Shown here one piece after another: positions 1-64,000 of a DNA stretch of 64,000 nt (its first letter is position 1; every line of letters begins with the position of its first letter). The stretch lies in NCBI RefSeq assembly GCF_004117855.1, contig NZ_QWBW01000016.1, forward strand, positions 1-64,000, in the 5' to 3' direction. This DNA is from Modicisalibacter coralii (GTDB lineage: Bacteria; Pseudomonadota; Gammaproteobacteria; Pseudomonadales; Halomonadaceae). The notes beneath the pieces are model-generated. The model was not told where the DNA came from. It worked only from the letters and a program-made list of their open reading frames with translations, and ran no database searches. The position numbers were made by a program, and so were the translations under genes.

Positions 1-1983
1 TGGTGTCCTCGGCGGGGGCACTGACCAGGATCATGGGCAGCGGCGAGCCGGCGTGGGCGAGGATGCCCTGGGTGTGCCAGACGATCTCGCTGGGCGTGTA
101 CTGGACGAAGTAGTCGTCGCCGAGGGTGTCCCAGAGTGTCTCGACCTCGGCCTCGTCGGCGCCCAGGGTGCGCAGCAGGGCGAGCGCCTCGGTGCGGGTC
201 TCGCGGATCCAGTCGTCGCGGTCGATGGGGTTCTCCAGGCCGCGGCGCAAAGCGCGCTTGGTCTCGCTGTGCAACTGGCGCAGCAGCGCCGCCCGCCAGC
301 CGTTCCACAGCGAGGGGTTGGTGGCGGTGATGTCGGCGACGGTGAGGACGTAGAGGTAGTCGAGATGGACCTCGTCGCGCATCTGGCGGGCGAACTCGCG
401 GATCACGTCGGGGTCCGAGATGTCGCGCTTCTGGGCGGTCTTGGACATCAGCAGGTGATGCTCCACCAGCCAGGCGACCAGCCGGGTGTCGCGCTGGGTG
501 AGGCCGTGGCGTTCGCCGAACTCGGTGACGTACTGGGCGCCGAGAAGCGCTGGATGAACTTGAGCAGTCGCAGGGTGTGAGCGTCGACCGTGTAGAGGTG
601 GAACAGGTCGTGCTGCATCAGCCCCACCGCCTGACCGAATTCGGGCAGGTACTTGCCGAGGATGCCGTAGCGGTTCATGCGGCGGAGCTGGCGGGGCACG
701 TTGCCGCCGCTGCGCAGCAGTTCCATGAACAGGCTCTGGTGGCGCAGGTCGTCGCGGAAGCCCGCGTCGATGAGATGGCGGTGATCGCGGATCAGGCGAA
801 TGGTCTCGGCGCGCACGCCCTCGATCTCGGGGTGCTGGGCCATCAGCAGGAACAGCTCGAGCAGCGCCCCGGGCCGGCGCCGGAAGACCCGCGGGTGGCG
901 GGCCTGGATGTAGCCGCCCTTGATCTCGAAGCGGGCGTTGAGCGGGCGGGTCTCGAGCGCCTCGTCGGCGCGCAGGATCATCTCGTCGAAATGCTGCAGC
1001 AGCATGTCGTTGAGCCCGGCCAGGGCGGTGACGTGACGGTAGTAGCGCTTCATGAACTGCTCGACGCCCAGGCGTTCCGGCGAGTCGCGATAGCCGAACA
1101 GCTCGGCGACGGCGCGCTGGTGGTCGAACAGCAGGCGATCCTCGGCGCGGCCGGTGAGCATGTGCAGCGCGTAGCGCACCTGCCAGAGAAAGGCCTGCCC
1201 CTGGCTGAGAATCTGCAGCTCGGCATCGTTCATGAAGCCCTGGGCGACCACTTCCTCGTAGCGCAGCGGGCCGAAGTAGCGCTTGGCCACCCAGCCGATC
1301 ATCTGGATGTCGCGCAGCCCGCCGGGCGAGCTCTTGATGTTGGGCTCGAGCTGGTACTCGGAGTTGTTGTGCTTGTAGTGGCGGGTGATCTGCTCCTGCC
1401 ACTTGGCCTCGAAGAACTGCGCCGGCGGCCACATGTGCTGGCTCGACAGGCGTTCGGTCATCGCCGCGCGCAGCGGCTCGGGACCGGCCAGGGTGCGCGT
1501 CTCGAGCAGGTTGGTGATCACCGTGACGTCGCCCCGTGCCTCGCGCTCGCAGTCGGCCAGCGAACGCACGCTGTGGCCGATCTCCAGACCGATGTCCCAG
1601 AGAAAGGTGATGAAGGCGGTCAGCGGTTCGCGGTAGGGCGTGTCGTCATCGTGCTCGAGCAGCAGCAGCAGATCGACGTCGGAGTGCGGGTGCAGCTCGC
1701 CGCGCCCGTAGCCACCCACCGCGAGCAGGGCGACGCCGTCGTCCGGCCAGGCGTGACGCTCCCAGGCGATCGCCAGCAGCCGGTCCAGGCACCAGGCGCG
1801 GCCGTGGATCAGGTCGCGGATGTCGGTGCCGGCGCGAAAGCGCGCATCGAGGCGCTCCTGAAGCTCGCGCAGCGCCTGCTTGTACACGGGGATCGGCGCA
1901 CGGCTGGTGTCGAGTTCGGCGCGAAAGGCGTCGACGTCGAACAGGGTCTCGTCGGGGACGAAGCGGTAGTGGTGCAGCAGCAT
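1..1983 (-). CDS. glnD: [Protein-PII] uridylyltransferase/uridylyl-removing enzyme GlnD, partial and frameshifted
   Basis: Bifunctional nitrogen sensor that uridylylates PII when glutamine is low and deuridylylates it when glutamine is high. The N-terminal nucleotidyltransferase motif GGYGRGELHPHSDVD lies at residues 90-104. The downstream region matches GlnD through an HD-domain stretch with AWLVEHHLLMS. The gene runs off the left edge, so the C-terminal ACT domains are missing. The reading frame breaks near 535-537: after QRFSAP the GlnD-like sequence (YVTEFGERHGL...) continues without stops to position 1 only if one C is added to a GCGCCC run. As read, translation would end at 448. This could be an assembly error or a true mutation. 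The ATG at 1983 gives the expected MLLHHYRF start. map lies 61 bp upstream on the same strand, as in other gammaproteobacteria. Confidence 0.9.
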
Positions 1984-2044
1984 GCGCGATGGCTCTCCGA
2001 GGATGGGGCGTGGCCGGTGGGGCGGGCGCAGCCCGGGCGGCGTG

Positions 2045-2833
2045 TCAGCCGTCGAGAAACGCCAGGTCCTCGTCGTGACGCGCCGTGGTGACGATGCAGC
2101 CGCCCTTGGTGACCACCAGCGTATGCTCCCACTGGGCCGAAAGGGACTTGTCGCGCGTGACCGCCGTCCAGCCATCCTTGAGCACCTTGGTCTGGTGCTT
2201 GCCGGCATTGATCATCGGCTCGATGGTGAGGCACATGCCTTCCTTGAGGACCAGGTCGTTGTGCGGCTCGTAACCGTCATAATGCAATACCTGCGGTTCC
2301 TCGTGGAAATTCTTGCCGATGCCGTGGCCACAGAAGTCGCGCACCACGCTGTAGCCGTTGTCTTCGGCGTGGGCCTGGATCGTCTTGCCGATGTCGGACA
2401 GGCGGGTGCCTTCCTTGACGATGGCGAGCGACTTGTACAGGCACTCCTGGGTCACCTGGGAGAGCCGCTCGCCCTTGATGTTCTCGCCGACCACGAACAT
2501 GCGGCTGGTGTCACCATAGTAGCCATCCTTGATCACGGTGACGTCGATATTGAAGATGTCGCCCTTCTTCAGCACCTTGCTGAAATCGGGTATGCCGTGG
2601 CACACCACATGGTTGAGCGAGATGCAGGTGGCGTGCTGGTAACCGTGGTAGCCGATGGTGGCCGATACGCAGCCCAGCTCCTGCTCCAGGTAGTCCTGGC
2701 ACAGCTTGTCGATCTCGCCGGTCGAGATGCCCGGGCGGACATGTTCGGCGATCATCTCGAGCACCTGGGCGGCGCAGCGTCCGGCTATCTTCAGCTTCTC
2801 GATATCGTCGGGGGTATTGATCGGGACGTTCAT
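2045..2833 (-). CDS. map: Methionine aminopeptidase type I
   Basis: Removes the initiator methionine from nascent proteins in the cytoplasm. The 262-residue length is normal for bacterial type Ia enzymes. All five metal ligands are visible: D97 and D108 (NIDVTVIKDGYYGD), H170 (FCGHGIG), E205 (CLTIEPM) and E236 (SAQWEHT), plus the conserved H79 (VVCHG). It is transcribed away from rpsB and probably together with glnD, 61 bp downstream. The back-to-back map / rpsB arrangement is conserved across gammaproteobacteria. Confidence 0.97.
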   Translation of the reverse strand: MNVPINTPDDIEKLKIAGRCAAQVLEMIAEHVRPGISTGEIDKLCQDYLEQELGCVSATIGYHGYQHATCISLNHVVCHGIPDFSKVLKKGDIFNIDVTVIKDGYYGDTSRMFVVGENIKGERLSQVTQECLYKSLAIVKEGTRLSDIGKTIQAHAEDNGYSVVRDFCGHGIGKNFHEEPQVLHYDGYEPHNDLVLKEGMCLTIEPMINAGKHQTKVLKDGWTAVTRDKSLSAQWEHTLVVTKGGCIVTTARHDEDLAFLDG

Positions 2834-2886
2834 GGAATCTCGGGTCGGGAAATGGGGCGAGAGCCGCCGGGCAAGGCACCGGCGGC

Positions 2887-2915
2887 TTCATCTGAGCATC
2901 ATTCTATGGTATAAA
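2887..2915 (+). promoter_or_regulatory. Candidate extended -10 promoter of rpsB-tsf
   Basis: TG-G-TATAAA at 2907-2915 is an extended -10 followed by a GC-rich discriminator (GCCGCGCGC). That is the arrangement known for rpsB promoters in enterobacteria. The -35 at 2887-2892 (TTCATC) is weak with a 17-bp spacer, as expected for an extended -10 promoter. Transcription would start near 2922. The region also has to carry the divergent map promoter. Confidence 0.6.
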
Positions 2916-2921
2916 GCCGCG

Positions 2922-3110
2922 CGCTTGACTGCAATGCGCTCACGGCCCGGTCGGGCAGCGCGAGCGGCAGGCGGCGATATCATCAACGCCTTGAAAACAC
3001 ACATGCACCGTCACATGGTCCCGGGTGCCGAGGTCGACGCCGACAGGCGTGCCGCGGTCGGATCCATGGGGTGCATGGAGGCCTAACCCGATTCATCAGG
3101 AGACATCCCC
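2922..3110 (+). promoter_or_regulatory. rpsB 5' leader, possible S2 autoregulatory region
   Basis: About 190 nt of non-coding leader separates the predicted start site from the rpsB ATG. In E. coli a leader of similar length binds S2 and represses rpsB-tsf. The length and location fit, but I have not established a matching fold, so the role is inferred from the family. A good ribosome binding site (CAGGAGA) sits 8 nt before the ATG. Confidence 0.35.
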
Positions 3111-3842
3111 ATGGCGCAAGTCAACATGCGTGACCTGCTCAAGGCAGGCGCCCATTTCGGCCACCAGACCAAGTACTGGAACCCGAAGATGAGCAAGTTC
3201 ATCTTCGGTGCGCGCAACAAGATCCACATCATCAACCTCGAACACACCCTGCCGGCGCTCAACGACGCCGCCGCCGTGGTCGAGAAGATGGCTGCCGCCA
3301 ACAACAAGATCCTGTTCGTCGGCACCAAGCGTGCCGCCAGCAAGATCATCAAGGAAGAGGCGTCCCGCGCCGGTCAGCCGTTCGTCAACCATCGCTGGCT
3401 GGGCGGCATGCTGACCAACTACAAGACCATCCGTGTCTCGATCAAGCGCCTGCGTGAGCTGGAAGCGATGCGCGAGGACGGCACCTTCGAGAAGCTGACC
3501 AAGAAGGAAGTCCTGATGGCGACCCGCGAGCAGGACAAGCTCGAGCGCGCCATCGGCGGTATCAAGGACATGGGCGGCCTGCCGGATGCGATGTTCGTGG
3601 TCGACGTCGACCATGAGCGCATCGCCATCAACGAAGCCAACAAGCTGGGCATTCCGGTCATCGGTGTCGTCGACACCAACTCCGATCCGGACGGCGTCGA
3701 CTACGTCATCCCGGGCAACGACGACTCGATTCGTGCCATCCAGATCTACGTCCAGGCGATCGCCGACGCCAGCGCCAAGGCGAAGGAAGGGCGTCCCGAC
3801 GAGTTCGTCGAAGTGACCGAGAACAACGAAGTCGCCGAGTGA
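3111..3842 (+). CDS. rpsB: 30S ribosomal protein S2
   Basis: Ribosomal small-subunit protein. The 243 residues start [20 protein letters not shown] and contain the family signatures [32 protein letters not shown] and [13 protein letters not shown]. The ATG follows a strong AGGAGA. It is first gene of rpsB-tsf; a long hairpin in the 176-bp gap before tsf probably reduces read-through to the elongation factor gene. Confidence 0.98.
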
Positions 3843-3909
3843 GCGTGTCGCGCCTATCCTGACTGTCATCTTCGCCGGCTAGTCTGGCGCCGCGATCGGT
3901 CGGGGTACG

Positions 3910-3933
3910 CGAAGGGGGCCGAGGCCCCCTTCG
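3910..3933 (+). terminator. rpsB-tsf intergenic GC hairpin without U-tract
   Basis: CGAAGGGGGC pairs with GCCCCCTTCG (10 bp, loop CGAG). No T-run follows, so it is not a complete intrinsic terminator. A partial terminator or RNA-processing hairpin that balances S2 and EF-Ts output is likely. Confidence 0.5.
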
Positions 3934-4018
3934 TCGCGCAACCCACTCGTGTTTCGATACCTGGCAGAGGACTCTGCCTTTCGTTTATCCGACGTCGAAT
4001 TTTCAGAGGTTTACCACT

Positions 4019-4888
4019 ATGGCAGCTATCAGCGCATCGCTGGTCAAGGAACTGCGTGAACGCACCGGTCTCGGCATGATGGAGTGCAAGAAGGCACTCA
4101 CCGAGGCGGGCGGTGACATCGAGCAGGCGATCGAGGACCTGCGCAAGAACTCCGGCCTCAAGGCCGCCAAGAAGGCCGGTCGTACCGCCGCCGAAGGCGC
4201 GATCGTCACTCGCGTCGCCGAAGACGGCACCTACGGCGTGATGCTCGAGGTCAACTCCGAGACCGACTTCGTCGCCCGCGACGACAACTTCAAGGCATTT
4301 GCCGACCAGGTCCTGGCCAAGGTCTTCGAGACCAAGAGCGAGGACGTCGCCAGCCTGATGGACGGCGAGCTCGAGACCGCCCGCGAGCAGTTGGTCCAGA
4401 AGATCGGCGAGAACATCAGCGTGCGTCGCGCGGTGGTCGTCGAGGCCCCGGCCGACGGCGTGGTCGGCGCCTATGTCCACGGCGGCCGGATCGGCGTGCT
4501 GACCACCCTCAAGGGCGGCAACGCCGAGGCGGCCAAGGACGTCGCCATGCACGTCGCGGCGATCAACCCGTCGGTGGCGCATCCCGAGAACATGCCGCAG
4601 GAAGAGCTCGACAAGGAAAAGGCGATCATCCTGGCCCAGCCCGACATGGCCGGCAAGCCGGAGAACATTGCCGAGAAGATGGTCCAGGGCCGTCTCAAGA
4701 AGTACCTCGCCGAGAACAGCCTGACCGAGCAGCCCTTCGTCAAGGATCCGAACACCAGCGTCGCCGACTACGTCAAGTCGCAGGGTGGCGAAGTGGTCGG
4801 CTTCACCCGCTACGAGGTCGGCGAAGGCATCGAGAAGGAAGAAGTCGATTTTGCCAAGGAAGTGATGGAACAGGCTCGCCGCAGCTGA
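4019..4888 (+). CDS. tsf: Elongation factor Ts
   Basis: Guanine-nucleotide exchange factor that recycles EF-Tu-GDP in translation. The 289-residue length is close to E. coli EF-Ts. The N-terminal UBA-like domain has the signatures [20 protein letters not shown] and [14 protein letters not shown] (split here by T). The dimerisation core includes [15 protein letters not shown] and [10 protein letters not shown]. The ATG is preceded by AGAGG. It follows rpsB after a 176-bp gap containing a hairpin and precedes pyrH by 112 bp containing a second hairpin. Confidence 0.98.
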
Positions 4889-4910
4889 GGTCCTAGCTTC
4901 TGGTTGTCGC

Positions 4911-4937
4911 ATGGCGTGCGCTTAGGGCGCACGCCAT
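4911..4937 (+). terminator. tsf-pyrH intergenic hairpin
   Basis: A perfect 11-bp stem, ATGGCGTGCGC with GCGCACGCCAT, and a 5-nt loop (TTAGG). Only a weak T content follows (CGTGTATCC). It may end the rpsB-tsf transcript partially or stabilise its 3' end. Confidence 0.5.
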
Positions 4938-5000
4938 CGTGTATCCGGCCGGTGGTCAGTCACCGGCAGTCACATCCCGCCGTTACCAGGAGAATCCCGC

Positions 5001-5762
5001 ATGCCTGCCATTCCCGACCGCAATGCCAAGTCACCGGAGCGTAGCGACAAGTCGAAGTACAAGCGTATTCTGCTCAAGTTGTCCGGCGAAGCGTTGATGG
5101 GCGACGGTGAGTTCGGCATCGATCCCAAGGTGCTCGACCGCATGGCGCTGGAGATCGGCCAGCTGGTCGGTATCGGCGTTCAGGTGGGAATCGTGGTCGG
5201 CGGGGGCAACCTGTTTCGCGGCGCGGCGCTGCATGCCGCGGGCATGGAGCGCGTGACCGGCGACCACATGGGCATGCTGGCCACGGTGATGAACGCCCTG
5301 GCCATGCGCGATGCGCTGGAGCGCTCGAACATCCGCTCGCGGGTGATGTCGGCGATCCCCATGAGCGGGGTGGTCGAGCATTACGACCGGCGCACGGCGA
5401 TCCGCTATCTGACCTCGGGCGATGTGGTGATCTTCTCCGCCGGCACCGGCAATCCGTTCTTCACCACCGATTCCGCGGCCTGTCTGCGGGGGATCGAGAT
5501 CGATGCCGACGTGGTGGTCAAGGCCACCAAGGTCGACGGTGTCTACGACAAGGATCCGGTCCATCACGCCGACGCCGTCAAGTACGACAAGCTCGGCTAC
5601 GACGAAGTCCTCGACCGCAAGCTCGGGGTGATGGATTTGACCGCCATCTGCCTGGTACGGGACCATGACATGCCGGTCCGCGTGTTCGACATGACCAAGC
5701 CCGGAGCGTTGCTCAACCTGGTCGTGGGTGGTAAGGAAGGAACGCTGATAGACAGAGGTTGA
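5001..5762 (+). CDS. pyrH: Uridylate (UMP) kinase
   Basis: Phosphorylates UMP to UDP, a hexameric GTP-regulated member of the amino-acid kinase family. The sequence [15 protein letters not shown] begins the fold, followed by GGGNLFRG (phosphate loop), [24 protein letters not shown] and [13 protein letters not shown]. At 253 residues it has about a dozen extra N-terminal residues compared with E. coli. The chosen ATG has a good CAGGAGA ribosome binding site. frr starts 4 nt after the stop, so the two are cotranslated. Confidence 0.97.
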
Positions 5763-5766
5763 AACC

Positions 5767-6324
5767 GTGATCAACGAGATCAAGAAGGATGCGGAAGTCC
5801 GCATGAAGAAGAGCCTGGAGTCGCTGCAGGCCAACTTCCACAAGATCCGCACCGGGCGCGCCCACCCGAGCATCCTCGATGCGGTGACCGTGGAGTACTA
5901 CGGCTCGCAGATGCCGATCAATCAGGTGGCCAGCGTCAACGTCGAGGATGCCCGCACGCTCGCCGTGGTGCCCTGGGAGAAGTCGATGGTGCCCAAGGTC
6001 GAGAAGGCGATCATGACCTCCGATCTGGGACTCAACCCGGCCACCGCCGGTTCGGTGATCCGCGTGCCGATGCCGGCGCTGACCGAGGAAACCCGTCGCG
6101 GCTATATCAAGCAGGCGCGCAGTGAGGCCGAGAATGCCCGCGTTGCGGTGCGCAACGTGCGTCGCGACGCCAACAGCGACATCAAGGCGCTGCTCAAGGA
6201 AAAGGCCATCACCGAGGACGACGAGCATCAGGGCGAGGAGGCGATCCAGAAGCTGACCGACAAGTACGTCGCCGAGATCGACAAGCTGCTGGAAGGCAAG
6301 GAGCACGACCTGCTGCAGGTCTGA
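5767..6324 (+). CDS. frr: Ribosome recycling factor
   Basis: Splits the post-termination ribosome together with EF-G. The 185-residue protein contains [18 protein letters not shown], the family hallmark, and a helical C-terminal bundle ([20 protein letters not shown]). Translation starts at a GTG only 4 nt after pyrH, with the AGAGG at the end of pyrH as ribosome binding site. This suggests coupling to pyrH. Confidence 0.97.
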
Positions 6325-6382
6325 TGCGCGCCCGGGCGGCGGCGCGTCGCTCGGGCAGGGATGGTGCCACGCGCGAGATACC

Positions 6383-7126
6383 ATGAGTTCACAGCAGTCG
6401 CAAAACCTGCCACGCCATGTGGCGATCATCATGGACGGCAACAATCGCTGGGCCCGTGCGCACGGGCTGTCGGGCGTGCGTGGTCATCGGGCCGGCGTCG
6501 AGGCCGTGCGTGCGGTGATTCGCCGGGCGGCCGAACGGGGCATCGAGACCCTGACCCTGTTCGCCTTCTCCAGCGAGAACTGGAAGCGGCCACCCGCCGA
6601 GGTTCGCGCGCTGATGGAGCTGTTCCTGATGGTGCTCAAGCGCGAGGTCAGGAAGCTGCACGACAACGGCATCCGGCTGTCGGTGATCGGCGAGCGTGAG
6701 CGGTTCTCCGAGACCATCCAGCAGTACATCGCCCGGGCCGAGTCGTTGACCCGCGACAACACCGGCCTGCATCTGATCGTCGCCGCCAACTACGGTGGCC
6801 AGCGCGACATCGCGCTGGCCGCGCAGCGCCTGGCCCGGCGCGTCGAGGCCGGCGAGATGACGGCCGAGCAGATCGACGAAGCCTCGCTCGACGCCGAGAT
6901 CGGTCGCGCCAGCGCGCCGCCGGTCGACCTGTGCATCCGCACCAGCGGCGAATTGCGGGTGTCCAATTTCCTGCTCTGGCAGCTGGCCTACTCCGAATTC
7001 CACTTCTCGTCGTTACTGTGGCCCGATTTCGGGGGTGATGCCTTCGACGAGGCGCTCGACGACTTCCGTCGCCGCCAGCGTCGTTTCGGCATGACCCAGG
7101 AACAGATCGAGGCTCAGGGTGCTTAG
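6383..7126 (+). CDS. uppS: Undecaprenyl diphosphate synthase (cis-prenyltransferase)
   Basis: Condenses isopentenyl diphosphate units onto farnesyl diphosphate to give the C55 lipid carrier for peptidoglycan and O-antigen. The 247-residue protein has HVAIIMDGNNRWA (catalytic D18), GHRAGVEAVR, TLFAFSSENWKRP and the C-terminal RTSGELRVSNFLLWQ and EFHF. No clear ribosome binding site precedes the ATG. Its end overlaps cdsA by 8 bp. Confidence 0.97.
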   Translation: MSSQQSQNLPRHVAIIMDGNNRWARAHGLSGVRGHRAGVEAVRAVIRRAAERGIETLTLFAFSSENWKRPPAEVRALMELFLMVLKREVRKLHDNGIRLSVIGERERFSETIQQYIARAESLTRDNTGLHLIVAANYGGQRDIALAAQRLARRVEAGEMTAEQIDEASLDAEIGRASAPPVDLCIRTSGELRVSNFLLWQLAYSEFHFSSLLWPDFGGDAFDEALDDFRRRQRRFGMTQEQIEAQGA

Positions 7127-7916
7127 ACAGCGCATCATTACCGCCGTGATTCTGGCGCCGCTGGTGCTGGCCGGGCTGTTCGGCCTTTCCGGCGGTGCCT
7201 TCGCCGTGTTCACCGCCGCCGTGATCCTGCTCGCCGGCTGGGAGTGGACCAATCTTGCCGGGGTCGCCGGTGTCGCCGGGCGGCTCGGCTATGTTGCCCT
7301 GCTGGCGCTGCTGATGCTGGCGGGCTGGTACTCGGACGCCGTGAATGCCGCCTGGCCGCTGTGGGTGGCCTGTGCGGGCTGGTTGGTGAGCGTCTACTGG
7401 GTCGCCGGCTATCCGGACCGCGGGCGCCAGTGGCGCAGCGTGACGGCCCGACTGACGATCGGGCTGTGGGTGCTGCTGCCCTGCTGGGCCGGTTTCGTAC
7501 AGCTGCGCGACAGCGGCGCCCAGTGGCTGCTCTATGTGCTGCTGCTGGTCTGGCTGGCGGACATCGGCGCCTACTTCGCCGGCCGTCGCTTCGGGCGTCG
7601 CAAGCTCGCTCCCCGGGTGAGCCCCGGCAAGTCCTGGGAGGGAGTCTACGGCGGCATGGCGGTCACCGCGCTGCTGGCCCTGGGCTATACCCTGGGGTTC
7701 TCGCTGTCGCCGGGCGACGGCCTGTGGCTGGTGGTGACCACCGTGGGGGTCACCCTGGTATCGGTACTCGGCGATCTGCTCGAGAGCATGTTCAAGCGCT
7801 GGCGGGGCATCAAGGATTCCGGGCGGCTGTTGCCGGGCCATGGTGGCATACTCGATCGTATCGACAGCCTCACCGCGGCGGTACCGCTGTTCGCCCTGCT
7901 CCGGCTGTGGCATTGA
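7119..7916 (+). CDS. cdsA: Phosphatidate cytidylyltransferase
   Basis: Integral membrane enzyme forming CDP-diacylglycerol from CTP and phosphatidic acid, the branch point of phospholipid synthesis. The 265 residues are mostly hydrophobic helices. The C-terminal CdsA signature is present: [11 protein letters not shown] followed by [12 protein letters not shown]. It starts at a GTG inside the end of uppS (8-bp overlap), which implies coupled translation. Confidence 0.96.
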
Positions 7917-7926
7917 GGAGACCCCG

Positions 7927-9144
7927 ATGAGTGAGCTTTCCACCGCGCGGGGCCCGCAGACGGTCACCGTGCTTGGGGCCACGGGCTCGATCGGCGCCAG
8001 CACCCTGGACGTCATTGCCCGCCATCCCGAGCGTTATCGCATTCATGCCCTGACCGCCGGCACCCGACGCGAGGTGCTTCTCGAGCAGTGCCGTCGTCAT
8101 CGCCCGGCGGTGGCCGTCCTCTCCCGCGAGGTGGATGCCGCCTGGTTGCGCGAACGCCTCGCCGAGGCGCGTCTGGCGATCGAGGTGCGTGCCGGTGAGC
8201 CGGCTCTGGTCGAGGTGGCCGAGGCCGGCGAGGTCGATGTGGTGATGGCGGCGATCGTCGGTGCGGCGGGGCTGTTGCCGACGCTGGCGGCGGTGCGCGC
8301 CGGCAAGCGTGTGCTGCTCGCCAACAAGGAGGCGCTGGTGATGTCCGGTGCCCTGTTCATGGACGAGGTCGCCCGCTGCGGTGCCCGGCTGCTGCCGATC
8401 GACTCGGAACACAACGCCATCTACCAGTGCCTGCCGCCCCCCGACGCCCGGACGAGCCTGGGGGGCGTGGGCGTGACCCAGTTGCTGCTGACCGCCTCGG
8501 GGGGGCCGTTTCGTGGCTGGACGGCACAGGCGCTGCGCGCCGTCACCCCCGAACAGGCCTGCGCGCACCCCAACTGGTCGATGGGCCGCAAGATCTCGGT
8601 GGACAGTGCCACGCTGATGAACAAGGGCCTCGAACTGATCGAGGCCTGCTGGCTGTTCGCCGCGCGCCCCGAGCAGATTCAGGTGGTGGTTCACCCGCAG
8701 AGCGTGATCCACTCCATGGCGGCCTACAGCGACGGCTCGGTGATCGCCCAGCTGGGCAATCCCGACATGCGCACGCCGATCGCCTACGGGCTGGCCTGGC
8801 CCGAGCGTATCGCCGCCGGCGTCGAGCGTCTCGATCTGTTCCAGATCGCCCGGCTCGACTTCGAGCCGCCCGACGAGGGTGCCTTTCCGTGCCTGCGGCT
8901 GGCCCGCGAGGCGATGGCTGCCGGCGGCACGGCCCCGGCGGTACTCAACGCCGCCAACGAGGTCGCCGTGGCCGCGTTCCTCGACGGACGGCTGGGGTTT
9001 GCCGGCATCGCCGAGGTCGTCGAGTCGGTGCTCGAGGCGAGCCACGTACAGCCCGCCGACGAACTGGAGCGGATTCTCGCCGAGGACGCCCGCGCCCGGC
9101 GGCTTGCCGGCCAGCGCATCGCGTCGCTGGCGATGGCGCGTTAA
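7927..9144 (+). CDS. dxr: 1-deoxy-D-xylulose 5-phosphate reductoisomerase
   Basis: Second step of the MEP isoprenoid pathway: rearranges and reduces DXP to MEP using NADPH. The 405 residues include the NADPH-binding [10 protein letters not shown], then [12 protein letters not shown], the metal and substrate site [23 protein letters not shown] and [19 protein letters not shown] (19 residues). The ATG at 7927 follows GAGGAG and is preferred over an upstream in-frame start inside cdsA. It supplies precursors used by uppS, two genes upstream. Confidence 0.97.
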
Positions 9145-9159
9145 CGCGAGGAGAAACGG

Positions 9160-10515
9160 ATGGACGCGATTCAGAACATCCTGGCGGCCATCGTGGTACT
9201 GGGCCTGTTGATCACCTTCCACGAGTTCGGCCATTTCTGGGTCGCCCGGCGTTGCGGGGTGAAGGTACTGCGCTTCTCGGTGGGCTTCGGCAAGCCGCTG
9301 TGGTCGCGGCTCGACCGCCAGGGGACGGAATACGCGATCGCCGCGATCCCGCTGGGCGGCTACGTCAAGATGCTCGACGAGCGCGAGGGGCCGGTCGATG
9401 CCGGCGAGCGGCACCGGGCCTTCAACCGCCAGCGTGTCTGGAAGCGCATCGCCATCGTGGTGGCCGGACCGCTGGCCAACTTCCTGCTGGCGGTTGCCGT
9501 CTACTGGCTGCTGTTCATCATGGGCACCAGCGCCGTGGCGCCGGTGATCGGCGAGGTGGCGCCGGACTCGCCGGCGGCACGCGGCGGCCTGGCCGGCGGT
9601 CAGGAGATCGTGTCGGTCGAGGGCGATGCCACCCCCACCTGGGAGGCGGTCAACCTCGAGCTGCTGGCCGCCATCGGCACCGACCGCCCGCTCGACATCG
9701 CGGTGCGCGATGCCGACGCCGGCGGCGAGCCGCGCCTGCATCGGGTACCGGTCAGTCACTACCTGGTGGGCCAGGACCCACCGCAGCCGCTGTCGAGCCT
9801 GGGGGTCACCCCGTGGCGCCCCGATACGCCGGCGGTGCTCGGGCGGATTCTCGATGAGGGCGCGGCGGCCCGGGCCGGACTCCAGGCCGGCGACCGCATC
9901 GTGGCCATCGACGGCCGGCCGGTCGCCGACTGGATGGCCTTCGTCGAGACGGTCCGTGCCCATCCCGGCGACTCGCTGACGCTGGATGTCGAGCGTGACG
10001 GTCACCACCGTCAGGTGACGCTGATCCCGGCGAGCCACGCGCAGGACGGGGAAACCATCGGTTACATCGGTGCCGGCGTGGCGCCGGTGAGCTGGCCCGA
10101 GGCCTACCGCCGCGAGATTCGCTACGGCCCGCTGGCGGCGGTCGGTCAGGCGCTGAACAAGACCGGGGAGATGACCTGGCTGACGCTGGATTCGATCCGC
10201 AAGATGCTGCAGGGGCTGATCTCGCCGAGCAATCTGTCGGGGCCGATCACCATCGCGCGAATCGCCGGCGACACCGCGCGCAGCGGTCTGGAGAGCTTCA
10301 TCGGGTTCATGGCCTACCTGTCGATCAGCCTGGGCGTGCTGAATCTGCTGCCGATCCCGGTGCTCGACGGCGGCCATCTGGTCTATTACCTGATCGAGGC
10401 GGTGCGCGGACGCCCGGTGTCGGAGCGGGCCCAGGCGGCGGGGCTGCGTATCGGCATGGCGCTGGTCGGGACCCTGATGCTGATGGCGTTGTATTTCGAC
10501 CTGATGCGGCTCTAG
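9160..10515 (+). CDS. rseP: Site-2 intramembrane zinc metalloprotease RseP
   Basis: Cleaves the anti-sigma factor RseA in the inner membrane during the sigma-E envelope stress response, and trims signal-peptide remnants. The 451 residues carry the HEFGH zinc motif (H21-H25) in the first membrane helix, two tandem PDZ domains (roughly residues 120-290) and the second catalytic motif NLLPIPVLDGGHL near residue 400. The ribosome binding site GAGGAGA is strong. The TAG stop is embedded in the left end of a structured repeat. Confidence 0.97.
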   Translation: MDAIQNILAAIVVLGLLITFHEFGHFWVARRCGVKVLRFSVGFGKPLWSRLDRQGTEYAIAAIPLGGYVKMLDEREGPVDAGERHRAFNRQRVWKRIAIVVAGPLANFLLAVAVYWLLFIMGTSAVAPVIGEVAPDSPAARGGLAGGQEIVSVEGDATPTWEAVNLELLAAIGTDRPLDIAVRDADAGGEPRLHRVPVSHYLVGQDPPQPLSSLGVTPWRPDTPAVLGRILDEGAAARAGLQAGDRIVAIDGRPVADWMAFVETVRAHPGDSLTLDVERDGHHRQVTLIPASHAQDGETIGYIGAGVAPVSWPEAYRREIRYGPLAAVGQALNKTGEMTWLTLDSIRKMLQGLISPSNLSGPITIARIAGDTARSGLESFIGFMAYLSISLGVLNLLPIPVLDGGHLVYYLIEAVRGRPVSERAQAAGLRIGMALVGTLMLMALYFDLMRL

Positions 10516-10658
10516 GCAATGCCTGAAAAGTACTGCGCTCGCCCATACGGCGTTAAAAATCGGCTCAAGATGCTCATTTACACCCCCGTAAACTCCGCTC
10601 TTTCGCCGATTTTTGCCTTGTCTGGCCTTCGCTCGTCGACTTTTCAGATAAAGCCTAG
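10512..10658 (+). repeat. Structured intergenic repeat, copy A
   Basis: Nested inverted repeats fill most of the rseP-bamA gap. The ends are CTAGGC and GCCTAG, followed inwards by CTGAAAAGT and ACTTTTCAG. The inner stem AAAAATCGGC (10555-10564) and GCCGATTTTT (10605-10614) encloses a 40-nt loop containing TGCTCATTTA and GTAAACTCCGC. The left end overlaps the rseP stop codon. Copy B at 22533-22650 has the same spacing and loop but different stems. Function is unknown; an RNA 3'-end or processing element is a guess. Confidence 0.75.
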
Positions 10659-10793
10659 CGCCGTCATGAAGCGCTTGGCGTCGCTGCGCCGCGACAAGAG
10701 ACACGCGTCGTGGCCAACCTTGTCAGCGGCCCAAGTAAATGTATAAGGTGCCTGTTCAGCGAGCTGGCGGAACAACTCGAGCGAAGCGATTGC

Positions 10794-13127
10794 ATGAAAC
10801 TCAAGATCATCGGATTGGCGGCACTACTGCTCTGCAGCACCCAGACGGCCCTGGCGGAATCGTTCACCGTGTCGGACATTCGCGTGGAGGGGCTGCAGCG
10901 CGTTTCCGCCGCGTCCGTCTTCAACGCGTTCCCGATCGCCGCCAGCGAGCGCGTCGATGACCGTGAATTGGCCGACGCAGCCAAGCAGCTCTTCGATACC
11001 GGGCTGTTCGAGGACGTCCGTCTGGCCCGCGACGGCGACGTGCTGATCGTCCACGTCGTCGAACGCCCCTCGATCTCGGAGATCGACATCGAGGGCAACT
11101 CGCAGATCTCCGACGATGACCTGCGCAAGGGCATGAAGGACACCGGGCTCGCCGAGGGCCAGGTCCTGCAGCGCGCCACGCTCGACGAGGTCCAGCGTCA
11201 GCTCGAGCAGCTCTATCATGCCCAGGGACGCTACAGCGCCACCATCGACACCGAGGTGGAGCCGGTGAGCCGCAACCGCGTGCAGGTGGACATCAAGGTC
11301 AACGAAGGGGCGGTGGCCAAGATCCGCCAGATCAACATCGTCGGCAACCAGGCCTTCTCCGACGCGACCCTGCGTGACCAGTTGCAGCTCGAGGATCGTC
11401 CCGGCTGGTTCTTCGGCTGGTTCTCCGACGATGAGTATTCCCGCGAGAAACTGTCCGGCGATCTGGAGTCGCTGCGCTCCTGGTACCTCGATCGCGGCTA
11501 CGTGAACTTCGCCATCACCTCCACCCAGGTGGCGATCAGCCCCGACAAGTCGAAGATCTTCGTGACCATCAACGTCAACGAGGGCAAGCGTTACCGCATC
11601 GACCAGATCAAGTTCGCCGGTGACTTGAAGATTTCCGAAGCCAAGGCGCGCGAGCTGATCACCGCGAAATCCGGCGACGTCTATTCGCGCAGCACGCTGA
11701 CCGCCTCGGCCGAGGCGCTGCGGCAGAAACTCGGCGCCGAGGGCTTCGCCTTCGCCAATGTCGAGAGCGTGCCCGAGGTGGACAAGGACGGCGACACCGT
11801 CGACGTGACCTTCCTGGTCGAGCCGGGTGACCGGGCCTACGTGCGGCGCATCAATTTCGAGGGCAACACCACCACCCAGGATGAAGTGCTGCGCCGCGAG
11901 ATGATTCAGCTGGAGGGCGCGCCGGCGTCCACCGACAAGATCAGCCAGTCCAAGCAGCGCCTCGAGCGGCTGGGCTTCTTCAAGCAGGTCGATGTCGAGA
12001 CCCGCCCGGTGCCCGGCGAGCCCGATCAGGTCGACGTCACCTACAACGTCCAGGAACAGCCGTCCGGCTCGATCTCGGCGAGCGTCGGCTTCTCGCAGAC
12101 CGCCGGGGTGATCTATGGCGCCTCGCTGTCGCAGAAGAACTTCCTCGGGACCGGCAATCAGGTGGATATCGGCGCCCAGCGCAGCGACACCTACACCAGT
12201 CTCAACTTCGGGTTCACCGATCCGTACTGGACGCTGGACGGCATCTCGCGCGGCTTCAACGTCTACTACCGCGAGACCGACTACGAAGATTCCGATATCT
12301 CGACCTATTCCACCGATACCTTCGGCGGCGACATCAACTTCGGTTATCCGATCAACGATATCACCCGTCTGAATTTCGGGGTGGGCCTCGAGAATCTGTC
12401 GATCAAGACCTATAACGACACGCCCTATGAGATCGTCGAATACGTCGACAGCCAGGGCAAGGACGCCGTCAGCTACAAGCTGACCAGCAGCTGGACGCGC
12501 AACAACCTCAACCGCGGCATCCTGCCCACCGACGGCAGCTATCAGCGCGTCTCGCTGGAGACGGCGGTGCCCGGCTCCGATGCCCAGTACTACAAGCTGC
12601 GCTATCGCGGTCAGAAGCTGTTCGAGCTCTCGCCCGACTGGTCGCTGAAGTTCGCCTCGACGCTGGGTTACGCCGACACCATCGGCAACGATCCCTATCC
12701 GTTCTACGAGAACTTCTACGCCGGCGGTCTGGGCTCGGTGCGCGGCTTCTCCGGCAACACCCTGGGGCCGAGGACCACCAAGCGCAACGACGGCGACGAC
12801 GATACCCTCGGCGGCAACGTGCTGCTGGAAGGGTCCGTCGAACTGATCTATCCGTTCCCGTTCGTCGACGATCATCGCTCGCTGCAGACCAGCGTGTTCC
12901 TCGATACCGGCAACACCTTCCTCACCGAGTGCTATGACGTGCCCGACGGGGAGAGTTCCAACTGCGAAAGCGGGGTCCACCTCGACGAGCTGCGCTACAG
13001 CGTCGGTCTCGGCCTGTCCTGGCTGACGCCGGTGGGGCCGTTGACCTTCAGCGTGGCCAAGCCGCTCAACGAGAAGAGCGGTGACGATACCCAGGTCTTC
13101 CAGTTCTCCCTCGGCCAGACCTTCTGA
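10794..13127 (+). CDS. bamA: Outer membrane protein assembly factor BamA
   Basis: Central Omp85 component of the BAM complex that folds beta-barrels into the outer membrane. The start at 10794 gives a 777-residue precursor with a clean signal peptide ending TQTALA (cleavage after residue 21). About 400 residues of five POTRA domains follow, for example VSDIRVEGLQRV at the first, then a 16-strand barrel with the VRGFSGNTLGP signature of loop 6. The C-terminal phenylalanine (QFSLGQTF) is the usual barrel sorting signal. The frame is open upstream to 10710, but that extension lacks an export signal. skp follows 28 bp downstream. Confidence 0.98.
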   Translation: MKLKIIGLAALLLCSTQTALAESFTVSDIRVEGLQRVSAASVFNAFPIAASERVDDRELADAAKQLFDTGLFEDVRLARDGDVLIVHVVERPSISEIDIEGNSQISDDDLRKGMKDTGLAEGQVLQRATLDEVQRQLEQLYHAQGRYSATIDTEVEPVSRNRVQVDIKVNEGAVAKIRQINIVGNQAFSDATLRDQLQLEDRPGWFFGWFSDDEYSREKLSGDLESLRSWYLDRGYVNFAITSTQVAISPDKSKIFVTINVNEGKRYRIDQIKFAGDLKISEAKARELITAKSGDVYSRSTLTASAEALRQKLGAEGFAFANVESVPEVDKDGDTVDVTFLVEPGDRAYVRRINFEGNTTTQDEVLRREMIQLEGAPASTDKISQSKQRLERLGFFKQVDVETRPVPGEPDQVDVTYNVQEQPSGSISASVGFSQTAGVIYGASLSQKNFLGTGNQVDIGAQRSDTYTSLNFGFTDPYWTLDGISRGFNVYYRETDYEDSDISTYSTDTFGGDINFGYPINDITRLNFGVGLENLSIKTYNDTPYEIVEYVDSQGKDAVSYKLTSSWTRNNLNRGILPTDGSYQRVSLETAVPGSDAQYYKLRYRGQKLFELSPDWSLKFASTLGYADTIGNDPYPFYENFYAGGLGSVRGFSGNTLGPRTTKRNDGDDDTLGGNVLLEGSVELIYPFPFVDDHRSLQTSVFLDTGNTFLTECYDVPDGESSNCESGVHLDELRYSVGLGLSWLTPVGPLTFSVAKPLNEKSGDDTQVFQFSLGQTF

Positions 13128-13155
13128 GGCGGTGAGACCCAACAAGGAGAAAAGC

Positions 13156-13653
13156 ATGCGCAAACTGACCGGGGCCCTGTGCCTGCTCGGCGCCCTGGCG
13201 GCGGTGCCCGCCCACGCGAGTGACGTCGCCGTGCTCGACTGGCGCGAGGCGCTGATGCAGTCCGACGCCGCCCAGCGCTCGATGAACGAGTTGCGTAACC
13301 AGACCAGCGCCCAGCGCCAGCAGGCCGACGACCTCGGCAAGGAGCTCCAGCAGCTCCAGCAGAAGCTGCAGAAGGACGGCGCGGTGATGTCCGACAACGA
13401 GCGCCAGACGGTCCGGCAGGAGCTGAGCGAGAAAGGGCAACGCTTCCAGCAGTTGCGTGCACAGATCCAGCAGACCCAGCAGGAGAAGCAGCAGGCCTTC
13501 CTGCAGTCCGCCAAGCCGCGGCTCGACAAGGCGATCCAGAAGGTGGTCGACGAGCACCACGTCAAGGTGGTGCTCGACCGCGATGCCGTGGTCTACCGCG
13601 ACGACAGCCTGGATCTCACTCAGGAAGTGACCCGCATCCTCAATGCCAACTGA
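13156..13653 (+). CDS. skp: Periplasmic chaperone Skp/OmpH
   Basis: Trimeric periplasmic holdase that carries unfolded outer membrane proteins to BAM. The 165-residue precursor has a signal peptide (MRKLTGALCLLGALAAVPAH-A) and then a long glutamine- and charge-rich coiled-coil arm, roughly residues 45-125, ending in the conserved globular tail. The ATG at 13156 has AAGGAGA before it. An upstream in-frame start inside bamA would destroy the signal peptide. Cotranscribed with bamA and lpxD. Confidence 0.95.
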   Translation: MRKLTGALCLLGALAAVPAHASDVAVLDWREALMQSDAAQRSMNELRNQTSAQRQQADDLGKELQQLQQKLQKDGAVMSDNERQTVRQELSEKGQRFQQLRAQIQQTQQEKQQAFLQSAKPRLDKAIQKVVDEHHVKVVLDRDAVVYRDDSLDLTQEVTRILNAN

Positions 13654-13688
13654 TACGCCGGGCGCTCGCCGCCCGTCTCGCCGATGAC

Positions 13689-14726
13689 ATGAAGACAGCC
13701 AAGCCTTTTTCCAGCTCCCTCGCCGATCTGGCCCAGCGTCTGGGAGCGACCCTCGTCGGCGACGGCGAGCGCCGCGTCAGCGGTCTCGCCACGCTCAGCG
13801 ATGCCGGCCCGGAGGACATCAGCTTTCTGGCCAACAAGGCCTATCTGAAATACCTGCCCCGGACCCGGGCCGCCGCGGTACTGATTCATCCGGCGCATGC
13901 CGCGGAGTGCCCGGTGCCGCGGCTCGAGCTCGACAATCCCTATCTGGCCTACGCCGAACTCTCGCGGCTGTTCGACCCCATGGCGGCGCGGCCGGTCAGC
14001 GGCATCCACCCCTCGGCGGTGGTCGCCGACGGCGTCACCCTGGGGCGCAACGTGAGCGTCGAGGCGCAGGCGGTGATCGAGAGCGGCGCCGAACTGGGTG
14101 ACGACGTGGTGGTCGGCCCGGGCAGCGTGGTGGGGGCCGACTCGGTGATCGGTGCGGGATCACGCCTCTACGCCAACGTCACCGTCTATCACGGCGTGGT
14201 GATCGGCGAGCGGGCGATTCTCCACAGTGGTTGCGTGATCGGCGGCGATGGTTTCGGTTTCGCCCACGACGGTGCCGGCTGGCACAAGATCGCCCAGCTC
14301 GGCGGCGTGGTGCTCGGCGATGACGTCGAGATCGGCAGTTGCTCGAGCATCGATCGCGGGGCGCTGGGCGACACCGTGATCGGCAACGACGTCAAGATCG
14401 ACAGCCAGGTGCAGATCGCCCACAACGTCCGGATCGGCGATCACAGCGCGCTGGCCGGCTGCGTGGGCATCGCCGGATCCACCAAGGTCGGCCGCCACTG
14501 CATGCTCGGCGGTGGCGTGGGGCTCTCCGGTCATCTGACGATCTGCGACGGCGTGCAGGTCACCGGCATGAGCCTGGTCACCAACTCGATCACCGAGCCG
14601 GGTGTCTACTCCTCGGGCACCGGTGCCATGCACAACGCGCTGTGGCGCAAGAATGCCGTGCGTTTCAAGCAGCTCGACGACATCGCCAAGCGCCTGACAC
14701 GGCTGGAGCGTGACAGCCGCCCGTGA
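13689..14726 (+). CDS. lpxD: UDP-3-O-(3-hydroxyacyl)glucosamine N-acyltransferase
   Basis: Third step of lipid A synthesis: N-acylates UDP-3-O-acylglucosamine from acyl-ACP. The 345 residues form an N-terminal uridine-binding domain (about 1-100) and a left-handed beta-helix of hexapeptide repeats (for example VVIGERAILHSGCVIGGDGFG, abbreviated pattern). SCSSIDRGALGDTVIGND and HNVRIGDHSALAG contain the conserved active-site region. The ribosome binding site is poor. An 8-bp hairpin spans the stop codon. Confidence 0.97.
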   Translation: MKTAKPFSSSLADLAQRLGATLVGDGERRVSGLATLSDAGPEDISFLANKAYLKYLPRTRAAAVLIHPAHAAECPVPRLELDNPYLAYAELSRLFDPMAARPVSGIHPSAVVADGVTLGRNVSVEAQAVIESGAELGDDVVVGPGSVVGADSVIGAGSRLYANVTVYHGVVIGERAILHSGCVIGGDGFGFAHDGAGWHKIAQLGGVVLGDDVEIGSCSSIDRGALGDTVIGNDVKIDSQVQIAHNVRIGDHSALAGCVGIAGSTKVGRHCMLGGGVGLSGHLTICDGVQVTGMSLVTNSITEPGVYSSGTGAMHNALWRKNAVRFKQLDDIAKRLTRLERDSRP

Positions 14727-14732
14727 CGGCGG

Positions 14733-14761
14733 CTGCCAGCCCGTGTCGGCGACGCTATAAT
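14733..14761 (+). promoter_or_regulatory. Candidate sigma70 promoter of fabZ-lpxA-lpxB-rnhB-dnaE
   Basis: CTGCCA, a 17-bp spacer and a perfect TATAAT (14756-14761). The -35 overlaps the 3' arm of an 8-bp hairpin (CAGCCGCC with GGCGGCTG, 14714-14735) across the lpxD stop. Between the promoter and fabZ a second stem, ATGCCTGC with GCAGGCAT (14804-14826), would lie in the 5' UTR. Confidence 0.6.
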
Positions 14762-14850
14762 CCGGCGTCAAAATCAACGCGGCGGGGGAGGTCCCGCCCG
14801 GCAATGCCTGCCCTGCGAGCAGGCATCCCGCACATTCAGAGGTCGCATCG

Positions 14851-15294
14851 ATGGTAATGGACATCAACGAAATTCGTGAGTATCTGCCGCACCGGTATCC
14901 GTTTCTTCTGGTCGATCGGGTGGTGGAACTCGAACTCGGCGAATCCATCGTTGCCCGCAAGAACGTCAGCATCAACGAGCCGTTCTTCAACGGCCACTTC
15001 CCCCACCATCCGATCATGCCCGGCGTGCTGATCATCGAGGCGCTGGCCCAGGCCGCCGGTATCCTCGGCTTCAAGACCGTCAACAAGCTGCCGCGCGACG
15101 GCTACGTCTATTATTACGTGGGCAGCGACAACGTCCGCCTCAAGCGCCCGGTAATGCCCGGCGATCAGTTGCGCCTGGAAGCGCGGGTGATCTTCGCCAA
15201 GCGCAGTATCTGGAAATTCGCCTGTCGCGCGACCGTCGACAATGAACTGGTCTGCGAGGCCGACATCATCTGTGCCGAGAGGAAGGTCGCTTGA
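14851..15294 (+). CDS. fabZ: 3-hydroxyacyl-[acyl-carrier-protein] dehydratase FabZ
   Basis: Dehydrates 3-hydroxyacyl-ACP in fatty acid elongation and competes with lipid A synthesis for 3-hydroxyacyl-ACP. The 147-residue hot-dog protein shows the catalytic pair H49 and E63 in [19 protein letters not shown], and begins [24 protein letters not shown] precedes the ATG at 14851; a second ATG two codons on is also possible. The stop overlaps the lpxA TTG start. Confidence 0.97.
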
Positions 15295-16061
15295 TTCATC
15301 CAACCGCCATCGTCGACCCCGCCGCACGTCTGGCCGACGACGTCGAGGTGGGACCGTTCACCGTCATCGGCGCCGACGTGGAGATCGGCGCCGGGAGTCG
15401 GATCGGCCCCCATGTGGTGCTCAAGGGGCCGACCCGGCTGGGCGAGCGCAACCGTATCTTCCAGTTCGCTTCCGTCGGCGAGGACTGCCAGGACAAGAAG
15501 TACGCCGGTGAGCCCACGCGCCTGGTGATGGGCGACGACAACGTGGTGCGCGAGGGCGCGACCCTGCACCGCGGCACCGTTCAGGATCGTGGCGAGACCA
15601 CCATCGGCAGCCGCAACCTGTTCATGGCCTATGCCCACGTCGGCCACGACTGCGTGATCGGCGACGACTGCATTCTCGCCAATCAGGCCACGCTGGGCGG
15701 CCACGTCACCCTCGGCGACTTCGTGATCCTCGGCGGTCTGACCGCGATCCATCAGTTCTGCCACATCGGCGAGCATGCCATGTGCGGGGGTGGCTCCATC
15801 GTCACCAAGGACATCCCCGCCTACCTGATGGTCAACGGCAATCCGGGCCAGGCGCATGGGCTCAACCTGGTGGGGCTCAAGCGTCGCGGCTTCTCCCGGG
15901 AGGCGCTCAAGGCCCTGTCGGAGGCCTATCGGGTCGTCTACCGCCAGGGGCTGACCCTCGAGCAGGCGCTGGACGAGCTGACCGCCCGCTATGCCGGCCA
16001 GGACGCGGTCGCGACCTTCATCGCCTCGCTCAGGGCCTCGACCCGCGGCATCATCCGCTGA
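15291..16061 (+). CDS. lpxA: UDP-N-acetylglucosamine O-acyltransferase
   Basis: First step of lipid A synthesis. The 256 residues begin [21 protein letters not shown] and form a hexapeptide beta-helix. The catalytic histidine is H119 in [18 protein letters not shown], corresponding to H125 of E. coli. The start is a TTG that shares bases with the fabZ stop (TTGA), behind a strong AGAGGAAGG. This stop-start arrangement should tie lpxA output to fabZ. Confidence 0.96.
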
Positions 16062-16075
16062 GCGGCGCCACTGCG

Positions 16076-17257
16076 ATGCGTGTCTATCTGGTGGCCGGCG
16101 AGCTTTCGGGGGACAACCTGGGCGTGGGGCTGATGCGCTCGCTCAGGGCGCGCCATCCGGATGTCGAGTTTCGCGGCATCGGCGGACCGCGGATGATCGC
16201 CGCGGGCCTGGAGAGTCTCTATCCGCTGGAGACGCTGTCGGTGATGGGGCTGGTCGAGGTGCTCAAGCACCTGCCCGGGCTGGTGAAGGTCCGGCGTCAC
16301 CTGAAGCGTGACGCCCTGGCCTGGCGGCCCGACGTGATGATCGGCATCGATGCGCCCGACTTCAACCTGGGGCTGGAGCGCCAGTTGCGCGAGGCGGGCG
16401 TGCCCACCGTGCACTACGTCAGTCCCTCGGTGTGGGCCTGGCGACAGGGGCGGGTCGCGGGCATCCGTCGCGCGGTGGATGCCATGCTCACCTTCCTGCC
16501 CTTCGAGGCCGCCTTCTACCGCCGCCACGCCGTGCCGGTGGCCTTCGTCGGTCACCCGCTCGCCGACGAACTGCCATTGACCAACGATCGCCTCGCCGCG
16601 CGCCGTGAACTGGGGCTCGACGCCGAGTCGCCGGTGCTGGCGCTGTTGCCCGGCTCGCGCGGCAACGAGATCCGCTTTCTGGGGGCGACCTTCCTCGATG
16701 TCGCCGAGCGCCTGAGCGCCGAGACCGAGGCCCTGCAACTGGTAATCCCCGCCGCCTCGCCGCAGCGACGCCAGGAACTCGAGGCGCTGCTCGCGACGCG
16801 CCCCGGGTTGCAGGCGCGCACGCGATTGCTCGACGGCCGCGCCCGCGAGGCGATGGTCGCCAGCGACGCGGTGCTGCTGACCTCCGGGACGGCGGCGCTG
16901 GAGGCGATGCTCTGTCATCGGCCGATGGTGGTCGCCTACCGCATGGCGCCGGCGACCCACTGGCTGGCCCGGCATCTGGTCAAGACCCCGTGGATCTCGC
17001 TGCCCAACCTGATCGCCCGCGAGTCGCTGGTGCCCGAGCTGATCCAGGATGCCGCCACGCCCACGGCGATCGTCGAACACTTGCGCCCCTGGTTGAACGA
17101 CGCCAAGGCACGAGCCGCCATGGAGTCGCGCTTCGCCGCCATGCACGCCGAACTGCAGCGCGGCGCCAGCGCCCGTGCCGCCGAGTCCGTATTGGCGGTG
17201 GCGGCAGGCAGGGCGTTGCCGGACGACGAGGCCCAGCGCGTCGAGGCGGGCGCATGA
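16076..17257 (+). CDS. lpxB: Lipid-A-disaccharide synthase
   Basis: GT19 glycosyltransferase that joins UDP-2,3-diacylglucosamine and lipid X. The start [16 protein letters not shown] is the family N-terminus, followed by [54 protein letters not shown] and [10 protein letters not shown]. The 393-residue length is normal. It begins 14 bp after lpxA and overlaps rnhB by 4 bp (ATGA). Confidence 0.97.
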
Positions 17258-17907
17258 ATCGGCCGCTGTCGTTGCCGCCATGTCGCCACGTCATCGCCGG
17301 CTATCGGGGCGGCGCCGAGATCGTCCTCGACTACACCGGCGAGCGTCTCGCCGGGGTCGACGAGGTCGGTCGCGGTCCACTGGTGGGGTCGGTGGTCGCC
17401 GCCGCGGTGATCCTCGACCCGCGGCGGCCGATCGATGGCCTGGGCGACTCCAAGGCGCTCAGCGAGAAACGTCGTTTGGCGCTGGACGCCGCGATCCGCG
17501 AGCAGGCGCTGGCCTTTGCCATCGGCGAGGCGTCGCCGGACGAGATCGACACGCTCAACATCTATCATGCCACCCACCTGGCCATGCGCCGGGCGGTCGA
17601 CGCCCTGAGCGTGGCCGCCGAATACCTGCTGGTGGACGGCAATCGTCTGCCCGGGCATCATGTTCCCGGCCAGGCGGTGGTCAAGGGCGATGCCCGTCAT
17701 CCGGCCATCGGCGCCGCGTCGATTCTCGCCAAGGTGGCCCGCGATGCCCAGATGGTCGCCCTCGACGCGCGCTTTCCCGACTACGGATTCGCCCGTCACA
17801 AGGGCTATCCGACACCGCAACACCTGGCGGCGCTGGAGCGTCTGGGCCCGCTGGCCGAGCATCGCCGCTCCTTCGCCCCGGTGAAGAAGCAACTCGATCT
17901 TTTCTAG
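17254..17907 (+). CDS. rnhB: Ribonuclease HII
   Basis: Removes ribonucleotides from DNA. The protein of 217 residues has the catalytic start [13 protein letters not shown] (D36, E37), [18 protein letters not shown] and [18 protein letters not shown] (18 residues). The C-terminus, [10 protein letters not shown] and HRRSF, is also typical. The ATG overlaps the lpxB stop. There are about 20 more N-terminal residues than in E. coli RNase HII. Confidence 0.97.
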
Positions 17908-17945
17908 CGGGCGGCCCGCCCGATATTCAACATCGCGAGTCCGTT

Positions 17946-20900
17946 ATGACGCCCCCTTTCGTTCACCTGCGCGTGCACAGCGAATATTCCCTCGTCGACG
18001 GCCTGGTACGCCTCAAGCCTCTGGTGAGCGCCACCGCCGAGGCTGGCATGCCGGCCCTGGCAGTGACCGACGAGGCCAACCTGTTCGGTCTGGTCAAGGG
18101 CTACAAGGCCGCGCTGGGCGCTGGCCTCAAGCCGATCATCGGCGCCGATCTGTGGCTCGAGAACCCCTTCGACGAGAGTCATCCCTACCGGCTGACACTG
18201 CTGGCGATGAACGATACCGGCTATCGCAACCTCACCGAACTGATCTCGCGGGGTTGGCAGGAGGGGCAGCAGCAGGGCAGCGCGCTGCTCAAGAAGGCCT
18301 GGATCTTCGCCCAGAGCGAGGGCCTGATCGCGCTGTCCGGGGCCCGGGAGGGCGAGATCGGGCGCTTCCTGCTCGCCGATCACCCGGGCGAGGCCCGCGA
18401 GCTGCTCGCCGAGTGGGAGCGCCACTTCCCGGGGCGTTTCTACCTCGAGCTGCAGCGCACCGGGCGTCAGTACGACGAGGAGTGCGTGCACCAGTCGGTG
18501 GCGCTCGCCGCCGAGACCGGCACGCCGGTGGTGGCCACCAACGACGTGCGCTTTCTGACCCGCGAGGACTTCTGGGCCCACGAGACCCGGGTGTCGATCG
18601 GCGAGGGCAAGGCGCTCGACGACCCGCGCCGCGAGCGCAAGTACAGCGAGGAGCAGTACCTCAAGAGCCCCCAGGAGATGGCCGAGCTGTTCGCCGACAT
18701 CCCCGAGGCGCTCGAGAACACGGTGATGATCGCCGCGCGCTGCAGCGTCGACGTGCGCCTGGGCGAGATATTCCTGCCCGAGTTCCCGATCCCCGAGGGC
18801 ATGACCCTCGACGAGTTCTTCCGCAAGGTGTCCCACGACGGCCTCAGCGATCGCCTGGTGCAGCTCTTCGAGGGCGACGACGCCATCTACCCGGATCGCC
18901 ACCGTGCCGACCACGAGGCGGCCTACCGCGAGCGGCTCGACTTCGAGCTCGACATCATCATCAAGATGGGCTTCCCCGGCTACTTCCTGATCGTGATGGA
19001 CTTCATCCAGTGGGCCAAGGACAACGACATCCCGGTGGGCCCGGGGCGTGGCTCCGGGGCCGGCTCGCTGGTCGCCTACGCGCTCAAGATCACCGATCTC
19101 GACCCGCTGGAATACGACCTGCTGTTCGAACGCTTCCTCAACCCGGAACGCGTCTCGATGCCCGACTTCGACGTCGACTTCTGCATGGAGAAGCGCGACC
19201 GGGTGATCGACTACGTCGCCGAGCGCTACGGCCGCGACGCCGTCTCGCAGATCGTCACCTTCGGCACCATGGCCGCCAAGGCGGTGGTGCGCGACGTGGC
19301 GCGTGCCCAGGGCAAGCCCTACTCGCTGGGCGACAAGCTCTCCAAGCTGATCCCCTTCGAGGTCGGCATGACCCTGGCCAAGGCCCACGAGCAGGAAGAG
19401 GCGCTGCGCGACCACCTCGCCAACGACGAGGAGGCCCAGGAAATCTGGGACATGGCGGTCAAGCTCGAGGGCATCACCCGCGGCACCGGCAAGCACGCCG
19501 GCGGGGTGGTGATCGCCCCCACCAAGCTCACCGACTTCTCGCCGCTGCTCTGCGAGCCGGACGGCAGCGGTCTGGTGGTGCAGTTCGACAAGAACGACAT
19601 CGAGGACGCCGGGCTGGTCAAGTTCGACTTCCTCGGTCTGCGCACCCTGACCATCATCGACTGGGCGCTGGAGATGGTCGACACCGTGCGCGCGCGCCAG
19701 GGGCAGGGACCGCTCGATCTGGACACCATCCCGCTCGACGACGTGCCGACCTTCGACATGCTCAAGAAGGCCGAGACCACCGCGGTGTTCCAGCTCGAAT
19801 CCCGCGGCATGAAGGAGCTGATCAAGCGTCTCCAGCCCGACTCGCTGGAGGACATGATCGCCCTGGTCGCGCTGTTCCGCCCGGGGCCCCTGCAGTCGGG
19901 GATGGTCGACGACTTCATCAACCGCAAGCACGGCCGTGCCGAGCTGGCCTTCCCGCACCCCGACTACCAGCACGAGCTGCTCAAGCCGGTGCTCGAGCCC
20001 ACCTATGGCGTGATCCTCTACCAGGAGCAGGTCATGCAGATCGCCCAGGTGCTGGCCGGCTACAGCCTGGGGCAGGCCGACATGCTGCGCCGCGCCATGG
20101 GCAAGAAGAAGCCCGAGGAGATGGCCAAGCAGCGCGCCGGCTTCATGGAGGGCTGTGCCGCCAACGGCATCGACAAGGACCTGGCGGGCAACCTGTTCGA
20201 CCTGGTGGAGAAGTTCGCCGGTTACGGCTTCAACAAGTCCCACTCGGCGGCCTATGGCCTGGTCTCCTACCAGACCGCCTGGCTCAAGGCCCATTACCCC
20301 GGCCCCTTCATGGCCGCGGTGCTGTCCACCGACATGGACAACCTCGACAAGGTGGTGCCGCTGATCGAGGAGTGCCGCAACCTGGGGCTGACGGTGACGC
20401 CGCCCGACGTCAACGTCGGCGGCTTCAAGTTCACCGTCGACGAGCAGGGGCGGGTGGTCTATGGCCTGGGTGCGATCCGCGGGGTCGGCGAGGGCCCGAT
20501 CGGTGCGATCGTCGAGGCCCGCGCCGACGGGGGGGCCTTCAGCGACCTGTTCGATTTCTGCCGCCGGGTCGACGCCAAGCGCATGAACAAGCGCACCCTT
20601 GAGGCGCTGATCCGCTCCGGCGCCCTGGATACCCTGGGGCCGTCGCGGGCGGTGCTGGCCGCCGCGCTCGACGACGCCCTCAAGGCGGCGCAGCAGAGCA
20701 CCGCCAACGCCAACCTGGGCATGATGGACATGTTCGGCGAGGCGTTCAGCGAGCCCGAGGCCGGCGACGCCTATGCCGATTACCGCCAGGCCCGTGAATG
20801 GAGCGACAAGGAGCGCCTGGCCGGCGAGAAGGACACCCTGGGGCTGTACCTGACCGGCCACCCGATCGACGAGTACGAGCAGGAGCTCGCGCGCTTCGTG

Positions 20901-21449
20901 TCGACGCGGATCAGCGATCTGAAGCCGTCCCGCGAACCCCAGCGGGTCGCCGGCCTGGTGGTGGCCATGCGCACCATGAAATCCAAGCGCGGCGACACCA
21001 TGGCCTTCGTCACCCTCGACGACCGCACTGGGCGCATCGAGGCGTCGCTGTTCGGCGAGCTGTTCGATCAGGTGCGCGGCCAGCTCGATACCGACCAGGT
21101 GCTGATCGTCGAGGGCGAGGTCTCCAGCGACGACTACTCCGGCGGGCTGCGCCTGCGCGGCAAGACGGTCACGCCGATGGTCGACGCGCGCACCCGTTTT
21201 GGCGAGGCGGTCGAGCTGTCGGTGGATGGCGCGCGCTGCAACGGCCGCTTCGTGTCGAGCCTGCGCGCCAGTCTCACCCCCTGGCGCAACGAGACCGGCC
21301 TGCCGGTGCGCGTGCGCTATCGCAACGACGCGGCCAGCGGCTGGCTGGAGCTGGGCAGCGACTGGAAGGTCGCCCCGGCCGACGAACTGCTCGCCGCGCT
21401 GCGCGACGTCGAGGGGCAGGACGGCATTCGCCTCAAGTACCGTGGCTGA
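17946..21449 (+). CDS. dnaE: DNA polymerase III subunit alpha
   Basis: Replicative polymerase catalytic subunit, 1167 residues (E. coli 1160). The N-terminal PHP domain starts FVHLRVHSEYSLVDG. The polymerase active site PDFDVDF is at residues 406-412, with GPGRGSGAGSLVAYAL before it and FDFLGLRTLTIID after it. The C-terminal part has helix-hairpin-helix and OB-fold regions (TMAFVTLDDRTGRIE). The ATG at 17946 gives the expected N-terminus; the ribosome binding site is weak. It follows rnhB by 38 bp. Confidence 0.98.
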   Translation: MTPPFVHLRVHSEYSLVDGLVRLKPLVSATAEAGMPALAVTDEANLFGLVKGYKAALGAGLKPIIGADLWLENPFDESHPYRLTLLAMNDTGYRNLTELISRGWQEGQQQGSALLKKAWIFAQSEGLIALSGAREGEIGRFLLADHPGEARELLAEWERHFPGRFYLELQRTGRQYDEECVHQSVALAAETGTPVVATNDVRFLTREDFWAHETRVSIGEGKALDDPRRERKYSEEQYLKSPQEMAELFADIPEALENTVMIAARCSVDVRLGEIFLPEFPIPEGMTLDEFFRKVSHDGLSDRLVQLFEGDDAIYPDRHRADHEAAYRERLDFELDIIIKMGFPGYFLIVMDFIQWAKDNDIPVGPGRGSGAGSLVAYALKITDLDPLEYDLLFERFLNPERVSMPDFDVDFCMEKRDRVIDYVAERYGRDAVSQIVTFGTMAAKAVVRDVARAQGKPYSLGDKLSKLIPFEVGMTLAKAHEQEEALRDHLANDEEAQEIWDMAVKLEGITRGTGKHAGGVVIAPTKLTDFSPLLCEPDGSGLVVQFDKNDIEDAGLVKFDFLGLRTLTIIDWALEMVDTVRARQGQGPLDLDTIPLDDVPTFDMLKKAETTAVFQLESRGMKELIKRLQPDSLEDMIALVALFRPGPLQSGMVDDFINRKHGRAELAFPHPDYQHELLKPVLEPTYGVILYQEQVMQIAQVLAGYSLGQADMLRRAMGKKKPEEMAKQRAGFMEGCAANGIDKDLAGNLFDLVEKFAGYGFNKSHSAAYGLVSYQTAWLKAHYPGPFMAAVLSTDMDNLDKVVPLIEECRNLGLTVTPPDVNVGGFKFTVDEQGRVVYGLGAIRGVGEGPIGAIVEARADGGAFSDLFDFCRRVDAKRMNKRTLEALIRSGALDTLGPSRAVLAAALDDALKAAQQSTANANLGMMDMFGEAFSEPEAGDAYADYRQAREWSDKERLAGEKDTLGLYLTGHPIDEYEQELARFVSTRISDLKPSREPQRVAGLVVAMRTMKSKRGDTMAFVTLDDRTGRIEASLFGELFDQVRGQLDTDQVLIVEGEVSSDDYSGGLRLRGKTVTPMVDARTRFGEAVELSVDGARCNGRFVSSLRASLTPWRNETGLPVRVRYRNDAASGWLELGSDWKVAPADELLAALRDVEGQDGIRLKYRG

Positions 21450-21458
21450 GCCGTTGTC

Positions 21459-21486
21459 TTGCGTGAGGCCGCCAAGCTGCGATAAT
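21459..21486 (+). promoter_or_regulatory. Candidate promoter of accA
   Basis: TTGCGT, a 16-bp spacer and GATAAT (21481-21486), about 88 bp before accA and just after the dnaE stop. This suggests that accA has its own promoter in addition to read-through. Confidence 0.5.
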
Positions 21487-21573
21487 GCGCGGTTACCGCG
21501 CGCCTATCGGGACGGCGCTGCAAGATAGCCGTGGCCTCAGGCCGATTGTGCCTATTTCAAACAGCAGAAGCCT

Positions 21574-22527
21574 ATGAATCCCAATTATCTGGACTTCGAA
21601 CAGCCGATTGCCGAGTTGCAGGCCAAGATCGAGGAGCTGCGGCTGGTCGGCAACGACAGCAAGATCAACATCAGCGACGAGATCGCCAAGCTCGAGGAGA
21701 AGAGCAAGAAGCTCACCGAGTCGATCTTTCGCGACCTGTCCGCCTGGCAGGTCTCGCAGCTGTCGCGTCACCCCCAGCGCCCCTACACGCTCGACTACCT
21801 CGAGATGATCTTCGGCGACTTCGACGAACTGCACGGCGATCGCCACTTCGCCGACGACGCGGCGATCGTCGGCGGCATCGCCCGGCTCGACGACAAGCCG
21901 GTGATGGTCATCGGCCACCAGAAGGGCCGCGACGTCAAGGAGAAGGTGCGCCGCAACTTCGGCATGCCGCGTCCCGAGGGCTACCGCAAGGCCTGCCGCC
22001 TGATGGAGATGGCCGAGCGTTTCCGGATGCCGATCCTGACCTTCATCGACACGCCCGGGGCCTACCCCGGCATCGACGCCGAGGAGCGCGGTCAGAGCGA
22101 GGCGATCGCCTACAACCTGGCGGTGATGTCGCGGCTCGAGACGCCGATCGTCGCCACCGTGGTCGGCGAGGGCGGCTCCGGCGGCGCGCTGGCGATCGGC
22201 GTGTGCGACGAACTGACCATGCTGCAGTATTCCACCTACTCGGTGATCTCCCCCGAAGGCTGCGCCTCGATCCTCTGGAAGAGTGCCGAGAAGGCCTCCG
22301 AGGCGGCCCAGGCGATGGGCATCACTGCCGAGCGCCTCAAGGAACTCGGCTTCGTCGACAGCCTGATCGAGGAGCCGCTGGGTGGCGCGCACCGTCATCC
22401 GCAGACCACCGCCGACCGGCTCAAGACCTCGCTGCTGGCGAGCCTCGACCGGCTGGGCAGCCTGGACACCGAGGCGCTGCTGGCGCGGCGGTATGAGCGG
22501 TTGATGTCCTACGGCGCCCCTGCTTGA
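21574..22527 (+). CDS. accA: Acetyl-CoA carboxylase carboxyltransferase subunit alpha
   Basis: With AccD, transfers carboxyl from carboxybiotin to acetyl-CoA to give malonyl-CoA, the committed step of fatty acid synthesis. The 317 residues begin [20 protein letters not shown]. They contain [49 protein letters not shown] and [17 protein letters not shown], all family signatures. The gene is followed directly by structured repeat copy B. Confidence 0.98.
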
Positions 22528-22532
22528 TACCG

Positions 22533-22650
22533 GGCCTTTCTGCGCTCGATCAGGCGGCGTTGGAGAAGACCTCATCCTGCTCATTTAGCCGCAAGTAAAC
22601 TCCGCGGCTTCGGTCTTCTCCGCCTGGCCTGATCGTCGCTCGAAGAGGCC
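22533..22650 (+). repeat. Structured intergenic repeat, copy B
   Basis: The inner stem GGAGAAGACC (22562-22571) with GGTCTTCTCC (22612-22621) encloses exactly 40 nt, as in copy A. The loop shares TGCTCATTTA and GTAAACTCCGC with it. Flanking GCGCTCG (22542) and CGCTCG (ending 22642) lie at the same distances as in copy A. The middle arms GATCAGGC and GCCTGATC also pair, and GGCC/GGCC close the outside. The stems share no sequence with copy A, so pairing rather than sequence is conserved. It starts a few bases after the accA stop. Confidence 0.75.
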
Positions 22651-22738
22651 TCTGCTACGCTCGGGTACCGAACAGTCATTGCGATGACGCTTGAAGCCCG
22701 GTGGTCGCGAATCGCCCCTCTGGAGCAGAAGGTTCTCA

Positions 22739-24025
22739 ATGTTCCTGCAAGCTACCATTGATCGCGCCCTGGCCGAGACAGCGCCGGGGCGCGTCGTCTG
22801 GGTAGCGCTGTCCGGCGGTCTCGACTCCTGCCTGCTGCTGGCGCTCGTCGCCGAAGCCGCGCGGCGTCATCCGCGACCCATCCACGCCCTGCACGTCGAC
22901 CACGGCCTGCAGTCCGCCGCCGCCGATTTCGAGCGTCACTGCCGCCGGCTCTGTTCGCGGCTGGGCGTACCGCTGTTCGTCGAGCGCGTCAGCGTCGAGC
23001 TCGCCGGCGAGGGGCTGGAGGCGGCGGCCCGCGAGGCGCGTTACGCGGCCTTCGCGCGACGCGTGGCCCCGGGCGAGGCCCTGTGGCTGGCCCAGCACGC
23101 CGACGACCAGGCGGAGACCTTCCTGCTCGCCGCGCTGCGCGGCAGCGGCGTGCGCGGACTGGCGGCGATGCCCGAGCGTCGCGACTGGCGAGGACGAGAC
23201 CTGGCGAGGCCGTTGCTGGGGCTCGATCGCTCCCGGCTCGCCGCGGTCGCCGCCGACCTGGGCCTGAGCTGGTGCGAGGACCCGAGCAATGCCGACACGC
23301 GCCTCGATCGCAACTACCTGCGCCACGCTGTGCTGCCCCGGCTGGCCGAGCGCTGGCCGCAGGTGGCGCGCTCGCTGGGCGAGTCGGCCCGCCGCGCCGC
23401 CGAGGCCGACGGGTTGCTCGACGAATTCGCCGCCATCGACCTGCGCGGGGCCGGCGGCGATCCGGCGCGGCTCGGCGTCGCCGCCCTGACCGATCTGTCA
23501 CGTCCCCGGCAACGCCTGCTGGTGCGTCATGCCTGCCAGCGGCTGGGCCTGCCCACGCCGCCGGCGGCACGCCTCGAAGCACTGCTCGATCAGCTCGCGG
23601 CACGCGAGGATGCCGAGGTGCACGTGGTCTGGCCGGGGGGCGAAGGGCGGCGCTGGCGCGGGCGTCTCTATCTTCAGGCGCCCGCCGAGCCACTGCCCGT
23701 GGGCTGGCGTGCGCCTTGGAATGGCCAGCCGGGGCGGGTGGGCGCAACCGCGGCGGACCCCGGGGTGCGCGTCGACTGGCGGTTGACGCAGGAATCGGGG
23801 GGTGTCGGGGAACTGCGTCTCACCGGGCGGCGCGGCGGCGAGATGCTGCGTGTCGCCGGCCGCGGCCGGCGCGACGTCAAGCGGCTGTTGCAGGAGGCCG
23901 GCATCCCGCCCTGGCGGCGCGGCAGCTGTCTGCTCGCCTGGCAGGGCGAGACGCTGGTCGCGGTGCTGGGCGTCGCCGTGGCCGAGGGGTGGTGCCAGGC
24001 TTACTGTCCGACGGCGAGCGGTTAG
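22739..24025 (+). CDS. tilS: tRNA(Ile)-lysidine synthase
   Basis: Converts the wobble cytidine of tRNA-Ile(CAU) to lysidine using ATP and lysine. The PP-loop SGGLDS is at residues 25-30, followed by HALHVDHGLQ, QHADDQAETFLLAALRGSG (19 residues) and CEDPSNADTRLDRNYLRH. The C-terminal substrate-binding domain ends the 428-residue protein. I chose the ATG at 22739, which has AGAAGG 6 nt upstream; an upstream TTG at 22691 would add 16 residues. The stop codon overlaps that of convergent ppx. Confidence 0.93.
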   Translation: MFLQATIDRALAETAPGRVVWVALSGGLDSCLLLALVAEAARRHPRPIHALHVDHGLQSAAADFERHCRRLCSRLGVPLFVERVSVELAGEGLEAAAREARYAAFARRVAPGEALWLAQHADDQAETFLLAALRGSGVRGLAAMPERRDWRGRDLARPLLGLDRSRLAAVAADLGLSWCEDPSNADTRLDRNYLRHAVLPRLAERWPQVARSLGESARRAAEADGLLDEFAAIDLRGAGGDPARLGVAALTDLSRPRQRLLVRHACQRLGLPTPPAARLEALLDQLAAREDAEVHVVWPGGEGRRWRGRLYLQAPAEPLPVGWRAPWNGQPGRVGATAADPGVRVDWRLTQESGGVGELRLTGRRGGEMLRVAGRGRRDVKRLLQEAGIPPWRRGSCLLAWQGETLVAVLGVAVAEGWCQAYCPTASG

Positions 24026-25545
24026 ATCTCGACCGTCACCGGGTCGACCGCCAGTTTGTAGCCGGCGGCGCGCTGGTAGTCGATCTCCTGCTGCAGGTCG
24101 TTGAGCAGCAGCGACTGGTCGGCCAGGGCCTCGGGCAGCACCAGCAGCAGGTCGTCGCCGTCGGCGCTCAGCTGGAAGTCGGTGATCGGCTGCTCGGGAC
24201 GCGAGTGATTGAGCACCACGGCCAGGCGCAGCAGCCGTGCCAGCCGTGCCGCGCGGGGCTGCGCCGGCGACGGCAGGGCCTCGAGTTCCTTGACGGCGAA
24301 CTTGCGCCGGTGGGCGCGTACCAGAAACGCCAGCAACTGCTGCTCGGGACGCGAGAAGCCGGGCAGGTCACCATTCTCCAGCAGGTAGGCGCCATGCCGG
24401 TGGAACTGGCTGTGCGACACGGCCAGGCCGATCTCGTGCAGCTCGGCGGCCCAGGCCAGGAAGGGACGAATCTCGTCGCTGAGCTGCCAGGCGTCACGCA
24501 CCTGATCGAAGGCGGCGGTCGCCGTGGCGGCGACGTTGGTCGCCTGGCGGGTGTCGGTGGCATAACGTCGCGCCTGCCCGGCGAGGGTCTGCAGGCGCGG
24601 GTCCTCGGCGCTGTTGCGCCCGATCAGGTCGTAGAGCACGCCTTCGCGCAGGGCGCCGTCGGCATAGCGCATGTGCTCGAGCCCGAAGGCCTCGAACACC
24701 GCCCAGAGAATCGCGACCCCGGCCGGGAACACCCGCGCGCGATCGGCCTTGAGGCCATCCATGGCGACCTTGTCGAGCTGCTTGCACTTGATCAGCCGCT
24801 TGCGTAGCTGCCAGAGCCCCTCGCGGGTGATGGTGCCTTCGGGCGCGTCGCCGGCCCCGGCGATCACCGCGGCGGCTGCCTTGATGGTGCCGCTCGAACC
24901 GATGGGGTCCGACCAGCCCAGGGACAGATAGTGACGACGGATGTTGGCCAGTTCGGAGAGGGCGGCGAGTTCGGCCTGGCGGAAGCGCTTTTCGTTGATC
25001 TCGCCGTCGTCGAAGAAGCGCCGGGTATAGGCCACGCACCCCATGTGCAGGCTTTCCAGCGCCTCGGGCACGAAGTGCTCGCCGATGATGAATTCGGTGG
25101 AGCCGCCGCCGATGTCGACGATCAGCCGCTTGCCGTGCACGTCGGCCAGGGCGTGGGCGGCGCCCAGATAGATCAGTCGGGCCTCCTCGCGACCGCCGAT
25201 CACCTCGATCTCGTGACCGAGCAGGGCTTCGGCACGCTCGATGAAGTCGCGGCTGTTGGTCGCCGCGCGCAGGGCATTGGTGCCCACCACGCGCATGGCG
25301 TGGGACGGGATGCCTTCGACGAAGGGCGCGAAGCGTTCCAGGCAGGCCAGGGCACGCTGCATGGCGGCTTCATTGAGGGTATCGTCGTCGTCGAGGCCGG
25401 CGGCCAGCTGGACCTTCTCGCCCTGCTTGGCGACCACCTGCAGGTCGTCGTCGACCTGATTGGCCACCAGTAGATGGAAACTGTTGGAGCCCAGGTCGAT
25501 GGCCGCCAGCCGGCGCGGTTGTTGAGGGGCAGGCGTCCTGCTCAT
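24022..25545 (-). CDS. ppx: Exopolyphosphatase
   Basis: Ppx/GppA family enzyme that releases phosphate from polyphosphate ends. The 507 residues begin with the ASKHA phosphate-1 motif AIDLGSNSFHLLVA, then RVVGTNALRAA, LIVDIGGGSTEF and IGSSGTIKA. The C-terminal HD-like domain is at about residues 310-480. Length and sequence fit Ppx better than the shorter GppA, but GppA cannot be excluded without a search. Its partner ppk is 30 kb away in this window. The start has GGGAA upstream; the gene is convergent with tilS, with overlapping stops. Confidence 0.9.
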   Translation of the reverse strand: MSRTPAPQQPRRLAAIDLGSNSFHLLVANQVDDDLQVVAKQGEKVQLAAGLDDDDTLNEAAMQRALACLERFAPFVEGIPSHAMRVVGTNALRAATNSRDFIERAEALLGHEIEVIGGREEARLIYLGAAHALADVHGKRLIVDIGGGSTEFIIGEHFVPEALESLHMGCVAYTRRFFDDGEINEKRFRQAELAALSELANIRRHYLSLGWSDPIGSSGTIKAAAAVIAGAGDAPEGTITREGLWQLRKRLIKCKQLDKVAMDGLKADRARVFPAGVAILWAVFEAFGLEHMRYADGALREGVLYDLIGRNSAEDPRLQTLAGQARRYATDTRQATNVAATATAAFDQVRDAWQLSDEIRPFLAWAAELHEIGLAVSHSQFHRHGAYLLENGDLPGFSRPEQQLLAFLVRAHRRKFAVKELEALPSPAQPRAARLARLLRLAVVLNHSRPEQPITDFQLSADGDDLLLVLPEALADQSLLLNDLQQEIDYQRAAGYKLAVDPVTVEI

Positions 25546-25668
25546 GGGGCATTCCCTGTCGATGGCAATTAGCGCAAGGTTGCTGGCGCTCCGATGGCTT
25601 GTCAATCGGCCGTCATCGTCGTCCAATGGAACGTTGCGCATGTCATCAACGAGACGCGAGGGGGCAGC

Positions 25669-26001
25669 ATGGCCGACAGCGCCATCGAAAGGATTTCCGG
25701 GGCACGCCTCGAGGCGGATCTCGAATCGCACGAGACGCTGCTGGTGGCGTTCGTCGCCGAGTGGTGCGAACCCTGCCAGACGTTGGTGCCGCGGCTGGAA
25801 CGCCTGGCCGCACGCCATGAGGGGCGCTTTCGCTGCTATCTGGTGGATGTCGACCGTGAGCCCGACCTGGCGCAGAAGTACGGGGTGCGTGGCATGCCCA
25901 CGCTGGAACTGTTCGAGGACGGCGATCTCGAGGCGACCCGGGTCGGGGCCCTCGACGACGACCAGCTCGAGCAGTTCGTGACCGCCACCCTGGACAAGTG
26001 A
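25669..26001 (+). CDS. Thioredoxin-family protein upstream of rho
   Basis: Small cytoplasmic thiol-disulfide oxidoreductase of 110 residues with no signal peptide. The redox motif is WCEPCQ (C33, C36), where typical thioredoxins have WCGPC. The cis-proline loop is GVRGMPTLELF. The position immediately before rho is that of trxA in E. coli, so it may fulfil that role. The altered dipeptide between the cysteines should shift its redox potential, so I leave the symbol open. GAGGGGG precedes the ATG; longer upstream in-frame starts lack family similarity. Confidence 0.85.
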   Translation: MADSAIERISGARLEADLESHETLLVAFVAEWCEPCQTLVPRLERLAARHEGRFRCYLVDVDREPDLAQKYGVRGMPTLELFEDGDLEATRVGALDDDQLEQFVTATLDK

Positions 26002-26019
26002 GCCGCGTTGCGCCGGGGC

Positions 26020-26048
26020 TTGCGTTTGCCGCCGGGCTTAACTAACAT
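26020..26048 (+). promoter_or_regulatory. Candidate promoter of rho
   Basis: TTGCGT, a 17-bp spacer and TAACAT (26043-26048) just after the thioredoxin stop. Transcription would begin near 26055, giving a leader of roughly 320 nt before rho. Confidence 0.45.
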
Positions 26049-26054
26049 CGAGAC

Positions 26055-26375
26055 GTTCGCCTGTTCCGAAAGCTTCCCGACCGTCGCGCGGTGCCACCGA
26101 CGCGGTCATCGTCAAGTCGTCAGTTAGCCCGCTGTTCACCCTGCCACCGTTTTTGGCAGATTCCAGTTGTAAGGAAAGTAACGTCAGGCGAAAGGAACAG
26201 CGCCTCCCTCGATTCCGATAGTGCCCATGGCCTCGCCGCGAGCCGCCATGCGACAGCCATATCCGGCGAGAGGCTCACACCGGGCTCTGAACGCACCGCG
26301 CGGCGTACCGTCACCGCCTCCTGTCCTATCGGCCCGCAAGCCGCCACGCTGACAAGAGCTATTTCTGAACAAACG
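26055..26375 (+). promoter_or_regulatory. Long untranslated rho leader
   Basis: This stretch holds no recognisable gene although the frame of rho stays open back to 26091. Rho N-termini are highly conserved and begin at MNLTELK, so the extension is not expected to be protein. It contains a 6-bp hairpin CTGCCA/TGGCAG at 26141-26159. In E. coli the rho leader is the site of autogenous Rho-dependent attenuation; the same is inferred here from length and position only. Confidence 0.4.
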
Positions 26376-27635
<1,260 letters not shown>

Positions 27636-27708
27636 TTTCGGCCGGCTGTGCTGTACCCGCACCCGCCTCGTCATCACCGGCGAGCACACTAGCCCGGGTG
27701 GTGAACGC

Positions 27709-27738
27709 GAAGGGGCGGCCTGCCAATGCCGCCCCTTC
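27709..27738 (+). terminator. Hairpin downstream of rho
   Basis: GAAGGGGCGGC pairs with GCCGCCCCTTC (11 bp, 8-nt loop). No T-run follows. It may mark the rho mRNA 3' end or block exonucleases. Confidence 0.45.
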
Positions 27739-27886
27739 TGCCGTTCGGGCAGGCGGGTTCTCGCCTCACCGGGGTATTGTCGGCAATCTCTTACACGGCG
27801 TGACGTCTTGCGCTGACATGAAGGCATGGTCATCGGTCACTATGCTGAAGATGTCGCAGCATTGCTGCCGCATCACTCCAGAAGTT

Positions 27887-27911
27887 GCCCCACCCCCCGT
27901 GGGGCTTTTTT
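27887..27911 (+). terminator. Strong intrinsic terminator between rho and umuC
   Basis: GCCCCAC pairs with GTGGGGC around a CCCCC loop and is followed by six T residues (27906-27911). It works on the + strand only. No + strand coding gene ends close to it; rho stops 250 bp earlier. It may end the rho transcript or a small RNA beginning near 27853. Confidence 0.8.
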
Positions 27912-27929
27912 CGTGTCGATGCCCGGTGG

Positions 27930-29210
27930 TCAGCGGAGCCTGACGCGTGGCAATTCCTCCCAGCGTGTTGTCCAGCGGTTCGTGCGGTTTGCGCAGCGCA
28001 GGTGCCAGGCGGCATCGGGACTGGGCATGCCGAACTTCACCGTGCCGCGCCCCATCGTCCTGTTGAGCGTGTCGAGGGTGGCCATCAGGCGCTCGCTGCG
28101 CTGTCGGTCGGCGTCGCGCTGCGGCGTATCGAGCAGCGAGAGCTGCTGACGGTGGGCGTCGACCAGATCCAGCAGCATGACCCCGGCCTTCATGTAGCGA
28201 TGCCCGTCGCGCTGGATGCGCTGGAGTCCGAGCCGGGCGGCATGCAGGATGTCGCGACTGTCGTCGGTGGGGCGATCCAGTTCGACGATCAGGCTGGGGG
28301 AAGACTGGGGCAGGTCCTGGCGGTGCGGGTTGGTCTTGAGGAAGACGAGCACGGCGCGACACAGGCTGTGCTGCTCGCGCAGCTTCTCGGCGCCGCGCTG
28401 GGCGTGTTCGCGGATGGCCTCGCGGAGCTCTCCCGGGTCCTCGGTGAGGCGTCCGAAACTGCGCGAGGTCATGATCCGCTGTCGGGACTCGGCGACGTCG
28501 TTCATCTCGATCGCCGGGACGCCCTGGAGCTCGAGCACGGTGCGCTCGAGGACCACGCTGAAGCGGCGGCGGATGCGCCGGGGGTCCTGGTTGCGCAGGT
28601 CCCAGGCGGTGCGGATGCCCATCAGGTGGAGGCGCTCGACGAGCCGGCGGCCGACCCCCCAGATGCCGTCCAGTGCGGTGCGCTGGAGCAGCCCCCGGGT
28701 CTCCGGGCCGGCGGCGGCGAGCACGCAGACGCCGGCGTCGCCGGGCGCTTGCTTGGCGGCGCGGCTGGCGAGCTTGGCGAGCGTGCGGGTGGGCGCCACA
28801 CCGACCGAAACGGGGATGCCGGTGTACTGGCGCACCCGCTTGCGCAGCCGGCGGCAGTGCGCGTCCAAGGCGGGGGACGAGAAGCCCTCGAAACGCACGA
28901 ACATCTCGTCGATCGAGTAGGGCTCGACCGTGGGGGCGAGTTCCTCGAGGACGGCCTGCACCCGCGAGGCCATGTCGCCGTAGAGCTCGTAGTTGGAGGA
29001 GAGCAGCACCAGGCCGTGGCTGCGCACCATGCCCTGGAGCTGGAAGGCGGGGGCGCCCATCGCGACACCCAGCGCCTTGATCTCGGCGGAGCGGGCGATC
29101 ACGCAGCCGTCGTTGTTGGAGAGCACGCCGACCGGGACGCCTTCCAGGTCCGGGCGGAAGACCCGCTCGCAGCTCACGTAGAAGTCGTTGCAGTCGATCA
29201 GGCCGATCAT
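27930..29210 (-). CDS. umuC: DNA polymerase V catalytic subunit UmuC
   Basis: Y-family translesion polymerase induced in the SOS response. The 426-residue protein begins [18 protein letters not shown] (metal ligand D6), then [30 protein letters not shown] and the catalytic YSIDEMF. A helix-hairpin-helix segment ([18 protein letters not shown]) and the little-finger domain follow. It starts 8 bp after umuD, in the standard umuDC order, behind the LexA box upstream of umuD. Confidence 0.95.
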
Positions 29211-29218
29211 GGCACGCC

Positions 29219-29659
29219 TCACACCGGGTATTCGTGGATGACCGCGCGGATCACGCCCCATACCTGGCAGTCGCACGAATCCAGCGGGATCGGGGCATAG
29301 CGTGGGTTGCCGGAGGTCAGGCAGTGGCGCGTGTCGAGGATCTCGTAGCGCTTGACGATCAGCTCGCCGTCGACGAGGGCGGCGACGATGTGTCCGGGGC
29401 GCGGGTCCAGCGAACGGTCGATGATCAGCAGGTCGTCGGCGTACATGTCGAACGCTTCCATCGAGTCCCCGGTGACGCGCATGAAGAAGGTGGCGCTGGG
29501 GCGCTTGATCAGATGCTCGTTGAGATCCAACTGGCGGCCCTCGTAGTCCTGGGCCGGAGAGGGAAAGCCCGACAGCCCGGCGCGGATGAGCGTTTCCGGA
29601 TAGGGCAGCCCGAGGGCGCTGGCCGGTCTTTGCGGCCGGTAGAGGGTTGGCGGTGACAT
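29219..29659 (-). CDS. umuD: UmuD, SOS-induced self-cleaving subunit of DNA polymerase V
   Basis: S24 peptidase-fold protein of 146 residues. RecA filaments stimulate its self-cleavage to UmuD', which then joins UmuC. The catalytic dyad is S66 in TGDSM and K103 in GELIVKR. The processing region [13 protein letters not shown] aligns with the E. coli CGFPSPA segment, and G31 is 35 residues before S66 as in E. coli. Here the scissile bond would be Ser30-Gly31 instead of Cys-Gly. The ATG at 29659 has GGGGAA upstream; a start at 29707 would precede or overlap the LexA box. Confidence 0.93.
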
Positions 29660-29685
29660 GGGGGTTCCCCGTCGGTATCGGTAAC

Positions 29686-29701
29686 TGTATTCATGTACAG
29701 T
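29686..29701 (-). promoter_or_regulatory. LexA (SOS) box of umuDC
   Basis: CTGTATTCATGTACAG fits the CTGT-N8-ACAG LexA consensus with 4+4 perfect ends, and lies 27 bp before the umuD start. A possible promoter on the minus strand (TTGCCT, 17 bp, AATACT) would place the box over the start of transcription. Confidence 0.9.
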
Positions 29702-30029
29702 ATTCAACGAAGACAGCGCTTAGGCAAACACCAACCCCGTATCCGGCAGGGGCTTCGACGCTGGCGCCGGGGAGGCGCGCCAACGACCCGGACCCCAGGC
29801 CGAGCATCGCGCACGGCACCACGCAGGCTGTGGGCGGCGGGTCGGCGCGATCGGTCGTGATTTCCATTCGGCGTTGGCTGGCTGGTCATGACTCGGGCGC
29901 GTAGAATCCCGCCCAGTGCCTGCTGTCGTCCCCGCGCCCGGTGCCCGTGGTGGCAGGCTGACGGGCGACGTCGCGACATTCGCCGGGGTTCTGCATGACC
30001 ATCAATCGCTGGGTGGCGTTACCGTTATC
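29702..30029. other. umuD-ubiD divergent intergenic region
   Basis: These 328 bp carry no supported gene. The ubiD frame is open upstream to 29916, but UbiD proteins start at the MKYRDLREF segment. A -10-like TAGAAT at 29902-29907 could serve ubiD, although no -35 at a suitable distance is convincing. Nothing else is recognised. Confidence 0.4.
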
Positions 30030-31514
30030 ATGAAGTACAGGGATTTACGCGAGTTCATCGCGGCGCTCGAGACGCAGGGCGAACTGCATCGTGTCACCGC
30101 CGAGGTCGACCCCTACCTGGAGATCACCGAGATCTGCGACCGGACGCTGCGCGCCGGCGGGCCGGCGCTGTTGTTCGAGAACGTCAAGGGCCACGACATG
30201 CCGGTGCTCGGCAACCTGTTCGGCACCCCGCGGCGGGTGGCGCTGGGCATGGGACAGGACAGCGTGACGGCGCTGCGCGAGGTCGGCGAGCTGCTGGCCT
30301 TCCTCAAGGAGCCGGAGCCGCCCAAGGGCTTTCGCGACGCCCTCGACAAGCTGCCGGTGTTCCGCCAGGTGATGAGCATGGGGCCCAAGACGCTGCGCAA
30401 GGCGCCGGTGCAGGAGGTGGTGCACGAGGGCGAGGCGGTCGATCTCGACCGCATTCCCATCCAGCACTGCTGGCCGGGCGATGCCGCGCCGCTGGTGACC
30501 TGGGCGCTGGTGGTCACCAAGGGGCCCCACAAGACGCGCCAGAACCTGGGGATCTACCGCCAGCAGAAGCTGGGGCGCAACCGGCTGATCATGCGCTGGT
30601 TGAGCCACCGCGGCGGCGCGCTGGATTTCCAGGAATTCCAGCGGGCGCATCCCGGCGAGCCGTTCCCGGTGGCGGTGGCGCTGGGCGCCGATCCGGCGAC
30701 CATCCTCGGCGCGGTGACCCCGGTGCCGGATACGCTCTCCGAGTACGCCTTCGCCGGGCTGCTCAGAGGCTCGCGCACCGAGCTGGTCAAGTGCGGCCAC
30801 GCCGATCTCGAGGTGCCGGCGTCGAGCGAGATCGTCCTGGAAGGCTTCATCCACCCCGACGACGTCGCCGAGGAGGGTCCCTACGGCGATCACACCGGCT
30901 ACTACAACGAGGTCGAGACCTTCCCGGTGTTCACCGTCGAGCGCATCACCCACCGCCGCGAGCCGATCTATCACTCGACCTATACCGGCCGGCCGCCCGA
31001 CGAGCCGGCGGTGCTGGGGCTGGCGCTCAACGAGGTGTTCGTCCCCATCCTGCGCAAGCAGTTCCCGGAGATCGTCGATTTCTACCTGCCGCCGGAAGGC
31101 TGTTCCTACCGCATGGCGGTGGTGACCATGAAGAAGCAGTATCCCGGCCACGCCAAGCGGGTGATGATGGGCGTTTGGAGTTTCCTGCGTCAGTTCATGT
31201 ACACCAAGTTCGTGATCGTGCTCGACGACGACGTCGACGCGCGCCGCTGGGAGGACGTGATCTGGGCGATCACCACGCGCATGGATCCGGTGCGTGATAC
31301 GGTGATGGTCGAGAACACGCCCATCGACTATCTCGACTTTGCCTCGCCGGTCGCCGGGCTGGGCTCGAAGATGGGCCTCGATGCGACCAACAAGTGGCCG
31401 GGCGAGACCGATCGCGAGTGGGGCCAGCCGATCGTCATGGACGAGAGCGTCAAGACGCGCGTCGACGCGCGCTGGAATGAACTGGGCATCCCGCTGCCCG
31501 ACGAGGACCGCTGA
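30030..31514 (+). CDS. ubiD: 4-hydroxy-3-polyprenylbenzoate decarboxylase UbiD
   Basis: Prenylated-FMN-dependent decarboxylase of ubiquinone biosynthesis. The 494 residues (E. coli 497) begin [19 protein letters not shown]. They contain [21 protein letters not shown], the cofactor and metal region [20 protein letters not shown] (20 residues) and [13 protein letters not shown]. The C-terminus DATNKWPGE is typical. The cofactor is supplied by UbiX, which is not in this window. A flavin reductase gene follows after 35 bp. Confidence 0.97.
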
Positions 31515-31549
31515 ATGCCAGCGCCCGCATCCATCGACATGAGGACAGC

Positions 31550-32356
31550 ATGACGGCAAGGACCCTGACCTTTCAGGTGGCGTCGGTGGAGGATCTCACT
31601 CCCGACGTCTTCCGCGTGCGACTCGAGGGTCGCGCCGAGGCGGTGACTCATGCACCGGGGCAGTATCTCGAGCTCAAGCTCGATGACCAGACCTGGGTGC
31701 CGTTCTCGATCGCCAACGCCCATCGGGGCGACGGCAGCATCGAGCTGCACATCCAGCACTGGCCGGAGCGCGCCAATTCGCAGCGGCTGCGCGAGCTCAT
31801 GCAGCATCTCGCCCGGCTCACCGTGCGCCTGCCGGGCGGCGAGTGCGTGCTCGACGCCGACAGCAACCGGCCGCTGCTGCTGATCGCCGCCGGTACCGGT
31901 TTCGCCCAGATGAAGGCGCTGCTCGAGGCGGCCTTCGCCGCCGACGATGCGCTACCGGTCGAGTTCTGGTGGGCGGTCCGCGAGCGTCGCGACTTCTACC
32001 TCGAGAGTCTGGCCCGCGACTGGGCCGCGCGTTACCCCAACTTCCGCTTCCACGCCGTCGCCGAGGAACCGCTCGAGGCCGGCTTCGAGGCCGAACGGGT
32101 CTTCGCCCACCAGGGGCGGGTGGATGCCGTGCTGGCCGAGTCGGTCGACGACGTCTCGGGCTACGACGTCTACCTGTCCGGCTCGCCGGGCATGGTCTAT
32201 GCCTGCGTCGACGCCCTGGCGCCGCGCGGCCTGGACACGGCTCGCGTGTATTCCGACGTCTTCGCCTATGCGCCGCGGGACCCGCTCTTTCCGCCGCTCG
32301 AGCCGGTGGCCTCCGTGCATGACACCACGCCCGACCTGAACGGGACGCGGTCGTGA
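31550..32356 (+). CDS. fre: NAD(P)H-flavin reductase (Fre-like)
   Basis: Ferredoxin-NADP reductase superfamily protein of 268 residues that reduces free flavins. The flavin-binding beta-barrel contains HAPGQYLELKL and VPFSIANAH; the NAD(P) domain has LLIAAGTGFAQMKALLEA and YDVYLSGSPGMVYA. E. coli Fre is 233 residues; about 30 extra residues lie at the C-terminus (DPLFPPLEP...). Proximity to ubiD suggests it provides reduced FMN for prenyl-FMN synthesis, which is inference. Its stop overlaps folM (GTGA). Confidence 0.85.
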   Translation: MTARTLTFQVASVEDLTPDVFRVRLEGRAEAVTHAPGQYLELKLDDQTWVPFSIANAHRGDGSIELHIQHWPERANSQRLRELMQHLARLTVRLPGGECVLDADSNRPLLLIAAGTGFAQMKALLEAAFAADDALPVEFWWAVRERRDFYLESLARDWAARYPNFRFHAVAEEPLEAGFEAERVFAHQGRVDAVLAESVDDVSGYDVYLSGSPGMVYACVDALAPRGLDTARVYSDVFAYAPRDPLFPPLEPVASVHDTTPDLNGTRS

Positions 32357-33060
32357 GCGTCGCGCCGATTCTGATCACCGGCGGCGGCCAGCGCATCGGC
32401 CGGCACTGCGCCGAACGGCTGGTCGACGACGGGCATCCGGTGATCGTCAGCTACCGCCGCGAGCGCCCCGAACTCGAGGCGCTGCGTCGGCGCGGCGTGG
32501 TGACCCTGCAGGCGGACTTCGCCGAGGCGGCCGGGATTCTCGATTTCATCCGCCGTCTGCGCGACGAGACCGACGCCCTGCGGGCGATCATCCACAACGC
32601 CGCGGCCTGGGTGGCGGACGACGACGACCCGGACGGCGCGCGCTTCGAGCGGCTGTTTCGTGTCCACATGCAGGCGCCGTACCTGATCAACCGGCATTGC
32701 CGGGACCTGCTCGAGGCATGCAGCGAGCCGCAGCGCGACATCATCCACATCACCGACCACCTGGCCGGCGGCGGGATGAGCGAGCATGCCGCCTATGCCG
32801 CCACCAAGGCGGGGCTCGAGAACCTGACGCGCTCCTTCGCCCGACGCTATGCGCCGAGTATCCAGGTCAACGCCATCGCCCCGGGGCCGGTGATGCTCGG
32901 CGGCGAGGATGACGAGGCCATCGCCGAGGCGGTGCGCCGGCGTTCGGCGATGGGCCTGGTGCCCGGGCCGGGCGTGATCTATCAGAGCGTTCGCTATCTG
33001 CTCGACAACCGCTTCACGACCGGCATCACGCTGCCGGTGGACGGCGGCCTGGAAGCGTGA
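32353..33060 (+). CDS. folM: Dihydromonapterin reductase FolM (short-chain dehydrogenase)
   Basis: NADPH-dependent SDR that reduces dihydromonapterin and, less well, dihydrofolate. The 235-residue protein has the atypical nucleotide motif ILITGGGQRIG and VIVSYRRERPELEAL. ADFAEAAGILDFI, ALRAIIHNAAAW and the active-site YAATKAGLENLTRSFAR also follow E. coli FolM closely. The end TTGITLPVDGG is the usual SDR C-terminus. It starts at a GTG overlapping fre by 4 bp. Confidence 0.88.
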   Translation: MSVAPILITGGGQRIGRHCAERLVDDGHPVIVSYRRERPELEALRRRGVVTLQADFAEAAGILDFIRRLRDETDALRAIIHNAAAWVADDDDPDGARFERLFRVHMQAPYLINRHCRDLLEACSEPQRDIIHITDHLAGGGMSEHAAYAATKAGLENLTRSFARRYAPSIQVNAIAPGPVMLGGEDDEAIAEAVRRRSAMGLVPGPGVIYQSVRYLLDNRFTTGITLPVDGGLEA

Positions 33061-33102
33061 GCGGCACCGGGCCCCGACAGGGCGCCGGGCCGATCGCCGG
33101 GG

Positions 33103-33130
33103 TTGCCAAACCCCGTCCAGCGTGTAGGAT
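33103..33130 (+). promoter_or_regulatory. Candidate promoter of the aromatic leader and DAHP synthase
   Basis: TTGCCA, a 16-bp spacer and TAGGAT (33125-33130), 27 bp before the leader-peptide ATG. Transcription would begin near 33137. It lies after the folM stop and is independent of ubiD-fre-folM. Confidence 0.6.
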
Positions 33131-33157
33131 GAAAGGCGAGATTCACGGAGACGACCC

Positions 33158-33283
33158 ATGCCCCGCCAAGCCCTTGCCGACATCGCCAGCGCCGCCCGCT
33201 TCCGGGTGGACGCCTGCGCGTGCCTCGGTCATGGCTATTGGTATTGGTTTACCGGCGGTGCGCCCGCCGGCTCGGCCACCTAG
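33158..33283 (+). CDS. Aromatic amino acid leader peptide (Tyr-Trp-Tyr-Trp-Phe)
   Basis: A 41-codon frame (MPRQALADIA...) with GGAG 7 nt before the ATG. Codons 27-31 read Tyr-Trp-Tyr-Trp-Phe (33236-33250). Five consecutive aromatic codons, two of them Trp, in so short a frame point to a regulatory leader peptide like TrpL or PheL. The stop codon (33281-33283) sits in the loop of a 16-bp stem, and an intrinsic terminator follows 47 nt later. The downstream gene is a DAHP synthase, the entry enzyme of the shikimate pathway. No homology is claimed. Confidence 0.75.
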   Translation: MPRQALADIASAARFRVDACACLGHGYWYWFTGGAPAGSAT

Positions 33284-33346
33284 CCCGAGCCGGAGCGCAC
33301 CCTGAACCGCAGGGTTGCCTCCCGAAAGAACCCCCGTCGGCAACCC
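33257..33346 (+). promoter_or_regulatory. Competing RNA hairpins of a transcription attenuator
   Basis: Stem P1: GGTGCGC (33257-33263) plus CCGGCTCGG (33267-33275) pair with CCGAGCCGG (33285-33293) plus GCGCACC (33295-33301). Stem P2: ACCCT (33299-33303) with AGGGT (33311-33315). Stem P3: GGGTTGCC (33312-33319) with GGCAACCC (33339-33346), which invades the terminator. P1 and P2 exclude each other, as do P2 and P3, and P3 and the terminator. A ribosome stalled at the aromatic codons leaves P1 free; one at the stop codon masks it. Confidence 0.65.
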
Positions 33347-33360
33347 GGCGGGGGTTTTTT
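33330..33360 (+). terminator. Attenuator intrinsic terminator upstream of DAHP synthase
   Basis: ACCCCCGTCGG pairs with CCGGCGGGGGT (11 bp including one G-T pair, loop CAAC) and is followed by a run of six T residues (33355-33360). It lies between the leader peptide and DAHP synthase, so full-length transcription requires read-through. Confidence 0.85.
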
Positions 33361-33423
33361 CATGGGCACCAACCGATTGCATGACCGGCGAGTGCCGGAC
33401 GCTCACGACCAGGAGACTGACTC

Positions 33424-33582
33424 ATGACCCGCATGCCCTTCGTCCATCACGGCTTCGACACCGACTATCGCGGCGAGGGTTATTGGCGATTTAGCGACGC
33501 CCGGTCAGCGCAGTCAGCCACCTCTGGCCGGGTGACCCTGGGTGGCCAACGAACGCCCCGATGTCCCCGAATCCGCCATTGA
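33424..33582 (+). CDS. Short aromatic-rich reading frame between attenuator and DAHP synthase
   Basis: A 52-codon frame with a strong AGGAGA before its ATG and a stop 27 nt before the DAHP synthase gene. The first 23 codons include Phe6, Phe11, Tyr15, Tyr20, Trp21 and Phe23. It may be a second regulatory uORF or a translation-coupling peptide. No terminator follows it, and no family is recognised. Chance remains possible. Confidence 0.35.
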   Translation: MTRMPFVHHGFDTDYRGEGYWRFSDARSAQSATSGRVTLGGQRTPRCPRIRH

Positions 33583-33609
33583 CGCGGACGCGCCAGGAAG
33601 TGAATCGCC

Positions 33610-34674
33610 ATGAACGCACCCATGACCCTCGATCTCTCTGCCGTCGACTCCCCTCGGTCGGCCACCCATCGTCCCCTGCCCACCCCCGCCGAGCTGCGCC
33701 GCGAACTGCCGGTCGACGCTGAACTCGCCTCACGCCTCGCCGACCAGCGCCAGGCCATTCGCGATGTCCTCGCCGGGCGCGACGAGCGCCTGCTGGTAGT
33801 GGTCGGCCCGTGCTCGATCCATGATCCCGACGCCGCGCTGGAGTACGCCGAACGCCTGGCCGCGCTGCAGGCCAGCGTGGCCGATCGTTTGCTGCTGGTG
33901 ATGCGGGTCTACGTCGAGAAGCCGCGCACCACGGTGGGCTGGAAGGGGCTGGCCTACGACCCGCACCTGGACGGCAGCGATGACATGGCGGCGGGGCTGG
34001 CCAGCGCCCGGCGGCTGATGCGCGACGTCGCCGCGCTGGGCCTGCCGGTGGCCACCGAGCTGTTGCAGCCGATGGCCGCGGCCTATTTCGACGATCTCTT
34101 GAGCTGGGTGGCGATCGGCGCGCGCACCACCGAGTCGCAGATCCACCGTGAGCTGGCCAGCGGGCTCGACGCCTGTGTCGGCTTCAAGAACGGCACCCAG
34201 GGCAATGTCGACGTGGCGGTGGCGGCGATGCAGTCGGCGGCGCATCCGCATCGCCACTTCGGGGTCACCGCCGCGGGCACGCCGGCGATGATCGAGACCC
34301 CGGGCAACCCCTTCACCCATCTGGTGCTGCGCGGGGGCCAGGACGGACCCAACCACGATGCCGCCAGCATCGCCGCCAGCCGCCGCGCGCTGGAGGCCGC
34401 CGGGCTGACACCGCGGCTGATGGTCGACTGCAGCCACGCCAATTCGCGCAAGGATCACCGCCGCCAGACCGAGGTGCTGCACAGCGTGGTCGACCAGCGC
34501 CTGGCCGGTGAGCGCGCGCTGATGGGAGTGATGCTCGAAAGCCACCTCTTCGAGGGCAAGCAGCCGCTCAACCCGGCCGCGCTGCGCTACGGCGTCTCGA
34601 TCACCGATGCCTGCCTGGGCTGGGAGACGACCGCGCAGCAGCTCATGCGTGCCGCCGAGCGTCTGCGCGGCTGA
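33610..34674 (+). CDS. 3-deoxy-7-phosphoheptulonate (DAHP) synthase, class I AroF/AroG/AroH type
   Basis: Condenses phosphoenolpyruvate and erythrose 4-phosphate in the first step of aromatic amino acid synthesis. The 354-residue protein shows VVVGPCSIHDPDAALEYA (metal ligand C68), MRVYVEKPRTTVGWKG, ATELLQPMAAAYFDDLLSW, IGARTTESQ, GFKNGTQGN and LMVDCSHANSRKDH. These are the signatures of the E. coli-type enzymes. I cannot tell from sequence which amino acid inhibits it. AGGAAG precedes the ATG. The upstream attenuator implies control by aminoacyl-tRNA supply. It is convergent with gspN, with a 4-bp gap. Confidence 0.95.
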   Translation: MNAPMTLDLSAVDSPRSATHRPLPTPAELRRELPVDAELASRLADQRQAIRDVLAGRDERLLVVVGPCSIHDPDAALEYAERLAALQASVADRLLLVMRVYVEKPRTTVGWKGLAYDPHLDGSDDMAAGLASARRLMRDVAALGLPVATELLQPMAAAYFDDLLSWVAIGARTTESQIHRELASGLDACVGFKNGTQGNVDVAVAAMQSAAHPHRHFGVTAAGTPAMIETPGNPFTHLVLRGGQDGPNHDAASIAASRRALEAAGLTPRLMVDCSHANSRKDHRRQTEVLHSVVDQRLAGERALMGVMLESHLFEGKQPLNPAALRYGVSITDACLGWETTAQQLMRAAERLRG

Positions 34675-34678
34675 CCCG

Positions 34679-35401
34679 CTACCAGCGGAAGCGCTGCTCG
34701 ATGCGCTCGCCGCGGGCGTCGGGGTCGAGACGCCGGCGCCACTCGGCCAGCGGATGGCTATCGGCGATGCGTCCGCGCAGCTCGCCCTGGCCGCTGTCGG
34801 GGTCGAGCGTCAGCGCGAGCGCCAGGACCTGACCCTGTTCCAGATTCAGCCGCAGCTCGGGGGTGCCGCCACGGCATGTGAGCTGCAGCTTGGCGTGACC
34901 CAGTTCGACCCGGGTCGGGGCGAGCAAGGTCACGCTGGAGGCCGTCAGCGCGCCGTGGCTGGCGAGACAGCGGGTGCCGCGCAGGGTGACCTCGAGCTGC
35001 CCCTCCCAGCGCGCCGCCAGCGCCAGCGGCAGGCGTGAGAGATCGAGCGCGTCGAGGTCGCCGCCGCTGAGCGTCCAGCGGGTGTCGAGGCCGTGCCAGA
35101 CGCCGCGGGCATGCCAGGCGCCGCTGCCTTCACCCAGGGTGAGCGTCAGCCGCCCGGGCCAGGCCAGCTGCCAGTCGAGGGGGCCCAGGGCCAGTGGCCA
35201 GCCAGCGGCGCGCCAGGCGATGCGCGCCACGCGGCCCGCCGCCAGCGTCCCCGAGGGGGCGTCCAGGGTGATGTCCCGGGCCACCGCCGCCCGCGGGCCG
35301 AGGGTCGTCAGTGGCCAGGTCAGGGCCAACGTCGAGACGAAGACGAGGGCCACCGTCAGCCCCGCGCCGAGCATGCCCAGCACACCGATTGCGCGTCGCA
35401 T
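34679..35401 (-). CDS. gspN: Type II secretion system protein N
   Basis: Inner-membrane accessory protein found in a subset of type II systems, 240 residues. One N-terminal membrane anchor (about residues 5-28) is followed by a periplasmic beta-rich domain (GPLDWQLAWPGRLTLTLGEG). It is the last gene of the operon, and its ATG overlaps the gspM stop (TGATG). Similarity to GspN is moderate, supported by position after gspM. Confidence 0.82.
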   Translation of the reverse strand: MRRAIGVLGMLGAGLTVALVFVSTLALTWPLTTLGPRAAVARDITLDAPSGTLAAGRVARIAWRAAGWPLALGPLDWQLAWPGRLTLTLGEGSGAWHARGVWHGLDTRWTLSGGDLDALDLSRLPLALAARWEGQLEVTLRGTRCLASHGALTASSVTLLAPTRVELGHAKLQLTCRGGTPELRLNLEQGQVLALALTLDPDSGQGELRGRIADSHPLAEWRRRLDPDARGERIEQRFRW

Positions 35402-35931
35402 CAGCGGCTCTCCATCGCGGTCACGGTGGTATCCAGCGGCGCCGACCCTGACCCCGCGCCCGGCTCTGATCCCGCTTCCGGCCCTGGTCTTTCGAGCTGA
35501 CTACGCCAGTGCGCTACTAGCGCCAGGCTCTGCCCCTCGCGGCGTTCGAGCTGCCACGCCACCGCCCACCAGCCGTGCTGCGCCGCCCAGCGCGCGAAGT
35601 CGCTGAACGCCTCGGGCGAGGGCGCCTCGCCGTGGGTCGTGACGCCGCGCGCCGTCACCTCGATGCGGGTCAGCGCCAGACCCTGTTCCACCGCGGCGCT
35701 GCGCCAGGTTGCGGCGTCCACCGGGGTGATCGGCGGCAGCCGCTGCAGGTTCGGCGCCGGCCTCGCCGCGGCGAACGGCTCGCCACCCGCGGGCAGAGAC
35801 GAGAGCGTGGCGTGGCCGGCGTAGGCCAGCACGCCGACCAGTGCCAGCACCAGGAGTCCTTTCTCCCGTCCCGAGCGCGCCGTCCACAGCGGCGCCAAGC
35901 GAGCGGGCAGACGGGGGGCGAATCGGCTCAT
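35401..35931 (-). CDS. gspM: Type II secretion system protein M
   Basis: Inner-membrane platform component of 176 residues with a short cytoplasmic tail, one membrane helix (EKGLLVLALVGVLAYAGHA, 19 residues) and a periplasmic ferredoxin-like domain expected to pair with GspL. The C-terminus (GPEAGSEPGAGSGSAP) is low complexity. The ATG overlaps the gspL stop by ATGA. Confidence 0.85.
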   Translation of the reverse strand: MSRFAPRLPARLAPLWTARSGREKGLLVLALVGVLAYAGHATLSSLPAGGEPFAAARPAPNLQRLPPITPVDAATWRSAAVEQGLALTRIEVTARGVTTHGEAPSPEAFSDFARWAAQHGWWAVAWQLERREGQSLALVAHWRSQLERPGPEAGSEPGAGSGSAPLDTTVTAMESR

Positions 35932-37313
35932 GGCGTGGGCTCCGGGGTGTCGGCGGCGAGGGGGAGGTTCAGGCTCAGCTCGCCCGGCAGTGCGTGCCAC
36001 TGCGCCTCGCCCAGCGTGGCGAGGACCTGACGGGCCCGGTTCACCACCACCGGCGCCGGCGGCTCGGGGTAGCGCCAGGCCAGGGTCGCCCGGTTGCCGC
36101 TGACTGCCAGCCGTGACAGCTGCCAGGGCGTCGCGGCGAGCTGTGCCGTGGCCGTTGCCAGGGCCTCGCTGAGCCGATGATTGCGCCGGGCCAGGGCGTC
36201 GATGGCATCGGCGCGTCTGACCAGCGCCGCCCGGGCGTCGGCCGGTGGCGGGCCGACGAAGCGCGCGGCCAGCGCCGCCGCTTGACGTTGGTTCTCCGAG
36301 GTGTGCCCGCGCCAGCTCGTGGCCAGCCACAGCGAGGCGTCGAGCAGCGCCAGCAGGGCGATGGCACCCGCCAGCCAGAGCGTACGTCGCTGCGGCTGCC
36401 AGGTGATCCCTTGCCGGCGCGCGCCGCTGTCATCGGCGAACGGCAGCGCGGCGGGGGGCTGAGCCGACAGCCAGGTGAGGCTGCGGAGCCGGGCCTGCGC
36501 GGCGGCCGCTTCGCCGCCATCATGCCGTTCGTCATCGTGTCTTTCGCCATCGCCATCGCCATCGCCATCTCCATCGCCGCGTTCGCCGTCGCGCTGCCGT
36601 GGCTGGCCGGTGTCGCCATGGGCATCGATATCGGGACCGGTATCGATATTGCCATCGACTATCTGGCAGTCACGTTCGCGCCAGGCCGGCGGTAGCGGCC
36701 AGTCGCGCGGCCACGCCAGCCACTGGCGAGCCTCCGGCGCGCCCGGCGCCACGGGCGCGGCCAGCCCCAGGCACAGCCGGTGGCTGCCGTCGTCGAGGGT
36801 GGTGATCTGATCCGGCGTCGCCGGCCGTGGCAGCGCCAGGAAGGCGCAGCTCCAGCCCGTCGGCGCCAGGCCGAGGCGCTGCGCCCAGGCGTGCCAGGCG
36901 GCGAGTTCGGCGCGTGGAAGGGCGATCAGCTCCAGGTGGCCGCGACCGCGCTGCAGCGCCTGCAGGTGGAGCTGGTCGACCGCTTCACTGGTCACCGTTT
37001 CCAGCAGCAGCGGCCATTCGCGGCGCTTGAGCCCGCGCGGCGCGGCGAGATGGAAGTGGCTGACCGCATCCGCCGCCAGCAGCAGGGTGACCGGGTGGCT
37101 GGCGGCCAGCCGCGTCAGCGCCTGCCACGCCTCAGGAGGGCTGGCATCGCTCAGGGTGTGCGGCGTGGCGCCCTCCAGGCACCAGTCGACACGGAGCCGG
37201 GTGTCGGCGTCCGTCTCTGTGTCGGCGCTGGCATCGATGAGCGGGGCGAGGCGCTGGCGCGGGGCGACCAGCAGGCGGGTAGCGGCGCGCGCCGGGCGTG
37301 CGGATCGGCGCAT
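35928..37313 (-). CDS. gspL: Type II secretion system protein L
   Basis: Links the GspE ATPase to the inner-membrane platform. The 461-residue protein has a cytoplasmic actin-like domain (about 1-300), one membrane helix (RTLWLAGAIALLALLDASLW, 20 residues) and a periplasmic domain of about 100 residues. Unusual is an acidic Gly-Asp tract (GDGDGDGDGDG then ERHDDERHDGG) at roughly residues 245-270, encoded by hexanucleotide repeats. Overlaps: TGATG with gspK and ATGA with gspM. Confidence 0.88.
   Translation of the reverse strand: MRRSARPARAATRLLVAPRQRLAPLIDASADTETDADTRLRVDWCLEGATPHTLSDASPPEAWQALTRLAASHPVTLLLAADAVSHFHLAAPRGLKRREWPLLLETVTSEAVDQLHLQALQRGRGHLELIALPRAELAAWHAWAQRLGLAPTGWSCAFLALPRPATPDQITTLDDGSHRLCLGLAAPVAPGAPEARQWLAWPRDWPLPPAWRERDCQIVDGNIDTGPDIDAHGDTGQPRQRDGERGDGDGDGDGDGERHDDERHDGGEAAAAQARLRSLTWLSAQPPAALPFADDSGARRQGITWQPQRRTLWLAGAIALLALLDASLWLATSWRGHTSENQRQAAALAARFVGPPPADARAALVRRADAIDALARRNHRLSEALATATAQLAATPWQLSRLAVSGNRATLAWRYPEPPAPVVVNRARQVLATLGEAQWHALPGELSLNLPLAADTPEPTP
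36546..36569 (-). repeat. GCCATC hexanucleotide repeat inside gspL
   Basis: Four perfect GCCATC units on the + strand (GATGGC on the coding strand), with degenerate units on both sides, encode alternating Gly-Asp. Length changes would stay in frame. Confidence 0.8.
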
Positions 37314-38434
37314 CAGGGTGACTCCTGGGTAAAGACGTTGTCCGCCGCCGGCTCGGCGGCGTTGGTCGAGATAGCGTCGGTCGACATAGCGTCGGTCGAA
37401 ATAGCGTCGAGGCGGGCGCTGGGGTAGCCGCTGCGGCGGCTCAGCACCCGTACCCGCGCCGCCGGCTGGCGGGGATAGAAGGCGCTGGTGCCCTCGGCCA
37501 GCAGCAGGCGCTGGAAGTCGTAGTGGCGATCCGCCAGGCGGATGCGGATATCCAGCGCCACATAGTCCGGGGTCAGGCGCAGGCGGTTGGCGTAGCGTTC
37601 GAGCCAGGGGGCATCGCCGCCCAGCGCCTGGCGCACCGCGTCGAGGTCCGTGTAGCCCCCCGGCGGGCGGGCGCGCAGCAGCGTGGCCAGGGCGCCGCGG
37701 TCGACCTGGCCGACGAACAGCGCATCCAGCAGCGGCAGATCGCCGGGGCCCAGGGCGTTGAGATCGAGCCGCCAGGGGCCGTCGTCGGGCAGCGTGCAGA
37801 GCTCGTCGAAACGCCCGGCGCGGCGGCTGTCCAGCGGCGCCAGCCAGTTGATCTCGCTGGGATCGCGCAGCCAGGTGTCGGCGCTCGTCCGGGGCGGGTC
37901 GAGGCGCGCATAGTCGGCGCCATCCATGCCGCCGAGGCGGGCGATGTTGTCGGGATCGATCCAGTCGGCGAGGCGGGCGACGAAGGTATCCGGCGTCATC
38001 CCGGCGAGGCGCTCGCTGGCATAGGTCGCCACCCAGTAGCGCAGCTGCTGCTGGGCCAGCGCCGCCTGGCTGCCGCCCAGGGCGTTGAGGTTAAAGCAGG
38101 TGCGCAGGTCGTGCACCACCAGACGCAGCTCGCCGGCGTCGGTGGGATAGCGCAGCGGCCGCCCGGCCAGGGTCTGCCACCACAGGTCGGCGTGGCGCAC
38201 CGCGGCATCGGTGAGCGCACGGCGGGCGATGATCTCCGCGCCGCGGGCGTAGAACTCGGCCTGGGTCTCCTGCTGCAGCAGTTCGAGACGGGTCAGCTCG
38301 CGCCGTCCCTGCAGCGTCAGCGCGCTCAGCGTGACGCTCACCAGCGCCAGCGCCAGCAGTACCATCAATAGCGCCGCCCCGCGCTGGCGCGGCGCCCACG
38401 CGGGCTCACGCCGGGTTGGCGGTGACACGTTCAT
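37313..38434 (-). CDS. gspK: Type II secretion system minor pseudopilin K
   Basis: Tip pseudopilin, much larger than the others (373 residues). The N-terminal processing and membrane segment RQRGAALLMVLLALALVSV lacks the Glu at position +5, which is normal for GspK. The alpha-helical insert and SAM-like region (DWIDPDNIARLGGMDGADY, 19 residues) follow. The C-terminus carries an AISTD/AMSTD/AISTN repeat. The ATG at 38434 overlaps the gspJ stop; longer in-frame starts would bury the prepilin leader. Confidence 0.93.
   Translation of the reverse strand: MNVSPPTRREPAWAPRQRGAALLMVLLALALVSVTLSALTLQGRRELTRLELLQQETQAEFYARGAEIIARRALTDAAVRHADLWWQTLAGRPLRYPTDAGELRLVVHDLRTCFNLNALGGSQAALAQQQLRYWVATYASERLAGMTPDTFVARLADWIDPDNIARLGGMDGADYARLDPPRTSADTWLRDPSEINWLAPLDSRRAGRFDELCTLPDDGPWRLDLNALGPGDLPLLDALFVGQVDRGALATLLRARPPGGYTDLDAVRQALGGDAPWLERYANRLRLTPDYVALDIRIRLADRHYDFQRLLLAEGTSAFYPRQPAARVRVLSRRSGYPSARLDAISTDAMSTDAISTNAAEPAADNVFTQESP
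37361..37405 (-). repeat. Three 15-bp tandem repeats at the gspK C-terminus
   Basis: Units 37361-37375, 37376-37390 and 37391-37405 are variants of GTCGGTCGANATAGC. They encode Ala-Ile/Met-Ser-Thr-Asp/Asn. Copy changes would keep the frame. Confidence 0.8.
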
Positions 38435-39039
38435 GGCAGCAGCTCCGGCAGGACCACGGTCAGCGTCACCGGGCGCCCATGGCGCTGCCACTGCACGCGT
38501 ACGCCCTGGGCGATGCCGTTCGGCGGGGGCGCGGCGAGCCAACGCCCGGTGACGAAGAACGTGAAAGTCACGGCGTCGACGCCGTCGAGTGCCGCCACCC
38601 GCTGCCACTCGGGCTCACCGGCGGCATCGAGCAGCCCGCTGGAATCGAGCGTCAGGGTGGCGCTATCGCGATCCCACTGCAGGCGCTGGCGGCGCAGACG
38701 GGTATAGAAATCACCCACCGGCAGCGCCACCGCGCCCAGCGAGACCCACTCCAGCCGTGCCAGGTCGGCACGATAGGTCAGCGGCAGGTTGAAGAGCCGA
38801 CGACCCTCTGCGTGTATCGGGCGCTGCACCAGCGCCTCCAGACGCCGCGAGAGCAGGCGGCTGATATCGATCTCCGCGTCCAGCGGCGCCGGTTCGGCGA
38901 AGCGCTCGCGCGCACTCACCAACTGCTCGACCAGCGCCGCCACGCCGATGCCGACCAGCGCGGTCAGGGCGATGGCGATCATCACCTCGAGCAGGGTGAA
39001 GCCGCGCTGGTGCGGCGTCGTTGTTGCCGGCCCTCTCAT
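38431..39039 (-). CDS. gspJ: Type II secretion system minor pseudopilin J
   Basis: A 202-residue protein with the prepilin leader HQRGFTLLEVMIAIALTAL (cleavage after Gly, Glu at +5), then a periplasmic beta-sheet domain. GspI, GspJ and GspK form the pseudopilus tip. The ATG at 39039 overlaps the gspI stop (ATGA), and its stop overlaps gspK. Confidence 0.93.
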   Translation of the reverse strand: MRGPATTTPHQRGFTLLEVMIAIALTALVGIGVAALVEQLVSARERFAEPAPLDAEIDISRLLSRRLEALVQRPIHAEGRRLFNLPLTYRADLARLEWVSLGAVALPVGDFYTRLRRQRLQWDRDSATLTLDSSGLLDAAGEPEWQRVAALDGVDAVTFTFFVTGRWLAAPPPNGIAQGVRVQWQRHGRPVTLTVVLPELLP

Positions 39040-39428
39040 GGCGGTGCCAGATAGAGCGTGAAGGTGAGCACCGGATGTGCGCGGGCCGGGGTGTCGTAGA
39101 GCGCCAGGCGGCCCTGACGCAGCCGCTGGATCGGCGTGGCGCCCACCGTCAGCCGCCACCAGCAGGTGTGCCCCGCCTGGCTCAGCTCGCCCTGCTGGGT
39201 GCCCAGGCGCGGCCAGTAGTGGTCGAGCGCCGCACGGCTTTCGAACTCCCGCGCGCACAGCAGCATGGGCGCGCGGCGCGCCGCACTCTCGGCGATGCGT
39301 ACGCGCTGCTGCACGCCCTGGGCGACGATCGCCGCGATCAGCGCCAGGATGAACAGCGCCACCATCACCTCGAGCAGGGTGAAACCGCGCTGGCATGGGG
39401 CCTCGTGGTAGCCGGGCCTGGCACTCAT
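39036..39428 (-). CDS. gspI: Type II secretion system minor pseudopilin I
   Basis: A protein of 130 residues with the prepilin signature CQRGFTLLEVMVALFILAL and a short periplasmic domain ending in LTFTLYLAPP. GspI is thought to nucleate the tip complex. Both ends overlap neighbours by 4 bp (ATGA). Confidence 0.92.
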   Translation of the reverse strand: MSARPGYHEAPCQRGFTLLEVMVALFILALIAAIVAQGVQQRVRIAESAARRAPMLLCAREFESRAALDHYWPRLGTQQGELSQAGHTCWWRLTVGATPIQRLRQGRLALYDTPARAHPVLTFTLYLAPP

Positions 39429-39901
39429 CGCCCACGGCCTGTCACGCTGACTCCGAGCGCGTCCACCGCCAGGGTGCGGCGGGCGCCGTCGCTGGCCAGT
39501 TGGATATGCGCACCCACCACCTCGCCATCGGGCAGCCACACCAGCCAGGGCGTGGTGGTGTCGGCGGCCGGCGGCTGACGGCTGGGCTGCAGCGGCGGGT
39601 CCCAGCGCTGCGCCGCCAGCCCCAGGCGCTCGCCGAAGACCTGCCAGCCGTGGCCGGGCTGCCAGCTGACGAAGCGATAGCCGTCGCCCTGCGGCTGCCA
39701 GCCGATCACCCGCTGGCGCGCGCGGGCGACGTCCGCGGCCAGGCGGAAGGCGCCGGCCAGGTCGCGCGCCTCGCGGTCGAGCCGCTCGCCGGGGCGGGTG
39801 CCCGCCAGCCAGGCCACGGCGAGGCTCGCGCCGAGGGCGATGATCACGATCACCACCAGCAGCTCGATCAGCGAGAAGCCCCGGGTAGCGCGCGCGCTCA
39901 C
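39425..39901 (-). CDS. gspH: Type II secretion system minor pseudopilin H
   Basis: A 158-residue pseudopilin with TRGFSLIELLVVIVIIALG at the N-terminus. The GspH/FimT-type domain follows (VARARQRVIGWQPQGDGYRF). Translation starts at a GTG overlapping the gspG stop (GTGA), the only non-ATG start in the pseudopilin block. Confidence 0.92.
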   Translation of the reverse strand: MSARATRGFSLIELLVVIVIIALGASLAVAWLAGTRPGERLDREARDLAGAFRLAADVARARQRVIGWQPQGDGYRFVSWQPGHGWQVFGERLGLAAQRWDPPLQPSRQPPAADTTTPWLVWLPDGEVVGAHIQLASDGARRTLAVDALGVSVTGRGR

Positions 39902-40338
39902 AGCATCCAGTTGCCGATGTCGGCATCGATGCCCTCGCCGCCGGGCTGGTCGTCGGCGCCCAGGCTGTAGAGATCGACCCGGCCGTGCTGGCCGGGGCTG
40001 GCGTAGTGGTAGGGGTGGCCCCAGGGGTCCTCGGGCAGGCGCCGGATATAGCCGCCTTCGCGGTAGTTGTCCGGCTGCGGGTCGCTGCTGGGGGGGCTGA
40101 CCAGTGCCGCCAGCCCCTGCTGGGTGGTGGGGTAGCGGTAGTTGTCGAGACGGTACATGTCGAGCGCCTGCTCGAGGGTCGAGAGATCGGCGCGCGCCTT
40201 CTGCTGCATGGCGTCGTCCTGGTTGCTGAGCACGTTGGGGGCGACGATCGCCACCAGCAGACCGATGATGAAGATCACCACCATGATCTCGAGCAGGGTG
40301 AAACCGGACTGGTGGCCGGGGCGGGGAGCGCGTGTCAT
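39898..40338 (-). CDS. gspG: Type II secretion system major pseudopilin G
   Basis: Main subunit of the pseudopilus, 146 residues. The leader GHQSGFTLLEIMVVIFIIGL (20 residues) carries the Gly/Phe cleavage site and Glu +5. The family region LDMYRLDNYRYPTTQQGL and the C-terminal DPWGHPY with acidic DLYSLGADDQPGGEG (calcium-binding loop) are present. GAGAGG precedes the ATG, and gspF lies 66 bp upstream. Processing needs a prepilin peptidase (GspO/PilD), which is not in this window. Confidence 0.96.
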   Translation of the reverse strand: MTRAPRPGHQSGFTLLEIMVVIFIIGLLVAIVAPNVLSNQDDAMQQKARADLSTLEQALDMYRLDNYRYPTTQQGLAALVSPPSSDPQPDNYREGGYIRRLPEDPWGHPYHYASPGQHGRVDLYSLGADDQPGGEGIDADIGNWML

Positions 40339-40404
40339 GCCGTTGCCTCTCTCGTCGTTGTCGTATCAGTCGTTTGCGTCATGGCTTGCGGGCCTGCCGG
40401 GGCG

Positions 40405-41601
40405 CTACAGCGCCACGCTGCTGTTGAGCTGCATGATCGGCAGCAGGATGGCCAGCACCACGGTCAGCACCACCGCGCCCATGACCAGGATCATCAGCGG
40501 TTCGAACAGCGCCAGGGCCATGTCGACGCGGCGGTTGAAGGCGCTCTCCTGGGCGTCGGCGATGCGTTCGAGCATGCGGTCCAGGGTGCCGCTGGCCTCG
40601 CCGCTGGCGACCATGTGCAGCAGCGAGGGCGAGAAGCGCCCCGACTCCTGCATCGCCCGGTGCAGGCTGATCCCGCTCTCGACGCGCTGCTCGATCAGCG
40701 CCACCGCCTCGCGCATGCCGTGGTTGCCCAGGGTGTCGCGGCTCACCCGCAGCGCTTCCAGCAGGGCGATACCGCTGCGCGTGAGGATCGCCAGGGTGCG
40801 GGTCAGGCGACCGGTATCGAGCAGCCGGATCAGCTCGCCCAGGCGCGGCAGGCCGAGCAGCAGGGCGTCGAGCCGCGCCCGCGGCGCCGGGCGGCGCAGT
40901 ATCCGCGCCGCCAGCGGCACGCCCAGCAGCAACAGCGCGAGCAGCCACGGACCCAGGCTCAGCATCAGGTGGGAGAGGCCGATCATCAGCCGGGTCAGCC
41001 ACGGCAGCGCCATGTCGGAGCGCTCGAACTGTTGCGCCAGGCGCGGCACCACCCAGGTCATCAGCCCGCTCACCACCGCCAGCGACACTCCCGCCAGCAC
41101 CAGCGGATAGACCAGCGCGGTGCGCGCCTTCTGGCGCTGCGCCTGGACCCGTTCGAGGTGGTCGGCCAGGCGTTCGAGTACCAGCGCCAGGCGCCCGGCG
41201 CGCTCGCCGGCGGCGACCAGCGAGCGGTAGAGCAGATCGAAGCTCGCGTGGGGCTTCAGGCTGTCGGCCAGCGAGTGGCCCTCGCGTACCCGGTTGCCCA
41301 CCGCCAGCAGCACCGCGCGCTCGCGCTGGCGCTCGGCCTGGCGGGTGAGGGCGTCGAGGGCGTCGCTGAGCGGAATGCCGGCATCGATCAGGGTCGCCAG
41401 TTGGCGCGTGAGCAGCGCCAGGCTGGTGGTATCGAGGCGCCCGCGGCCCGGGGCCTCGGCGGCACGCACCAGCGCCAGGCGGCGCGGGAACAGACCGCGT
41501 TCGTGCAGTAGCTGGCGCGCCTGGCGCTCGCTCTCGGCCTGCAGCACGTCGCGCTGGCGGCGGCCGTCGGGGCTCAGGGCCACATAGCGATAGGTGGGCA
41601 T
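40405..41601 (-). CDS. gspF: Type II secretion system inner-membrane protein F
   Basis: Polytopic platform protein of 398 residues with two repeats of the T2SSF domain (about 65-190 and 270-390) and three membrane helices. Signatures include RQLATLIDAGIPLSDALDAL (20 residues), VAAGERAGRLALVLERLADH and MVASGEASGTLDRMLER. The start MPTYRYVALSPDGRR is typical. GGGGAGAG precedes the ATG. A 126-bp gap with inverted repeats separates it from gspE, so this is not the tightest junction in the operon. Confidence 0.95.
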   Translation of the reverse strand: MPTYRYVALSPDGRRQRDVLQAESERQARQLLHERGLFPRRLALVRAAEAPGRGRLDTTSLALLTRQLATLIDAGIPLSDALDALTRQAERQRERAVLLAVGNRVREGHSLADSLKPHASFDLLYRSLVAAGERAGRLALVLERLADHLERVQAQRQKARTALVYPLVLAGVSLAVVSGLMTWVVPRLAQQFERSDMALPWLTRLMIGLSHLMLSLGPWLLALLLLGVPLAARILRRPAPRARLDALLLGLPRLGELIRLLDTGRLTRTLAILTRSGIALLEALRVSRDTLGNHGMREAVALIEQRVESGISLHRAMQESGRFSPSLLHMVASGEASGTLDRMLERIADAQESAFNRRVDMALALFEPLMILVMGAVVLTVVLAILLPIMQLNSSVAL

Positions 41602-41627
41602 CGACTCTCCCCAGTAGCGATGTCGAT

Positions 41628-41678
41628 ATGGCGCCCGTCACGCATCGCGACGGTCATGACGGGCATCGATGGCGCCAT
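41628..41678. repeat. Nested inverted repeats between gspE and gspF
   Basis: ATGGCGCC (41628-41635) pairs with GGCGCCAT (41671-41678), and GCCCGTCA (41633-41640) with TGACGGGC (41657-41664). The two stems share bases 41633-41635, so they compete or form a slipped structure. The element lies in the 126-bp gap between gspE and gspF. It could act as an mRNA hairpin or an operator; neither is demonstrated. Confidence 0.6.
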
Positions 41679-41727
41679 AGTCTGCAGCCCGGACGATGGC
41701 AGTTTGAGGTCAGCGCGGGGGGCAAGC

Positions 41728-43236
41728 TCAGCGGTGGATCGCACGCAGTACCTCGTCGAGGGCGGTCTCGCCCGCCGCCAGCCGCGCCAGCGCCGCCTGC
41801 GCCAGGCTCTGGGCGCCGGCCTGGCCGAAGGCGTACTCGGCCAGCGCCGCCTCGGGGGCGCGTTCGTGGATCAGGCCGGCCAGATGGGCGTCGATAGGGA
41901 TGAACTCGTAAAGGCCCAGGCGCCCGCGATAGCCGCTGTGGTCGCAGCTTTCGCAGCCCTGGGGCTCGGCCAGCCGCGGTAAAGTCTCGAGGCCGGGCAG
42001 CCACTGGGCATCGTCGGCACGGCGCGGGCGCCACTCACTGCACGCCGGGCACAGCCGGCGCACCAGACGCTGCGCCATCACCCCCTTGAGGCTGGTCGCC
42101 AGCAGGAACGGCTCGATGCCCATGTCGCGCAGCCGCGCGATCGCCCCCAGCGCGCTGTTGGTGTGCAAGGTCGAGAGCACCAGGTGGCCGGTCAGGCTAG
42201 ACTGCACCGCGGTGGCGGCGGTCTCCAGGTCGCGGATCTCACCGATCATGATCACGTCCGGGTCCTGGCGCAGAATGGCGCGCAGGCCGCGGGCGAAGGT
42301 GAGCCCGGCGTGGGGGTTGACCGGGGTCTGGCCGATACCCGGGATGGCGTACTCCACCGGGTCCTCGACGGTGAGGATATTGCGGCTGCGGTCGTTGAGC
42401 GCGTTGAGGCTGGCGTAGAGCGTGGTGGTCTTGCCCGAACCGGTGGGCCCGGTGTTGAGCAGGATACCGTTGGGCTGCTGGAGCACCCGGCGATAGCGTT
42501 CGAGCACCGCCGGCGGCATGCCCAGCCGGTCGAGGTCGAGCAGCGCGGCGTGCTTGTCGAGCAGACGCATCACCACCCGCTCGCCGTGGATGCCGGGCAG
42601 GGTGGAGACGCGGATGTCGACGTCACGCCCGGCGGCGCGCACGGTGATGCGGCCATCCTGGGGCTGGCGCTTCTCGGCGATGTCGAGCCGCGCCATCACC
42701 TTGATCCGCGAGATCAGCACCGGCGCCAGCACCCGCGGCGGCCGCAGCGCCTCGCGCATGGCGCCATCCACCCGCAGGCGGATCACCAGCTCGCGCTCGA
42801 ACGGCTCGACGTGGATGTCCGAGGCGGCCAGGCGCAGGGCCTCGGAGAAGACGCCGTTGATCAGCCGGATCACCGGCGCTTCGTTCTCGCTTTCGAGCAG
42901 ATCCTCGGCCCGTGGAAGCTCCTGCATCAGGCTGTCGAGGTCGACGTGCTCGGCCAGCCCCTCCAGCAGCGCCGCGTTGTCGGCACGCTCGCCGTCGTGC
43001 AGTGCGGCCAGACGCGCCTCGAAGGTATCGCCGTCGAGCCACTCGCAGCCCTCGGCGCGGCCCAGGCGGCGCTGGATGTCCTGGAGTACCTCGAGCTGCA
43101 GCGGCGACGGCGTGTCGCGACACAGCAGGCGGTAGCCGTGCTTGCCCGGCGCCAGCGCCACCCCGGCGCGCTTGGCCAGCCGGTAGGGCAGCGGCGCGAG
43201 ATCGTCGCCGGCGCTGAAGGCGGCGGTCGCGGTCAT
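41728..43236 (-). CDS. gspE: Type II secretion system ATPase E
   Basis: Cytoplasmic hexameric ATPase that drives pseudopilus assembly, 502 residues. Walker A is TGPTGSGKTT around residues 262-271 and Walker B DVIMIGEIRD at 327-336. HLVLSTLHTNSALGAIARL holds the His box. Four zinc-binding cysteines (C396, C399, C428, C431) form the metal domain typical of GspE. The ATG overlaps the gspD stop (ATGA). Confidence 0.97.
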   Translation of the reverse strand: MTATAAFSAGDDLAPLPYRLAKRAGVALAPGKHGYRLLCRDTPSPLQLEVLQDIQRRLGRAEGCEWLDGDTFEARLAALHDGERADNAALLEGLAEHVDLDSLMQELPRAEDLLESENEAPVIRLINGVFSEALRLAASDIHVEPFERELVIRLRVDGAMREALRPPRVLAPVLISRIKVMARLDIAEKRQPQDGRITVRAAGRDVDIRVSTLPGIHGERVVMRLLDKHAALLDLDRLGMPPAVLERYRRVLQQPNGILLNTGPTGSGKTTTLYASLNALNDRSRNILTVEDPVEYAIPGIGQTPVNPHAGLTFARGLRAILRQDPDVIMIGEIRDLETAATAVQSSLTGHLVLSTLHTNSALGAIARLRDMGIEPFLLATSLKGVMAQRLVRRLCPACSEWRPRRADDAQWLPGLETLPRLAEPQGCESCDHSGYRGRLGLYEFIPIDAHLAGLIHERAPEAALAEYAFGQAGAQSLAQAALARLAAGETALDEVLRAIHR

Positions 43237-45452
43237 GGCGCCAGGCTCCCCAGGCGGCTGCGCTGGTCGGGGAAGAGGGTGCTCCAGCGCGGCTGGCCCA
43301 GTGCGCTCGGCGCTGCAATCGCCATCCCCGGTCCGGACGCCGCCGTGCCGCCGGCTACGGTGGTGGCCGCTTCCCAGGGCGCCAGCGCCTGGTCGTCGTC
43401 GAAGCCGGCGAGCAGCTGCTGGGCGCGCATATAGCGGTACTTGTCGGCGGTGGCGCTGTCCATCTGAGTGGCGTCGCGCAGCACCCGGGCGCGGATGAAC
43501 ACCATCAGGTTGCGCTTCTCCTGCTCGTCGCGGTTGTACTGGAACAGCTTGCCGAGCAGCGGAATATCGCCCAGCAGCGGCACCTGCGCCGAGGTCGAGT
43601 TGCCGGCGTTGCTGATCAGCCCGCCGAGCACCACGATGCCGCCGTCGCGGGTGATCACCGAGGTCTCGATCTCGCGCTTGTTGGTGACCACGTCGGAGGC
43701 CTGGACGTTGGGGTCGATCGACGACACCTCCTGAACGATATCCATGCGGATGGTGTTGTCGGAACTGATCGAGGGGCGGATGCGCAGGCTGACCCCGATG
43801 TCCTCGCGCTGGATGATCTGGTAGGGGTTCTCGTTGAAGGTGGTGGAGCCGGTGACGAAGGGCACCTCCTGGCCCACCAGGATATAGGCCTGGGCGTTGT
43901 CGAGGGTGGTCAGCGAGGGCGTCGACAGCAGATTGGTCTCGCTGTCGCTCTGCAGCGCGCCGAGCAGGGCGGCGAAGCTCACCCCGCTGTCGCTGATCCG
44001 GCCCACCCCGGCGCTGGCCCCGGTGATGCTGCCGAGCAGCCGCGCCAGCTGGCTGGTGTCGTTGCGCGCGGCGGCGCCGGCGATGGCGTTGATCCCCGGC
44101 TGGCCGTCGGCGGCGTAGTTGAAGCCGCCCACCGGCACCGTGCCGCTGCCGGAGAGATCGCCGAACAGCCACTGCACGCCCAGGCGCTTGGCGCGCGACT
44201 CGGTGATCTCGGCGATGATCGCCTCCACCGCTACCTGGGCGCGGCGGATATCGAGCTTCTTGATGATGCTGGCGTAGGCGTCGAGCCGCGCCGGCGGGCC
44301 GATCAGTACCAGGGCGTTGGTCGAGGGGTGGACGGCGAAGCCGACCGCGTCGTCGCCGCTGCCGAGGGTGCCGGCGAGCGCGGCATTGCGGCTGGTGGCG
44401 TCCGGTAGCGCAGGCAGCCCGCCGCGGCTACCCATGCCGCTGCTCGCGCTGGCGAAGCTGCCGCCCTGCAGCGCGCTATCGCCGCCGCCGGCGCGCTGCA
44501 GTAGCTGCTCCACCTGACTCTGGGGATTGGCACCGCCCGCGTTCTGCGGGCGTTCGCCGGTCAGCCCGCCGAGCACCGAGACCACCGATTCGGCGCTGAC
44601 GTTGTCGAGATAGATCACCCGGGTGTTGCGCTGCTGCGCCTCGGCCTGGGGCTTGTCCAGCGAGGCGGCGAGCTGGCGCACCCGGGCCAGCCCGGCAGGG
44701 TCGCCGTAGGCCACCAGGGCGTTGGCGCGGGGGTTGGCCACCACCTTCACCTGACCGCCACCCTCGCGCTGCATCAGCGTGTCCAGGGTGCCGGCGAGCT
44801 CGTCGGCGGAGGCGTGCTTTAGCGGCAGTACCGCGGCCTGGAGATCGCGCTGGCGGTCCAGGCGTTCGGCCAGCTGGGTCAGCCGGCGGAGATTGTCGCG
44901 CCAGTCGGTGACCACCACCAGGTGGCTCTCCGGCCACGGCGTGACCGTACCCACCTGGCTGTCGACCAGCGGTTGCAGCACGCCGGCCAGGGTGGCGGCG
45001 TCGAGGTTGCGTGTGGCGATCACGCTGGTGGCGACATTGGCCCCCTGGGCGGCGTCGCCGAGCGGCAGCGGCTGGGTGCGCGAGGCCTGGGCCGGCACGA
45101 TGCGCACCTGGCCGTCGGCGAGCGGTACCGTGGCGTAGCCGTTGATCTGCAGTTCGTTCTGGAACAGACGGTAAAGCTCGTCGGCGCTCAGCCGACGCTG
45201 GCTGGTCAACGAGATGTTGCCCTGCACCCGCGGGTCGACGATGAAGGCGTGGCCGGTGATCCGACCGACGCTGTCGATGAATTCGCGCAGGCTGGTCTGC
45301 TGGAAGTCGACGTCGTAGCGCGGGGTGGCGTCCGCCGCCGTGGCGCTGGTGTCATCCGCGGGGGGCTGGGTCTGTGACTGGGCCAGGGCCGGGGTCGGGA
45401 GCAGCAGGGCCAGTAGCAGTGTGACCACCAGTCGATACGGCAGGGGCCTCAT
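43233..45452 (-). CDS. gspD: Type II secretion system secretin D
   Basis: Outer-membrane channel of 739 residues. A signal peptide ends PTPALA (after residue 24). N0-N3 domains follow (YDVDFQQTSLREFIDSVGRI and VIYLDNVSAESVVSVLGGL mark N0 and N3). The secretin core has VEAIIAEITESRAKRLGVQW, VPFVTGS, and VLGGLISNAGNSTSAQVPLLGDIPLLG (27 residues in all, given as its start and end). Overlaps gspC and gspE by ATGA. No pilotin gene is adjacent. Confidence 0.96.
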   Translation of the reverse strand: MRPLPYRLVVTLLLALLLPTPALAQSQTQPPADDTSATAADATPRYDVDFQQTSLREFIDSVGRITGHAFIVDPRVQGNISLTSQRRLSADELYRLFQNELQINGYATVPLADGQVRIVPAQASRTQPLPLGDAAQGANVATSVIATRNLDAATLAGVLQPLVDSQVGTVTPWPESHLVVVTDWRDNLRRLTQLAERLDRQRDLQAAVLPLKHASADELAGTLDTLMQREGGGQVKVVANPRANALVAYGDPAGLARVRQLAASLDKPQAEAQQRNTRVIYLDNVSAESVVSVLGGLTGERPQNAGGANPQSQVEQLLQRAGGGDSALQGGSFASASSGMGSRGGLPALPDATSRNAALAGTLGSGDDAVGFAVHPSTNALVLIGPPARLDAYASIIKKLDIRRAQVAVEAIIAEITESRAKRLGVQWLFGDLSGSGTVPVGGFNYAADGQPGINAIAGAAARNDTSQLARLLGSITGASAGVGRISDSGVSFAALLGALQSDSETNLLSTPSLTTLDNAQAYILVGQEVPFVTGSTTFNENPYQIIQREDIGVSLRIRPSISSDNTIRMDIVQEVSSIDPNVQASDVVTNKREIETSVITRDGGIVVLGGLISNAGNSTSAQVPLLGDIPLLGKLFQYNRDEQEKRNLMVFIRARVLRDATQMDSATADKYRYMRAQQLLAGFDDDQALAPWEAATTVAGGTAASGPGMAIAAPSALGQPRWSTLFPDQRSRLGSLAP

Positions 45453-45955
45453 GGGGATGACTCCGAAAGCGTGGATGAAGCGGCGGCAGGCGTGCCCGGC
45501 TCGACGCGGACGATGGCCCCGCGGGGCGTGGCGTCAGGCTCCGGCCAGGCCAGGCGCTCCAGACGTCCGTCGCGCGAGAGCACCACGCCCTCGCCATCGA
45601 TACGCGCCAGGGTGATGCCCGGGGCGATGCGATCCCCCGGCATCAGCGCGCTCTGGCCGTCGGGGGTCGCCAGCACCACCAGCGAGTTCGCGCCCCGGCT
45701 CAGCGCCCGGCCGACCACTTGGTAGGGCAGATCGGTGAGCGGGATGCGCCGGTCCGCCATGGTGGCCTGCGGCTGCCATGCGGCGGGCAGCGGTGGCAGC
45801 GCGGCGGGGTCGAGGATGAAGGTTGTCGGTGCCGCGACGGGGGCGGCGGGGGCCAGCAGACGCGCCGTGCCGCTCAGCGCCTGGGCCGCCAGCCACGCCA
45901 GCAGACACAGCGCCAGCCACCGTGCCGGGGCGCTCAGCCAGGCCGGGGGCGTCAT
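45449..45955 (-). CDS. gspC: Type II secretion system protein C, short form
   Basis: Bridges the inner-membrane platform and the secretin. One membrane helix (ARWLALCLLAWLAAQAL, about residues 11-27) and the periplasmic homology region (DLPYQVVGRALS...NSLVVLATPDG...ALMPGDRIAPGITLARI) are present. The protein ends at residue 168, so the C-terminal PDZ or coiled-coil domain found in many GspC proteins is absent. The neighbouring frame gives no sign of a frameshift. The ATG overlaps the stop of the upstream SoxB-like gene (ATGA). Confidence 0.85.
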   Translation of the reverse strand: MTPPAWLSAPARWLALCLLAWLAAQALSGTARLLAPAAPVAAPTTFILDPAALPPLPAAWQPQATMADRRIPLTDLPYQVVGRALSRGANSLVVLATPDGQSALMPGDRIAPGITLARIDGEGVVLSRDGRLERLAWPEPDATPRGAIVRVEPGTPAAASSTLSESSP

Positions 45956-47652
45956 ACGCTCAGGCGCGCCTGTGGATGCCAGCCGGGATGGCCCTCGACG
46001 TAGCGCGCCTCGACGCTCGGCGGCGTGGGAGCCGGCGGGGTGCCGTCGTGGTCGCCGAGATAGCGCTCCAGGCGTTGCCACAGCGGCTCGCCGCCGGCCT
46101 GGGGGCGGGCGCTGAAGCTGCGCCAGGTGAGCCCTGCCGGCAGCGTGTCGAGATGCGCACGTGCCCCCGCGGCGGCGCCGTAGTCGAGCGTCCAGCGGGT
46201 TGCCGAGAGGCGCGGCAGGTCGCGGCTGTCATTGAGGATCAGCGGCAGGCCCAGACTGCTGTCCAGCGCGCGTTCGAGCAGGCGCTTCAGCGCGTCGGGG
46301 TCCGGCGTGAGGTCGACGACCCGCGCCGGATGGCCGCCGCTCAGGCGCCACAGATGGTCGCGGGTGATCGTTTCGCCGGGGGCCAGCAGGGTGTCGTGGC
46401 GTAGCCCCGGGAGCAGCGCGCGGGTGGCGTCGCTATCCGCGCTGAGGGCGGCGGCGATCAGGCCATCCCAGCTGCCGCCGACACTGTCGCGCCGCCACAG
46501 CCAGCCGGGGGCACTGCCCAGCGGGCGGTCGAGCCAGCCGGCGTAGGGGGCGCGCAGGGCGTCGAAGCGTGCCTGCAGTTCGCCAGCCGCGGCGTCCGGC
46601 GTGACGTCGTTGCGCTGGAACTCGGCGTGGATCTGCCAGCCGCTCCGGGTGCTGCGACAGCTGAGATGGAAGAAGCCGCTGGCGTGGCTGCCGGGCAGAC
46701 ACAGCGGCACCGGGGCGCCGTGGGGGTTGTCCACCGCGATCAGCGTGGGCCAGAAATCCTGGCCGCGGGCGCCCAGCACCAGGTCGACCCGCGGCAGGCG
46801 TCCGGCCAGCCAGCGCGCGGTGGCGCTGCCGGTATCGGCCAATAGCACCACCAGCTCGGCGTCCTCGGCGGCCTTGGCCACGCTCTCGGCCAGGGCCTGG
46901 TACCACTGGTCGAGGGGACGAGTTTCATCCAGAGCGTTGGGATCGCTGGCGCCGACCACCGCCACCCGTACGCCGTCGCGCTCGAAGCGGGTCGCCGTGC
47001 TGACGCCGGTGGGCGGCGCGGCCAGATTGCCCAGCACCGGGCGCGCGTAGTCTCGGTAGAGTGCTGCGGCACGCTGCGGCCAGAGCACGCGCTCGTCGCT
47101 GCTGACCCGGGCATCGCTGGCGAGCAGACGGCTGGCGGCGACGCCGACGCTGCCGTTGGCGAGATGCCCCAGGCCGCTGCCGCTCCAGCACTGGCCGTTC
47201 TCCAGCGTCAGGGTGCGCTCGGCACCGAGTTCACGGCGCAGCCGCGCGAGCTGGGCGGCCAGGCCGCCATAGCCGGCGGTATGGCGCCGCGCGGCGCGGC
47301 GTGGGGTATACAGGTCGGCCCATTCGGCGCCAGCGCTGCCGGCCAGCGTGGTCACGCCGTCCGCGGTGGCCCAGGGCGCGCCACCGAGCAGCTCCGCCGG
47401 GCCGAGATAGGTGGCGGGGGCGACGATCCGCGTGGGGCCGAGACACTCCAGGGTATCGGCGACATAGAGCAGATCGACCTGGCGTCCCGGGGTCGGTGCG
47501 CGTGCAGTGCGCGTCGAGATCGAGGACGTGGCGCAGCCGCCCATGCCGGTACTGAGCAGCGCACCACCCAGGGCGCCGACGAGGCGACGGCGGGTGGGAT
47601 CGCAGCGTCGCTCGGTGGCGGCGCGGGCGTCGGTGGAAAGAGGTGGCGTCAT
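45952..47652 (-). CDS. Tat-exported SoxB/5'-nucleotidase-like protein, probably inactive
   Basis: A 566-residue protein with a twin-arginine signal (TRRRLVGALGG, R21-R23) and a possible lipobox ending at C40. The overall layout resembles SoxB and 5'-nucleotidases. The first metal motif reads LYVADTLECLG (D66 kept, the usual His replaced by L68). The DGGDTWQGS motif reads ENGQCWSGS (residues 151-159). No GNHE/GHWE motif is visible. The C-terminal nucleotidase-like domain (LLAPGETITRDHLWRLSGG, 19 residues) is recognisable. Loss of metal ligands suggests a non-catalytic role. It heads the gsp operon, is coupled to gspC by ATGA, and lies behind a PhoB-like box. Confidence 0.7.
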   Translation of the reverse strand: MTPPLSTDARAATERRCDPTRRRLVGALGGALLSTGMGGCATSSISTRTARAPTPGRQVDLLYVADTLECLGPTRIVAPATYLGPAELLGGAPWATADGVTTLAGSAGAEWADLYTPRRAARRHTAGYGGLAAQLARLRRELGAERTLTLENGQCWSGSGLGHLANGSVGVAASRLLASDARVSSDERVLWPQRAAALYRDYARPVLGNLAAPPTGVSTATRFERDGVRVAVVGASDPNALDETRPLDQWYQALAESVAKAAEDAELVVLLADTGSATARWLAGRLPRVDLVLGARGQDFWPTLIAVDNPHGAPVPLCLPGSHASGFFHLSCRSTRSGWQIHAEFQRNDVTPDAAAGELQARFDALRAPYAGWLDRPLGSAPGWLWRRDSVGGSWDGLIAAALSADSDATRALLPGLRHDTLLAPGETITRDHLWRLSGGHPARVVDLTPDPDALKRLLERALDSSLGLPLILNDSRDLPRLSATRWTLDYGAAAGARAHLDTLPAGLTWRSFSARPQAGGEPLWQRLERYLGDHDGTPPAPTPPSVEARYVEGHPGWHPQARLSV

Positions 47653-47709
47653 GAGGCTCCCGCGAATGATCCAACGCGGCGGACGGTCTTCGCCGCCGCC
47701 GGATTCGTC

Positions 47710-47744
47710 ATCCTAATGACTGGGCGATGACGGTTTCGTGACCG
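47710..47744 (-). promoter_or_regulatory. PhoB-box array and -10 for the SoxB-like/gsp operon
   Basis: Read on the minus strand, three half-sites CGGTCAC, CCGTCAT and CAGTCAT have their GTCA cores exactly 11 bp apart (complement of TGAC at 47717, 47728 and 47739). The PhoB half-site consensus is CTGTCAT with 11-bp phasing. A -10-like TAGGAT (47710-47715) starts 11 nt after the second half-site, as expected for PhoB class II promoters. The start codon is about 50 nt further on. Confidence 0.7.
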
Positions 47745-47771
47745 CGCGGCGGGCGCGGCGCTGCCGCCAAG

Positions 47772-47805
47772 TCGTCATGGGGTTGTCACTTTGCTGCTCT
47801 AGGTT
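47772..47805 (+). promoter_or_regulatory. PhoB box and -10 for phoX
   Basis: TCGTCAT-GGGG-TTGTCAC (47772-47789) has two half-sites 11 bp apart, with 11 of 14 half-site bases matching consensus. A -10-like TAGGTT (47800-47805) starts 10 nt later. It points towards phoX, opposite to the array at 47710-47744. Confidence 0.68.
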
Positions 47806-47822
47806 ACCTCCGGGTAACGCAG

Positions 47823-47877
47823 CCCGGTGGCCGCAGTCACCGGGACGCCGAGTGGCCGGCGGCGCGCATCGCCGGCC
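47823..47877 (+). other. Two hairpins in the phoX 5' UTR
   Basis: CCCGGTG (47823-47829) pairs with CACCGGG (47838-47844), and GGCCGGCG (47854-47861) with CGCCGGCC (47870-47877). Both would be at the 5' end of the phoX transcript, 60 nt or more before the ribosome binding site. No T-run follows either. They may protect the mRNA. Confidence 0.5.
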
Positions 47878-47939
47878 CGGGCGCCGTGGACTGGCAGACC
47901 GTCATTAGTGGATCACTCACAGAACAGAGAGGGGACCCC

Positions 47940-50129
47940 ATGAGCAAGGAAATCGAGGATCAGCGCATTCTCAACCAGAGCGTCAACGAGCCATTCTCGG
48001 CCGTGCTGTCTCGCCGGCTGTCGCGCCGCGGCATCATGCAGGGGGGCGCCGGACTGGCCGCCATGAGCCTGCTCGGCGGTTTCGGTCTGGCCGGCTGCAG
48101 CAGTGACGGTGACGACGACGACAATGGTTCCGCCGGTGGCGACAAGCCGGAAGCCACCCCGCTGGCGCTGGCGTTCGCCGCGATCCGCGGCTCGCGCACC
48201 GATGCGGTGGTGGTGCCCGAGGGTTACGTCGCCCAGGTGCTGATCCCCTGGGGGACGCCGCTCGACAACAGCGTTGGCGCCTGGTCTGCGGACCGTAGCG
48301 TGACGCCCGACTACCAGGCGGCCAGCGTGGGCATGAACCACGACGGCATGCACAACTTCGCGCTGAGCGACGAGAGTGCCTCGCGCGAATTCATCATGGC
48401 GCTCAACAACGAGTACATCGATCAGGGCGCGCTGTGGGCGCCCCAGGGCGGCCCGACCAATGCCGACAGCGGCGCCCGCCCGGCCGACGAAGCGCGCACC
48501 GAGATCAATGCCCATGGCGTGACCCTGGTCAAGTTGTCGCTCGGCAGCGATGGTCAGTGGCGTGAAGAGCGCGGCTCGCGCTACAACCGCCGTATCACCT
48601 CGGCCACGCCGATCGAGCTCGCCGGCCCGGTGCGCGGCAGCGACTACGTGGTCACCGCCTACTCCACCAACGGCACCCGCACCCGCGGCACCAACAACAA
48701 TTGCGCCAACGGCTTTACGCCGTGGGGCACCTACCTCACCTGTGAGGAGAACTGGCCCAACGTCTTCACCAAGGCGAGCGATCGCTATCGTGACGACGAC
48801 CGCCTCGGGGTGCCCACGGGCCGTGCCCGCTATGGCTGGGAGACCGCCCAGGGCGGGTCGAACGGCGAGTTCGCGCGCTTCGATGCCACGCCGAGCGCGG
48901 CCTCGGCGTCCGGCGACTACCGCAACGAGCCGCGTACCTTCGGCTACGTGGTGGAGATCGACCCCTACGGCAACACCGCCAGCGTGGGCACCGAGACCGC
49001 CGCGCTCAAGCGCACCCATATCGGCCGCTTCCGCCACGAGGGCTGCTGGCCGGGCAAGGTGATCGAGGGCGAGCCGGTGGTGCTCTACTCCGGCCACGAC
49101 TCGCGCAACGAGTACATCTACAAGTTCGTCTCCAAGGCCAAGTGGGATCCCAAGGACGCCAATCGCCCGGGCCAGGACTACGATCGCCTGGCGATCGGTT
49201 CCAAGTACCTGGACGAAGGCACCCTCTATGTGGCGCGCTTCAACGCCGATGGCAGTGGCGAGTGGCTGCCGCTGACGCCGGACGCCACCACCCAGGACGG
49301 CCGGCCGCTGTGGCAGGCGCTCAATCTGGCCAACGCGCGCGATCTCGCCGGGGTGATCATCAACACCTGTGACGCCGCCGACTTCATGGGCGCGACGCCG
49401 ATGGATCGTCCCGAGTGGGGCACCGTCGACCCCTCCTCGGGCGAGGTCTACATGACCCTGACCAACAACTCCAAGCGCACCGCCGAGGGCACCGCCGCCA
49501 CTTACACCAATGGTGGCAGCGACGTCGAGGCGCTGGGCGCGGGTTACGCCACGGCCCCGGTCAACGCCGCCAACCCGCGGCCCGACAACGAGGGCGGTCA
49601 GGTCATTCGCTGGCGCGAGCCGTCACCGGCAGCCACCGATTTCGAGTGGGAAGTGTTCGTGTTCGGCGCCGCCGAGAGCGATGCCGACAACTTCTCGGGG
49701 CTCACCGAACTCAACCAGTTCGCCAGCCCCGACGGCCTGTGGTATGACGACCGCGGCGACGGCCAGGGTATCCTGTGGATCGAGACCGACAACGGCTACG
49801 ACAATGTCACCGATTACACCAACGATCAGGTGCTGGCGGTGGTGCCGGGCAACGTCAGCCGCGGCCCGGGTGACAAGGCGGTGATCGATGCCGCCGACCA
49901 GGCCCAGCTCAAGCGTTTCGCCGTCGGCCCCAACGGCTGCGAGGTGACCGGTATCTTCGCCACGCCGGACAAGACCTCGCTGTTCATCAATATCCAGCAT
50001 CCGGGCAACTGGCCGGCCGACCCCGGTGCCAACGAGCAGGATGCCACGGTTGCCGCCTCGGGCGAGGTTCGCCCGCGAGCCTCCACCGTGGTGATCCGCA
50101 AGCGCGACGGCGGTGAGATCGGCGTGTGA
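47940..50129 (+). CDS. phoX: PhoX-family (DUF839) alkaline phosphatase-like protein
   Basis: Calcium- and iron-dependent extracytoplasmic phosphatase family. The 729 residues include a long N-region and the Tat signal SRRGIMQGGAGLAAM (R29, R30), ending in the lipobox LAGC (C53) and an Asp-rich linker. Family-typical stretches are VGMNHDGMHNF, TPWGTYLTCEENWPN, FGYVVEIDPYGN, HIGRFRHEGCWPGK, YSGHDSRNEYIYKFVS, DRPEWGTVDPSSGEVYMTLT (20 residues) and GILWIETDNG. Some DUF839 proteins have no proven phosphatase activity, but the PhoB-like box supports a phosphate-acquisition role. GAGAGGGG precedes the ATG. A 9-bp terminator hairpin follows the stop. Confidence 0.85.
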   Translation: MSKEIEDQRILNQSVNEPFSAVLSRRLSRRGIMQGGAGLAAMSLLGGFGLAGCSSDGDDDDNGSAGGDKPEATPLALAFAAIRGSRTDAVVVPEGYVAQVLIPWGTPLDNSVGAWSADRSVTPDYQAASVGMNHDGMHNFALSDESASREFIMALNNEYIDQGALWAPQGGPTNADSGARPADEARTEINAHGVTLVKLSLGSDGQWREERGSRYNRRITSATPIELAGPVRGSDYVVTAYSTNGTRTRGTNNNCANGFTPWGTYLTCEENWPNVFTKASDRYRDDDRLGVPTGRARYGWETAQGGSNGEFARFDATPSAASASGDYRNEPRTFGYVVEIDPYGNTASVGTETAALKRTHIGRFRHEGCWPGKVIEGEPVVLYSGHDSRNEYIYKFVSKAKWDPKDANRPGQDYDRLAIGSKYLDEGTLYVARFNADGSGEWLPLTPDATTQDGRPLWQALNLANARDLAGVIINTCDAADFMGATPMDRPEWGTVDPSSGEVYMTLTNNSKRTAEGTAATYTNGGSDVEALGAGYATAPVNAANPRPDNEGGQVIRWREPSPAATDFEWEVFVFGAAESDADNFSGLTELNQFASPDGLWYDDRGDGQGILWIETDNGYDNVTDYTNDQVLAVVPGNVSRGPGDKAVIDAADQAQLKRFAVGPNGCEVTGIFATPDKTSLFINIQHPGNWPADPGANEQDATVAASGEVRPRASTVVIRKRDGGEIGV

Positions 50130-50159
50130 CACGCGTCTGAACGGCCGACAGAGGAAACT

Positions 50160-50191
50160 GCGCCTCCCGGATGGGAGGCGCGGTTCTTTCT
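50160..50191 (+). terminator. phoX terminator
   Basis: GCGCCTCCC pairs with GGGAGGCGC (9 bp, loop GGAT), followed by GGTTCTTTCT. It separates phoX from the convergent cyoABCD operon. Confidence 0.75.
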
Positions 50192-50243
50192 AGGCTTGAT
50201 ACGAAGATTGCCCGCGTTCGCCGACTTTTCGGGCAAAACCTAG
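50190..50243 (-). repeat. Short structured repeat, copy C (related to copies A and B)
   Basis: It has CTAGG and CCTAG ends and an inner stem TTGCCCG/CGGGCAA. CGACTTTTC and CCTAG are 8 nt apart, as at the right end of copy A. The 40-nt-loop core is missing. On the minus strand its CCTAG end supplies the TAG stop codon of cyoD. Confidence 0.5.
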
Positions 50244-50593
50244 GGCAGCATCGCCGGTGCCATGCGCCCATACAGGTTGAAGATGATCCACAGCGTGCCG
50301 CCGGCCATGAGGATCAGGATCAGCGTCGAAAAGAGGATCAAGTGCAGGTCCTCGCGCTTCTGCCTGGCCAGGGAGATGTGCAGGAAGAAGCGGAAATGCA
50401 CCACGACCTGGACCAGGGCGCAGAGACCGATCGCCCACAGCAGGGTGACCCGCGGCCAGTCGCTCCAGGCCACCAGCGCGAAGGGGGGCAGGGTCAGGGC
50501 CAGCGCCAGGCCGTAACCCCACAGGTAGCTGCCCAGCTCGCGCCTGCGCTCCTTGTCGTCGACCACGCCGGATTGCCGTTGCGTCTCGCTCAT
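50240..50593 (-). CDS. cyoD: Cytochrome bo3 ubiquinol oxidase subunit IV
   Basis: Small three-helix subunit (117 residues) of the proton-pumping quinol oxidase. It contains GSYLWGYGLALALTLPPFAL (20 residues) and VHFRFFLHISLARQKRED. The ATG overlaps the cyoC stop (ATGA). The stop codon lies in repeat copy C. No cyoE follows. Confidence 0.93.
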   Translation of the reverse strand: MSETQRQSGVVDDKERRRELGSYLWGYGLALALTLPPFALVAWSDWPRVTLLWAIGLCALVQVVVHFRFFLHISLARQKREDLHLILFSTLILILMAGGTLWIIFNLYGRMAPAMLP

Positions 50594-51210
50594 GCCAAGC
50601 CTCCGAGATAGACCAGGGAGAAGATGCCGATCCAGACGATGTCCAGGAAGTGCCACAACAGCCCCAGGCGAACCAGCCCCGTCTTGACGCCGGTATCCAG
50701 CCCGTAGACCAGCATCTGGACGATCAGCACGATCATCCAGAGGCAGGCGGTGGCGACGTGCAGCCCGTGCAGCGGGACCAGCCCGAAGAAGGCGGACGCG
50801 AAACCGCTTTGGCTCGGCGCACCGCCCTTGTCGATCGTCACCCGGAAGTCGTGCAGCTCGAAGCCGATGAACGACAGCCCCAGCGCCAGCGTGACCACCA
50901 GCCAGAACAGCAGGGCGCCCCGACCGTTGCGGTACTTGAGGCAGTAGGCGGCCATGCCGTAGGTGAAACTGCTGGTCAGCAGCAGCATCGTCTCGATGAA
51001 GGCGCTCTTCATCTCGAAGAGGTCCTTGGGGCCGGGGCCGCCGGCCAGGGCATCGAGCTGGGTTACGTAGTTGGCGAAGAGCAGCCCGAAGATGATCAGG
51101 TCGCTCATCATGAAGACCCAGAACCCGAACACCAGCCCTTCGCAGGCGTGGTGGGCTTCCGGATGCGCGCGACCGAGGTTGAGGCCCGGGTGCCTGGATG
51201 GCGTCGTCAT
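50590..51210 (-). CDS. cyoC: Cytochrome bo3 ubiquinol oxidase subunit III
   Basis: A 206-residue heme-copper oxidase subunit III with five predicted membrane helices. GFWVFMMSDLIIFGLLFANY (20 residues) and FFGLVPLHGLHVATACLWM are typical. Overlaps cyoB and cyoD by ATGA. Confidence 0.96.
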   Translation of the reverse strand: MTTPSRHPGLNLGRAHPEAHHACEGLVFGFWVFMMSDLIIFGLLFANYVTQLDALAGGPGPKDLFEMKSAFIETMLLLTSSFTYGMAAYCLKYRNGRGALLFWLVVTLALGLSFIGFELHDFRVTIDKGGAPSQSGFASAFFGLVPLHGLHVATACLWMIVLIVQMLVYGLDTGVKTGLVRLGLLWHFLDIVWIGIFSLVYLGGLA

Positions 51211-53318
51211 TGCACGGCTCCCGACACGGGGGCGGCGGGCAGCCCCCGGTTGCTGGTGTCTCGTTCCTGGTCACGCTTGACGGCCCGCGTTTCGGCGACC
51301 TGGCGCAGCCAGGCCTCGTGGGTCTCGCGGACTTCCGCGGCGCTGATGATCCTGGTGGTCTTGCGCACGAAGCTGCGCGCGATCAGCGCCGCGATCGAGA
51401 CGCCGCCGGCGAGGAGCACCAGCCACCACAGGTACCACACCAGACCGAAGGCCATCAGAAAGCCGGTGGCGGTGAGGATCGGCCCCAGGGCGCTGTTGGC
51501 CGGCATCGTGATATCGCGGTATTCGGCAGGCCGCTGGTAGGCCTGGCCGAGGTCCTTCTCGCGCATGAAGGCGTCGCGACTGAAGACCTCGGGGATCACC
51601 GGGAAATTGTATTCCGGCACCGGGGCCGGAGTGGCCCACTCCAGGCTGCGGCCATCCCAGGGGTCGCCCACGGGCACCCGGTTGGCGTGACGCTGGCGCA
51701 GGCTCAGCCAGAGTTGCATGGCCAGGCTGAACAGGGCGAAGAGGATCACCAGCGCGCCGAAGCCCGCGATGATCGTCCACGGCAGGTAGGCCGGCTCGAC
51801 GAAGCTCACGGTGCGCCGTGGCATGCCCAGCAGCCCCAGGGCGTAGAGCGGGAAGAAGGCCAGGATGAAACCGACGATCCAGGCGTAGGCGGCGCGGTAG
51901 CCCCAGCGCTCCTCGAGACGGAAGCCGAAGGCCTTGGGAAACCACATGTTGTAGGCGGCCAGCATGCCGAACAGCAGCCCCGGCACCAGCATGTTGTGAA
52001 AGTGCGCGACCAGGAACAGCGTGTTGTGGACCTGGTAGTCGATCGACGGGTTGGCCAGCAGGATGCCCGTCAGTCCGCCGAGGACGAACAGGGTGATGAA
52101 ACCCAGCGCATAGACCATGGGGATCGTCACGCGTACCCGCCCGCGGAACATGGTCAGCATCCAGTCGTAGACCTTCACCCCGGTGGGCACGCCGATCAGC
52201 ATGGTGGCGATGCCGAACACCACGTTGACGTTGGGCGACTGACCCATGGTGAAGAAGTGATGCAGCCAGACCGTGAACGACAGCACGGCGATGACCATGG
52301 TCGCGATCACCAGACCGGTGTAGCCGTACAGGCGCTTGCCCGAGAAGGTCGAGAACACTTCCGAGAACACCCCGAAGGCGGGCAGGATCAGGATGTAGAC
52401 CTCGGGGTGGCCGAACAGCCAGAACATGTTGACGTAGTTCATCATGTCGCCACCGAGATCCTGGGTGAAGAAATGGAAATCCAGGTAGCGATCGAGTGCC
52501 AGCAGGGCCGTGGCCACGGTCAGCGGCGGCATGGCGAAGATCATCAGAATCGAGGTGCACAGCGCGGTCCAGCAGAACAGCGGCATGCGGAACAGGTGCA
52601 TGCCCGGGGCCCGCTCCTTGTAGATCGTCACCGCGAAGTTGATGCCGGTCATCGTCGAGCCGATCGACGACAGGGTCACCGCCCAGATCCAGTAGTCGAC
52701 CCCGGCGCCGGGATTGAAGGAGCTCTCCGTGAAGGGCGGATAGCCGCTCCAGCCGCCGGTGGAAAAGGGCGTGAGCACCAGCGAGACCATGACGATGGCC
52801 GCGCCGGCCGCGGTCAGGCCCAGGCTCACCGAGTTCATCACCGGGAAGGACAGGTCCCGGGCGCCGATCTGCAGCGGCATCACGTAGTTGATCACCCCGG
52901 TGAGGAACGGCATCGCCATGAAGAAGATCATGATCGTGCCGTGGGTGGTGAAGAACTCGCCGAAGTGCTCGGCCAGCAGGAAGCCGCCGTCCAGGCCGAA
53001 TGCCTGCTGGGTACGCATGAACACCGCCTCGATGATCGCGCGAGCCAGCATGACCAGGGCGATGACGATGAACATGATACCGATGCGCTTGTGGTCGACG
53101 CTGGTCAGCCATTCCGACCACAGCACCTTCCACTTGCCGTGCCGGGTCAGCAGTACCACCACGGCCAGCGCCCCGAGCACCACCAGGGAGGCGGCGGCCG
53201 TGACGATGGCGGCGTTGACGATGTGCAGGGTGTCGGGCGTCTGGATCGCATCCCAGAAGGGCAGGGCATTCCAGTCGAGGCGTCCCAGCGCGATGTCCAG
53301 GAAGTGAGTCAGCGTCAC
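51207..53318 (-). CDS. cyoB: Cytochrome bo3 ubiquinol oxidase subunit I
   Basis: Catalytic subunit with low-spin heme b and the heme o3-CuB centre, 703 residues. Histidine ligands appear in FTTHGTIMIFF, FGHPEVYILILPAFG (cross-linked His-Tyr and CuB), WLHHFFTMG (two CuB His) and VAHFHNML (heme o3 and heme b). The KRIGIMFIV and the K- and D-channel regions are typical of E. coli-like CyoB. Overlaps cyoA and cyoC by ATGA. Confidence 0.98.
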   Translation of the reverse strand: MTLTHFLDIALGRLDWNALPFWDAIQTPDTLHIVNAAIVTAAASLVVLGALAVVVLLTRHGKWKVLWSEWLTSVDHKRIGIMFIVIALVMLARAIIEAVFMRTQQAFGLDGGFLLAEHFGEFFTTHGTIMIFFMAMPFLTGVINYVMPLQIGARDLSFPVMNSVSLGLTAAGAAIVMVSLVLTPFSTGGWSGYPPFTESSFNPGAGVDYWIWAVTLSSIGSTMTGINFAVTIYKERAPGMHLFRMPLFCWTALCTSILMIFAMPPLTVATALLALDRYLDFHFFTQDLGGDMMNYVNMFWLFGHPEVYILILPAFGVFSEVFSTFSGKRLYGYTGLVIATMVIAVLSFTVWLHHFFTMGQSPNVNVVFGIATMLIGVPTGVKVYDWMLTMFRGRVRVTIPMVYALGFITLFVLGGLTGILLANPSIDYQVHNTLFLVAHFHNMLVPGLLFGMLAAYNMWFPKAFGFRLEERWGYRAAYAWIVGFILAFFPLYALGLLGMPRRTVSFVEPAYLPWTIIAGFGALVILFALFSLAMQLWLSLRQRHANRVPVGDPWDGRSLEWATPAPVPEYNFPVIPEVFSRDAFMREKDLGQAYQRPAEYRDITMPANSALGPILTATGFLMAFGLVWYLWWLVLLAGGVSIAALIARSFVRKTTRIISAAEVRETHEAWLRQVAETRAVKRDQERDTSNRGLPAAPVSGAVQ

Positions 53319-54418
53319 GGCGTTTCCCCCTGCTGGTGATGGCGCGGTGATCCTGCCGGTGGCAGGGAAACCATGGCGTCGTCGGCTGCGTGGAGCGGTG
53401 TCAGGGCGGCGGCGGCCGCGACCGGGCCATCTACGCCGGTCGTGACGCGTTGAAACGCGAGCGGTGTCTGCTGCGCCGCTATGGAAACCGGGCCGGGAGC
53501 GAGGGCCTCGCCCGGGGTGCCCGCCACGATCGCCGAGAACAGGTCGTCCGGCGTGGCCGAGAAGCGCAGCGCCTCGGTCTGCCCGTCCTCGCCCAGCGCC
53601 CTGGCCAGTTCGCGGACGGTATTGCGGCCGTCGAGCACCTGATAGGTCGGGCGGTCGAGGGCATGGCCGTGCCGGCGGGCGCCCGCGATGAAGTCGTCGA
53701 ACGCGGCCTCGGTCACCGCCTTGGCCGTGAAGTGCTGCTCGTGAAAGCGCTCGCCGTTGTACTGGGTGTTCTCGCCGCGATAGGTTCCGGGGTGATCGGC
53801 CAGAAGATGCAGGCGCGTGACCATGCCGTGCATGGCGTAGATCTGGCTGCCCAGCGCGGGGACGAAGAACGACTGCATCACGGTATCGGAGGTCAGCTCG
53901 AGTTCGAGCGGACGTTCGGCGGGGAAGACCAGTTCATTGACGGTAGCGATGTTCTGCTCGGGGTAGATGAACAGCCATTTCCAGTCGTAGCCCACGACCT
54001 GCACGTGCAGCGGCTTTTGATCCGACGGCAGCGGCTTGTAGGGGTCCAGCGAGTAGGTCTGCTGCCAGAGGAAATAGCCCAGGATCGCCACGATCAGGAA
54101 AGGCACGCCCCAGATGAGGTATTCCAGACGCTTCGAGAAGCTCCAGCGCGGCCGATAGGTCGACTCGCCACCGTAGCGGTATTTCCAGACGAGTACCGGG
54201 GTGAGCACGATGACCGGCAGCACCACCACCAGCGTCAGCGCGACGACGATCCAGAAGTGGGTGCGCTGGGCGGCGGCGACCGGTCCGTGCGGGTCGAGAA
54301 AGCTCAGGTTGTTCTGACTGCAGCCGGTCACGACAAGCAGGGCGAGCAGTCCCAGAAACGCACGTGCCAAGGGGCCCACATTGCGCGGCTGCACGGCGTT
54401 GCACGATCCTCCTGTCAC
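53315..54418 (-). CDS. cyoA: Cytochrome bo3 ubiquinol oxidase subunit II
   Basis: Lipoprotein subunit II, 367 residues from a GTG at 54418 (GGGAG 7 nt upstream); an alternative GTG at 54394 follows AGGAGG with a longer gap. The lipobox is VVTGC (C33 by the first start). Two membrane helices and a cupredoxin domain follow (WKWLFIYPEQNIATVNELVF, 20 residues). CuA cysteines are absent, as expected of a quinol rather than cytochrome c oxidase. The C-terminal tail (residues about 290-367) is longer than needed for the fold and rich in Ala/Pro. Confidence 0.95.
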   Translation of the reverse strand: MTGGSCNAVQPRNVGPLARAFLGLLALLVVTGCSQNNLSFLDPHGPVAAAQRTHFWIVVALTLVVVLPVIVLTPVLVWKYRYGGESTYRPRWSFSKRLEYLIWGVPFLIVAILGYFLWQQTYSLDPYKPLPSDQKPLHVQVVGYDWKWLFIYPEQNIATVNELVFPAERPLELELTSDTVMQSFFVPALGSQIYAMHGMVTRLHLLADHPGTYRGENTQYNGERFHEQHFTAKAVTEAAFDDFIAGARRHGHALDRPTYQVLDGRNTVRELARALGEDGQTEALRFSATPDDLFSAIVAGTPGEALAPGPVSIAAQQTPLAFQRVTTGVDGPVAAAAALTPLHAADDAMVSLPPAGSPRHHQQGETP

Positions 54419-54630
54419 GATCTGACTCCCTACGTCCCTGTCGGTTTGGAGGGGATGTCACCTTCATCGATCCGACACCACGAGCCTTCGGAAGGCTCTG
54501 CCGGGGTCGATGACGTCATTCCGACCATTCCCTGGTCGGATGGTTAGCGGGTCACATGGTGTTACCACACTCAGAAAACGTAGTGGATGTTCGGCGCCGG
54601 CTCAAATGGTGGTACGGGCCGAGGCGGTTC
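54419..54630 (-). other. ppk-cyoA intergenic region
   Basis: The 212 bp should hold the cyo promoter. Two hairpins are present: GAGCCTT/AAGGCTC (54482-54498) and TCCGACCA/TGGTCGGA (54520-54540). Neither has a T-run on the minus strand. I found no convincing -35/-10 pair or regulator site. Confidence 0.4.
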
Positions 54631-56844
54631 TCAGGCCTTGGCGGCATAGGCGTAGAGCAGCGTCTCCTGGGCGCTGATCGGGGCCGCGTCGCCGGGCTCC
54701 TGCTTGCGGTAGCTGCCGTCCTCCTGCAGCACCCAGCTCTGACAGTTGTCGACCAGGTAGGTCTCCAGGTCCTTGCGCACGCGCTGGGCGAGCTTCTTGT
54801 CGAGGATCGGGAAGCAGGTCTCGACGCGGTGGAACATGTTGCGTTCCATGAAGTCGGCGCTCGAGGCCCAGATCTCGCTCTTGCCGTCGTTGTGGAAATG
54901 GAAGACCCGGGTGTGCTCGAGGAAGCGGCCGATGATCGAGCGGACCCGGATGTTCTCGGAGATGCCCGGCACGCCGGGACGCAGGCAGCACATGCCGCGA
55001 ATGATCAGGTCGCACTGCACGCCGGCGCGCGAGGCGCGGTACAGCGCGCGAATCAGTTGCGGCTCGGTGAGCGAGTTGCACTTGATGATCAGGTGCGCCT
55101 TCTTGCCCTTCTCGGCGAACTTCGCCTCGCGGTCGATCATCGCCACCAGCCGATCGTGGAGCACGAAAGGCGCGTGCAGCAGGGTGTGGATATTGCGTGG
55201 CTTGCCCATGCCGGAGAGCTGCTGGAAGACCATGTGGACGTCCTCGCAGAGCGTCTCGTTGGCGGTCAGCAGGCTGTAGTCGGTGTAGAGCTTGGCGGTC
55301 TTGGAATGGTAGTTGCCGGTGCCCAGATGGGCGTAGTAGCGCAGCTCGCCCTTCTCGCGGCGCACGATGTGCAGCATCTTGGCGTGGGTCTTGTAGGCCA
55401 TCACGCCGTAGATGACGATCGCCCCGGCTTCCTGCAGCCGTGAGGCCAGCGCCAGGTTGTCGGCCTCGTCGAAGCGTGCCCGCAGTTCGATGACCACGGT
55501 CACTTCCTTGCCGTTGCGTGCCGCCTCGACCAGCGCGCTGACGATCGGTGAGTCGGCCCCGGTGCGATAGAGGGTCTGCTTGATCGCCAGCACCGCGGTG
55601 TCCCGGGCCGCCTCGCGCAGCAGATCCTCGATCGGAGCGAACGACTGGAAGGGGTGGTGGAGCAGCACGTCGCCCTGGTCGATCACCTCGAACAGACTGC
55701 CCTCCGGCTTGAGGTTCTTGGGCAGGCCCGGGGTGAACGACCGGTAGAGCAGATCGGGGCGGTCGATATCGCCGAGCACCGACATCATGCGCGTCAGGTT
55801 GACCGGGCCGTTGACCCGGTAGAGATCCTGCTCGTCGAGCTCGAACTGCTTGAGCAGGAACGTCGACAGCGTATCGGGGCAGTTGTCGGCGACCTCCAGG
55901 CGTACCCCGTCGCCGTAGCGCCGGGCGAGCAGCTCGCCGCGCAGTGCCGAGGCCAGGTCGGAGACCTCCTCGGGGTCCACCGACAGGTCGGCGTTGCGGG
56001 TCAGGCGGAACTGATAACAGCCGCGCACCTCCATGCCCGGGAACACCTCCTGGGCATGGGCATGGATCATCGAGGACAGGAACACATAGTCGGTGTAGCC
56101 CTCCTCGGCCAGGTGTTCCGGCAGGCGGATCACCCGCGGCAGCGAACGCGGTGCGGGCAGGATCGCCAGGCCGCCCTCGCGGCCGAAGGCATCCTTGCCC
56201 TCGAGCTCGACGATGAAGTTGAGGCTCTTGTTGACCAGCCGCGGGAAGGGGTGCGACGGGTCCAGCCCGATGGGGCTGATCACCGGCATGATCTCTTCGT
56301 CGAAGTATTCGCGAACCCAGTCGCGCTGTTGCTGCGTCCACTGCGCGCGGCGCCGGTAGCGGATGCGCTGCTCCTCGAGCGCGGGGATCAGTATCTCGTT
56401 GAGGATGCGGTACTGGCGCTCGACCTGCTCGTGGGCGATGCGCGATATCTCGGTCAGGACGCGGCGCGGCGAGAGCCCGTCGCCGCCGGTCTCCTCGCTG
56501 CCGAGCATCAGTTGATGCTTGAGGCCGGCGACGCGGATCTCGAAGAACTCGTCGAGGTTCGACGAGAAGATCAGCAGGAACATCATCCGGTTGAGCAGCG
56601 GATGCGAGGTGTCGAGGGCCTGCTCGAGCACCCGGATGTTGAACTGCAGGTTGGAGAGTTCGCGGTTGAAGTACAGCGACGGGTCGTCGAGGTCGGCCTC
56701 CGGCGAGGGCGTGGGCTTGGCGTGGATGCCGGTGCGGGTGCGATTGACCCGCAGCGGCGGCGCCTCGCCCGACGCCTCGCTGGCGGAGGTGTCCTGGGGG
56801 CTGTCCAGCGCGGCGGATACCGGTTGGCTGCGCGACTCTTCCAT
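54631..56844 (-). CDS. ppk: Polyphosphate kinase 1
   Basis: Reversibly transfers the terminal phosphate of ATP to polyphosphate. The 737 residues contain YFNRELSNLQFNIRVLEQA (19 residues), FSSNLDEFFEIRVAGL, HHPFQSF, KQTLYRTGADSPIV and ELRARFDEADNL. The autophosphorylated His region is HLGTGNYHSKTAKLYTDYSL (20 residues). About 50 N-terminal residues (SQPVSAALDSPQDTS...) are low complexity and precede the fold. hemB lies 42 bp upstream, so the two are probably cotranscribed. Confidence 0.97.
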   Translation of the reverse strand: MEESRSQPVSAALDSPQDTSASEASGEAPPLRVNRTRTGIHAKPTPSPEADLDDPSLYFNRELSNLQFNIRVLEQALDTSHPLLNRMMFLLIFSSNLDEFFEIRVAGLKHQLMLGSEETGGDGLSPRRVLTEISRIAHEQVERQYRILNEILIPALEEQRIRYRRRAQWTQQQRDWVREYFDEEIMPVISPIGLDPSHPFPRLVNKSLNFIVELEGKDAFGREGGLAILPAPRSLPRVIRLPEHLAEEGYTDYVFLSSMIHAHAQEVFPGMEVRGCYQFRLTRNADLSVDPEEVSDLASALRGELLARRYGDGVRLEVADNCPDTLSTFLLKQFELDEQDLYRVNGPVNLTRMMSVLGDIDRPDLLYRSFTPGLPKNLKPEGSLFEVIDQGDVLLHHPFQSFAPIEDLLREAARDTAVLAIKQTLYRTGADSPIVSALVEAARNGKEVTVVIELRARFDEADNLALASRLQEAGAIVIYGVMAYKTHAKMLHIVRREKGELRYYAHLGTGNYHSKTAKLYTDYSLLTANETLCEDVHMVFQQLSGMGKPRNIHTLLHAPFVLHDRLVAMIDREAKFAEKGKKAHLIIKCNSLTEPQLIRALYRASRAGVQCDLIIRGMCCLRPGVPGISENIRVRSIIGRFLEHTRVFHFHNDGKSEIWASSADFMERNMFHRVETCFPILDKKLAQRVRKDLETYLVDNCQSWVLQEDGSYRKQEPGDAAPISAQETLLYAYAAKA

Positions 56845-56886
56845 CGCAAGACTCCTTGGCGACGAGAGGGCGCGCGGCCCCCTCGA

Positions 56887-57954
<1,068 letters not shown>

Positions 57955-57991
57955 CTATGACAATGCCATGACAGCGGCGACGCTGACCCCG

Positions 57992-57997
57992 AGTATA
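57992..57997 (-). promoter_or_regulatory. Possible -10 of hemB-ppk
   Basis: TATACT on the minus strand, 58 bp before the hemB ATG. The -35 candidate (TTCGCG, 16 bp upstream) is weak. Confidence 0.35.
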
Positions 57998-58028
57998 TCA
58001 ACGCAGGCCGATACGCGAATGCCTCCGC

Positions 58029-58057
58029 TTGTCGCACCGGCGGCCAGCTTCTAGATT
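58029..58057 (+). promoter_or_regulatory. Candidate promoter of elbB
   Basis: TTGTCG, a 17-bp spacer and TAGATT (58052-58057), about 120 bp before elbB in the region shared with hemB. Confidence 0.5.
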
Positions 58058-58179
58058 GTAGTTTCCCCGCCGCGCTGCATCGGGGTCCGCCATACCCATC
58101 GCCGCCGCCAGGCGCGCGCCTTCCAGGTCGGTCCGGGTCGCCGGTGAGCGTCTCGGACGAGCGTAGGAGAATGACGGCA

Positions 58180-58833
58180 ATGAACAAACAGGTCGCGGTC
58201 ATCCTGTCCGGTTGCGGAACCGAGGACGGTTCGGAAGCCCGGGAAGTGATACTCACCTTGCTGGGGCTCGATCAGCGCGGCATCGGCTATCGCTGTTTCG
58301 CGCCCGATGGCGACCAGCCGCGGGTCGTCGACCATCGCAGCGGTGAAGTCTACGACGCGACGCGCAACGTCCTGCGCGAGGCCGCGCGGCTGGGCGGGCG
58401 CGAGACGCTCGACCTCGCGGCGCTCGACCCCGACGACGTCGACGGCGTGGTGATCCCCGGCGGGGTGGGCGTGATCCACACGCTCTCGGACTTCGCCACG
58501 GCGGGTACCGAGATGAGCGTGCTGCCGCAGTTGCGCGACGCCCTGGTGCCCTTCCACGAGCGGGGCAAGCCCTTCGGCCTGATGGGCTACGCGCCGTTGC
58601 TGGTGCCGCGGCTGCTCGGCGAGGGCATCGCCGTCACCGTGGGCCAGAACGCCGAGCTGGCCGGGGCGATCAGCAGCATGGGCGGGCTGCACAAGAGCTG
58701 TGCGGTCAACGAGGTAGCGATCGACCGCGAGCACCGGGTGGTGTCGACGCCGGCCTTCCTGCTCGCCGGCGGGCCGGCCGAGGCCTCGACCGGCATCTTC
58801 AAGCTGATCGATCGGCTGGCGGAGATGCTCTGA
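58180..58833 (+). CDS. elbB: ElbB-family protein (DJ-1/PfpI superfamily)
   Basis: A 217-residue protein, equal in length to E. coli ElbB (glyoxalase activity has been reported for that family; its link to isoprenoid synthesis is old and uncertain). Signatures are VAVILSGCGTEDGSE, CFAPDGDQPRVVDH, VIPGGVGVIHTLSDFA and PFGLMGYAPLLVP. The nucleophile-elbow Cys of DJ-1 proteins is not at the usual position. AGGAG fits the ATG at 58180 better than those at 58144 and 58171. Confidence 0.9.
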   Translation: MNKQVAVILSGCGTEDGSEAREVILTLLGLDQRGIGYRCFAPDGDQPRVVDHRSGEVYDATRNVLREAARLGGRETLDLAALDPDDVDGVVIPGGVGVIHTLSDFATAGTEMSVLPQLRDALVPFHERGKPFGLMGYAPLLVPRLLGEGIAVTVGQNAELAGAISSMGGLHKSCAVNEVAIDREHRVVSTPAFLLAGGPAEASTGIFKLIDRLAEML

Positions 58834-58917
58834 AAGGGTGGCCGTGACAGCGCTGCCGGCGCGACGACAAGCGCCCCGGCTCCCTGCGCCGGGCACTTGC
58901 GGTCAGGGGCCGACGCG

Positions 58918-59706
58918 TCAGGCGTCGTCGTCGATGTCGTCCGATGGCGTCTTGCGGCGGACGATGCGGCCGAACAGGATGCCGATCTCGTAGAGCAGCC
59001 ACATGGGCACCGCCAGCAGGCTCTGCGAGATCACGTCCGGCGGGGTCATCAGCATGCCGATCACGAAGCAGCCCAGGATAACGTAGGGGCGTTTCTTCGA
59101 CAGGTTCTCGACGCTGGTGGCGCCGGTCCAGATCAGCAGGAAGGTGGCGATGGGGATCTCGAACGCCACGCCGAAGGCGAAGAACAGCTTCAGCACGAAG
59201 TTGAGATACTGGTTGATGTCGGTCATCACCGCGACGTTCTGCGGCCCGGCATGCACGAAGAAGTTGAACAGCAGCGGAAAGACCACGTAATAGGCGAAGG
59301 CGGCGCCCCCGTAGAACAGCGCCACGCTGGAGACCAGCAGCGGCACGGCGAGGGTCTTCTCGTTCTCGTACAGGCCCGGGGCGACGAAGGCCCAGGCCTG
59401 ATGCAGCACGAAGGGGATGGCGATGAATACCGCCACCACCAGGGTCAGCTTGAACGGTGCCAGAAACGGCGAGGCGACCTCGGTGGCGATCATCTGCGAG
59501 CCCGCCGGCAGCAGCGCCATCAACGGGTCGGCCACGAAGCTGTAGATGTCGTTGGAGAAGGCGTAGAGCGCCAGGAAGATCACCCCGATGGCGATCACCG
59601 CGCGCAGCAGACGGCTGCGCAGTTCGACCAGGTGCTCGATCAGCGGTGCGTGGGAGGCGTCGTCGTGCGGCTTGTCGTCGTCACGCGGGGAGGAGGAGTC
59701 ACTCAT
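58918..59706 (-). CDS. tatC: Twin-arginine translocase subunit TatC
   Basis: Six-helix receptor for twin-arginine signal peptides, 262 residues. IEHLVELRSRLLRAV, FVAPGLYENEK (conserved Glu) and FGVAFEIPIATFLLIW are present. The window encodes at least two likely substrates, the PhoX protein and the SoxB-like protein. Overlaps tatB by ATGA. elbB is convergent 84 bp away, with only a weak CCCGGC/GCCGGG hairpin between. Confidence 0.97.
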   Translation of the reverse strand: MSDSSSPRDDDKPHDDASHAPLIEHLVELRSRLLRAVIAIGVIFLALYAFSNDIYSFVADPLMALLPAGSQMIATEVASPFLAPFKLTLVVAVFIAIPFVLHQAWAFVAPGLYENEKTLAVPLLVSSVALFYGGAAFAYYVVFPLLFNFFVHAGPQNVAVMTDINQYLNFVLKLFFAFGVAFEIPIATFLLIWTGATSVENLSKKRPYVILGCFVIGMLMTPPDVISQSLLAVPMWLLYEIGILFGRIVRRKTPSDDIDDDA

Positions 59707-60086
59707 CGCGGCGCGGAATCCTTGTCGGCGGGAGGGGGCGGCGACTCGGCCGTGGTCGATGCCTCGACCGGCTCGTGGGCGGCGGTGTCGACGGCAGTCG
59801 ACGACGAGGCGTCACGCCGGGGCTCGCTCTCGACGCTGCTCTCGACATCGCGGCGCGCCTTGTCGAGCCCCTCGTTGAGTTTCCGTTCCTGCTCGGCGAG
59901 CTTCTGGCGCAGTTCCTCCGCCTCGAGTTGCTCGTTGATCTCGCGCTGCATGCCGGCGACGCTGCGCCTGACCTTGCCGATCCACAGCCCCGCGGTGCGC
60001 GCGGCCTTGGGCAGGCGCTCGGGCCCGAGCACCAGCAGGCCGACCACGCCGATCAGCAGCAGTTCGAGAAAGCCGATGTCGAACAT
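59703..60086 (-). CDS. tatB: Sec-independent translocase protein TatB
   Basis: A 127-residue single-span protein starting MFDIGFLELLLIGVVGLLVL (20 residues), followed by GPERLPKAARTAG and a long charged helix. The C-terminal tail (SSSTAVDTAAHEPVEAS) is low complexity. It lies between tatA (6-bp gap) and tatC (4-bp overlap). Confidence 0.95.
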   Translation of the reverse strand: MFDIGFLELLLIGVVGLLVLGPERLPKAARTAGLWIGKVRRSVAGMQREINEQLEAEELRQKLAEQERKLNEGLDKARRDVESSVESEPRRDASSSTAVDTAAHEPVEASTTAESPPPPADKDSAPR

Positions 60087-60092
60087 GATCGC

Positions 60093-60347
60093 CTACTTCT
60101 GTTCTTCTTTGCGGCTGTCCCGCTGTTCCGCCTCGGCGTCGTAGGTATGGCCCGTTTCCTCGTGGCGCACCTGCCGCTGGGTGGTGTCGTCCGTGTCCGC
60201 CTTGTCGTCGTCGTTCATGGCCTTCTTGAAGCCCTTGACCGCGCCACCCAGGTCGCCGCCGATGTTGCGCAGCTTCTTGGTGCCGAAGATCAGGATGATG
60301 ATGCCGAGAACGATCAGCAGCTGCCAGATACTGATACCACCTAACAT
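60093..60347 (-). CDS. tatA: Sec-independent translocase protein TatA
   Basis: Pore-forming Tat subunit of 84 residues. A short N-terminal helix ([18 protein letters not shown]) and the amphipathic hinge [20 protein letters not shown] are typical. First gene of tatABC; hisE ends 30 bp upstream and the set is probably cotranscribed. Confidence 0.95.
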
Positions 60348-60377
60348 GAACTTTCTCCCCTCGGGCCAGGCCCGGAT

Positions 60378-60716
60378 CTACTCGTTGTTGCGGGCGGCCT
60401 TCTCGTCCAGCCCGGAGATGCCGAAACGGCGTGCCAGCTCGTCGAGTACCGCCTGCGAGTCGATGCCCAGATGCGAGAGCATCACCAGGCTATGAAACCA
60501 CAGGTCGGCGGTTTCGGCGACTACCGCCTGACGGGTGGCGTCATCGTCGGCGCGGGCATCCTTGGCGGCGATGATGGCCTCGGTGGCTTCCTCGCCGACC
60601 TTCTCCAGAATCTTGTTGAGCCCCTTGTGGTGCAGGGAGGCCACGTAGGAGGTGTCGGGGGCGGCCTGACGGCGGGTGTCGAGCACCGCGTCGAGCTGTT
60701 TGAGAATATCGCTCAT
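60378..60716 (-). CDS. hisE: Phosphoribosyl-ATP pyrophosphatase
   Basis: Second step of histidine synthesis, hydrolysing phosphoribosyl-ATP to phosphoribosyl-AMP. The 112-residue MazG-like protein contains [19 protein letters not shown] and [13 protein letters not shown] with the acidic metal ligands. The start [12 protein letters not shown] is typical. HisI, often the neighbour in this cluster, is absent: ubiB ends only 50 bp upstream. Confidence 0.95.
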
Positions 60717-60766
60717 CGATGACAATCCTGAGTCAGTGAGTCGAAAGGGCTTGGTTAAACAGGTCA

Positions 60767-62389
60767 CTAACGCCAGGCGAGCAGCACGACGCCCACTGCC
60801 GCGGCGAGCAGCACCGGCCAGGGCTGCTCCAGCGCCCAGGCTTCCAGCGGCTGCCAGGCCAGCGCCAGGGCCAGCAGCAGCGCGCCGATGCGCAGGCGGC
60901 GTGCGCTGCGCCCGGTGCGTGCCATTGATGCCTGCATCTGGGCCAGCGACTCGACCTGCTGATGGCGCTGGCGGCGCTCGCTCTCCACCCGCGCCAGCGC
61001 CTGGTGGGCGAGCACCGGCAACTCCGGCAGTTGGCGGCTGAGCTCGGGGGCCTGTTTCTGCAGCGAGGCCCACAGCCCGCGTGGGCCGGCGCGCTCCTTC
61101 ATCCAGCGTTCGAGATAGGGCTTGGCGGTCTGCCACAGGTCGAGGTCGGGATAGAGCTGCCGGCCCAGGCCCTCGATGTTGAGCAGGGTCTTCTGCAGCA
61201 ACACCAGTTGCGGCTGGACCTCCATGTTGAAACGCCGGGCGGTCTGGAACAGTCCCAGCAGCACCTGGCCGAAGGAGATGTCCTTGAGCGGCTTCTCGAG
61301 GATCGGTTCGCACACCGCGCGGATCGCCGCGGCGAACTCGTTGGCGCGGGTGCCCTCGCCGACCCAGCCCGACTCGATGTGCAACTGGGCGACCTGGTAA
61401 TAGTCCTGATGGAAGAACGCCAGCAGGTTGCGCGCCAGATAGTCCTGATCCTCGCGGGTCAGGCTGCCGACGATGCCGCAGTCGATGGCGATGTACTGCG
61501 GGTCGTCGGGCTTGCCGTGGGCGACGAAGATGTTGCCCGGGTGCATGTCGGCGTGGAAGAAGTTGTCGCGGAACACCTGGGTGAAGAAGATTTCCACGCC
61601 GCGCTCGGCGAGCTTGTGCAGATCGGTGCCCTGGGCCTCGAGGGCCGCCATGTCGGCCACCGGGATACCATGGATGCGCTCCTGCACGAGGATGCGCCGT
61701 CGCGTCAACGGCCAGTGGATCGTCGGCACGTAGAGCAGCGGCGAGTTCTTGAAGTTGCGCTTGAGCTGCGAAGTGTTGGCGGCTTCCTTGTGCAGGTCCA
61801 GCTCGTCGAACAGCGTCGCCTCGTAGTCCGACACCACCTCCACGGGGCGCAGGCGGCGGGCCTCGGGCACGCGCCGCAGCAGGCGCGCCAGGGTATACAT
61901 CAGGCCGATGTCCTGGCGCATCACCCGATCGATGCCCGGACGGATCACCTTGACCACCACGTCCGCGCCATCGTGCAGCCGTGCAGCGTGGACCTGGGCC
62001 ACCGACGCCGAGGCCATGGGGTCGGTGTCGAAATGCGCGAAGGCGGACTCGATGCTGCACTCGAGTTCTTCCTCGACCACCGTGCGGGCGCGCTCGCCGG
62101 GGAAGGGCGGTACCTGATCCTGCAGGCGCTTGAGCTCGTCGGCGATGTCCGGCGGCAGCAGATCGCGGCGGGTCGAGAGCATCTGGCCGAACTTGACGAA
62201 GATCGGCCCCAGCGCTTCCAGGGCCAGTCGCAGCCGTCGCCCGCGGGAATGGCCCCCGGTGGGTAGCAGGCGCAGCGGCGACAGGCGTACCACCAGGCGC
62301 AGCAGCGGCGGCAGGCGGTCGAGCGGGATCAGGCTGTCCAGCCGATAGCGGGCGACCACCCACAGGATGCGCAGCAGTCGCAGGCTCAC
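60767..62389 (-). CDS. ubiB: Ubiquinone biosynthesis protein UbiB
   Basis: ADCK/ABC1-family atypical kinase-like ATPase of 540 residues (E. coli 546), supporting ubiquinone synthesis at the membrane. The KxGQ motif [16 protein letters not shown] is at about 64-79. [31 protein letters not shown] and IDCGIVGSL complete the family pattern. Two C-terminal membrane helices follow. The start is a GTG overlapping the ubiJ stop (GTGA). Confidence 0.96.
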
Positions 62390-63030
62390 GTCGTCGCCTC
62401 CCGGCGTTCGGCGAGCTTGCGCTGGAGCCGGGCGAGGCGTGCCTCGAGCCGGTCGGTGGCGACCTCGAGTTCGGTGAGATGGTCGCGCAGCACCTCGCGC
62501 TGTGAACTGCCGGGCAACAGCCGGGCCTCCTCGAAGAGGTACTCGGCGAGATCGGCGCGCAGCTCGCGCTGACCGCGCAGGCCGAAGCGGGCGAAACGCC
62601 GCATGCCCTCGGCAAGGGTGTTGGCCGGCACGTCGCCGAACCATTCGGCCAGCGCGCCTTCCCAGTCGAGGTCCAGATCCATCAGCAGGTCGCGGGCCGC
62701 CTCGAGTAGGTGGGTCTGGCCGCGCAGCGACAGCCGACCGTCGAACATCAGGTGTTCCAGCGACTCGCCGGCGAGCAGGGCGCCCAAGGCTTCGCTGTCG
62801 ACCTCGACGACGGCGTCGGCGTCGCCTTCCTCGGCCTGCGGGTGGTGAAACAGCTTGAGGCCCTGCGCGTGGAAGGCGATCAGCAGTTCGAGCTGCGGGC
62901 GTTCCAGGCGCAGCAGCAGGCGCTTGCCGGCGAGCCGGCGCAATCGCGACGGCGCGGCGGGGTCGCGGGCGAGCAGGGTATTGAAGGTCTTCTCGGCACA
63001 GGCCAGCAGCAGGGGGGGAGTCAATGCCAT
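62386..63030 (-). CDS. ubiJ: Ubiquinone biosynthesis accessory factor UbiJ
   Basis: An SCP2-domain lipid-binding protein of 214 residues that organises the Ubi metabolon. The N-terminal SCP2 fold (about 15-120) contains [20 protein letters not shown] (20 residues) and [17 protein letters not shown]-terminal coiled coil follows ([20 protein letters not shown]). It lies between ubiE and ubiB in the conserved ubiE-ubiJ-ubiB order. Confidence 0.93.
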
Positions 63031-63037
63031 CGGGTCC

Positions 63038-63784
63038 TCACAGCTTGACGCCGCGGTGGAGGGCGACGATGCCGCCGGTCAGGTTGGTGTACTCGACACG
63101 CTCGAGTCCGGCGCCTTCCATCATCGCCTTGAGGGTTTCCTGATCGGGGTGCATGCGGATCGATTCGGCCAGGTAGCGGTAGCTGTCGGCGTCGTTGGCG
63201 ACGAGTTCGCCCATCTTCGGCAGCAGCCGGAAGGAGTATTCGTCGTAGACCTTCGAGAGCGCCTGGTGAGTTGGCTTGGAGAACTCCAGCACCAGCAGCC
63301 GGCCGCCCGGTTTGAGCACGCGGGCCATCGAGGCCAGGGCGGCGTCCTTGTCGGTGACGTTGCGCAGGCCGAAGGCGATGGTGATGCAGTCGAAGGTGTT
63401 GTCGGCGAACGGCAGGCACTCGGCGTTGGCCTGGACGTACTCGACGTTGCCGCCGGCCCCGTGGTCGAGCAGCTTGTCGCGTCCCACCCGCAGCATCGAG
63501 GCGTTGATGTCGGCCAGCACCACCCGCCCTTCGCTGCCCACCCGCTGGGCGAACTTGAGCGTCAGGTCGCCGGTGCCGCCGGCGATGTCGAGCACCGTCT
63601 GGCCGCGGCGCACCGCCGAACGCTCGAGAGTGATGCGCTTCCACAAGCGGTGGATGCCCATCGACATCAGGTCGTTCATCAGGTCGTAGCGCCCCGCCAC
63701 GGAGTGGAAGACGTCGGCGACACGGGCGGCCTTCTCCTCGACCGGAACTTCCTGATAGCCGAAGTGGGTCGTGCGCTTGTTCAT
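63038..63784 (-). CDS. ubiE: Ubiquinone/menaquinone C-methyltransferase UbiE
   Basis: SAM-dependent methyltransferase of quinone synthesis, 248 residues. [35 protein letters not shown] and [15 protein letters not shown] (SAM motif I, residues 65-79) are present. [13 protein letters not shown] and LEFSKPTHQ follow. AAGGGAA precedes the ATG at 63784; the frame is open 51 codons further upstream, but the extension has no family support. First gene of the ubi operon. Confidence 0.97.
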
Positions 63785-63893
63785 GGGCTTCCCTTGCTGT
63801 GCAGGTGGCGCGGCTCCGGCCTCGGCATGGGGCCGGCACGTTCCGGCGGCGGCGTGGCGAGCACGGCGGGCCGGGTTCGATGAAGTGGGCGCC

Positions 63894-63923
63894 ATTGTAG
63901 CGTCGCCGGACGGGGCTTGTCTG
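63894..63923 (-). promoter_or_regulatory. Candidate promoter of ubiE-ubiJ-ubiB
   Basis: On the minus strand CAGACA, an 18-bp spacer and TACAAT (63894-63899), 110 bp before the ubiE ATG. Nothing else is recognised between ubiE and the right edge of the window. Confidence 0.45.
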
Positions 63924-64000
63924 CGCTTGGCGGCCATGCCGCCGCCCCGGGGGCGGCCACGGCGCGCCGCAGACGCGATGGGGCGTGGGCTAGACCGATT

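Follow-up and report, generated by a model that had tools for sequence, protein, structure and literature searches.

Is the entry into aromatic biosynthesis in the Halomonadaceae and their relatives controlled by the charging of aromatic tRNAs, and, if so, how many times is this charging read on one mRNA? The question is raised by a stretch of 64,000 nucleotides from Modicisalibacter coralii (hereafter, the window), in which a putative leader peptide with a run of aromatic codons precedes a DAHP synthase gene. A sequence-only reading of this region had described a promoter, the leader, mutually exclusive hairpins and a terminator, and had proposed that charging of tRNA-Tyr, tRNA-Trp and tRNA-Phe is read by this single leader.

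The aroF locus and its relatives

The downstream gene, taken for a class I DAHP synthase from the sequence alone, scores 449 bits against the NCBIfam model TIGR00034 (cut-off 173), which confirms its identity. Its start lies about 250 nt past the terminator of the first leader.

33610..34674, forward strand: class I DAHP synthase gene (aroF-type), NCBIfam match

The source genome contains two DAHP synthases, the second copy (L002) being 52% identical to aroF. The sole aromatic-rich short ORF found upstream of this second gene encodes Cys-Trp-Tyr-Phe; it lacks a Shine-Dalgarno sequence and is not closely followed by a U tract, and was therefore taken as a chance ORF and rejected as a leader. 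Three co-directional genes at 29916-33057 (forward strand), encoding a UbiD-type decarboxylase, a flavin reductase-like protein and a FolM-like protein (dihydromonapterin reductase), run into the aroF region, and a GspL-like gene lies past it on the opposite strand.

The control region upstream of aroF folds at -129.6 kcal/mol, compared to -94.5 kcal/mol in shuffles (z = -7.2), that is, 35 kcal/mol below the shuffle mean. A scan with curated RNA families found no T-box or riboswitch family above its cut-off in 33060-33640, so a reading of the leader as a T-box or a known riboswitch was discarded. The sole curated RNA family above its cut-off in the window is the t44 RNA of Rfam at 2980-3087 on the forward strand (70.9 bits, cut-off 44).

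For the comparative analysis we used a first set of 81 loci, consisting of the window and the best 80 of 593 candidate relatives with an aroF orthologue, each represented by the orthologous gene and a flank of up to 1.5 kb. The set comprises Halomonadaceae, Pseudomonas and its relatives, and two unassigned gammaproteobacterial MAGs.

A conserved, probable attenuator upstream of aroF

The elements of the first leader (leader 1) in the window are as follows.

33103..33130, forward strand: sigma-70-type promoter TTGCCA-16-TAGGAT (one found, 0.0 expected in shuffles)
33147..33150, forward strand: Shine-Dalgarno sequence of leader 1, GGAG (from the sequence)
33158..33283, forward strand: leader ORF 1, ATG at 33158, 41 codons and TAG (ORF translation, conservation)
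33236..33250, forward strand: Tyr-Trp-Tyr-Trp-Phe codons TAT TGG TAT TGG TTT (sequence, codon bias)
33257..33301, forward strand: P1 hairpin, 33257-33275 with 33285-33301 (inverted repeats, fold)
33298..33316, forward strand: P2 hairpin, 33298-33304 with 33310-33316, sequestering the antiterminator strand (inverted repeat, fold)
33312..33319, forward strand: antiterminator strand D, GGGTTGCC (inverted repeat, covariation)
33339..33346, forward strand: antiterminator partner E, GGCAACCC, within the terminator (inverted repeat, covariation)
33324..33361, forward strand: intrinsic terminator with U tract (inverted repeat; terminator scan, one found, 0.2 expected)

The predicted translation of leader 1 is MPRQALADIASAARFRVDACACLGHGYWYWFTGGAPAGSAT, followed by the stop codon. 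The five consecutive aromatic codons described earlier, Tyr-Trp-Tyr-Trp-Phe at 33236-33250, are in place, and inverted repeats account for P1, P2, the terminator and the pairing of GGGTTGCC with GGCAACCC, D (33312-33319) being perfectly complementary to E (33339-33346). The promoter-like site at 33103-33130 bears out the proposed promoter and sits just outside the interval originally marked (33137..33360); identical TTGCCA...TAGGAT boxes occur in L007, L010 and L020, and only 16 of the 81 loci have, at most 110 nt from the leader-1 ATG, a promoter-like site that matches at 9 or more of 12 positions.

An aromatic leader precedes the aroF orthologue in all 81 loci, 80 of which were identified by a script, while the variant W-Y-G-Y-F of L012 was not caught by it. 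This argues that leader 1 is not a chance ORF. FYFGYWFS is the commonest ending of the peptide (32 of the 80 script-found loci). For Phe and Tyr, leader 1 mostly uses the rare codons. Over its final 24 codons, Phe is written as TTT in 170 of 205 cases and Tyr as TAT in 168 of 187, whereas in the aroF genes (77 of the first-set loci) TTT makes up 5% of Phe and TAT 18% of Tyr codons.

A strict script found the terminator in 69 of the 81 loci; in the remaining twelve a terminator hairpin with a mismatch or a larger loop is visible by eye, several of them with a weak U tract. Weak U tracts are also noted for several Halomonadaceae. Strands D and E change together, as in GGGTTGCC/GGCAACCC, GGGCTGCC/GGCAGCCC and GGTTGCC/GGTAACC. 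When strands were paired with their own or with swapped partners, the mean energies were -10.8 and -9.4 kcal/mol, respectively (p = 0.0002; 22 distinct pairs from 79 loci, two of the 81 being left out since the script found no E there; the permutation ignores kinship). Halomonadaceae alone gave p = 0.004 with the same permutation, which likewise ignores kinship (10 pairs, 24 loci). In Pseudomonas the D/E pair often has a mismatch at two of its eight positions. The comparison with relatives, proposed as a check of the attenuator, shows both kept aromatic codons and covarying strands, and the loss of the codons or of the terminator in relatives, which would have spoken against it, is not what the 81 loci show.

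According to the switching logic proposed for leader 1, a ribosome slowed at the Tyr, Trp and Phe codons would allow P1 to form. P1 would take up the strand that otherwise traps GGGTTGCC, which would therefore pair with GGCAACCC, break the terminator and let transcription continue. With charged tRNAs the ribosome would reach the stop codon of leader 1, P2 would trap GGGTTGCC and the terminator would form. Folding of the window agrees with this scheme: the mean probability that the 5' arm of the terminator (strand E) is held by upstream RNA is 0.76 for a ribosome stalled at Trp, 0.38 for a ribosome at the stop codon and 0.00 for the untranslated RNA. Across all loci, folds of the transcript up to E changed in the expected sense in only eight of 81 cases and in the opposite sense in one; this is an equilibrium measure, and it discriminates poorly between the states. 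Folding up to the end of D is a better proxy for the co-transcriptional order (L081, where the script found no D, was left out). For a ribosome footprint of 12 nt, moving the ribosome from the Trp stall to the stop codon raised the sequestration of D in 74 of 80 loci and lowered it in two; for a footprint of 15 nt, it rose in 20 and fell in 30 of the 80. The proposed logic is backed by the window and by the shorter footprint but not by the longer one, and we regard it as plausible on computational grounds.

The order of the segments was claimed to differ from that of the classical trp attenuator. This order is not new, since the attenuator of the his operon has the same arrangement with an extra segment. 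There, too, a run of codons is followed by successive competing hairpins, a stall leads to the antiterminator and a ribosome at the stop codon to termination; the differences are that the codons here are those for Tyr, Trp and Phe, that a DAHP synthase is regulated and that a second leader follows. The His_leader family of Rfam matches only the terminator part in the window (22.3 bits, cut-off 49).

In summary, the components of an attenuator are all seen in leader 1, namely an ORF with a Shine-Dalgarno sequence and a run of cognate codons (its translation being predicted), a terminator and a mutually exclusive antiterminator. With its conserved aromatic run, rare-codon bias and covarying antiterminator strands, the attenuator reading has good support. 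Comparative sequence data lead us to conclude that leader 1 is most probably a real, conserved attenuator of the his type, predicted to be able to read three aromatic tRNAs.

Leader 1 and the Pseudomonas RNA P15

The Rfam family RF00627, the Pseudomonas sRNA P15, resembles leader 1 in that it spans the region from the aromatic codons to the terminator, and differs in being filed as an sRNA gene. The P15 scan covered 36 of the 81 first-set loci. The family covers the end of leader 1, from its codons to the terminator, above the cut-off of 70 in all 27 non-Halomonadaceae loci scanned, while none of the nine Halomonadaceae loci scanned reached it; the window itself gives a full-length match of 25.2 bits, below the cut-off. 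In a search across the class, two of 274 genomes matched, one of them over the cut-off. L085, from another order, has leader 1 with the sequence YFYGYWFSRY and a P15 match of 69.8 against the cut-off of 70; it has no leader 2 (see below).

We read P15 as the putative terminated leader of the leader-1 attenuator. Conversely, the leader-1 transcript might be a trans-acting small RNA whose position before aroF is incidental, as its listing as an sRNA gene in Rfam would have it; P15 is also among the sRNAs detected by Livny et al., according to an excerpt of PMC2375449. A trans-acting RNA leaves the aromatic leader ORF, the rare-codon bias, the covariation of the antiterminator and the location in front of aroF at all 81 loci unaccounted for, and a terminated leader explains a short P15 transcript as well, so that we consider this reading very unlikely. 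P15 may have an additional trans role beside attenuation. Among the matches listed in the open-access literature, no paper links P15 to attenuation.

A second leader ORF between the terminator and aroF

The claim that a single leader reads the charging did not hold. A second conserved leader ORF with aromatic codons, absent from the earlier account, occupies part of the stretch that separates the leader-1 terminator from the aroF start at 33610.

33411..33415, forward strand: Shine-Dalgarno sequence of leader 2, AGGAG (from the sequence)
33424..33582, forward strand: leader ORF 2, 52 codons and TGA, containing DYRGEGYWRFS (ORF, conservation)
33484..33495, forward strand: near-invariant TGGCGATTTAGC, Trp-Arg-Phe-Ser codons (conservation)
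33559..33561, forward strand: another conserved CGA codon in the frame of leader 2 (frame conservation)

The predicted peptide, MTRMPFVHHGFDTDYRGEGYWRFSDARSAQSATSGRVTLGGQRTPRCPRIRH, contains Tyr, Trp and Phe residues. Leader 2 is present in 77 of the 81 first-set loci, the four without it being Salinicola. The string TGGCGATTTA, encoding Trp-Arg-Phe, stands unchanged in 76 of the 77 loci, with GC, CC or GT as the next two letters. An SD-like stretch (script score of at least 2) precedes the ATG of leader 2 in 77 of 77 loci. A second motif, CGA[AT][CG], is absent from four of the 77 loci and lies in frame in 72 of the other 73, at a distance from the Trp codon that takes eleven values. Translation of leader 2 is supported by the SD-like stretch and by the preservation of the frame despite this varying spacing. 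Together, the two leaders would form a control region of the DAHP synthase gene that senses aromatic amino acids in two stages. It is likely, judging from conservation, that stage 1 as the attenuator described above and stage 2 as a real translated leader both exist.

Leader 2 has the rare Arg codon CGA almost invariably after its Trp codon. Of the 276 Arg codons downstream of the Trp-Arg-Phe string, 112 are CGA, whereas in the aroF genes CGA encodes 3.5% of the Arg residues. In L178 (genome G474) the string reads Trp-Arg-Tyr; this exchange of one aromatic residue for another hints at a possible role of the aromatic codon as such.

In the source genome, TGGCGATTTASC is found a single time. The word TGGCGATTTASY occurs in 127 of 145 genomes of the order, but a control with the reversed pattern also matches in many, so the word alone is uninformative in the order and was dropped as a marker. 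A search for a conserved cis partner of TGGCGATTTA was likewise abandoned: in the window, GTTATTGGCGATT can pair with the aroF start, which by eye it does not do in the relatives examined, and RNAalifold pairs the motif weakly with GGTGGC, in competition with the stronger stem S2 described below. In L021-L077 (long-type Pseudomonas) a GC-rich hairpin with apparently compensatory changes, noted by eye, extends from the stop codon of leader 2 to near the aroF Shine-Dalgarno sequence.

A pseudoknot overlapping the second leader

An H-type pseudoknot, formed by two stems, begins 4-8 nt after TGGCGATTTA in 57 of the 77 leader-2 loci.

33500..33532, forward strand: pseudoknot stem S1, 33500-33507 with 33525-33532 (alignment, covariation)
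33517..33546, forward strand: pseudoknot stem S2, 33517-33522 with 33541-33546 (alignment, covariation)

Fifty five of the 77 loci could be aligned gap-free from the Trp codon. The others are 20 short-type loci as well as L010 and L017, both of which are included in the count of 57. In this alignment 95.0% of the cells of the knot are paired, compared to 91.6% after shuffling, 15 cells changed on both sides (4.7 after shuffling), and the covariation score is 0.148 (0.099 after shuffling); none of 500 shuffles, which ignore kinship, reached any of these values. The number of pairs with two-sided change (3, compared to 1.9; 37 of 500 shuffles) and of further pair types (13, compared to 11.3; 78 of 500) are not exceptional. 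Sliding the partner strands lowers the pairing to 18-53%; with the 3' strands slid by +3, 52.9% of the cells are paired, 21 are two-sided and the score is 0.119. The changes in S2 within the 55 loci are on one side only.

The strongest support for the knot, as far as sequence comparison goes, comes from diverged loci outside the alignment. L010, L017, the loci of genus g320 (L190-L192) and those of genus g2 (L094, L195 and L197) have changed or quite different letters and can form a similar knot 4-8 nt after TGGCGATTTA; for each of the six g320 and g2 loci, zero to two of 300 shuffles reach the score of the knot. The pseudoknot is absent from the 20 short-type loci, which keep TGGCGATTTA (one with a mismatch) and belong to Pseudomonas of the stutzeri and aeruginosa kind, Halopseudomonas and two MAGs.

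Distribution of the two leaders

A model of the knot region (R1) matched 35 of 61 family genomes, each with a single copy, and likewise five of 194 genomes sampled across the order, mostly from other families. Loci were newly fetched from 32 of the 35 positive family genomes, and all 32 contain both leaders, with a terminator pattern in 30 and a DAHP synthase motif downstream in 27; 26 of these 32 loci differ from the first set. The 26 model-negative family genomes comprise twelve without an aroF orthologue at E <= 1e-115 and 14 with one. Leader 1 is present in all 14. A leader 2 with a diverged knot accompanies it in the six from g320 and g2, and no TGGCGATTTA was seen in the eight from g225, g321 and g329. 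Thus, among the 49 sampled family genomes with an orthologue, 49 have leader 1 and 41 have leader 2, which is missing in eight.

Leader 1 and aroF are present without leader 2 in L003-L006, L086, L187-L189 (g225, Salinicola-like), L193, L196 and L198 (g321) and L194 (g329); all of these are natural deletions and useful controls. Beyond the family but within the order, the closest homologues in the families f3 and f211 (59-67% identical) and f190 (55% identical) come with leader 1; leader 2 was seen in f3 and, of the three f211 genomes, in one. The leader of the DAHP synthase in f190 (L098 and L109) reads FFWWFGYGFYFS, and no leader 2 was seen there; f190 possibly represents an older state with a single leader.

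Possible functions of the second leader

In the source genome and most relatives, the Tyr, Trp and Phe codons of leader 2 run into TGG-CGA-TTT-A, and the predicted knot follows 4-8 nt on, about where it would be met by a ribosome with the Phe or the Trp codon in its A site. These features point to a programmed ribosome pause that is sensitive to charging and would tune translation of aroF; alteration of TGGCGATTT or of the pseudoknot would then change aroF translation. Both the pause and its effect on aroF are deduced from the sequence, and we favour this reading only tentatively, at somewhat less than an even chance.

The knot could act on aroF more directly, as part of it is complementary to the ribosome-binding region of the gene.

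33592..33600, forward strand: aroF ribosome-binding region GCCAGGAAG, in which GCCAGG can pair with UCUGGC of the knot (33523-33528)

In such a translational attenuator, the knot and the aroF Shine-Dalgarno sequence would compete for the same strand, and a ribosome upstream of the knot would leave the ribosome-binding site open; a precedent is the actinobacterial LEU element, as outlined in an excerpt of PMC1262725. In Halomonadaceae with a GGAG-type Shine-Dalgarno sequence, the 3' strand of S1 pairs better with its own than with swapped sites (-15.4 compared to -13.8, p = 0.0017; 26 loci pooled from both sets), while three control strands gave p = 0.06, 0.76 and 0.997. The first set gave p = 0.002 (21 loci), but the independent set of 26 taken alone gave p = 0.15, and 19 pooled loci with other Shine-Dalgarno sequences gave p = 0.24. 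The predicted opening of the site is also small, with seven of 21 loci more open, one less open and the source genome unchanged, and long-type Pseudomonas have, by eye, a different hairpin before the aroF Shine-Dalgarno sequence. This pairing appears to be supported only in part of the Halomonadaceae. Since the independent set and the other Shine-Dalgarno sequences gave no significant result and the window shows no effect, we keep the anti-Shine-Dalgarno switch only as a rival, possible but doubtful.

Leader 2 might instead act through Rho, its translation masking, or a stalled ribosome exposing, a C-rich Rho site before aroF. No intrinsic terminator was found after leader 2 in 33362-33640, and the stretch past the knot looks, by eye, C-rich and G-poor in Pseudomonas; the linker is short in most Halomonadaceae, however, and exposure of a Rho site upon starvation would work in the wrong direction for a biosynthetic gene, which makes the involvement of Rho unlikely. 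An H-type pseudoknot a few nucleotides downstream of a motif is also the usual architecture of programmed frameshift sites, which TGGCGATTTA and the knot resemble; a frameshift there would join leader 2 to aroF or yield another product. But the X XXY YYZ slippery heptamer of a programmed -1 frameshift signal is absent from the motif, aroF lies in all three frames relative to ORF 2 (28, 19 and 30 of 77 loci), which led us to reject a frameshift fusion of leader 2 with aroF, and no other frame is consistently open or conserved. We thus give frameshifting next to no credence.

If leader 2 does pause the ribosome, the same three tRNA charging levels could be read twice on one mRNA, by the attenuator and then by the pausing device of leader 2. 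Such a two-step sensor is a conjecture that we regard as reasonable, if not yet probable.

Comparison with known systems

A parallel to leader 1 is aroR, an aromatic leader peptide that precedes aroF in Corynebacterium glutamicum and through which the ribosome attenuates this DAHP synthase gene (excerpts of PMC11802643 and PMC4046766). aroR differs from the leaders described here in having only Phe-Tyr-Phe and in belonging to an unrelated phylum, and the excerpts mention no second leader; it responds to Phe and not to Tyr, as stated in PMC11802643, which reviews Neshat et al. 2014. Similarly, uORFC-13-1 of Acholeplasma is an upstream ORF with aromatic codon(s) and a terminator before aroF, a DAHP synthase gene, but it has Phe codon(s) only, comes from distant bacteria and is a different RNA (excerpt of PMC8632094). 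Leader-peptide attenuation has also been suggested for aroF of Escherichia coli and Shewanella, according to excerpts of PMC8632094 and PMC2659441.

The LEU element of actinobacterial leuA resembles leader 2 as an ORF with cognate codons that overlaps a pseudoknot near the ribosome-binding site of a biosynthesis gene. As described in the excerpt of PMC1262725, the Leu codons there form a base stem with the Shine-Dalgarno sequence; here no such conserved stem was found, and a transcription attenuator precedes. A match of this kind in the window (33479-33491 with 33603-33615) targets the region of the aroF start codon and was not seen, by eye, in the relatives examined.

The matches listed in the open-access literature include no report of aroF attenuation in Pseudomonas or Halomonas, or of a second aroF leader. 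Leader 1 is a further case of a known type of attenuator, and the tandem arrangement is what appears to be new: an attenuator followed by a second predicted leader with a near-invariant Trp-CGA-Phe string and a covarying putative knot.

Implications for aromatic biosynthesis

These results reinterpret P15, an 'sRNA' in Rfam, as a leader-peptide attenuator. If the pause reading of leader 2 is true, its Trp-CGA-Phe(UUU) string and knot would be a new leader-peptide module common to the Halomonadaceae and many Pseudomonas. A leader peptide overlapping a knot at about the distance of a ribosome pause is an uncommon design and could show sensing of starvation at the codon level during translation. 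Both leaders bear on the engineering of Pseudomonas strains that produce aromatic compounds. An excerpt of PMC5343134 says that TyrR/PhhR of Pseudomonas controls mostly degradation. The tandem leaders offer a testable answer to the question of how entry into the shikimate pathway is controlled in Pseudomonas and Halomonas relatives, to which the TyrR/TrpR logic of E. coli need not carry over.
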